IMG/VR virus record: IMGVR_UViG_3300000525_000043
Span: 1 to 23,786 of that record
DNA from: a virus
Strand: one strand, 5' to 3'
Length of the DNA: 23,786 nt
Shown here: positions 1-23,786 of the stretch, in pieces
Numbering within the stretch: the first letter of the stretch is position 1
How the letters are laid out: every line of letters begins with the position of its first letter
Made by a program: the position numbers and the translations under genes
The notes under the pieces: generated by a model
Database searches by the model: none
What the model was told of the DNA's origin: nothing
The model's input: only the letters and a program-made list of their open reading frames with translations

Positions 1-2
1 AT

Positions 3-374
3 TTATACTGTTGGGACAATGACATATCGGTATTAGATGTAAGTATGAATACAGAATTGATAGATTTACAGTGTGGGGGCAACCCAATGTCAGTATTAGA
101 TGTAAGCACCAACACTAAATTAAAATCTTTAAGTTGTTGGAACAGCGCAATATCAGTATTAGATGTTAGCAATAATACTGAATTGATAACTTTATATTGT
201 TATAAAAATAATCAAGACCCATCAACAACAGACCAAATATTTATTGATTTAGATGCGAATGGAAAATCAAATGGTGACTTAAAAATTAGAAACAACAGAA
301 CGTCAGCAAGCGATACTGCAAGAGCAAATCTAATAACAAAAAGTTGGACAATAAACGACAGTTGGACAACATAA
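3..374 (+). CDS. Leucine-rich-repeat protein, 3' end only
   Basis: The reading frame is open from the left edge, so the true start lies outside the window; an internal ATG at 45 is probably not the start. At least three 21-residue repeats are visible, each following the plan SVLDVSxNTxLxxLxCxxN, with the Cys and Asn positions kept (for example LKSLSCWNSAISVLDVS). This is the short bacterial LRR type often seen in secreted and surface proteins of Bacteroidota. After the repeats come about 50 Asn/Asp/Ser-rich residues ending in WTINDSWTT. LRRs bind proteins or glycans. Its place just upstream of a lysis cassette suggests a tail-fibre or receptor-binding role, but that is inference from position. 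A host-derived surface protein is an alternative. Confidence 0.75.
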   Translation, partial: LYCWDNDISVLDVSMNTELIDLQCGGNPMSVLDVSTNTKLKSLSCWNSAISVLDVSNNTELITLYCYKNNQDPSTTDQIFIDLDANGKSNGDLKIRNNRTSASDTARANLITKSWTINDSWTT

Positions 375-482
375 AACCATCAAAAACATAATCACACTGC
401 TTCTTGGATTGCTATTATTGAGAACTATGGCAGTAGCGAAAATCAGCGGCTTTTTCGGTCAGAAACTACTAAACAAAATTAC

Positions 483-611
483 ATGATCACAGAAATATCA
501 AATATGCCAATGGTAATGTTTTCCGTGATAAGGAAAGCATTCATATACGAGAGCGGTGCGCTTATACTGGCAGGTATAATTACATTTTCTACAAGTTATG
601 TAGCTATATAG
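483..611 (+). CDS. Small hydrophobic protein, 42 aa, unrecognised
   Basis: An ATG frame encodes 42 residues ending at a TAG. Residues about 25-40 (ESGALILAGIITFSTSY) form one hydrophobic stretch long enough to insert in a membrane. The start overlaps, in ATGA fashion, the stop of another short open frame running from about 373 to 486 that has no ATG near its beginning and contains a Leu-rich segment. Two overlapping small hydrophobic frames next to a lysis cassette could be minor lysis or superinfection proteins, but I recognise neither. The same region could simply be non-coding. Confidence 0.35.
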   Translation: MITEISNMPMVMFSVIRKAFIYESGALILAGIITFSTSYVAI

Positions 612-705
612 CGTAGTATATTTCAACAAAAACATAATAGGATTTGATTTTTTAAAACAACAAACATAAAAACGAAGTGTTGTACCTTATTAAATAAAAT
701 TTAGG

Positions 706-713
706 TATATTTG
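706..713 (+). promoter_or_regulatory. Candidate promoter -7 box TATATTTG
   Basis: TATATTTG matches the Bacteroidota -7 consensus TAnnTTTG exactly. A TTG lies about 23 nt upstream (680-682), a little far for a -33 element. The box stands 35 nt before the ATG of a small ORF at 749 and could drive the lysis cassette from 1020 onward. Confidence 0.45.
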
Positions 714-748
714 TCAACAACAGCCTATAAACATATAAAATAATCGCA

Positions 749-862
749 ATGCTAAAACCCTTTAAGAACAATTTAAAACACACTGAGCACAGCAACTTAG
801 CTGTAACAGGTCAATTTGGTATTAGGCAGTTGGTGACTGGTAGTGCTAGCAACACTAGTTAA
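749..862 (+). CDS. Small ORF, 37 aa, unrecognised
   Basis: ATG-initiated frame of 37 residues, basic at the N terminus (MLKPFKNNLKHTEH) and Ser/Thr/Gly-rich towards the end, stopping at TAA. No membrane segment or known motif is visible. Its only support is a good TATATTTG box 35 nt upstream and a leader (taatcgcaATG) similar to others here. It is followed by, and slightly overlaps, another short frame at 843-1013. Confidence 0.35.
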   Translation: MLKPFKNNLKHTEHSNLAVTGQFGIRQLVTGSASNTS

Positions 863-1013
863 ATGTTCATGTCAATTAAAGCAGAGTAGTAAAGCACGTT
901 TACATGTGGTATGTTATGCTGGTGATCCCGTGTTGACTTTTATCTTACAATCTGTTGAACATATACCTGGAGCTTTTGAGAACGTTAGAGAGGCCAATAA
1001 GCAAATAAAATAG
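843..1013 (+). CDS. Small ORF before the holin-like gene, 56 aa, start uncertain
   Basis: The frame is open from 837 to a TAG at 1011-1013, six bases before the next ATG. There is no ATG start; GTG at 843 gives 56 residues and GTG at 906 gives 35. The C-terminal half (HVVCYAGDPVLTFILQSVEH, then a Glu/Asn/Lys-rich tail) has the composition of real coding sequence, and the tight spacing to the gene at 1020 suggests translational coupling. A 5' part in another frame, joined through a frameshift, cannot be excluded. I do not recognise the product. Confidence 0.35.
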   Translation: MLATLVKCSCQLKQSSKARLHVVCYAGDPVLTFILQSVEHIPGAFENVREANKQIK

Positions 1014-1019
1014 AATATT

Positions 1020-1415
1020 ATGAGCGTATTTTCAGATAACTTAGGAATTATAATAACAGGAATTACTGGAGCTATTGGAGGTATTGTGGCTTTTTTTGGT
1101 GGTAAAAACCTTAAGAAATCAGAGGAAAAGAAATCTGAAAGCACCGCTAATATTGAGATAGGAAAAGCTTATCAACAAATGGCTGAGCAGAACAATGAAT
1201 TTATGAAAAGTTTGCGCGAAAAAGTAGACTTTCAAACCAGAGAAATAGAGGGATTCAAAGATGAAAATAGAGACCAAAGAAAAGATTTAAAAGCCTTACA
1301 TTCTGAAATGTCTACACTTACAAATGAAAACAACAATCTTAAACAGATGGTTGTCGAGCTTAAACTGGAGAATAAAAACTTATTAGAAGAGATTAAGAAA
1401 TACCGTAAGATATGA
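1020..1415 (+). CDS. Holin-like protein: one membrane segment plus coiled coil
   Basis: 131 residues. Residues 8-27 (LGIIITGITGAIGGIVAFFG) form a Gly/Ile-rich transmembrane helix with a very short N-terminal segment outside it, followed by a basic KNLKKSEEKK boundary. Residues 45-131 are charged and rich in E, K, Q, N and L in heptad spacing, typical of a long cytoplasmic or periplasmic coiled coil. This architecture directly upstream of a lysin-like gene is common in phages of Bacteroidota and is usually read as a holin or lysis-regulating membrane protein. The stop overlaps the next ATG as ATGA, implying coupled translation. A tail-associated or superinfection-exclusion membrane protein is the alternative; the lysis assignment rests mainly on context. 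Confidence 0.6.
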   Translation: MSVFSDNLGIIITGITGAIGGIVAFFGGKNLKKSEEKKSESTANIEIGKAYQQMAEQNNEFMKSLREKVDFQTREIEGFKDENRDQRKDLKALHSEMSTLTNENNNLKQMVVELKLENKNLLEEIKKYRKI

Positions 1416-1834
1416 AAATACTAATAAGTAGGTACAGTCCAGAAGAGTGTCAAACTATAGGAAATCTATACCTATTAGAAGATAATGGCTCGCTACTAAA
1501 TGTATGGGATAGTTTAGAACTACCCTGGTTAGACAATGAGTCTTATGTATCTTGTATACCAGAAGGCATATATACTGGTGTGTTACACAATTCACCTAAA
1601 TTTGGTTTATGTATATGGATTAAAGACGTACCAAGTAGAAGTGAAATACTTATACACGTAGGTAATTTTAACAGAGATACTTTAGGTTGTGTTATAATTG
1701 GCCAAAACCTTATGCATATAGACGATGATCGCAGCATGGATGTCGCTAATTCTGGTGATGCTATTGAAGAGCTAATAAACAGCTTAGAAGAAGCTGAAAT
1801 TAAAGAAATTCAAATAGAAATAAAATCAATATAG
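1412..1834 (+). CDS. DUF5675-type protein, probable cell-wall lysis enzyme
   Basis: 140 residues with the features of the DUF5675 phage family: an early Glu-Leu-Pro-Trp motif (SLELPWLDN), a Ser-Cys-Ile-Pro-x-Gly-x-Tyr segment (SCIPEGIYTG), a VPSRSEILIHVGN block and a following LGCVIIG. The arrangement IHVGN - about 5 residues - LGC resembles the His and Cys active-site layout of L,D-transpeptidase-like (YkuD) folds. For that reason, and because it lies between a holin-like and a spanin-like gene, I infer action on peptidoglycan peptides. The family itself is formally of unknown function. The ATG overlaps the upstream stop by 4 bp. The 163 bp after this gene contain no convincing ORF or terminator. 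Confidence 0.65.
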   Translation: MKILISRYSPEECQTIGNLYLLEDNGSLLNVWDSLELPWLDNESYVSCIPEGIYTGVLHNSPKFGLCIWIKDVPSRSEILIHVGNFNRDTLGCVIIGQNLMHIDDDRSMDVANSGDAIEELINSLEEAEIKEIQIEIKSI

Positions 1835-1997
1835 GTTATTAGCGAAGAGGTACCTAGAATAGCAATAACATAGAAATTGAGCTCCGCTTAAAAGATAATT
1901 GACCAATCCATAAAAACGACCTAAGATATGAGCTGTGATAAGGGCTTGACTGAGGTAGTTATGCTTTTTATTAAAGTGCAAGAAAAAGTAGAGTTTT

Positions 1998-2684
1998 ATG
2001 GTAAATGTAAAAAAAATAATTTCAAACAAAAAAGTAAGCTTAGGCCTAATAGCTATTTTGCTGGTTTTGCTTACTTTGTCAGTTGTAAACTCTTGTGATA
2101 AAAGTAATGATGTAGAAAGGGTAAAAAACAATATGCAGAACCTAGAACAAGAAGTTGAGGTTAGCGAATCTAAAATGGGCCAGGTAGTTTCTAAAGTGAA
2201 TACATTGAATGTAACTAACAAAGAACTGCAAAATCAAATTTGGGTAAAAGACGACTCATTAAAAGATATAACTAGGCAATTTAAGAGAGTAATATCTGCC
2301 ACAGTTATAGAAACTAAGGTAGTAATAGACACAGTTGACATACCATTTAAATCTGAAGTGGAATCAGTATTCAGCAGAGATTTTAGTGCTAGCAATCCTA
2401 ATTACAGCATACAGGGAATTGCAAGAAACACTGGCATATCGCTAAGCAACATAACTATTATTAATAAGCAGAGGATAGTAATAGGAAAAGACAGGGGTTT
2501 TTTCAGAGACAACATACTCATTAAAGTCACAAATTCCAATAAAAAAATGCATGTAATTGGTATGACATCTCAAAATGTTGTTGTAAACAAAAAAAGATTT
2601 GGTTTAGGCCCATTTATAGGGTTAGATCATACAGGTTCAGCTACGTTTGGCGTAGCCTTAACCTACAGCTTGATTAGGTTCTAG
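1998..2684 (+). CDS. Spanin-like membrane or lipoprotein with coiled coil and terminal beta domain
   Basis: 228 residues. Residues 14-31 form a strongly hydrophobic helix (SLGLIAILLVLLTLSVV) followed by VNSC at 30-33, which could be a signal anchor or a weak lipobox. Residues 36-95 are a charged coiled coil (ERVKNNMQNLEQEVEVSESK and onward). The last 30 residues (from RFGLGPFIGLD to LTYSLIRF) have alternating Gly/aromatic beta strands and end in Phe, as in DUF6808-like proteins of Bacteroidota phages. Anchor plus periplasmic coiled coil plus envelope-facing end is the general plan of a spanin linking inner and outer membranes in the last step of lysis. Function is inferred from architecture and from the holin- and lysin-like genes just upstream. 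The start ATG gives the N-terminal basic residues expected before the membrane helix. Confidence 0.6.
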   Translation: MVNVKKIISNKKVSLGLIAILLVLLTLSVVNSCDKSNDVERVKNNMQNLEQEVEVSESKMGQVVSKVNTLNVTNKELQNQIWVKDDSLKDITRQFKRVISATVIETKVVIDTVDIPFKSEVESVFSRDFSASNPNYSIQGIARNTGISLSNITIINKQRIVIGKDRGFFRDNILIKVTNSNKKMHVIGMTSQNVVVNKKRFGLGPFIGLDHTGSATFGVALTYSLIRF

Positions 2685-2760
2685 AAAAACAAATTAAACT
2701 CAACCAGGCTAATATATGAGCTTATTAGGTAGAAACAAGAGAAACAAGAGAAACAAAGAG

Positions 2761-2775
2761 AAACAATCATTGTTT
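2761..2775. promoter_or_regulatory. Perfect palindrome AAACAAT-C-ATTGTTT
   Basis: A 15-bp perfect inverted repeat with a one-base centre, formed where the last box of the first iteron group meets its mirror image. It is a natural site for a dimeric DNA-binding protein, possibly the HTH product encoded at 3095. Confidence 0.5.
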
Positions 2776-2968
2776 ATAGCCTTAAGACACTGATACCTAA
2801 GTCTAGGACAGCCGAGAAACAAAGGAAACAATAAAAGAGACAAACTTTTGTAATTGTTGTTTATTGATTTATAATAGCCTAGAAGAAAGGATAAACGATT
2901 ATATGAAGGTTTGCCAGGTATTGTTTCCATTGTTTCTACCTAGCAAGTCTCTACTCCCTAGTTATTGA

Positions 2969-2988
2969 TTTGCAACACTCTGTGCAAA
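2969..2988. promoter_or_regulatory. Operator-like inverted repeat TTTGCA-N8-TGCAAA
   Basis: Two 6-bp half-sites in perfect inverted orientation, separated by 8 bp (centre-to-centre about 14 bp), lie about 80 bp upstream of the TATATTTG box of the HTH gene. The geometry suits a dimeric HTH repressor. No protein assignment can be made from sequence alone. Confidence 0.4.
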
Positions 2989-3068
2989 CTGTGGGAGAAA
3001 CAAAGAATTTCCAATAATATCTTTTTAGTTTTTTTATAAATATATTTTATAATATTGATGTTTATTTG

Positions 3069-3076
3069 TATATTTG
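3069..3076 (+). promoter_or_regulatory. Promoter -7 box TATATTTG for the regulator gene
   Basis: Exact TAnnTTTG match 18 bp before the ATG at 3095, inside a very AT-rich stretch with T-runs upstream. It would transcribe the HTH gene and the recombination genes downstream up to the terminator near 5110. Confidence 0.5.
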
Positions 3077-3094
3077 TATAAATAAATTCTGAAT

Positions 3095-3499
3095 ATGAAA
3101 ACAATAGATCTAACTAAAATAATTGAGGGTAACAACCTTGAAGTAAAAGCAGTTGCTGCTGAATTATTCCCCTGTGTAAAATACCCTAAACTCGCGCTAG
3201 ACCGCATATTAAAAGGCGAGAGCAAGTTAGATTCTGATCAATTGAGCCGCCTCTCTACATATACAGGTTTAGAAATTGAGGAGCTGTACTCAGGTAAAAA
3301 TTGGAGGGTAAAAAGTAAGGAGGGTATGATAATTTTAGAGGCTGAAGAATACAGAGCAGTTATAAACACACAAGCTTGGACGACTACACTATTCCACAAG
3401 AAAACTATACTGCACGACACTATAATACATAATAACACTATATCTTTAGATCAGTACATTAAAAAATTAAACACAATTATTAATAACTATAATACGTAA
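3095..3499 (+). CDS. HTH (XRE/Cro-like) regulatory protein
   Basis: 134 residues. Residues about 17-65 fit a compact helix-turn-helix domain of the XRE/Cro kind, with the segments KAVAAELFPCVKYPKLALDR, then ILKGESKLDSDQLSRLSTYT and a closing EIEELY. The rest (residues 70-134) is a small beta-plus-helix region ending in an Asn/Ile/Thr-rich tail. It is the first gene after the GAAACAA iterons and the TTTGCA palindrome, which makes it the best candidate for the protein that binds them. It stands immediately before the recombination and replication genes (3 bp to the next ATG), so a role as early-gene regulator is likely. The HTH call is from pattern, not alignment. Confidence 0.6.
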   Translation: MKTIDLTKIIEGNNLEVKAVAAELFPCVKYPKLALDRILKGESKLDSDQLSRLSTYTGLEIEELYSGKNWRVKSKEGMIILEAEEYRAVINTQAWTTTLFHKKTILHDTIIHNNTISLDQYIKKLNTIINNYNT

Positions 3500-3502
3500 A
3501 TT

Positions 3503-3904
3503 ATGAATGCAGAAATCAAGATTAAATTTAATCCTGGGAATGCCAACCATGTTGAGGCATTAAATGTTCTAATCAATGCTGTGGGTGAAACTGTAGAACC
3601 AACTAAAAAAGCAGCTGAACCTGAAACTGAAGCCCCTAAAGCTAAAACTAGAAAGTCTAGAGCTAAAAAAGCTGAGCCAGAAAAAGAGCCAGAACCAAAC
3701 CCTGCAGAGGATCAAGAAGAAGAATCTGCTGACGAGACTACAACCTCTATAACAGTAGACCAAATTAGGGCTTTGGTGACTAAAAAAGCTAAGGCTAGCA
3801 AGACAGAAATAAAAGCTAAGCTTACTGAATTGAAAGCTGACAACGTGACGCTCCTTAAAAAGGAAGATTACGAAGAGTTTCATGCCTTTTTATTAGAACT
3901 GTAA
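3503..3904 (+). CDS. Small charged phage protein ahead of the DUF2800 nuclease
   Basis: 133 residues in three parts: a short N-terminal beta-like region (AEIKIKFNPGNANHVEALNV), a Lys/Glu/Pro/Ala low-complexity linker at about 33-80, and a helical C-terminal domain (SITVDQIRALVTKKAKASKT to the end). Proteins of this three-part form are frequently found next to DUF2800/DUF2815 genes in phages; the C-terminal helices resemble small recombination-accessory domains, but I cannot name a family. It starts 3 bp after the regulator stop and ends one base before the nuclease ATG, so all three are probably one transcript. Confidence 0.55.
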   Translation: MNAEIKIKFNPGNANHVEALNVLINAVGETVEPTKKAAEPETEAPKAKTRKSRAKKAEPEKEPEPNPAEDQEEESADETTTSITVDQIRALVTKKAKASKTEIKAKLTELKADNVTLLKKEDYEEFHAFLLEL

Positions 3905-3905
3905 A

Positions 3906-5114
3906 ATGGGAAAAAAACAAATAGATCACAGTGCTAGAGGCCACGCATACTTATCTGCTTCTGGTGCTAATCGATGGATGAACTGCTCACCTAGTGCAGA
4001 GCTTGAGTCACACTTTCCTAGTAAAACGAATTTCTACGCCAAAGAAGGAACCTTGGCGCATGAGTTCGCAGAACTTAATCTAAAGAGAGACCTAAAAATG
4101 CTAAACAAAAAGGAGCATGCTGAGGCAGTTGCTCCCTTTATGTTAGACAAGATGCACTCTCAAGAGATGGAGGAATTTGTACAGGTATATGTTGACTATG
4201 TTGTGCAACAGTACACCGCAGCAAAAAGAGTTACTAAGTCAGCTGAAATATTAATTGAGGAAAAAGTTGATTTTTCAGAATTTGTTTCTGGTGGCTTTGG
4301 AACCACAGATACATGTATAGTAGCTGACGGTGTTTTGGAAGTTATTGACTACAAACACGGCATGGGGGTAAAAGTATCTTCAGAGGAAAATACTCAGTTA
4401 AAGCTTTATGGCCTAGGTGCTTTAAACACCGCTGAGATACTGTACGACATACACACAGTTAGGCTTACAATTGTTCAACCAAGACTAGACTCAATATCTG
4501 TGTGGGAGATACATGCTCAGGATTTAAAAGAATGGGGTCACAACATTGTTATGCCAGCAGCTGAAAAAGCGCATAATGGTGAAGGTGAAGCTATACCTGG
4601 GGATTGGTGTAAATTTTGCAAAGCTATTCCAAAGTGTAAAGCTTTTGCTGAGATGAGTTTACAAGTCGCTGTAGATGAATTTTCTGAAAATGATAATGAC
4701 CCTAGACTTATGAGTGACGAAGAAGTATTAGAGAACTATGCTAAAATACCACAAGTAAAAATGTGGGAGAAAGCAGTTTCTGAGTACGTTTCAAAAGAAG
4801 CTATTAATAATGGCAAGAAATGGGATGGCTACAAACTAGTAGAAGGTAGAGCGAACAGAAAATGGGTTGACGAGGCTTCTGTAATTAAAAAGCTTAGGGG
4901 TAAGAGATTTAAGCAGGATGATTATTATGCTCCTAGAAAACTATTGGGAATACCTGGTATAGAAAAGCTACTAGGGAAGCTTGCATTTCCTGATCTGCTT
5001 TCTGATCTTGTAAATAAACCTAGAGGAGCACCTTCATTAGTAGTAGATAGTGACAAGCGTAAAGAGTATGTAAATGACTCCGCAAAGGATGAATTTGCTG
5101 ATGGGGAAAAATAA
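3906..5114 (+). CDS. DUF2800 RecB/Cas4-like Fe-S nuclease
   Basis: 402 residues of the DUF2800 family, PD-(D/E)XK nucleases used in phage replication or recombination. Visible motifs: EGTLAHEFAE with E47 and H52; GGFGTTDTCIVADG with D135; EVIDYKHG with D148 and K150, the D-x-K core; Q164 in the following QLKLYG helix. Four cysteines fit the split Fe-S cluster of Cas4/AddB-type nucleases: C27 near the N terminus, then C235, C238 and C244 (DWCKFCKAIPKCKAF). Expected activity is 5' or 3' resection of DNA ends for recombination, working with the ssDNA-binding protein that follows. Its stop overlaps the left arm of a terminator hairpin at 5110. Confidence 0.88.
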   Translation: MGKKQIDHSARGHAYLSASGANRWMNCSPSAELESHFPSKTNFYAKEGTLAHEFAELNLKRDLKMLNKKEHAEAVAPFMLDKMHSQEMEEFVQVYVDYVVQQYTAAKRVTKSAEILIEEKVDFSEFVSGGFGTTDTCIVADGVLEVIDYKHGMGVKVSSEENTQLKLYGLGALNTAEILYDIHTVRLTIVQPRLDSISVWEIHAQDLKEWGHNIVMPAAEKAHNGEGEAIPGDWCKFCKAIPKCKAFAEMSLQVAVDEFSENDNDPRLMSDEEVLENYAKIPQVKMWEKAVSEYVSKEAINNGKKWDGYKLVEGRANRKWVDEASVIKKLRGKRFKQDDYYAPRKLLGIPGIEKLLGKLAFPDLLSDLVNKPRGAPSLVVDSDKRKEYVNDSAKDEFADGEK

Positions 5115-5143
5115 TTTTAGATGATTTTTAAAGTTATTTTTTT
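5110..5143 (+). terminator. Intrinsic terminator after the DUF2800 gene
   Basis: AATAATTTTA (5110-5119) pairs with TAAAGTTATT (5129-5138), ten pairs including one T-G wobble, then the T-tract to 5143. The stem contains the stop codon. Being pure A/T plus one wobble it is probably leaky. The T-tract ends 17 nt before the TATATTTG box at 5161, the same geometry as the modules in the accessory region. Confidence 0.5.
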
Positions 5144-5160
5144 AATCAGTATATTATTTG

Positions 5161-5168
5161 TATATTTG
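5161..5168 (+). promoter_or_regulatory. Promoter -7 box TATATTTG for the ssDNA-binding protein
   Basis: Exact TAnnTTTG box, 17 nt after a seven-T tract and 29 bp before the ATG at 5198. It gives the ssDNA-binding protein, a product needed in large amounts, its own promoter. Confidence 0.6.
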
Positions 5169-5197
5169 AATTGAATATTTAATTAAATAAAAAAGTT

Positions 5198-5734
5198 ATG
5201 AGCACAAGAATTATCACTGGAAACGTTAGATTTAGCTATGCCCATGTATTTGAGCCTACATCTCTTAACGAGGACCAACCAAAAAAGTTCAGTGTTTCAA
5301 TTGTAGTTGACAAGTCAGATAAGAAAACCCTGAAAAAAATTAGGGAAGCTATAACTGAAGCTAAGGAAGATGGAAAAGGAAAATTTGGGGGGAAAGTTCC
5401 TAAGAACCTAAAAACTCCACTTAGAGATGGGGATGAAGACCGGGAAGATGATGAAGCATACGAAGGCAAAATGTTTTTGACTGCCAACAGTAACCGTAAA
5501 CCTCAGATTGTTGATGAGAATCTAGACGAAATAATTAGCCAAGAAGAGTTCTACAGCGGTTGCTACGGCCGAGCATCACTATCATTTTATGCATATGATG
5601 CTGGGGGTAGTAAAGGTATTGCTTGTGGGCTTAACAACATCCAAAAACTAAAAGAAGGAGAACGTCTTGGTGGACAAATAAGTACTGCAGAAGAAGATTT
5701 CGGTGCAGATGACGACTCAGATGGGTTAATGTAA
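5198..5734 (+). CDS. DUF2815 single-stranded-DNA-binding protein
   Basis: 178 residues of the DUF2815 family, the ssDNA-binding proteins paired with DUF2800 nucleases and family A polymerases in many phages; fold related to T7 gp2.5. Visible: an N-terminal TGNVRFSYAHVFEP strand segment, a FSVSIVVDKSDKKTLKKI region, a basic/Gly-rich loop (GKGKFGGKVPKNLKT), FYSGCYGRASLSFYAYD and GIACGLNNIQKLKEGERLGG near the end, and a final acidic tail (EEDFGADDDSDGLM). Such acidic tails in phage SSBs contact polymerase and helicase. It coats ssDNA during replication and recombination. It has its own promoter-like box and is followed by a structured RNA segment rather than directly by the polymerase. Confidence 0.88.
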   Translation: MSTRIITGNVRFSYAHVFEPTSLNEDQPKKFSVSIVVDKSDKKTLKKIREAITEAKEDGKGKFGGKVPKNLKTPLRDGDEDREDDEAYEGKMFLTANSNRKPQIVDENLDEIISQEEFYSGCYGRASLSFYAYDAGGSKGIACGLNNIQKLKEGERLGGQISTAEEDFGADDDSDGLM

Positions 5735-5784
5735 TTGGCACTACATTATATGACTGAGATTATTAGTGTCTAACAAACCTAAGT

Positions 5785-5811
5785 GGTGGGTGAGTTCGTT
5801 ACTCATCCACC
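5785..5811 (+). other. Strong 11-bp RNA hairpin with 5-nt loop
   Basis: GGTGGGTGAGT (5785-5795) pairs fully with ACTCATCCACC (5801-5811), with one G-T wobble and loop TCGTT. No T-run follows, so it is not a standard terminator; it may be an mRNA 3'-end stabiliser for the SSB message or the first element of the RNA structure at 5820-5911. Confidence 0.65.
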
Positions 5812-5819
5812 TCACAAAC

Positions 5820-5911
5820 AAAGCCCCAACATTTAATTAGCAACAGTAATGCTATTATACAGTATGCAGTTTTCATAATTCTGCTATCTGTAGGTTGGGG
5901 TTTTATTTTTT
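5820..5911 (+). ncRNA. Candidate three-way-junction RNA with terminator-like 3' end
   Basis: Outer stem: AAAGCCCCAAC (5820-5830) with GTTGGGGTTTT (5894-5904), 11 pairs with one G-T wobble, followed by ATTTTTT to 5911. Inside it sit two further hairpins: TAGCA/TGCTA (5838-5842 and 5850-5854) with a 7-nt loop, and ACAG-tat-GCAG / CTGC-tat-CTGT (5859-5869 and 5881-5891) with an 11-nt loop and a symmetric internal loop. The segment is in the 199-bp gap between SSB and polymerase. It could be a terminator or attenuator controlling polymerase expression, a riboswitch-like leader, or a small RNA. It matches no class I can name; pairing was done by eye. Confidence 0.5.
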
Positions 5912-5933
5912 AAAGAAACAAGCACAGAGATAT

Positions 5934-7889
5934 ATGATAAAGCAACTACACATTGACGTGGAAACCTTTAGCTCAATATCAATTAAAGATTCAGGTCATT
6001 ATAAATATACACAAGCATTAGATTTTGAATGCTTAATGTGTGCCTACGCATTTGATAATGGGACGATAAAGGTAATAGACTTAGCGTTAGGGGAACAACT
6101 CCCAAAAGAATTCACGGATGCTCTAAAAAACCCAAGAGTAGAAAAACACGCACACAATGCCTCATTTGAAAGACAGGTGTTTAAAGCAATGGGTTACAAC
6201 ATACCCATAAACCAGTGGTACTGTAATGCTGTAAAGTCCGCATATTGTGGCTTACCTCTCTCTTTAGGTGGTGTATCTAAAGCCTTAGATTTAGGTGAAA
6301 AAGGGAAGTCTTCAGCAGGTATAGCTCTTATAAAGTTTTTCTGCATACCAATTAAACCTACAAAACGCAATGGCTATGCTGTAAGAAATTACGCATCAGA
6401 CAATTTAGAAAAGTGGGAGCAGTTTAAAGAATACTGCAACAGAGATGTTGAAGCAGAAAGAGAAATAGGCTACATACTATCTGAGTATAAAATACCACAA
6501 TTTGAAAGAGAAAACTACATACTTGACCAGGAGATAAATGACCGTGGCATTAAAGTAGATATTAAAATGGCTACAATATGTAGAGATATAAACTACAAGT
6601 ACGTAGCTAAGATAAAGGCCAAGATGATAGAATTATCTGGTGTAGAAAATCCCAACAGCCCCAAGCAGCTTAAAGATTGGCTCGGTAAGCACTTGCAAAG
6701 AGAAGTAAAATCATTAGCAAAAGATGACATCGAAGGATTAATCGAAGAAGCTGGCTTGGGCCCTGTTGCGGATGTTTTAAATTACCGTAGAAAAATAGCC
6801 AAAACCTCGACCACAAAATATATTGCGATGCTAAATTGCGCTTGTGATAATGACAGGGTTTACGGGCTCTTTCAATTCTATGGTGCTAACCGTACAGGTA
6901 GATGGGCTGGCAGGTTAGTACAACTTCAAAACCTACCTAGAAATTATATAAGTGATTTAGACGCCACTAGAGAGGCTGTAAAACAGGATGATTATGAATT
7001 GATCGAGATACTGTTTGAAGACGTCTCAGACATCTTATCTCAGCTGATACGAACCACGTTTGTTGCAAAACATGATCACACATTTGTAGTTGCTGACTTC
7101 AGCGCTATTGAAGCTAGAATATTATCATGGTTAGCAAAAGAAAAATGGAGAGAAGACGTATTTAGATCTCATGGAAAGATATATGAGGCATCTGCATCTT
7201 TAATGTTTAATGTACCGATAGAGGAAGTCACCAAAGGATCTGAACTGAGGAGTAAAGGTAAAAACGCAGAGTTAGCTCTAGGCTATCAAGGTGCAGTAGG
7301 TGCAATGGTTAGAATGGGGGGTGAAGAAATGGGTATGGACACGGCTGAAATGAAAGCTGTAGTTCGTAAATGGAGAAAAGCAAATCCAAACATAGTCAAA
7401 CTCTGGCATCACATGGGTGATTGTATGTACTCATGCCTAAAGAAAAGAGGCACAGTAAAATCTAACTACAATGGTATAACATTCCACTGTGATGATAAAT
7501 GCATAAGAATACAATTACCCTCTGGTAGATCTCTGTATTACTGGGACCCAGTGTTTAAACAAAACAAGTTTGGAGATCAAGCAGTAGCTTACAGAAACCT
7601 AGAGAAAAACCAATGGATATATGTTGAGACTTACGGAGGTAAAATTGTTGAGAATATAGTGCAAGCTATATCAAGAGACCTCTTAGCTGACTCAATGATA
7701 CGACTCGATAAAGCTGGGTTTGACATAACTATGCACGTTCATGATGAAGCTGTTGCAGAGCAACCTAATGCTGACGCAGAAGAAACCCTTAAATCAATGT
7801 GTGCTATAATGGGAGAAGATGTAACCTGGGCTAAAGGATTACCTTTAAAAGCAGATGGATATGTAACTAGATACTATAAAAAAGACTAA
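5934..7889 (+). CDS. Family A DNA polymerase with 3'-5' exonuclease domain
   Basis: 651 residues from the ATG at 5934. An upstream in-frame TTG at 5895 lies inside the RNA stem described above, so ATG 5934 is preferred. N-terminal DEDD exonuclease: Exo I HIDVETFS (D8, E10), Exo II HNASFERQ (N75), Exo III EYCNRDVEAE (Y167, D171). Polymerase: motif A VADFSAIEARIL (D388), motif B RSKGKNAELALGYQG (R439, K443), motif C MHVHDEAVAE (H603, D604). This is the replicative polymerase of the DUF2800/DUF2815 phage module. If the hydroxymethyl-dCMP pathway downstream is real, this enzyme would need to accept hydroxymethyl-dCTP. No intein or domain loss is seen. Confidence 0.95.
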   Translation: MIKQLHIDVETFSSISIKDSGHYKYTQALDFECLMCAYAFDNGTIKVIDLALGEQLPKEFTDALKNPRVEKHAHNASFERQVFKAMGYNIPINQWYCNAVKSAYCGLPLSLGGVSKALDLGEKGKSSAGIALIKFFCIPIKPTKRNGYAVRNYASDNLEKWEQFKEYCNRDVEAEREIGYILSEYKIPQFERENYILDQEINDRGIKVDIKMATICRDINYKYVAKIKAKMIELSGVENPNSPKQLKDWLGKHLQREVKSLAKDDIEGLIEEAGLGPVADVLNYRRKIAKTSTTKYIAMLNCACDNDRVYGLFQFYGANRTGRWAGRLVQLQNLPRNYISDLDATREAVKQDDYELIEILFEDVSDILSQLIRTTFVAKHDHTFVVADFSAIEARILSWLAKEKWREDVFRSHGKIYEASASLMFNVPIEEVTKGSELRSKGKNAELALGYQGAVGAMVRMGGEEMGMDTAEMKAVVRKWRKANPNIVKLWHHMGDCMYSCLKKRGTVKSNYNGITFHCDDKCIRIQLPSGRSLYYWDPVFKQNKFGDQAVAYRNLEKNQWIYVETYGGKIVENIVQAISRDLLADSMIRLDKAGFDITMHVHDEAVAEQPNADAEETLKSMCAIMGEDVTWAKGLPLKADGYVTRYYKKD

Positions 7890-7901
7890 CATAATGCATT
7901 T

Positions 7902-10316
7902 ATGAAATATGATGGGTATGTTGACATTGCCAAGGGGCGAAGTGCTGAATCAAAACTTTGGAAAAACAAAAAAATACTTTACTCAGAATTTGTTAGGCAG
8001 TTAAGCCGGGAAAACAAAACAACTGAAACTTATAAAGAATTTATAGCCGCAAACAAAAAGGAGCAGGGCTTCATAAAAGACGTAGGAGGTTATGTTGGTG
8101 GCTATTTAAGAGGTGGTAAAAGAAACCCTAAAAATGTAGTTCACAGGCAAATAATAACTTTAGATATTGACTTTGCACACATTAATTTTTGGGATGACTT
8201 CACTCTACTTTTTGGCAATGCTGCTTTAATACACGCAACACACAAACACTGCGAAGCAAACCCTAGGTATAGATTGATAATTCCTATAAATAGGGAGGTA
8301 ACAGCTGACGAGTACGTAGCAATATCAAGAAGCATTGCTGGTACAATGGGCATTGATTTATTTGATAACACTACATTTGAAACTAATAGGTTGATGTTTT
8401 GGCCTTCGAATCCAAAAGACATTGACTACTATTTTAGAAGCCAAGACGGCCCTTGGATAGATGCTGATGAGAAACTAAACTCATACACAGACTGGAAAGA
8501 CACGAGTTTGTGGCCAACTGCAAAAAAATCTCTTAGCGATCTTTCAATAAATGGTAAAAAGCAAGAAGACCCAGAAAACAAAAAGGGAATTGTTGGCGCG
8601 TTTTGCAGGTCATACACTATAGCAGAAGCAATAGAAAAATACCTATCAGAAATATACCTAGCTACTGAGAAAGAAGACCGCTACACTTATAGAAAAGGCT
8701 CCACTTCTTCTGGGCTTATTGTATATGAAGATAAATTTGCTTTTTCTCACCATGGTACAGACCCATGTTCAGGTAAATTAAGTAATGCATTTGACTTAGT
8801 TAGGCTCCAGTTATATAGCCACAAAGATAGTGATGGCACACCAAAAGGAAATAGACAGCCAAGCTTTAGAGCCATGGAAGATCTAGTGCAAAAAGATAAA
8901 AAGGTTAAAAAAACAATCGCTGGGGACAATCTATCTAATGCTAAATATGAATTTGGGGAATATACAGAAGATGGAGAAAAAGACCAAACCAATGACACCA
9001 ATGGCATAGAGGGTGATCAAGAAGACATTGATTGGATGACAGAATTAGATGTTGATGGCCGAGGTAGATATTTATCTACAGCAAACAACATAACTGCTAT
9101 AATTGCAAATGATATTAGATTAAAGGAGGCATTTAAGCAAAACAAATTTGACAACAAGAGGTATGTATTTAAAAACCTACCTTGGAGAAAAATAGCAGAA
9201 TCAGAGCCAATAAAAAATGTTGACTACTCAGGTGTAAGAAATTATATTGAAAGTGTTTACGGAATTTCAGGTTCACTTAAAATAGATGACTCTTTAGCTT
9301 TGGAGTTTGAAAAGAGATCTTTCCACCCAATAATAGATTATATGAATTCTCTTGAATGGGACAAAGTTCCTAGAATTGATAATCTACTCATAGACTATTT
9401 CGGTGCAGAGGATAATATATACACTAAAGAGGCAATACGAAAAACTTTAGTGGGTGCAGTCTCCAGAATAATGAACCCAGGGTGTAAGTTTGATATGGTT
9501 CTAACTTTGATTGGAGATCAAGGCACAAACAAAAGTAGCTTCTTTAAGATATTAGGCAAGCAGTGGTTTTCAGATACTTTCATGACTGTTCAAGGTAAAG
9601 AAGCTTTAGAACAAATACAAGGCGCTTGGATAATAGAAATAGCCGAGTTATCGGGTTTTAGAAAAGCTGAGGTAGAGGCAGTAAAACATTTCCTAACCAA
9701 ACAAGAAGATCAATTTAGACCAGCATACGCTAGATCTTCTGAGACATTTAAAAGGCAATGCATATTTGTAGGTACAACAAACAAAAAAGATTTCCTAACT
9801 GATGCAACTGGTAACCGTAGATTTAATCCAGTAGACATAAACCCTAACCTAGTTAAAAAAGATGTTTGGACTGAATTGCCTGATGAAGTAGACCAAATAT
9901 GGGCAGAAGCCTACACAGCATATAAGAACGGCGAGAAACTATTCTTAAGTGGAAAAGCTGAAGCTGCAGCTAAAGACGAGCAATCAAAACATATTGAAAT
10001 TGATGACAGAACTGGTATAATAGAGCAGTACCTAGAAAAAGGATTACCAGATGATTGGGATGACAGAGAGTTATTTGAAAGAAGAACATACATAGGAGAC
10101 CCAATAGCTGATGGTGATATTGAAAAGCAATTTGTCTGCATAGCAGAAATATGGTGCGAGTGTTTAGGCAAAGAAAAAGAGAATATGAACCGCTACACCA
10201 CTAGAGAAATAAATGACATAATGAAAGGCTTAGAAGAATGGGAGTACCACACATCAACAAAAACATTTAAGCATTATGGTAAGCAAAAATTTTATTCAAG
10301 AAAATCAATACTTTGA
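7902..10316 (+). CDS. Primase-helicase: AEP-like N terminus and VirE/D5-type SF3-like helicase
   Basis: 804 residues. The N-terminal third looks like an archaeo-eukaryotic-type primase (PrimPol): IITLDIDFAH with D88 and D90, an Ala-Thr-His segment at 112-114 and RYRLIIP at 122-128. The C-terminal half is a VirE-like (PF05272) AAA+/SF3 helicase: Walker A GDQGTNKSS (538-546), Walker B WIIEIAEL (E579, E582), an FVGTTN sensor and the closing TGNRRFNPVDI arginine motif. It should prime and unwind at the replication fork. A linker of low complexity (about 345-375) joins the parts. It starts 12 bp after the polymerase stop and its TGA overlaps the next gene's TTG. Confidence 0.9.
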   Translation: MKYDGYVDIAKGRSAESKLWKNKKILYSEFVRQLSRENKTTETYKEFIAANKKEQGFIKDVGGYVGGYLRGGKRNPKNVVHRQIITLDIDFAHINFWDDFTLLFGNAALIHATHKHCEANPRYRLIIPINREVTADEYVAISRSIAGTMGIDLFDNTTFETNRLMFWPSNPKDIDYYFRSQDGPWIDADEKLNSYTDWKDTSLWPTAKKSLSDLSINGKKQEDPENKKGIVGAFCRSYTIAEAIEKYLSEIYLATEKEDRYTYRKGSTSSGLIVYEDKFAFSHHGTDPCSGKLSNAFDLVRLQLYSHKDSDGTPKGNRQPSFRAMEDLVQKDKKVKKTIAGDNLSNAKYEFGEYTEDGEKDQTNDTNGIEGDQEDIDWMTELDVDGRGRYLSTANNITAIIANDIRLKEAFKQNKFDNKRYVFKNLPWRKIAESEPIKNVDYSGVRNYIESVYGISGSLKIDDSLALEFEKRSFHPIIDYMNSLEWDKVPRIDNLLIDYFGAEDNIYTKEAIRKTLVGAVSRIMNPGCKFDMVLTLIGDQGTNKSSFFKILGKQWFSDTFMTVQGKEALEQIQGAWIIEIAELSGFRKAEVEAVKHFLTKQEDQFRPAYARSSETFKRQCIFVGTTNKKDFLTDATGNRRFNPVDINPNLVKKDVWTELPDEVDQIWAEAYTAYKNGEKLFLSGKAEAAAKDEQSKHIEIDDRTGIIEQYLEKGLPDDWDDRELFERRTYIGDPIADGDIEKQFVCIAEIWCECLGKEKENMNRYTTREINDIMKGLEEWEYHTSTKTFKHYGKQKFYSRKSIL

Positions 10317-10612
10317 ATAAGGCAAAAAAAGACAGTGAAAAAAAAATTGAACGCCTCTTAGTTGATGAGTCAAAAAGAATAGGCGGATGGGCACTAAAAT
10401 TGGTGCCTGACTTTTTTAGCGGCTTACCAGATAGACTGTGCTTGTTTCCTGGTGGCCGCCTATTTTTTATTGAAACAAAATCTACAAAAGATAAACCTAG
10501 AAAATTACAGAAAATAATCCACAAAAGACTTACTGATATGGGATTTAAAGTCTTAGTGATTGACACAATGAACGAAGTTAAAAAATTCATAACTGATGTT
10601 GAAAAAAACTGA
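10313..10612 (+). CDS. VRR-NUC domain nuclease
   Basis: 99 residues, stand-alone VRR-NUC (PD-(D/E)XK superfamily), the small nuclease regularly placed between the VirE helicase and the SNF2 helicase in phage genomes. The active-site pattern is clear: SGLPDRLCLFPGG with D40, then FFIETKS with E54 and K56. Upstream ALKLVPDFFSG matches the usual hydrophobic strand before the motif. The start is TTG at 10313, overlapping the primase-helicase TGA by 4 bp; no ATG precedes the conserved region in this frame (stop at 10280). Members cut branched or flap structures, probably supporting recombination or fork repair. Confidence 0.88.
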   Translation: MNKAKKDSEKKIERLLVDESKRIGGWALKLVPDFFSGLPDRLCLFPGGRLFFIETKSTKDKPRKLQKIIHKRLTDMGFKVLVIDTMNEVKKFITDVEKN

Positions 10613-11990
10613 TTTACACAGCTATCAAGACAGAGTAGTAAAACACATAGTGGACAATCCATATTGCGGTGTATTCCTAGACATGGGTTTAGGTAAAACT
10701 GCCTCATCCTTAACTGCAGCAAAGATACTCATGTACGAGGAAATGGATGTTGAGAGGATATTAATAATAGCACCTAAAAGAGTTACTGAACATGTTTGGG
10801 ACTCTGAAATAAAAAAATGGGATCACCTCAAAGATCTCAAAATAGTTAAGGTTTTAGGCAATCCAAAAAAGAGAGAAGAAGCCTTGAGAAAAGATGCTGA
10901 CATACACATAATAAGTAGGGACAACATTGCTTGGCTGTGTGGTTTGTATGGAGGTAACATGCTGCCTTTTGATATGTGCATAATTGATGAAAGTAGTAGC
11001 TTTAAAAATCACAAGTCAATTAGATTTAAGGCGTTAAAAATGGTGCAACCTTCTTTTAAAAGAGTTGTTCTTTTAACTGGGACACCTTCACCAAATGGGC
11101 TTCTAGATCTCTGGGCACAAATGTATCTACTTGACAGGGGTAAAAGGCTTGGTAGGTTTATAAGTCATTTTAGAAGAGAATTTTTCTCTAAAAATCCGTA
11201 TGTGCAGTTTAAGTTTGACATAAACAAAGGCTCTGATGCTAGAATACACGAAGCAATAGGAGATATTTGTATAAGTATGAGTTCAGAAGATTATTTAGAC
11301 CTACCTGAGAGAAATGACAATATGATAGAGATTCAATTCCCAGATAACTTAAAGAAAAAGTACAAAGAGTTTGAGCGAGAAAAAGTTCTTGAATTACTTG
11401 AAAAAATTGATGGTGAGGAAAACAATATAACTGCCATGAATGCTGCAGCTCTTTCTAATAAATTGCTGCAATTCTCAAATGGCACTGTTTATGACATGAA
11501 TAAAGATTCGCATGAAATACACGATCTTAAATTGGATGCTTTAGAGGAAATTGTTGAGTCAGCCAATGGCCAACCTATAATTATAGCCTACTCCTTTAAG
11601 CATGATGTAACTAGGATAATGAAGCGACTTAAAAAGTATGACCCAGTAAAGTTAAAAACAAATCAACACATAGATGACTGGAATGAAGGTAAAATACAAA
11701 TACTAATTATGCACCCAGCTTCTGGTGGGCATGGTTTAAACCTACAGTATGGGGGAAATACAATAGTTTGGTTCGGTCTCAACTGGTCCCTAGAATTATA
11801 CATGCAACTAAATGCTAGACTTCATAGACAAAATCAAGAAAAACCTGTATTCATACACCACTTAATGATTAAAGGAAGTATAGATGTTGAAGTTATGAGA
11901 GCATTAGGGAGAAAAGATAAATCCCAAAAAAGCTTGATGAGCGCAGTAAAAGTTATAGTGCTAGAGTATAAAAAAGAATTTAGTGTTTAA
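10596..11990 (+). CDS. SNF2-like superfamily 2 DNA helicase/translocase
   Basis: 464 residues, short phage form of SNF2 helicases. Q motif around Q11 (LHSYQDRVV), Walker A LDMGLGKTAS (28-37), DESS box IIDESSSFKN (D131, E132), motif III LLTGTPSPNG, and in the second RecA lobe GHGLNLQYGGNTIVWFGLNW and motif VI LNARLHRQNQ (R408, R411). It would translocate on duplex DNA or remodel branched structures using ATP. It overlaps the VRR-NUC gene by 17 bp and the next gene by 8 bp, so the three are translationally coupled; helicase plus structure nuclease probably act as one replication-repair pair. Confidence 0.9.
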   Translation: MLKKTDLHSYQDRVVKHIVDNPYCGVFLDMGLGKTASSLTAAKILMYEEMDVERILIIAPKRVTEHVWDSEIKKWDHLKDLKIVKVLGNPKKREEALRKDADIHIISRDNIAWLCGLYGGNMLPFDMCIIDESSSFKNHKSIRFKALKMVQPSFKRVVLLTGTPSPNGLLDLWAQMYLLDRGKRLGRFISHFRREFFSKNPYVQFKFDINKGSDARIHEAIGDICISMSSEDYLDLPERNDNMIEIQFPDNLKKKYKEFEREKVLELLEKIDGEENNITAMNAAALSNKLLQFSNGTVYDMNKDSHEIHDLKLDALEEIVESANGQPIIIAYSFKHDVTRIMKRLKKYDPVKLKTNQHIDDWNEGKIQILIMHPASGGHGLNLQYGGNTIVWFGLNWSLELYMQLNARLHRQNQEKPVFIHHLMIKGSIDVEVMRALGRKDKSQKSLMSAVKVIVLEYKKEFSV

Positions 11991-12372
11991 GATCTCTAGC
12001 AATAAACCTGATCATATATGTGTAGCATACAGGTGTAAGAATAAAAGAAATGGCGGAGATAGATTTTGTAGTAAGCATAGGCACAGATACACTAAATACA
12101 AAGACCCAATATCTTATACTTACCACTCAATAAAAAGTAATGCTAAACGTAGAGGTAAAGAATTTACTATAACCAAAGCTGAGTTTGCAGAATTCTGTGG
12201 GGAAACCAACTACTTAAAATTAAAAGGGAGATTGCGTAGTTCTGCATCAATTGACAGGATTGATTCTAGCTTAGGTTATACCAAAGACAATATACAGATA
12301 CTCAGTTTAAGTATAAACTCATCTAAAGGGAATAGAGACAACATAGACAATGATGACGGGGTTCCATTCTAA
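11983..12372 (+). CDS. HNH-like protein with N-terminal zinc finger
   Basis: 129 residues from a GTG start that overlaps the helicase stop. N-terminal zinc site: C13 and C18 (ICVAYRCKN), C29 and H32 (RFCSKH). The C-terminal half has SASIDRIDSSLGYTKDNIQI followed by LSLSINSSKG, the pattern of a divergent HNH fold (D-R-I-D, GYxxDN, then N and K) known from homing-type and phage endonucleases. The usual first His of HNH is not evident, so nuclease activity is uncertain. It closes the replication block and is followed by a terminator-promoter module. It may be a free-standing homing endonuclease or a phage DNA-processing enzyme. Confidence 0.65.
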   Translation: MFKISSNKPDHICVAYRCKNKRNGGDRFCSKHRHRYTKYKDPISYTYHSIKSNAKRRGKEFTITKAEFAEFCGETNYLKLKGRLRSSASIDRIDSSLGYTKDNIQILSLSINSSKGNRDNIDNDDGVPF

Positions 12373-12384
12373 TCATTAAAAATA

Positions 12385-12413
12385 ATTTTAAATCATTATT
12401 AAAATAGTTTTTT
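12385..12413 (+). terminator. AT-only terminator hairpin after the HNH-like gene
   Basis: ATTTTAA (12385-12391) pairs perfectly with TTAAAAT (12399-12405), loop ATCATTA, followed by a T-tract at 12408-12413. The stem is weak, but the ATCATT loop is the one found in the stronger terminators of the accessory region. Confidence 0.4.
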
Positions 12414-12431
12414 ATTTCTATTTAATATAAG

Positions 12432-12439
12432 TATATTAG
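12432..12439 (+). promoter_or_regulatory. Candidate promoter TATATTAG of the modification operon
   Basis: One mismatch to TAnnTTTG, 18 nt after a six-T tract, 32 bp before the ATG at 12472. From here to the terminator at 16730 no other good promoter was seen, so it probably drives the repeat protein, carbamoyltransferase, kinase, dUTPase and hydroxymethylase genes together. Confidence 0.4.
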
Positions 12440-12471
12440 CTGAACATAATAATCAACATAAATAATTTAAA

Positions 12472-13314
12472 ATGAAGGCAAAACACTATGCATTTAGGGA
12501 CAGACATGAAATTGTACTTGAGACAGGCAAAACATACAAATCATTTCAAGGAGAAAAAGAAGGAACTTTCCGAGATAGGGTTATAGAAAAAGTAAGCGAA
12601 ACAAATGCAAACTCCTTAGAAATACTGAAGATATGTCAAGAGGATATAAAAAACCTGGCAACTGCTATAGCTGAAAAGCGCTTGCTGAAATCTAAAGGAT
12701 TAGAAAAAGAAATGCTTCAAGACCTACTACAATCAAGAAGTAAAAAAGGCAATACTGCCGAAAAACCAAGTAGTGAACCAGAAACAAAAGACATGAAGAC
12801 AAAAAAAGAAGAAACCAACGATGATTTATTGGGACCAGAGGTAGTGGCCACTGAGCCAAAAGCAGAAGCTAAGCCAAAAGCAGAAGCTAAGCCAAAAGCT
12901 AAGCCAAAAGCAGAAGCTAAGCCAAAAGCTAAGCCAAAAGCTAAGCCAAAAGCTAAGCCAAAAGCAGAAGCTAAGCCAAAAGCAGAAGCTAAGCCAAAAG
13001 CAGAAGCTAAGCCAAAAGCAGAAGCTAAGCCAAAAGCTGAACCTAAAGAAAAGGACACAAGAACCGCTGATGAAAAAAAGGATGACAGAGTAGCTGAGCT
13101 AAAGGAATTTAAGGAGACAGCTCAATACAAAAAAGCGTTAGAGGATGTCGGTAAAACAGTAATTTTCTCGGCAGGAAAAACTAAGAATGGTAAAGGTGAG
13201 ATTAGAAGCTTATCTTTGAACAAAACTCTCACTAAAATATACTACACAGTAGTTAATGAAAAGAACAAAAAGCGAGAGTGTGTTACTTTAGGTAATGTAG
13301 AATTTGTAAAGTAG
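12472..13314 (+). CDS. Lys/Ala/Pro-repeat protein at the head of the modification operon
   Basis: 280 residues. An N-terminal domain of about 95 residues (KHYAFRDRHEIVLETGKTYK, then helices) and a C-terminal domain of about 80 residues (KKALEDVGKTVIFSAGKTKN to VTLGNVEFVK) flank a central tract, residues about 128-192, of PKAEAK and PKAK units. Such basic Ala/Pro/Lys tracts resemble histone H1 tails and TolA-like linkers; they can bind DNA or act as an extended spacer. I do not recognise the flanking domains. It ends 4 bp before the carbamoyltransferase ATG, so it is in the same transcript; a role in DNA modification or in packing modified DNA is possible but unproven. Confidence 0.6.
   Translation: MKAKHYAFRDRHEIVLETGKTYKSFQGEKEGTFRDRVIEKVSETNANSLEILKICQEDIKNLATAIAEKRLLKSKGLEKEMLQDLLQSRSKKGNTAEKPSSEPETKDMKTKKEETNDDLLGPEVVATEPKAEAKPKAEAKPKAKPKAEAKPKAKPKAKPKAKPKAEAKPKAEAKPKAEAKPKAEAKPKAEPKEKDTRTADEKKDDRVAELKEFKETAQYKKALEDVGKTVIFSAGKTKNGKGEIRSLSLNKTLTKIYYTVVNEKNKKRECVTLGNVEFVK
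12855..13045 (+). repeat. Mixed 18-bp and 12-bp tandem repeat inside a coding region
   Basis: Seven 18-bp units CCAAAAGCAGAAGCTAAG (PKAEAK) and four 12-bp units CCAAAAGCTAAG (PKAK), nearly identical at DNA level, in the order 18,18,12,18,12,12,12,18,18,18,18, then one diverged unit. Both lengths keep the reading frame, so the tract can grow or shrink by slippage without breaking the gene. Confidence 0.95.
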
Positions 13315-13318
13315 ATTT

Positions 13319-15052
13319 ATGTTAGACAGAAAAAACAGCGCTGGACTTATGATAACCTTAGGGCATAACTCCAGCGCCGTATTCTATGATGGCACACAAA
13401 AGCCAATAGGATATGAGGAGGAAAGGCTCAATGGGATAAAATCAAGTTCTGCATTCCCGCAGAAATCAATTGAGGAGATAATAAGAAATGTTGAAGCTGC
13501 CAAATTGCAGGGTGCCAAGATATTTGTTTCACACTGGTTCGACACATTTGAACCTAGGTATTTCCCAGGTAAGTACTACGACTACGATTACATGCATCTG
13601 CTAATGAACAGATATGACATGAAACTCGTGCTGCTTTCAAGGGAGTTTACACACCACGATGCTCATGCATATTCTTCATTAGCATTTTTAGAGAACAGGA
13701 CTAATGCTGGGGTAGAAATAGAAACCAACACCCACTTTGTAGTTGCTGATGGTTTTGGAAATGAAAAGGAAGTTATATCAGTTTATAAATTAAGTGAACA
13801 AAAACCTGGTGAATTGGATTTAGTGAGCCGTATACATGGGTACGAAAGGTCATTGGGTTTATTATACCAATATGCCACTTCCTTTTGCGGTATGAAAGAA
13901 ACACAAGATGAGTATAAATTTCTTGGGTATGAGTCTAAAATAGAAGAGAATGTAAGCCTAGAAGGTATTCAGTTATTAAAGCATGAGTCATATCGTATTA
14001 CTGATTATATCTGGACTAGCATGGGTGGTGCTACGCCAAAAACCGAAGCTACAAAGCATTTAGACTCTGCTGCATTGCTGGGAGTTAAGCTTAGCTATCA
14101 CAATGAATTTGCTAAAATCATAGAGAGGTTAAAAGAAATTGAAGTTGTAGAACAGCCAACATCAGGTTTCATACGCAGTTCAATTGGTTTTGTAATACAA
14201 TCCTGTGTTGAGAATATAATGAGTAAAGTTATTTCTGCTTATGACATAGAAAATGTTGTATTATCTGGTGGGTGCTTTTATAATGTAAAGCTAAACAACC
14301 ACGTATTGACTAGAGTAAAAGGCCAAGTATGTGTTTTACCTTTAGCTGGTGATCAAGGTGCAGCAATAGGAATGTATAGAAAATACATAGGAGCATTTGA
14401 TTTTTCAGACCTATGTTTTGGCAAAAGGAAATTATCGAAAAAAGTTAACATAAATTTTACTTCGCCAGTAAAGTTTGTTGATTCTGAAGAGGAATTCATA
14501 CAGACTGTTGTAGAACTTATAGATAAGAACCACATAGTCAACGTCATGCATGGCGATATGGAGTTTGGACCAAGAGCTTTGTGTAACACAAGCACATTAG
14601 CTTTACCCACAGCAAAAAATGTTGCATACATAAATCACATAAACAGAAGGAATACAGTAATGCCTATGGCACCTGTAATACTCAATAAATATGTAGAGTG
14701 TGTGTTCGACAAATCTGAAAATGTTTCTAGAGTGTTAGCTTCAAATGAATACATGGTTATGACCCATGATATTTGCGAAGATGTATCATTATCTGAGAAA
14801 TACCAAGGTATTATTCATAAATACCCATTAGAGGCTAGGTATAGCGGGCGTCCTCAAATTGTAAGAGACAGAAGCACAATCATAGGAAAAATACTTGATA
14901 AAGCAAATTCCATGTGCTTGATAAACACATCTTTTAATACACATGGCACTCCAATACTGTTTAGTGTGTACGATGCTGTTTGGGACTTTACTAAGCAGCG
15001 GGCTTTAGACTATGAAAGATTAGCACATCTAGTAATTTTAACAAATGATTAG
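13319..15052 (+). CDS. NodU/CmcH-family O-carbamoyltransferase, probable 5-hydroxymethylcytosine carbamoyltransferase
   Basis: 577 residues, full length for the family. Kae1-like ATP/metal domain: TLGHNSSAVFYDG (13-25), HHDAH (112-116, metal ligands), VADGFGNE (142-149), LSGGCFYNVKLN (315-326), AGDQGAA (343-349). Then EFGPRAL (415-421), INRRNTVMPMAPVI (441-454), ARYSGRPQIV (506-515) and LINTSFNTHGTPI (534-546). The family transfers carbamoyl from carbamoyl phosphate via carbamoyl-AMP to a hydroxyl. Most members act on antibiotics or Nod factors; phage members are known that carbamoylate 5-hydroxymethylcytosine in DNA. Linked kinase, dUTPase-fold and dCMP-hydroxymethylase-like genes support that substrate. 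Oddity: the usual ALGNRS is ALCNTS here. Confidence 0.9.
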   Translation: MLDRKNSAGLMITLGHNSSAVFYDGTQKPIGYEEERLNGIKSSSAFPQKSIEEIIRNVEAAKLQGAKIFVSHWFDTFEPRYFPGKYYDYDYMHLLMNRYDMKLVLLSREFTHHDAHAYSSLAFLENRTNAGVEIETNTHFVVADGFGNEKEVISVYKLSEQKPGELDLVSRIHGYERSLGLLYQYATSFCGMKETQDEYKFLGYESKIEENVSLEGIQLLKHESYRITDYIWTSMGGATPKTEATKHLDSAALLGVKLSYHNEFAKIIERLKEIEVVEQPTSGFIRSSIGFVIQSCVENIMSKVISAYDIENVVLSGGCFYNVKLNNHVLTRVKGQVCVLPLAGDQGAAIGMYRKYIGAFDFSDLCFGKRKLSKKVNINFTSPVKFVDSEEEFIQTVVELIDKNHIVNVMHGDMEFGPRALCNTSTLALPTAKNVAYINHINRRNTVMPMAPVILNKYVECVFDKSENVSRVLASNEYMVMTHDICEDVSLSEKYQGIIHKYPLEARYSGRPQIVRDRSTIIGKILDKANSMCLINTSFNTHGTPILFSVYDAVWDFTKQRALDYERLAHLVILTND

Positions 15053-15512
15053 AAACATAATAGTGGAAGGTGCAGACCAACAGGGTAAATCAACAGTGTG
15101 CGATATGCTACACGGTTTACTTAATTGGCCTGTCGAACACTTCAATTTAACCATACCTAAAGAATTTGATTTTCATGGGAGTTACATACTCCCTGAAAAT
15201 TCAATATCTGATAGGAGTTATTTATCAGAGATAGTGTACAGCAGCATAAGAGGTTGTGAAAGTAGAGTGGTTAAAAAGGAATTGCTGGAAGAAAGAATGA
15301 AGTGTAGATGCACATTGCTTATATTATGTGATAGGAAAGAGAACTATACTCACAGCAATAGAGACGAATATTTATCTGAGTCTCAAATTCTCAGAGCGAG
15401 AGCTGTGTACAGAGATGTGTTTGAAGAGGTTAGAATGGTTAAAACTAAGGTTGATCCTTCGTATGGGTTAGACTGGCTTAAATCATACGTGAGAGTGTCA
15501 GTTAAGTGGTAG
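15045..15512 (+). CDS. Thymidylate-kinase-like deoxynucleoside monophosphate kinase
   Basis: 155 residues, shorter than cellular thymidylate kinases (about 205). P-loop IIVEGADQQGKST with G9, G14, K15, S16; a DRSYLSEIVY motif (D56, R57) matching the DR-x-x-x-S-x-x-x-Y signature of thymidylate kinases; CTLLILCDRKENY as the strand before a lid-like region; and a helix rich in Arg (ESQILRARAVYRDVFEEVR). It should phosphorylate a dNMP to the diphosphate. The ATG overlaps the carbamoyltransferase stop by 8 bp, so production is coupled. In this operon the natural substrate would be 5-hydroxymethyl-dCMP, by analogy with the T4 dNMP kinase, though dTMP is possible. Confidence 0.75.
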   Translation: MIRNIIVEGADQQGKSTVCDMLHGLLNWPVEHFNLTIPKEFDFHGSYILPENSISDRSYLSEIVYSSIRGCESRVVKKELLEERMKCRCTLLILCDRKENYTHSNRDEYLSESQILRARAVYRDVFEEVRMVKTKVDPSYGLDWLKSYVRVSVKW

Positions 15513-15527
15513 ACATCAGTCAGGCTG

Positions 15528-15587
15528 TAGCCCGATATTTTTGGCTGCATAATATATAAATAATAATATTGAGCCTATTACGGGCTA
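15528..15587 (+). other. Long hairpin between kinase and dUTPase genes
   Basis: In the 98-bp gap, TAGCCCG (15528-15534) pairs with CGGGCTA (15581-15587); inside it GGCT (15543-15546) pairs with AGCC (15572-15575) and AATAT with ATATT. An alternative pairing of AGGCT (15522-15526) with AGCCT (15572-15576) would cross the outer stem, so a switch or pseudoknot is conceivable. No T-run follows the outer stem, arguing against a terminator. It may be a leader element or RNA-processing site for the dUTPase-hydroxymethylase part of the operon. Confidence 0.45.
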
Positions 15588-15610
15588 ATTAAACGCTAAA
15601 TAGTATAGAT

Positions 15611-16048
15611 ATGAGAATAGCAAAAGTTTGTAGTGTGAAAACACCAGAAAGAGGGACAGAGAATTCTGCTGGTATAGATTTCTTTGTACCAGATAGTGCA
15701 GAGAAAATAGTATTGACCCCAAATGAAGATGCAATAATACCTTCAGGTATACATGTGCAAGTGCCTAAAGGTCACATGCTTGTAGCAATGAATAAGTCTG
15801 GTGTAGCAACCAAGAAAAAGCTTATTGTTGGTGCTCAAGTAGTGGACGAGGATTACCAAGGAGAAATACACATACACGTAATAAATACTGGCAAAAGCAC
15901 TACAGAAATAACACGTGGAGCTAAGTTAGTTCAGTTCATTTTAATACCGGTAAATTACGCTATGCCTGAGTTAGTTGGTATAGGTGATCTATACAAATCT
16001 GAAACAGGGAGAGGGAAAGGTGGTTTTGGTTCAACAGGAGAAAAATAA
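15611..16048 (+). CDS. dut: Trimeric dUTPase-fold nucleotidohydrolase (dUTPase, possibly dUTPase/dCTPase)
   Basis: 145 residues with all five dUTPase motifs: I SAGIDF (19-24), II NKSGVATK (61-68, where PRSG is usual), III GAQVVDEDYQGEI (74-86, catalytic D79), IV RGAKLVQFI (102-110) and V RGKGGFGSTG (134-143). The complete motif V points to an active trimeric enzyme that converts dUTP to dUMP and pyrophosphate. In phages replacing cytosine, an enzyme must also remove dCTP (in T4 a different fold does both). No other candidate is in the window, so relaxed specificity for dCTP is worth testing, but that is inference. It is 5 bp upstream of the hydroxymethylase-like gene. Confidence 0.9.
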   Translation: MRIAKVCSVKTPERGTENSAGIDFFVPDSAEKIVLTPNEDAIIPSGIHVQVPKGHMLVAMNKSGVATKKKLIVGAQVVDEDYQGEIHIHVINTGKSTTEITRGAKLVQFILIPVNYAMPELVGIGDLYKSETGRGKGGFGSTGEK

Positions 16049-16053
16049 ATTTT

Positions 16054-16704
16054 ATGAAAACATTAGTATACAACAACGCGCAACACGCATTTGAAGATCT
16101 GTATAGAGAAATACATGAGAATGGAGAAGTACGAAACAACGGCACCCATAGACTTAGGTTTGTGGGTTTTGTTATATTAAATCCTTTGGACAGCATAATA
16201 ACTACGCCTTTTCGTAAGTGGAATGAAACCTATGCGAATAGAGAATTTGAGTGGTATTTATCAGCCAACAGGAGTGTAACTGAGCTAGCTAAGAAAGCGC
16301 CAGTTTGGGACACCATGCACGGAGGTGATGGTATAGTCAACAGTAACTATGGTTACCAATGGGAAAGAAATAGCCAGCTTGATAAATGTATAGAGGATCT
16401 AAGAACCAACAATAAAAGTAGACAGGCTTGGATCACTATAATGGACGGTAAAGAAAAACACCTGCAGGAGTATGATGTACCTTGTACTTTATCTATAGGT
16501 TTTCAAATATCCAATGATAATAAAGTGGAAATGGATGTTGTAATGAGGTCCAATGATCTATGGTATGGTTTTTCTAATGACCAGTATTGCTTTTCTAAAC
16601 TGCAGAAAAAGGTAGCTGACTCATTGGGTTTAGGGGTTGGTGTATACCACCACTATGCTTCTGATATGCACCTATACACAAGTAAAATGGGTATGAATAG
16701 TTAA
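16054..16704 (+). CDS. Thymidylate synthase homologue with dCMP-hydroxymethylase signature
   Basis: 216 residues of the thymidylate synthase fold. Visible: REFEWYLS with E64 (E58 of E. coli TS), SNYGYQW, SRQAWITIM with phosphate-binding R123, catalytic Cys in DVPCTLSIGF (C144), MRSNDLWYGFSNDQY with R165, and SDMHLYTSK (H206, Y208). In the last Arg block the position that is Asn177 in dUMP enzymes is D176 here, as in T4 dCMP hydroxymethylase (Asp179); Asn-to-Asp at this site shifts preference from dUMP to dCMP. It should make 5-hydroxymethyl-dCMP (or 5-methyl-dCMP). It is about 30 residues shorter than T4 gp42 and ends just after HLYxxK, so the C-terminal lid is short or absent. Last gene before a terminator. 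Confidence 0.85.
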   Translation: MKTLVYNNAQHAFEDLYREIHENGEVRNNGTHRLRFVGFVILNPLDSIITTPFRKWNETYANREFEWYLSANRSVTELAKKAPVWDTMHGGDGIVNSNYGYQWERNSQLDKCIEDLRTNNKSRQAWITIMDGKEKHLQEYDVPCTLSIGFQISNDNKVEMDVVMRSNDLWYGFSNDQYCFSKLQKKVADSLGLGVGVYHHYASDMHLYTSKMGMNS

Positions 16705-16729
16705 AATCAACGGCATTTTAAAATATATT

Positions 16730-16764
16730 AAAACCTCTACAATCATTTTTATAAAGGTTTTTTT
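16730..16764 (+). terminator. Terminator of the modification operon (module copy 1)
   Basis: AAAACCTCTA (16730-16739) pairs with the reverse of TATAAAGGTTTT (16750-16761) with one C mismatch; the loop contains ATCATT, and the T-tract runs to 16764. The same hairpin recurs at 17810, 21820 and 22598. Confidence 0.7.
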
Positions 16765-16781
16765 CAACCATTATTTATTAT

Positions 16782-16789
16782 TATATTTG
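16782..16789 (+). promoter_or_regulatory. Promoter -7 box TATATTTG (module copy 1)
   Basis: Exact box, 17 nt after the terminator T-tract and 29 bp before the GTG of the SprT-like gene. The T-tract probably doubles as the upstream promoter element. Confidence 0.65.
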
Positions 16790-16818
16790 ATTCTTAATAA
16801 TAATTTAAATTAAAAATT

Positions 16819-17328
16819 GTGGAGGATCTAATAGATTTAAAAGAAATTGCAGTTTCTATGGTTAATAAAACTTATGAGCTGTCTAATGGTGTTGAAGTAA
16901 ACATAGCAGAAGATTATGGCTATACTTTTGCTTTTGGCGGTTATAAAAGAGCATTAGGTAAGTGCGACATGTATCAAAAGAAAATAACTATAAGCAAACC
17001 TTGGGCTGTTAATAACCTACAAGAAGAGCATATATTAATTGACACAGTGTTGCATGAAATAGCACATGCAATAGCCTATGAAATGTATGGTGACGGCGGA
17101 CATGGAAAAGCCTGGAAAATGGTATGCAGACTTATAGGTTACACAGGAGAAAGAACCTTTAAACAGGATAGAGATTCCACAGTTACTCCACCAAAAGGAA
17201 AGTATCAATACGCTTGTCCTTCTTGTGAGCGCATACACCAATTTTACAGAAAGCCAAAAAGAGCCCACAGCTGTGGTATGTGCTCACCTACATTTAAACC
17301 AAGCCTGGTTTTAAAATTAGTGGAGTAG
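16819..17328 (+). CDS. SprT-like zinc metalloprotease
   Basis: 169 residues from a GTG start. Zincin site TVLHEIAHAIAYEMYG with H79, E80 and H83, third ligand H95 (GGHGKAWKMVCRLIG), as in SprT/SPRTN-type proteins. A C-terminal zinc ribbon follows: C133 and C136 (YACPSCERIH), C152 and C155 (HSCGMCSP). Eukaryotic SPRTN cuts DNA-protein crosslinks; phage and bacterial SprT proteins are assumed to process DNA-bound proteins, but substrates are not established. The start GTG is favoured because it follows an AAATTAAAAATT leader and the module-1 promoter; an ATG at 16858 would cut 13 residues. It forms a single-gene unit between two terminator-promoter modules. Confidence 0.88.
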   Translation: MEDLIDLKEIAVSMVNKTYELSNGVEVNIAEDYGYTFAFGGYKRALGKCDMYQKKITISKPWAVNNLQEEHILIDTVLHEIAHAIAYEMYGDGGHGKAWKMVCRLIGYTGERTFKQDRDSTVTPPKGKYQYACPSCERIHQFYRKPKRAHSCGMCSPTFKPSLVLKLVE

Positions 17329-17387
17329 ATGCTTTTATAATAATTGTTAGTAAGGTTTTTTTAACGTAATATTTAACATCATGTTTG
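17329..17387 (+). promoter_or_regulatory. Degenerate terminator-promoter module (copy 2)
   Basis: Aligns with the other modules: GCTTTTATAATAATTG, AGTAAGGTTTTTTT, then 17 nt to CATGTTTG (17380-17387) followed by ATTAT. The hairpin arms barely pair and the -7 box has C for T at its first base, so this copy is probably weak in both functions. It precedes two tiny genes at 17454 and 17593; the 125 bp from 17329 to the first of these hold nothing else recognisable. Confidence 0.45.
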
Positions 17388-17453
17388 ATTATGACTTAAA
17401 AACATATATAGATGAAATTTACACAGTTATAGCGTAAAAAAAAATTAGAAATT

Positions 17454-17561
17454 ATGACAGAAATTTTAAATGCATTGGGTTTACTTTTAGGCATAGCAGC
17501 TATTATGTTCCTAATAGTTTTAGTTACAGCAATAATTAGTAGATACAAAAGAAATAAATAG
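17454..17561 (+). CDS. 35-aa single-pass membrane protein
   Basis: ATG frame of 35 residues: a short MTEILNA start, one uninterrupted hydrophobic helix at about 7-28 (LGLLLGIAAIMFLIVLVTAI) and a basic tail ISRYKRNK. The positive tail predicts N-out, C-in topology. The leader AGAAATTATG is the one used by confident genes in this window. Tiny membrane proteins of this sort in phage accessory regions are often superinfection-exclusion, anti-holin or host-takeover factors, but no family is recognised. Confidence 0.6.
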   Translation: MTEILNALGLLLGIAAIMFLIVLVTAIISRYKRNK

Positions 17562-17592
17562 CATAAAAAATAAACGGTATAAAAAATAAACC

Positions 17593-17801
17593 ATGGCAGA
17601 TTTAAAGATTACTGAAGAAGAAAAAATAATATTTTATTTTCTAAATGATTTAAGGGATTCAGGAGAGACTAATATGTTTGCTGCAACCTCGCATATAGAA
17701 AAAGAATTCGGCACCAGTACTAGGGAATCATTAGCTCATTTAGTAAGTGGATGAAAAACTTCAATCAAGATGGGTATGAGCATATAAAGATTATAGATTA
17801 A
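17593..17801 (+). pseudogene. Small phage gene split by a frameshift near 17740
   Basis: The first frame (17593-17754) encodes 53 residues: EEEKIIFYFLNDLRDSGETN, then MFAATSHIEKEFGTSTRESL, stopping at TGA. The remaining part is in a second frame, where an ATG at 17751 overlaps that stop and the frame stays open upstream: FSKWMKNFNQDGYEHIKIID to TAA at 17801. Joined, these resemble a common small phage protein with a LxDLRxSGETNMF core and a W-M-K-x-F-x-x-DGYEHI tail. A one-base gain (or two-base loss) around 17735-17748 explains it. It could be true decay, a sequencing error or programmed frameshifting; there is no obvious slippery heptamer there. Confidence 0.6.
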
Positions 17802-17809
17802 AACTCAAT

Positions 17810-17845
17810 AAAGCCTTTATAATCATAGGTATAAAGGTTTTTTTT
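17810..17845 (+). terminator. Intrinsic terminator (module copy 3)
   Basis: AAAGCCTTTATA (17810-17821) pairs with TATAAAGGTTTT (17830-17841), 12 positions with one G-T wobble, followed by T-tract to 17845. Loop contains ATCAT. Confidence 0.75.
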
Positions 17846-17861
17846 AATTAATATTTAGTAT

Positions 17862-17869
17862 TATATTTG
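17862..17869 (+). promoter_or_regulatory. Promoter -7 box TATATTTG (module copy 3)
   Basis: Exact box 16 nt after the T-tract and 23 bp before the ATG at 17893; likely promoter of the run of genes from 17893 to about 21436. Confidence 0.65.
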
Positions 17870-17892
17870 ATTATAATTAAAATTAATCTTAT

Positions 17893-18168
17893 ATGGAGAC
17901 AGTAAATGTACAAATATTGCCAGAAGATTACTACCCTAAACACGTAAAAGAAGGGGAAAAATATCATTGCTCCTGGGCAGTTAAAGCCTGTGTTTGGGTA
18001 TTCTCAGGGTTAACAGGCTCCAATGGCCAAGTAGAACTATTCACACCTAAAACCAGAAAAAGGATTGTAACGAATAGAAACAATTTAAGAAACACAAATG
18101 CCAACGCTAGAAAGCAGGCAATAGGAAGAATTAACCACAAAAAAATCACAGATGCCAGAATTAATTAA
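17893..18168 (+). CDS. Unrecognised 91-aa basic protein
   Basis: The N-terminal half (VNVQILPEDYYPKHVKEGEK, then YHCSWAVKACVWVFSG) is mixed and could fold as small beta strands; it has two Cys but no metal-site spacing. The C-terminal 45 residues are very basic and Asn-rich (RKRIVTNRNNLRNTNANARK), as in nucleic-acid-binding tails. It is the first gene after module copy 3 and overlaps the next gene by 17 bp, so both are translated from one message. No family is recognised. Confidence 0.6.
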   Translation: METVNVQILPEDYYPKHVKEGEKYHCSWAVKACVWVFSGLTGSNGQVELFTPKTRKRIVTNRNNLRNTNANARKQAIGRINHKKITDARIN

Positions 18169-18541
18169 GAGTCATAATTGGAAATTTAGGTTGTCTATAA
18201 AGACTTACCTATCATCACAAACAGATCCAGAGAGTATAAACAGTGTTTGCATACATATAGCTAAGGATTTAGAAAAGCTGTTGGTTGACATAGAAAAAAG
18301 TGATGTAGTTGCATACGATAAACAGGAATACATGGATGAGATTCAAGAGATAATGGGCAATCTACATTTAATGAGTGATCTATGCCTAGGTAAAATAAGC
18401 CCATCACAGTGGGAAGATTACCATTTCTCTGGGGACTTTATTGGTAGATTGAGTAATTACATGTTTGAACTGTATGAACTTGGTGACAGTAGAGTTGAAA
18501 CCACCAAAGGTATATCAGAAAAGCTACTTTGGGTTGGATAA
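18152..18541 (+). CDS. Unrecognised 129-aa helical protein
   Basis: Mostly helical by composition, with acidic helices (AKDLEKLLVDIEKSDVVAYD) and a C-terminal NYMFELYELGDSRVETTKGI segment. No signal peptide, membrane helix or metal motif is present. The ATG lies inside the end of the upstream gene, and its stop overlaps a TTG that probably starts the exonuclease gene, so it is the middle member of a coupled trio. A function linked to the exonuclease is possible from position only. Confidence 0.6.
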   Translation: MPELIKSHNWKFRLSIKTYLSSQTDPESINSVCIHIAKDLEKLLVDIEKSDVVAYDKQEYMDEIQEIMGNLHLMSDLCLGKISPSQWEDYHFSGDFIGRLSNYMFELYELGDSRVETTKGISEKLLWVG

Positions 18542-19304
18542 GTTAGACCCGCTAAAAGATTATAGTCGCATAAATAGTGTGATATATGAAGACTCAACCC
18601 CTATATTTAAAATAGAAAGCAAACTCATAGATAAGAAACAGCTTTCTCAAGGGGGTGTAGACTATATGAACAGGTATGCTAAAATGTACCCAGAAAAAAT
18701 AATAGAAATAAATACAATGAGAAATGTAATTAAGATTTTTTATGACTTAGAAACCACTGGCTTAAATCAAAATAAAAGCTCAATACACCACATATCTGGT
18801 TTTATTGAAAAGAATGACGAGATCATACAGGCATTTGATTTTAAGGTTAGACCGCACACAAAAGCTGTTATTGAACCTGAAGCAATGAGAATAAGTAAAG
18901 TAACTGAAGAGCAAATAGCTAAATACCCAACTATGAAAAGTGTATACAAGAAACTAATTGTAATGCTTTCAACTCATGTAGATAGGTATGACAAGCAAGA
19001 TAAGATATTTCTTGTTGGGTATAACAACATAAGCTTCGATGATAACTTCCTAAGAAAATTCTTTGAACTGAACGATGACCCTTACTTTAATGCTTGGTTT
19101 TGGTCAGACTCACAGGATGTAATGGTATTAGCATCTACTTACCTAGAAAAGAGAAGACACAGGATGCCAGCATTTAAGCTTATGAGTGTGGCAAAAGAGC
19201 TTGGAATAGAAATCGATAAAAGTAAACTGCACGAAGCAGATTATGACGTGCACATAACCAGAGAAATTTATAGGATAGTCACTGGGTTAGAAGTAGAAAT
19301 GTAA
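18534..19304 (+). CDS. DEDDh (DnaQ/ExoI-like) 3'-5' exonuclease
   Basis: Counting from TTG 18534 the protein has 256 residues. Exo I: IFYDLETTGL (D71, E73); Exo II: VGYNNISFDDNFLRKFF (D169); Exo III: HEADYDVHITREIY (H233, D238), the DEDDh pattern. It degrades DNA or RNA 3' to 5'; this is separate from the exonuclease domain in the polymerase and resembles stand-alone phage DnaQ/exonuclease I-like enzymes. Start choice: TTG 18534 overlaps the upstream stop by 8 bp and keeps the plausible LDPLKDYSRINSVIYED segment; an ATG at 18465 would need 77 bp of overlap with unnatural-looking residues; ATG 18717 would begin directly at MRNVIKIFYDLE. The 65-residue N-terminal extension is unassigned. Confidence 0.82.
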   Translation: MDKLDPLKDYSRINSVIYEDSTPIFKIESKLIDKKQLSQGGVDYMNRYAKMYPEKIIEINTMRNVIKIFYDLETTGLNQNKSSIHHISGFIEKNDEIIQAFDFKVRPHTKAVIEPEAMRISKVTEEQIAKYPTMKSVYKKLIVMLSTHVDRYDKQDKIFLVGYNNISFDDNFLRKFFELNDDPYFNAWFWSDSQDVMVLASTYLEKRRHRMPAFKLMSVAKELGIEIDKSKLHEADYDVHITREIYRIVTGLEVEM

Positions 19305-19316
19305 AACATATTAAAT

Positions 19317-19802
19317 ATGAAAGCAGAAGAATTTTTAAAACTAGCAACTGATGGAACAGAAGCTGGTGAAGTTATTAAAGACAATTACTTAACTGAAGCT
19401 ATTGTAAAGCTACTTAATAGCTACGCAGATATTAAGGTAAAAAGAAAAAAATTAAAAGCAGTAAAAATTCAAAATGATGAACTAGTATTCGATGACGGAA
19501 CTAGACTATTATCAAATCACGACCCAGATTGTTGTGAGACCCACTATTTAGACTTTGCAGATTTAGAAATAAGCGACTTCTATGGTTTAGAATTTGACCT
19601 TACGGGTGATAGCTTCTTTAATAGAGTAGGGGATTACGGAATTGAATTAAAGCCAATTAACGGACACTCTGTAAAAGTACCTGGATATGGCTTTAATAAT
19701 GGTTACTATAGTTCTAGTATTGATTTGATAGTAGCTGATATAAATGGTAATACAATTAAATCTTATGATGTTAGCGAATGCCAATTACATAACGATTACT
19801 AG
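19317..19802 (+). CDS. DUF7448-like phage protein
   Basis: 161 residues. The core has LVFDDGTRLLSNHDPDCCET and HYLDFADLEI, a pattern of a beta strand with D-G, then an acidic CC-E-x-H-Y segment, seen in small phage proteins of the DUF7448 kind, whose function is unknown. The C-terminal third continues with beta-rich Gly/Tyr/Asn segments (VPGYGFNNGYYSSSIDLIVA). The CC-E-x-H cluster could bind metal. The gene is 12 bp after the exonuclease and is followed by a small hairpin. Family assignment is tentative. Confidence 0.5.
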   Translation: MKAEEFLKLATDGTEAGEVIKDNYLTEAIVKLLNSYADIKVKRKKLKAVKIQNDELVFDDGTRLLSNHDPDCCETHYLDFADLEISDFYGLEFDLTGDSFFNRVGDYGIELKPINGHSVKVPGYGFNNGYYSSSIDLIVADINGNTIKSYDVSECQLHNDY

Positions 19803-19812
19803 CATTGTATAT

Positions 19813-19838
19813 AACGGATTTGGGTATGGCAAGCCGTT
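19813..19838 (+). other. Small hairpin AACGG...CCGTT in the 19803-19865 gap
   Basis: AACGG (19813-19817) and TTG (19820-19822) pair with CAA (19830-19832) and CCGTT (19834-19838) around loop GGTATGG. Only a weak T-run follows. The wording TTTGGGTATGGCA resembles TTTGGCTATGCA in the long palindrome at 23555, so it may be a fragment of the same element rather than a terminator. Confidence 0.45.
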
Positions 19839-19865
19839 TTACAGGTTAAATAAAAATATATAATT

Positions 19866-20090
19866 ATGAATGATAAAATTAAAAAACTAAAGGATTTGCT
19901 ATTTGAATTAGATGGTAAGCATAGTGCTAGTGTAACTGATACGCAGCAAAATATTAATGATGTATCTAAAAGAATAGTAAAATTATTTGCTACACCTGTT
20001 ACTGTTAGTAGTTTGCCGAGTAAAGAGCAACTTCGTGGAACTGATTTATACATACATCTAAATACCGAAAGTACATTAAATAAATTATGA
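19866..20090 (+). CDS. Unrecognised 74-aa protein
   Basis: A short helical N terminus (NDKIKKLKDLLFELDGKHSA) precedes a Ser/Thr-rich middle and the tail LRGTDLYIHLNTESTLNKL. It begins after an AATATATAATTATG leader and overlaps the next ATG by 4 bp (ATGA). No known domain, membrane segment or metal motif is visible. Confidence 0.55.
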   Translation: MNDKIKKLKDLLFELDGKHSASVTDTQQNINDVSKRIVKLFATPVTVSSLPSKEQLRGTDLYIHLNTESTLNKL

Positions 20091-20329
20091 TAACAAAAAA
20101 AGATGTTGCCTTAAAAATTCTGAAAGTAGGCAAAGCTGGTTTCACCACACAAGAAGATGGTCTTAAAAAACTAGCTGAATGTGAGAAGCTAGTTGAAGAT
20201 TACGGAAATGAACAGTTAATTTTATCTGGTGTTAGTAAATGTTTACATCAAGACATGTTCCCAGTAAATAGACATGGTGATTCTCAATGCGCAGACTGCG
20301 GCAAAATAATGTCACACTTAGATTTGTGA
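20087..20329 (+). CDS. 80-aa protein with C-terminal zinc-ribbon-like site
   Basis: The N-terminal half is a helical KKLAECEKLVEDYGNEQLIL region; the C terminus has C52 and H54, then C68 and C71 (KCLHQDM ... SQCADCGKIM), a plausible C-x-H/C-x-x-C zinc site. The DNA for VEDYGNEQLIL (20192-20224) is repeated almost exactly at the 3' end of the gene at 20867, where a GAA has become TAA. ATGA overlap with the gene before and one-base spacing to the next suggest one message. Function unknown. Confidence 0.6.
   Translation: MITKKDVALKILKVGKAGFTTQEDGLKKLAECEKLVEDYGNEQLILSGVSKCLHQDMFPVNRHGDSQCADCGKIMSHLDL
20192..20224 (+). repeat. 33-bp direct repeat, copy 1
   Basis: Begins GTTGAAGATTACGGAAAT; matches 21416-21448 at 31 of 33 positions. 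Here it is internal to an open frame (VEDYGNEQLIL). Confidence 0.85.
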
Positions 20330-20578
20330 ATGTTTTATAAAGTTGCATGTACTATAAAATGGATTATGGATAGAGAAGAAGAAATTATAAAGATAGGTAA
20401 GAAAATACAATTCCAAATTAACAAGTTGAAGAAAATGAATTGTAGCATAGATATGCGATACAATACAATTGGAATATTTGATAATGAAATAGACCCTAAA
20501 ATTACAGTTATGTATGGAGACCCAAATGATATAGATTATGGATGTCAAATTGTATTTGATTTCAATACAAGTGGTTAG
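20330..20578 (+). CDS. Unrecognised small protein, 70-82 aa
   Basis: The first ATG (20330) directly follows the upstream TGA and gives 82 residues with a short hydrophobic start; a second ATG at 20366 gives 70 residues beginning MDREEEIIKIGKKIQFQINK, which looks more natural. The C-terminal half (IDPKITVMYGDPNDIDYGCQ, then IVFDFNTSG) is acidic and beta-like. No family is recognised. It is followed by an 88-bp gap whose GCTAACTGTTTGTGTATGGC wording resembles the hairpin elements at 19813 and 23555. Confidence 0.5.
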   Translation: MFYKVACTIKWIMDREEEIIKIGKKIQFQINKLKKMNCSIDMRYNTIGIFDNEIDPKITVMYGDPNDIDYGCQIVFDFNTSG

Positions 20579-20666
20579 TATTAAGGCTAACTGTTTGTGT
20601 ATGGCTTGGATAGAATCTATTGATATGCAGATAATATTAGTTGCGAATTTAAAAATATTTAGAACT

Positions 20667-20867
20667 ATGAAACTAAAAGACAATGTGAATAAAGCAAAAC
20701 TGTTTAGGGAATTAACAGAAGTTGGTAAAAAAAGATTTGAGTTTACTCGTGAACCTGATGAAGATTTAAAGGTGTTCCTTGATGGAGCAGAAGCCGTTTT
20801 TAAATTATTACGTTTACCTGTTGTTGGCAATAGTGGTAAGCCAAATCATTTTATAAGTCTAAAATAA
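20667..20867 (+). CDS. Unrecognised 66-aa protein
   Basis: The frame opens at 20538, but the upstream part overlaps the previous gene and reads as non-coding, so ATG 20667 after TTTAGAACT is preferred. The protein has a basic N-terminal helix (KLKDNVNKAKLFRELTEVGK) and the segment DLKVFLDGAEAVFKLLRLPV. Its TAA shares a base with the next ATG (TAATG). No function is assignable. Confidence 0.55.
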   Translation: MKLKDNVNKAKLFRELTEVGKKRFEFTREPDEDLKVFLDGAEAVFKLLRLPVVGNSGKPNHFISLK

Positions 20868-21436
20868 TGAAATACGAAAGTTTACCAGCAGAGATAAGAA
20901 AAAGAATTGCAGAATTGGCTATGGAACGGTGTGGTACTACACAAAAAGATGTAGAGCAAATTTTTGGTGACTTACACAGTAAAGAGTGTATAAACATAGG
21001 CTTAGGTTTCATTTGGCCACAAAGTAGTGAAGGTTATAACTTTTGGCACATGCTGTTTGTTTTTGAGAGGCTAGACTACCTATATAACAGAACAGCTGAA
21101 ATGTTTTATTTTAAAGAGGATAAAAGCTCACCAATCAATGCTGGTGCAGCCGAACTTACAGCTATGTTTGGCACGCAAAAATCTAATGCAATAATAAAAG
21201 AAAGGATAAATGCCTCTATTGATATGGTAGAACATGTAAGTGAATTTTGTGTCGCCCCACATTATGACGAAGCTAGTGGAAGCTTATATCAGTTTGCGCG
21301 CCATCAAAAATTAAATGTATGGGAGTTTGACTTAGTTAAAAGGATTGTGAGATGCAGAAAGAAAGGAAGCTTTAAAAAAGATCTTGAAAAAACTAAGTTA
21401 TTAATAGATTTATATGTTGAAGATTACGGAAATTAA
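20867..21436 (+). CDS. Unrecognised 189-aa phage protein
   Basis: The N-terminal 70 residues (YESLPAEIRKRIAELAMERC, then FWHMLFVFERLDYLY) look like a small domain seen in other phage proteins: an LPxEI helix followed by a W-P-x-S-x-E-G-x-x-FW block. The C-terminal 115 residues form a helical region with basic stretches (RIVRCRKKGSFKKDLEKTKL) and end in VEDYGN at a TAA inside the 33-bp repeat shared with the gene at 20087. That ending suggests recombination or truncation at the repeat. It starts by TAATG coupling. No enzyme motif is visible. Confidence 0.55.
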   Translation: MKYESLPAEIRKRIAELAMERCGTTQKDVEQIFGDLHSKECINIGLGFIWPQSSEGYNFWHMLFVFERLDYLYNRTAEMFYFKEDKSSPINAGAAELTAMFGTQKSNAIIKERINASIDMVEHVSEFCVAPHYDEASGSLYQFARHQKLNVWEFDLVKRIVRCRKKGSFKKDLEKTKLLIDLYVEDYGN

Positions 21437-21448
21437 CAGCTAATTTTA
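21416..21448 (+). repeat. 33-bp direct repeat, copy 2
   Basis: Matches 20192-20224 with two substitutions; one turns GAA into the TAA stop of the 189-aa gene, and the match continues 12 bp past the stop, so homology crosses the gene end. Confidence 0.85.
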
Positions 21449-21562
21449 AACAGATATCTCATCTAATATATCTTACTGGAGATTGTTTCTATAGCACGTA
21501 TCAGTCTCTGTTATTATAATAATATAATTGTATATAAAATATTTTAGGCTTGATTCAGCTGA

Positions 21563-21658
21563 TCTGATTTGATTTTTGAGCCCCGTAAAACTAAAGTCTG
21601 ATTTGATTTTTGACTCCTATAAAACTAAAGTCTGATTTGATTTTTGAACCCCGTAAAA
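21563..21658 (+). repeat. Three tandem 34-bp repeats in a non-coding stretch
   Basis: Units start at 21563, 21597 and 21631 with exact 34-bp period; each opens TCTGATTTGATTTTTGA and continues with a variant of nCCCCGTAAAACTAAAG, the last diverging after GTAAAA. The surrounding 21437-21709 has no gene or clear terminator. The period is about three helical turns and the units read the same way, which suits a protein-binding array. A function is unknown. Confidence 0.85.
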
Positions 21659-21709
21659 TTTAATATCTCTAATATAGTGCTCATCTGTAAACCATTAATA
21701 ATTTCAACA

Positions 21710-21811
21710 ATGAAAATAATAACTAATAGGTGTAGAGAATAGACCGGTTTACCCGCCTATGAGTTTAGCTTTCTGAGTAAGGCTAGGTATACCGAGGAAT
21801 ATATAGATTAG
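21710..21811 (+). pseudogene. Small ORF interrupted by an in-frame amber codon
   Basis: ATG frame MKIITNRCRE, then TAG at 21740-21742, then in the same frame TGLPAYEFSFLSKARYTEEY-ID and TAG at 21809. The downstream part has coding-like composition with no stop in 22 codons. Genuine genes here end in TAG, so TAG is not generally reassigned. This may be a nonsense mutant, a readthrough product of 33 residues, or chance. It sits directly upstream of module copy 4, as small genes do elsewhere in this region. Confidence 0.4.
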
Positions 21812-21819
21812 TCTAAATA

Positions 21820-21854
21820 AAAGCATTTATAATCATTGTTATAAAGGTTTTTTT
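21820..21854 (+). terminator. Intrinsic terminator (module copy 4)
   Basis: AAAGCATTTATAA (21820-21832) with TTATAAAGGTTTT (21839-21851), mostly paired, T-tract to 21854, loop TCATTG. Confidence 0.65.
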
Positions 21855-21871
21855 CAATTAGTATTTAATAG

Positions 21872-21879
21872 TATATTTG
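21872..21879 (+). promoter_or_regulatory. Promoter -7 box TATATTTG (module copy 4)
   Basis: Exact box, 17 nt after the T-tract and 28 bp before the ATG at 21908; the module is nearly identical to the one at 22598-22656. Confidence 0.65.
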
Positions 21880-21907
21880 ATTATTATTAATATTTAAACT
21901 AAAAATT

Positions 21908-22300
21908 ATGAAGTTCTTACAAGATTACATTGAAGATGAACAAACCCAAGCATTTGAAGAAGCTAAAGCCTTCTTCGCTTTTGGAAAAAACCAATTTAAA
22001 GATGGTTTATTAAAGCTGAAGCTTGGCACAGAGATTTCACATTTAGGTGGTGGTTTATACTGCCCAAAAGAATCTTCTGCAGAATTAATTAATAAGATAC
22101 ATTCAATTTATGAGAACGGCGTTAAGCAAGACCTAAAAGAAAATGGAAAGAAAGGTGTAATAGTTAGGGAGTTATATAACCACGAAGCTTTTTACACTAG
22201 AGATGTAGAGTCAACTGTGAAAGCCTTAAAGAGCTATAAATTTGACTATGACTATATTTTAGAAGTATATAGAAATGAATCACGCAAAACTTTAAACTAA
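21908..22300 (+). CDS. Unrecognised 130-aa phage protein
   Basis: N-terminal acidic helix (QDYIEDEQTQAFEEAKAFFA) with F-A-F-G-x-x-Q-F-x-D-G, then ISHLGGGLYCPKESSAELIN and a C-terminal region with KKGVIVRELYNHEAFYTRDV. The FGxxQFxxG ... GGGLxxPKE arrangement recurs in small proteins of Bacteroidota phages, but I cannot name a family or function. Only one Cys is present and no membrane segment. It is the first gene of a three-gene unit driven by module copy 4 and is followed within 6 bp by a tiny membrane-protein gene. Confidence 0.6.
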   Translation: MKFLQDYIEDEQTQAFEEAKAFFAFGKNQFKDGLLKLKLGTEISHLGGGLYCPKESSAELINKIHSIYENGVKQDLKENGKKGVIVRELYNHEAFYTRDVESTVKALKSYKFDYDYILEVYRNESRKTLN

Positions 22301-22306
22301 AAAACT

Positions 22307-22411
22307 ATGAAAAATAAATATGTACAAACAGCAATGCAGGTCTTTGGTATAATCGTCACGGCATGCCTTTTCGGAATGGTGGTTTACAGCATAATCGTTT
22401 ACGGGGTATGA
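22307..22411 (+). CDS. 34-aa single-pass membrane protein
   Basis: ATG after a run of A residues; MKNKYVQTAMQ then a hydrophobic helix at about 11-33 (VFGIIVTACLFGMVVYSIIV) and YGV at the end. The basic N terminus predicts N-in, C-out topology, the opposite of the 35-aa protein at 17454. The TGA overlaps the next ATG (ATGA), so it is coupled to a 53-aa soluble protein. Similar mini membrane proteins in phages modulate lysis or superinfection; no family is recognised. Confidence 0.6.
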   Translation: MKNKYVQTAMQVFGIIVTACLFGMVVYSIIVYGV

Positions 22412-22569
22412 GCATTGATGAAACACTTATCACAACCAGATGGAAAATGGAGCTGGCAAAGCCAGGCAAGGTGGATCAATGGAAAGTGAGGCTCTTCGCC
22501 TTTGAGGTTGAGCGCTTCCACTTACGCAACCCAGAATGGAGTGAAGACTCCGAACCTGATGAAATTTAA
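22408..22569 (+). CDS. 53-aa protein coupled to the mini membrane protein
   Basis: Start at ATG 22408, overlapping the upstream TGA, is preferred over an in-frame ATG at 22363 that lies inside the membrane gene. The product is Trp-, Arg- and Glu-rich (SIDETLITTRWKMELAKPGK, VRLFAFEVERFHLRNPEWSE) with an acidic C terminus SEDSEPDEI. It is probably a soluble partner of the small membrane protein. No domain is recognised. Confidence 0.55.
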   Translation: MSIDETLITTRWKMELAKPGKVDQWKVRLFAFEVERFHLRNPEWSEDSEPDEI

Positions 22570-22597
22570 ACCCATAAAAACTATGTGTAAGTAGATT

Positions 22598-22631
22598 AAA
22601 GCATTTATAATCATTGTTATAAAGGTTTTTT
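22598..22631 (+). terminator. Intrinsic terminator (module copy 5)
   Basis: AAAGCATTTATAA (22598-22610) with TTATAAAGG (22617-22625) and T-tract to 22631; same arms and loop as copy 4 with one T fewer. Confidence 0.65.
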
Positions 22632-22648
22632 CAATTAATATTTAATAG

Positions 22649-22656
22649 TATATTTG
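22649..22656 (+). promoter_or_regulatory. Promoter -7 box TATATTTG (module copy 5)
   Basis: Exact box 17 nt after the T-tract and 35 bp before the ATG at 22692. Confidence 0.65.
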
Positions 22657-22691
22657 AATATTAATAATTTAAACCTAAACGCATAAAAATT

Positions 22692-23084
22692 ATGGAGCCA
22701 CAAATAATTAAAAACACTTACGCAGACATATACGAAGCAGTCAGCAGTATAAGTGATGAGGCATTACTCCTTATAGCAAACCGCATGCATTTTCATGGCA
22801 ATCTTGAGGTTATGGCTAACACAAAAGAAATGTACAGGGAAACCTCAGCTTATGACATGATGGTGATGTTTTATGATGGTGATGGATTTGACCACGGTGA
22901 TATGTATTTAGTTAGACATATTCACACAGAAGAATTAGACTCTGATTGTTATACAACAGACGACCTCATAGAGGAGATGGGTAGAATGGAGATAGCCAAT
23001 TTTATAGATGATAACAATGGCTTTGAGGACATGATATTCTTAGAAGGGAATAGATTTCAACTTATTACAGACCAAGAATTATAA
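22692..23084 (+). CDS. Strongly acidic 130-aa protein, unrecognised
   Basis: About 29 Asp/Glu against 7 Lys/Arg, spread along the whole chain, with acidic clusters such as MFYDGDGFDHGDMYLV and TEELDSDCYTTDDLIEEMGR. There is no signal peptide or membrane helix. Very acidic small phage proteins include DNA mimics that block restriction or other DNA-binding enzymes, but many acidic proteins are not mimics, so this is only a possibility. It has its own promoter module and is followed 23 bp later by a zinc-finger-like gene. Confidence 0.6.
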   Translation: MEPQIIKNTYADIYEAVSSISDEALLLIANRMHFHGNLEVMANTKEMYRETSAYDMMVMFYDGDGFDHGDMYLVRHIHTEELDSDCYTTDDLIEEMGRMEIANFIDDNNGFEDMIFLEGNRFQLITDQEL

Positions 23085-23107
23085 TTTTAACCTAATATAT
23101 AAATAGT

Positions 23108-23542
23108 ATGTACACAATAAGTCTAAATAATAATCCGCATGAATTTGAAAAAGTTAACTTAGTGACCATGGAAGGAAACTTCGATATTCTTAAATGTAAA
23201 AGGTGTGGGTTAGTAGGTAAAACAGTTTCACTAACTACTCTCTCAGTTAAGGGAAGTTTTTCTAGGCATAAAGTATACAACTGCACCTCAACTGAGGAGG
23301 AAATCAGAGAAAAAATGAAAGGCAAAAAGATAGTGGTGACTGTGTGCACTGCACATGGAAAAGCATTTGGAAACATAACACCTAATAGTGTGCACCAAGT
23401 AATTGAAACGCCAGAAAACCAAAGTGTAGATAATAAAGGTGTTTGGGTTATGGGCGTAGATAATAAAGGTGTTTGGGTTATGGGTGTAGGTGAGCCAGTT
23501 AAGTTGCTTAACACAGAGTTTAATTATGTGCAAGTAGATTAA
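23108..23542 (+). CDS. 144-aa protein with CxxC site and a 10-residue tandem duplication
   Basis: The N-terminal part has LKCKRCGLVGKTVSL (C30, C33), likely half of a zinc site, with further Cys at VYNCTS and VVTVCTAHG. Residues about 107-126 are two copies of VDNKGVWVMG, encoded by a 30-bp tandem duplication, followed by VGEPVKLLNTEFNYVQVD. The region around GKAFGNITPNSVHQVIETPE reads like a small OB or SH3-like beta fold, but no family is named. The stop is followed by the left half of a terminator module that is then interrupted by the long palindrome. Confidence 0.6.
   Translation: MYTISLNNNPHEFEKVNLVTMEGNFDILKCKRCGLVGKTVSLTTLSVKGSFSRHKVYNCTSTEEEIREKMKGKKIVVTVCTAHGKAFGNITPNSVHQVIETPENQSVDNKGVWVMGVDNKGVWVMGVGEPVKLLNTEFNYVQVD
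23426..23485 (+). repeat. 30-bp tandem duplication inside a gene
   Basis: Two adjacent copies beginning GTAGATAATAAAGGTGTTTG, 29 of 30 bases identical, in frame, giving a duplicated VDNKGVWVMG. The near identity implies a recent event. Confidence 0.95.
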
Positions 23543-23554
23543 AACCTTTATAAT

Positions 23555-23647
23555 CGGTTTGGCTATGCACCGTAAAGTGTAGCACAATGTTTAATATTAG
23601 CGCTATCCTCAATCGCTTTATTGTGTATAGGTGGTGTTAGCAAATCG
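23555..23647. repeat. 93-bp long imperfect palindrome with bulged bases
   Basis: Outer stem CGGTTTGgCTA (23555-23565) with TAGCAAATCG (23638-23647), one wobble and bulged G23562; ACC (23569-23571) with GGT (23630-23632); middle stem TAgCACAAT (23580-23588) with ATTGTGTA (23620-23627) and bulged G23582; inner AGCG (23599-23602) with CGCT (23614-23617). Two boxes with unpaired spacers and same-strand bulges resemble the folding plan of integron attC sites, but the GTTRRRY core is not matched. It may be a mobile miniature element, a recombination site or a structured RNA. Confidence 0.6.
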
Positions 23648-23686
23648 TTTATTATGGCAAAAAGGTTAACAATTAACAAAAAAATT

Positions 23687-23786
23687 ATGGGGAATATTAG
23701 CAGTATTCTATCACATAGATTAAGCCTGAATGACTTAAAAGAATTTGAAGAGATGGACGGCAATAAATTATTTGAAGAGCGTCCTG
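23687..23786 (+). CDS. Start of an unrecognised gene, cut by the window end
   Basis: ATG at 23687 follows an AAAAAAATT leader, the local initiation pattern, and the frame is open for 33 codons to the edge: SSILSHRLSLNDLKEFEEMD then GNKLFEERP. An in-frame ATG at 23654 (MAKRLTINKKI-) is an alternative start. The visible part is helical and acidic; nothing more can be said. Confidence 0.55.
   Translation, partial: MGNISSILSHRLSLNDLKEFEEMDGNKLFEERP

Follow-up and report, generated by a model that had tools for sequence, protein, structure and literature searches.

A candidate branched terminator and a tRNA-top-half-like hairpin between the ssb and DNA polymerase genes of a viral genome

What kind of RNA occupies the 199-nt gap between the genes for the ssDNA-binding protein (ssb) and the DNA polymerase (pol) of a 23.8-kb virus record in IMG/VR? 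The original prediction had pointed to a highly structured RNA and proposed an attenuator, a riboswitch-like element or a small RNA. The whole stretch (23,786 nucleotides, hereafter the window) was analysed together with related loci. All features placed below between positions 5161 and 7889 are on the plus strand.

The ssb-pol gap and the fold of its RNA

The upstream neighbour (5198–5734) encodes an Enc34-type/Gp2.5-like ssDNA-binding protein, DUF2815 (Pfam PF10991, E 1.8e-71; PHROG 112, E 2.2e-68), and the downstream neighbour (5934–7889) a family A DNA polymerase (Pfam PF00476, E 2e-27; PHROG 17, E 7e-129), which most likely starts at the ATG at 5934 rather than at the upstream TTG at 5895. 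Among isolates, Croceibacter phage P2559Y (polymerase 57%, SSB 63%) and Bacteroides fragilis phages come closest, so the host is probably a member of the Bacteroidota. About 420 loci were fetched as relatives (labelled L001 and so on), the large majority with a relative of ssb and/or the polymerase gene, and ssb-pol gaps of 50–1300 nt are common among them. The gap had been singled out in a genome whose neighbouring genes usually overlap. This is true in part: of 31 gene junctions (from a gene list that we picked from the ORFs) about half are no longer than 5 nt, yet this gap of 199 nt ranks only fourth in size. Elsewhere in the window, a carbamoyltransferase gene (13319–15052; PF02543/PF16861) has thymidylate-synthase-like and dUTPase-like genes nearby (both named by eye), a neighbourhood possibly concerned with nucleotide or DNA modification.

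Every piece of the structure originally drawn at 5785–5911 was recovered in the sequence and by folding. Hairpin 1 pairs 5785–5795 with 5801–5811 (11 bp, loop 5796–5800) at −19.6 kcal/mol (z −5.7). It is followed by a three-way junction, in which an 11-bp outer stem, AAAGCCCCAAC/GTTGGGGTTTT (5′ strand 5820–5830, 3′ strand 5894–5904), encloses inner hairpin A (5838–5854; 5 bp pairing 5838–5842 with 5850–5854, 7-nt loop ACAGTAA) and inner hairpin B (5858–5892; 5 bp and 4 bp, 5858–5862/5888–5892 and 5866–5869/5881–5884, separated by a symmetric 3×3 internal loop). The region 5775–5915 folds at −47.8 kcal/mol against −25 ± 3.4 in shuffles (z −6.7, 0 of 200), and no other 141-nt stretch of the whole window is as stable. 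Compared with shuffles the junction alone reaches z −4.3, and the inner hairpins without the outer stem show just modest significance (z −2.2, 4 of 200 shuffles); it is hairpin 1 and the outer stem, then, that give the fold its strength. The minus-strand fold is weaker (z −4.5) and lacks a good U-run.

A likely terminator upstream of the polymerase gene

The junction (5820–5911) is likely to be a branched intrinsic terminator. Its stable, GC-containing stem is followed directly 3′ by the U-run ATTTTTT (5905–5911), the expected termination point judging from its sequence and from analogous U-tailed stems before pol in the relatives, and the structure ends about 29–30 nt upstream of the pol ATG. 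Against this reading stands the apical part, which at 63 nt and branched is unusual for an intrinsic terminator; for the same reason a simple terminator scan, with loops of 3–8 nt, misses it. We scanned the gaps of the relatives for stems of at least 7 bp with a loop of up to 90 nt and a following U-run. Of 97 gaps, 41 had such a stem on the coding strand, compared with 15 on the other strand and 0–4 in shuffles, and in many relatives these stems end 11–38 nt 5′ of the pol ATG. Three loci (L053, L072, L389) carry a branched U-tailed stem with two inner hairpins 24–30 nt before pol, and in a fourth (L034), 18 nt before pol, the loop of the U-tailed stem is long and itself structured. Long-loop terminator stems as a group numbered 12 on the coding strand versus 9 on the minus strand, a contrast too weak to indicate selection for branching as such. 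The leader motif ACAAGCA (5918–5924 in the window), which eight near relatives also have, lies 10–26 nt before the pol ATG; from these distances and those of the U-run stems it follows that the 3′ end of a tRNA-like element or terminator often abuts the pol leader. The order of elements differs, the terminator being 3′ of hairpin 1 in the window and 5′ of the tRNA-like element in the nearest relatives.

Motif counting identified the Bacteroidota-type promoter −7 motif TATATTTG at 5161–5168, 30 nt before the ssb ATG. The window holds seven exact copies on the plus strand and none on the minus strand (1.2 expected per strand), all in intergenic gaps and most just 5′ of a gene. No exact copy was present in the ssb-pol gap, nor was the TAnnTTTG motif found on the plus strand of the gap. 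A scan for the Bacteroidota pattern TTTG-N-TAnnTTTG with a fixed −33 gave one match, outside this site, and a sigma-70 promoter scan gave 36 matches for 27.9 expected. With a promoter motif before ssb and none in the gap, the polymerase is probably expressed by read-through of the terminator. A long block, ATCAT.GTTATAAAGGTTTTTTTCAATTA..ATTTAATAG-TATATTTG, which occurs four times in intergenic DNA (at 16782, 17862, 21872 and 22649), is probably a second class of promoter.

The earlier terms 'terminator-like' and 'attenuator' suit a stem and U-run 29 nt before pol, the recurrence of U-tailed stems in the relatives and this placement of the promoter motif. In the mechanism that we propose, the terminator would stop part of the transcripts begun upstream of ssb, while the remaining ones would read through into the polymerase, helicase-primase and later genes, and SSB would thereby be made in excess over polymerase. 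We infer that termination at the U-run is partial; the motif placement suggests that the terminator probably reduces the amount of polymerase compared with that of SSB.

tRNA-like elements in the slot and their likeness to hairpin 1

Searching the relatives for a T-arm plus a 7-bp acceptor returned 79 tRNA-like elements on the plus strand of 141 gaps (42 kb) and none on the minus strand. The flanking DNA (781 kb, both strands) contained 21, which corresponds to an approximately 140-fold enrichment in the gaps. There are 77 distinct elements, in 66 gaps. With the Rfam tRNA model, 20 loci (125 kb) gave 11 matches above threshold, all within the ssb-pol gap, and whole records usually contain a single clear Rfam tRNA match, again located in this gap. 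In P2559Y (NC_023614.1), the sole isolate where the element was matched to the annotation, it lies unannotated at 26696–26782. ARAGORN found no tmRNA in the gaps of the relatives.

A believable anticodon arm is present in about five of the 77 elements (L018, L072, L356, L403, L408); an automatic count gave nine, chance cases included. Ordinary tRNAs for Ser (L018), Gln (L072), Cys (L356) and Arg (L403) occur in the slot. The other elements have a reduced, extended or missing middle, the one in L017 being entirely without an anticodon arm, and those of L112, L375 and L390 approach a minihelix, with 8 nt from acceptor to T-stem and no D-arm. The nucleotide after the discriminator (C74) is C in 68 of the 77. 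As the elements were selected by pairing, their covariation count is partly circular; strand bias, position and 3′ tail are free of this circularity. The last tRNA-like element ends 3–40 nt before the pol ATG in 28 of the 66 gaps and at 41–87 nt in none. In the polymerase tree the window groups with L101, L361 and L373 (support 95), and all three of these relatives carry a tRNA-like element. Phage tRNAs with altered anticodon loops have been discussed as an escape from tRNA-targeting defences (PMC10264068); no RNAs that lack the anticodon arm and sit at one fixed locus turned up in that paper, and none of the open literature searched describes tRNA-like RNAs without an anticodon in the ssb-pol gap.

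Several further observations were made in the slot. Thirteen gaps (L063, L111, L112, L367, L374, L375, L381, L383, L386, L390, L391, L398, L409) share a conserved TTTTTTGGTTTAAAAAAGTTAATCTTAGACCCG-like stretch between tRNA-like elements, in which GGTTTA/TAGACC is replaced by GATATA/TATATC in L063 and L383, in a pseudoknot-like manner. In L049 (3614–3790), and also in L050, L057 and L066, the element middle ATTCCATAATGCTGCTT could pair along about 16 nt with TAGCAGAATTATGGAAG, the start-codon region of the next ORF of 44–47 amino acids; the complementarity (z about −3) suggests start-codon masking. Very long gaps (about 720–740 nt in L013, L014, which is P2559Y, and L016; 1017 nt in L361) contain conserved blocks, with the tRNA-like element near the ssb end, and possibly hold larger structured RNAs. 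In L002 (2887–3000) a third tRNA-like element follows two others, its T-arm seemingly placed directly after the 5′ acceptor strand (permuted order).

The window gap contains no full tRNA-like element, unlike those of its three nearest relatives. RF00005 gave no match in the window even at E 10, no cloverleaf scored above the gathering cut-off, and ARAGORN returned nothing. A covariance model was also built from the tRNA top halves of 40 elements (R1; acceptor, T-arm and N-C, with the middle removed). Over the whole window with filters off, its best match was hairpin 1, extended to 5783–5815 (GTGGTGG-GTGAG-TTCGTTA-CTCAT-CCACCTC-AC; 23.3 bits, E 1.9e-4), and the second best (9.5 bits) was hairpin 1 itself on the opposite strand. 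The near-minihelix elements of L112, L375 and L390 score 22.8–23.6, and the maximum in 95 kb of control loci, whose gaps hold only hairpins, was 15.7 bits. Folded in this way, hairpin 1 places a 7-bp acceptor on a 5-bp T-stem (11 of 12 pairs, with U.U at pair 2), followed by the tail A-C-A-A at 5814–5817, which fits N-C-[AU]-A. A D-arm is absent. The T-loop UUCGUUA agrees with the element consensus UUCRANU in its first four positions but not at A58 and U60: position 58, an invariant A in the elements used, is U, and position 60, normally U, is A. Among 630 distinct hairpins with 12 bp and a 7-nt loop, collected from all loci, a TTCG-type loop start occurs in only four, namely two true T-arms, hairpin 1 and an AT-rich stem that lies within coding sequence of the window, and 30 of the 630 have an AC tail.

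On balance, we consider it fairly probable that hairpin 1 is related to the tRNA-like element of the slot, in a reduced or decayed form, and we infer its descent from such an element; the simplest account is that the window lineage lost or reduced it. The hairpin would then be a remnant or minimal form of the slot RNA that keeps only the tRNA top half, that is the 7-bp acceptor, the 5-bp T-stem, the 7-nt loop starting with UUCG and the 3′ A-C tail. RNase P, which processes tRNA 5′ ends, cleaves hairpins of acceptor, T-stem and T-loop and measures 12 bp, and its binding is sensitive at A58 (PMC11143913). If still functional, hairpin 1 would most likely serve as a substrate for the host enzyme, and read-through mRNA would be separated into an ssb portion and a pol portion; by analogy with these substrates such processing may be entertained, with some doubt. 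With its mention of a small RNA the original prediction pointed the right way for this locus, where relatives hold tRNA-like RNAs whose top half hairpin 1 resembles, but it missed the link to tRNA.

Alternative readings and comparison with known systems

Both parts of the gap could instead be plain transcription-stop or RNA-stabilising hairpins, the first an ordinary hairpin with UUCG by chance and the second a terminator. Strong hairpins are indeed frequent after ssb in this virus group, and the missing A58 and the missing tRNA family match in the window even at E 10 point the same way. Yet hairpin 1 has no U-run 3′ of it and is thus not a terminator, its top-half score of 23.3 lies well apart from the 15.7 or less of the hairpin-only control loci, its loop start (4 of 630) and tail (30 of 630) are rare, and every member of the supported clade has a tRNA-like element in the slot. 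We regard this explanation as rather unlikely. That the junction and its U-run form a trans-acting small RNA of about 90–130 nt is improbable: the terminator would give it a defined 3′ end and relatives clearly hold RNA genes in the same slot, but the gap lacks the TAnnTTTG promoter motif on the plus strand, no homologue was found and the inner loops are not conserved.

An attenuator that senses a ligand or a protein, either like a riboswitch or through autoregulation by SSB or polymerase, and that switches polymerase expression would suit the location upstream of pol, the branched apical part and the slight excess of stability that the inner part has over shuffles (z −2.2). The results nevertheless make it very improbable, and the riboswitch-like reading of the original prediction is accordingly given little credence. 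Rfam searches of the window, at the gathering threshold and at E 10, returned nothing but one chance snoRNA match; neither a curated family nor a conserved covarying core, the marks of a riboswitch or known structured RNA, was found. The junction has no sequence homologue, is absent from the nearest relatives and is not conserved at 58–63% polymerase identity. No anti-terminator pairing was noticed in a non-systematic look, and antisense pairing of either gap element to the pol or ssb start was not above chance. A pattern scan of IMG/VR with the outer stem and loop gave seven unrelated chance matches, none with the window proteins, and DNA comparison of the window with phages gave short chance matches only.

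Taking both parts together, we lean slightly towards a gap with two RNA elements on one transcript, a branched terminator and a remnant or minimal tRNA-like hairpin that, if still functional, would be processed by RNase P. The direct observations behind it are that the RNA folds as described, that terminators and tRNA-like elements recur in the gap, and that the top-half model matches hairpin 1. More tentatively, viral tRNA-like RNAs of this kind may make up an undescribed class, of which the window would contain the smallest natural form known. Its members would be fixed between ssb and pol of Bacteroidota viruses, with the top half selected and the decoding half lost or replaced, and would act outside translation as processing signals, as decoys for tRNA-targeting defences or as regulators of the next gene. 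If this is true, the ssb-pol slot of a widespread virus group houses mostly non-decoding tRNA-like RNAs, and this raises the question of their role in infection. A vague 'structured RNA' has in this way been resolved into a candidate terminator that would set the ratio of SSB to polymerase, and a minihelix that may be an RNase P substrate.

As a variant, the window terminator falls within a known class of element; the tRNA-like slot is undescribed in the open literature searched. With intrinsic terminators the window terminator shares a GC-rich stem, A-run/U-run flanks, the ATTTTTT directly after it and recurrence after ssb in relatives; it differs in its 63-nt apical loop with two hairpins in place of a loop of 3–8 nt. 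The slot elements of the relatives resemble tRNA (RF00005) and phage tRNA genes in having an acceptor, a D-arm-like part and a T-arm (GTTCGANTC), but most lack a canonical anticodon arm, and no more than the acceptor/T-arm hairpin is left in the window. The minihelices of acceptor and T-arm that serve as model substrates of RNase P and belong to external guide sequence work, and that are known to be cleaved (PMC11143913), have the same 12-bp coaxial helix, 7-nt T-loop and single-stranded 3′ tail; hairpin 1, a candidate substrate, differs from them as a natural viral sequence whose T-loop lacks A58 and whose tail is ACAAA, not RCCA. Although it concerns a bacterial virus and a single slot, and processing is here predicted, the arrangement also recalls the tRNA punctuation of mitochondria: a tRNA-like element lies between two genes on the same strand, and in 28 of 66 gaps its 3′ end is placed 3–40 nt before the next start.

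Follow-up and report, generated by a model that had tools for sequence, protein, structure and literature searches.

The block at positions 12432-16764 of the window (the whole stretch of 23,786 nt analysed, IMGVR_UViG_3300000525_000043) is best read as a phage cytosine-hypermodification operon that would yield 5-carbamoyloxymethylcytosine via hydroxymethyl-dCMP (hm-dCMP), a kinase and a carbamoyltransferase (CT), and would shield the genome; we put the probability of this reading at roughly 0.87. Judged from the sequence, the enzyme set of the fragment very probably converts cytosine to 5-carbamoyloxymethylcytosine. Family membership, diagnostic residues and conserved gene pairing are what the sequence provides, and from these we infer each reaction, the order of the reactions and the protection. 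The first-pass annotation had predicted a carbamoylated hydroxymethylcytosine as the product, a prediction now strengthened by the placement of the CT in one clade with a proven enzyme and by a partner TS carrying both dCMP-type residues.

In the proposed pathway, the TS homologue would use methylene-tetrahydrofolate to give a hydroxymethyl group to dCMP, and the TMK-fold kinase, together with the host nucleoside diphosphate kinase, would take hm-dCMP to hm-dCTP, while the dUTPase would trim a competing nucleotide pool. The CT would use ATP to activate carbamoyl phosphate as a carbamoyl-adenylate, from which the oxygen of the hydroxymethyl group would receive the carbamoyl. This step could take place on DNA at the fork, on free hm-dCTP or on both substrates; the first-pass annotation had it on DNA. 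Once in the genome, 5-carbamoyloxymethylcytosine would act as a shield against host nucleases, with restriction resistance as the presumed outcome.

Layout of the block and its transcription signals

The features of the block, and the element that follows it, are as follows.

12472-13314, + strand: gene ending 4 nt 5′ of the CT gene, its product containing a Lys/Ala/Pro repeat linker; possible operon member
13319-15052, + strand: predicted 5-hydroxymethylcytosine carbamoyltransferase, 577 aa (Pfam and PHROG matches, identity to the MetaGPA enzyme, residues and tree)
15045-15512, + strand: TMK-fold nucleoside-monophosphate kinase, 155 aa; P-loop EGADQQGKST and DR motif; overlaps the CT gene
15611-16048, + strand: canonical trimeric-type dUTPase, 145 aa; motif III VVDEDYQGE, C-terminal RGKGGFGSTG
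16054-16704, + strand: dCMP hydroxymethylase-type TS homologue, 216 aa; C144, T145, R165, D168, D176, W85 and NSNYG
16579-16581, + strand: codon of D176, the dCMP-type Asp (E. coli N177 / T4 D179 position)
16730-16761, + strand: intrinsic-terminator-like hairpin AAAACCT...AAGGTTTTTTT, 3′ of the TS gene, predicted to close the transcript
16782-16789, + strand: TATATTTG, putative Bacteroides-type -7 element of the next transcript, within a cassette present four times in the window

The coordinates of the four enzyme genes, all on the + strand, agree with those reported earlier. The CT gene runs 8 bp into the kinase gene (15045-15052), and the other spacings are 4 nt between the 12472 gene and the CT gene, 98 nt between kinase and dUTPase, and 5 nt between dUTPase and TS. 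The C-terminal part of the 12472 product is also kept, at the same position, in a related locus, L005. A scan for the sigma-70 consensus gave near-chance results (24 matches against 19.6 ± 4.2), and the Bacteroides -7 motif was therefore used in its place. The operon limits are an addition of the present analysis: the operon is predicted to end after the TS gene, where the terminator-like hairpin is followed by a new Bacteroides-type promoter, with its motif at 16782. The 98-nt gap 5′ of the dUTPase gene contains a lone TATTTTTG, a possible second promoter, so that we can only infer the single transcript proposed earlier; the shared strand, the short gaps and the closing hairpin speak for it, but this gap may hold a promoter. 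A hairpin in the same gap was no better than those in shuffled sequences (z -0.45). The separation of CT-kinase from dUTPase-TS by this gap was counted against the main reading.

Enzymes of the block and their conserved pairing

The 13319 product matches PF16861 (2e-27), PF02543 (1e-14) and phrog_1601 (3e-62), with both domains present at full length, which bears out its earlier assignment to the NodU/CmcH family. It is homologous over its full length (33% identity, E 4e-80) to the MetaGPA 5-hydroxymethylcytosine (hmC) carbamoyltransferase of Yang et al. 2021 (PMC8670742), the only such enzyme proven biochemically, which is metagenome-derived and was characterized in vitro. That enzyme requires ATP, carbamoyl phosphate and hmC, acts on hmC in DNA and on free 5hmdCTP, and is inactive on hmdUTP and 5mdCTP (PMC8670742). 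The metal- and carbamoyl-site residues H112, H113, H116, D144 and D345 (HHxxH, DG and GDQG) are kept in the window CT. In a tree of 42 clade rows against 10 other carbamoyltransferases, the CT and the MetaGPA enzyme fell in one clade with a support of 100, apart from NodU, the Streptomyces homologues and the cyanophage Nol-like enzymes; the grouping with antibiotic or Nod-factor enzymes, which would have spoken against the proposal, did not occur. The same authors singled out W408, G421 and R423 of TobZ numbering as altered positions in their enzyme (PMC8670742), and the window CT has V409, C422 and T424 there, the positions being assigned from numbering and pairwise alignments rather than from a TobZ structure. 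Thr occupies the third position throughout the CT clade; at the second and third, the outgroup carries Gly and Arg. The CT thus neither groups with NodU and its kin nor carries their W/G/R signature.

The TS homologue scores 76.8 bits against PF00303 (cut-off 24.3). Its D176 occupies the alignment column of E. coli N177 and T4 D179, as the first-pass annotation had it, and the catalytic Cys (C144) and T145, at position 147 in E. coli numbering, complete the residues of a dCMP hydroxymethylase; both residues found by the MetaGPA study to be diagnostic for a dCMP-type TS (PMC8670742) are therefore present. The T4-like folate Asp (D168, E. coli D169), W85 (Trp80) and NSNYG are also kept. By sequence, the scores against MilA (E 3e-18) and T4 (E 4e-14) were far better than that against AfhB (E 2e-5), and the predicted structure matched MilA (Z 25.9), AfhB (9iqc/9iqu, Z 25.6/25.4) and T4 (Z 21.6); the model thus fits CMP/dCMP-acting enzymes best, and sequence and fold together place the protein closest to the hydroxymethylases. 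Identity to T4 gp42 is only about 30%, and the C-terminus is short (216 aa against 246 aa in T4, 30 fewer), a shortness common to the whole TS-B clade; both points were counted against the main reading.

The kinase has the P-loop, the DR motif and the fold of a TMK-type dNMP kinase. It matched phrog_761 thymidylate kinase (5e-9), with Pfam TMK under its cut-off, and its model (pLDDT 90) resembled YorR (3kb2, Z 17.0) more than dTMP kinases (Z about 13); a TMK-like kinase overlapping the CT gene had been described before, and we agree. Its presumed substrate is hm-dCMP. A scan of viral contigs with the kinase as sole query returned nothing beyond two copies of the L005-type virus. The kinase slot is found again in other CT loci, and since relatives occur at 44% identity in L005 and at 25-31% in a number of other loci, an oddity of a single phage was ruled out.

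The dUTPase is complete, as stated earlier, with a full-length TIGR00576 match (104.1 bits, above the cut-off of 102.55) and motifs I-V aligned. It may simply supply dTTP, which was counted against the main reading. Neither a dCTPase nor a dCMP deaminase was found in the 23.8-kb fragment, which was likewise weighed against the main reading, so complete replacement of cytosine cannot be assumed.

Among CT-clade loci of at least 11 kb, a TS homologue was present in all 39 related loci (32/32 non-redundant), more than chance would give, and in the 32 it lay about 6 kb or less from the CT gene; none of six outgroup phage loci had one. All partner TSs checked carry Asp177 and Thr147 (E. coli numbering), in contrast to the Asn and His of a canonical ThyA that the Effie phage encodes at another site. 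These partners come from several separate TS lineages, all dCMP-type, as expected if the supply of hm-dCMP matters, and their pairing in 32 of 32 loci is independent support for a CT clade dedicated to hydroxymethylcytosine. In a scan of bacterial genomes the CT clade appeared in a single contig, a Patescibacteria MAG (L070), perhaps itself of phage origin, and the host therefore cannot be read from prophages. The fragment is from a Bacteroides-type phage, with a Bacteroides-type host.

Alternative readings of the chemistry

The same chemistry might act earlier, on hm-dCTP or hm-dCMP, with the polymerase using the carbamoylated dCTP, so that replication itself would install 5-carbamoyloxymethylcytosine, in contrast to T4, where capping follows polymerization; we regard this as possible but doubtful. 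The MetaGPA enzyme turns over about 60% of free 5hmdCTP and favours ssDNA over dsDNA without sequence preference, and its authors raised the option themselves (PMC8670742); however, it modifies nearly 100% of hmC in ssDNA oligonucleotides (PMC8670742), T4 glucosylation occurs after polymerization, and the overlap of CT and kinase genes, which was counted in its favour, is weak evidence. It is unlikely that the TS is instead a flavin-dependent 5-hydroxy-dCMP synthase of the Mosigvirus/RB69 type, giving 5-carbamoyloxycytosine. Such synthases are TS homologues, RB69 has a TMK-like kinase nearby, and AfhB ties with MilA in structural score, but the sequence matches to MilA and T4 are far better, the MetaGPA CT, partnered by Asp177-type TSs, is proven on the hydroxymethyl group (PMC8670742), and three features kept in T4 and in the window TS, namely the folate Asp (RSND), Trp80 and NSNYG, are missing from RB69 ORF048c (RSQN, no Trp80, NTFYG), whose pattern the window TS does not match. 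CkP1, considered as the control for this comparison, was dropped at about 80% identity to T4-type gp42, and RB69 ORF048c was substituted.

Decoration of a sugar or surface molecule by the CT, as by NodU and the cyanophage Nol-like enzymes, with an incidental TS neighbour, is very improbable: the Pfam families are shared, and several cyanophage and XacN1 homologues adjoin glycosyltransferases or other sugar genes, yet the window CT belongs to the separate clade with different signature residues, no sugar gene was found near it, and the TS partner is constant. We give as little credence to a TS that yields 5-methyl-dCMP, as in phage XP12, beside a CT with another role. The Asn-to-Asp change by itself is cited as making a TS a dCMP methylase, but the proven CT requires the hydroxyl and is inactive on 5mdCTP (PMC8670742), and the TS is nearest the hydroxymethylases. 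Formation of 5-carbamoyloxymethylcytosine by way of hm-dCMP remains the preferred reading.

Comparison with known systems

The open literature searched contained no report of a phage isolate with 5-carbamoyloxymethylcytosine. Cultured carriers of the module can now be named, namely the B. fragilis phages BF503P1 and kin, Xanthomonas phage Xp15 and Acinetobacter phage Effie, and with all diagnostic residues present in cultured phages, its natural occurrence, the stage of synthesis and the protective value become directly testable. The replication block of BF503P1, BF503P2, BF503P4, BF486P2, BF486P3 and BF494P1 is syntenic with the window, with identities of 41% for the CT (to BF503P1), 51% for the dUTPase and 56% for the TS, although in BF503P1 the TS is joined by a second, altered paralogue and the TMK-fold kinase is replaced by one of the AAA_28 type. 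Xp15 and Effie likewise have CT, a short kinase and an Asp-type TS in one run, but a MazG/PRA-PH-type pyrophosphatase takes the slot of the dUTPase, and a dCMP deaminase is present.

The MetaGPA system (PMC8670742) shares the full-length CT homologue, the clade, the altered signature positions and the Asp177-type TS partner; it differs in its CT sequence, in the lineage of the phage, and in that the window has a kinase overlapping the CT and a dUTPase between kinase and TS. NodU, TobZ, GdmN and NovN share their Pfam domains with the window CT, as well as the two-step chemistry presumed for it, NodU and the Streptomyces homologues belonging to the other clade with the W/G/R signature, and TobZ, GdmN and NovN being compared by pairwise match only. 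In RB69, the 5-hydroxy-dCMP synthase, like AfhB, shares the TS fold and the dCMP substrate with the window enzyme, which unlike ORF048c keeps the folate Asp, the Trp and NSNYG. A further parallel is T4, where gp42 forms hm-dCMP at the monophosphate level and glucosyltransferases later cap the hydroxyl, although the cap there is glucose rather than carbamoyl and the T4 TS homologue is of another lineage.

Gene layout and transcript limits

The first-pass annotation had read a carbamoyltransferase (CT) gene, a kinase gene overlapping it by 8 bp, a dUTPase gene and a thymidylate synthase (TS) homologue as an operon for carbamoylated 5-hydroxymethylcytosine (5hmC). ORF coordinates and domain searches confirm this gene set, which lies head to tail in an IMG/VR virus record of 23,786 bases that is probably a genome fragment.

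Genes of the operon (ORF call and domain searches)
13319-15052, + strand, CT
15045-15512, + strand, kinase (8-bp overlap with the CT gene)
15611-16048, + strand, dUTPase
16054-16704, + strand, TS homologue

The replication block 5' of the operon (exonuclease, ssDNA-binding protein, PolA, VapE primase/helicase, phrog_93 phage endonuclease, SNF2 helicase and HNH/endoVII) is syntenic with those of the Bacteroides fragilis phage BF503P1 and of the IMG/VR loci L005, L020 and L028. Within the gene directly 5' of the CT, a tandem 18/30-bp repeat (12854-13046) encodes a Lys/Pro/Ala/Glu linker; the L005 homologue lacks the linker and keeps the C-terminal part.

A terminator-like hairpin with a T-run (16730-16761) follows the TS gene, and after it comes a TATATTTG element at 16782. 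Such a cassette, a hairpin with a AAAGGTTTTTT end and then TATTTAnTAnTATATTTG, occurs four times, each just 5' of a gene: at 16730-16789, 17800-17870 (near 17833), 21820-21880 (near 21843) and 22595-22656 (near 22621). These are transcript boundaries of the phage; a SprT-like protease gene (16819-17328) is the first of the next transcript. TAnnTTTG is the -7 element of Bacteroides promoters. The intergenic gaps of the window hold nine on the + strand, against 2.6 ± 1.6 in shuffles, and three on the - strand; this + strand excess and the cassette after the TS gene support a Bacteroidota-type host and mark the end of the operon. One more TATTTTTG lies inside the 98-nt gap preceding the dUTPase, and the operon may therefore form two transcripts rather than one. 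The long inverted repeat in that gap (15528-15587, TAGCCCG ... CGGGCTA) folded no better than shuffles.

The carbamoyltransferase and its TS partner

The single CT expressed in the MetaGPA study (Yang et al. 2021, PMC8670742), which gives its sequence, uses ATP and carbamoyl phosphate to turn 5hmdC in DNA and free 5hmdCTP into their carbamoyloxymethyl forms. The window CT is 33% identical to it over 581 aligned positions (E 4e-80), matches its best solved homologues, NovN, GdmN and TobZ, far more weakly, and shares 41%, 36% and 37% identity with the CTs of BF503P1, Xanthomonas phage Xp15 and Acinetobacter phage Effie, respectively. Phylogenetic placement, proposed in the first-pass annotation as a check, grouped the 13319 product with the characterized enzyme: in a maximum likelihood tree of 52 CTs, a branch with support of 100 separates these two and 40 others from NodU, Streptomyces, other bacterial and cyanophage Nol-like CTs. 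At the residues reported to differ in modified contigs (TobZ W408, G421 and R423; PMC8670742), the window CT has V409, C422 and T424. Across its clade the first site is never Trp, the second is Cys in most and the third Thr in all, whereas outgroup members always have Gly and Arg at the latter two and, in about half of cases, Trp at the first.

Fifty loci of this clade were recovered from viral contigs. Within the fetched sequence, about 6 kb on each side of the CT, all 39 loci of at least 11 kb carry a TS homologue (32/32 without near-copies), compared with none of six cyanophage-type or XacN1-type loci. Assuming independent loci, the chance of this, calculated by hand as 1 in C(38,6), is approximately 4e-7; because the loci are related, the value is only a guide. 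The partner TSs come from several lineages (T4-like in L007, L014 and L041; short TS-B in the window and the Bacteroides phages; the Xp15 kind; others), and all are Asp-type. The same 39 loci hold a kinase in 22 (by a profile of the window and Xp15/Effie kinases), a dCMP deaminase in 22, a MazG-type protein in 13 and a dUTPase in eight. In the cyanophage/XacN1 loci L057-L062, the Nol-like CT has no TS nearby and often has sugar genes (for a glycosyltransferase, an epimerase or others) as neighbours; this is a second, separate phage use of the fold. The sole match to the clade among bacterial genomes (L070:4794-6482) is on a Patescibacteria MAG contig that also encodes a TS of the T4-like kind; the contig may come from a phage that was misbinned or from one that truly infects Patescibacteria.

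Nucleotide specificity

Among solved structures, the window TS best matches the CMP hydroxymethylase MilA (E 3e-18) and T4 dCMP hydroxymethylase (E 4e-14), and its AlphaFold model (pLDDT 90) fits them with Z 25.9 and 21.6. The two TS residues ranked top for cytosine modification (PMC8670742), Asp177 and position 147, neighbour of the catalytic Cys (E. coli numbering), correspond to D176 and T145. This dCMP-type pair is found in all the CT-partner TSs examined, whereas a canonical ThyA encoded at another place in the Effie genome has Asn and His. The Asp noted in the first-pass annotation stands.

The fold search also returned the phage dCMP hydroxylase AfhB (Z 25.6) which, with the Durham phage paper, is the source of a reading of the window TS as a 5-hydroxy-dCMP synthase. 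RB69 ORF048c comes from a Mosigvirus and carries an annotation of similarity to dCMP hydroxymethylase; we infer that it is the protein to which that paper refers and that AfhB is equivalent to it. Three features that the window TS shares with T4 gp42 are absent from ORF048c: an Asp at the position of E. coli D169, Trp80 and the NSNYG motif. The Asp is tied to folate use by the title of PDB entry 1bjg, according to which the D169N mutant fails to promote opening of the cofactor imidazolidine ring. A 5-hydroxy-dCMP synthase is thus disfavoured, and hydroxymethylation preferred.

Bacteroides-type CT loci differ from the window in carrying a second TS paralogue 3' of the CT/kinase (L002:14456-15259, L020:8410-9216, L026:3131-3916, L028:8399-9214 and L014:8469-9254; possibly a degenerate copy at L005:8170-8730). 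In most members the Cys and Asp177 remain, whereas Trp80 and the folate Asp (motif now RSSN) are gone; the paralogue may be an inactive partner or have another activity, such as hydroxylation.

In T4, hm-dCMP is phosphorylated by gp1. The window kinase retains the P-loop and DR motif. Its model (pLDDT 90) aligns along its entire length with SPbeta YorR at Z 17.0 and with dTMP kinases at a Z of approximately 13, and the enzyme most likely phosphorylates hm-dCMP. In the window, a trimeric dUTPase occupies the slot between the kinase or CT and the TS. Xp15 has a MazG/PRA-PH-type protein there, and the protein in L005 (L005:8737-9201) matches dUTPase_2 weakly, with an E of 9e-4 that is below the cut-off; these differing folds may do one pool-cleaning job. 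This nucleotide pyrophosphatase slot also occurs at L003:13637-14053.

Relation to known systems

The reading of the operon as one for 5hmC carbamoylation holds, the stage of carbamoylation aside. The system belongs to the MetaGPA 5hmC-carbamoyltransferase kind, which is already known, and the chief gain is that such a system is found in cultured phages.
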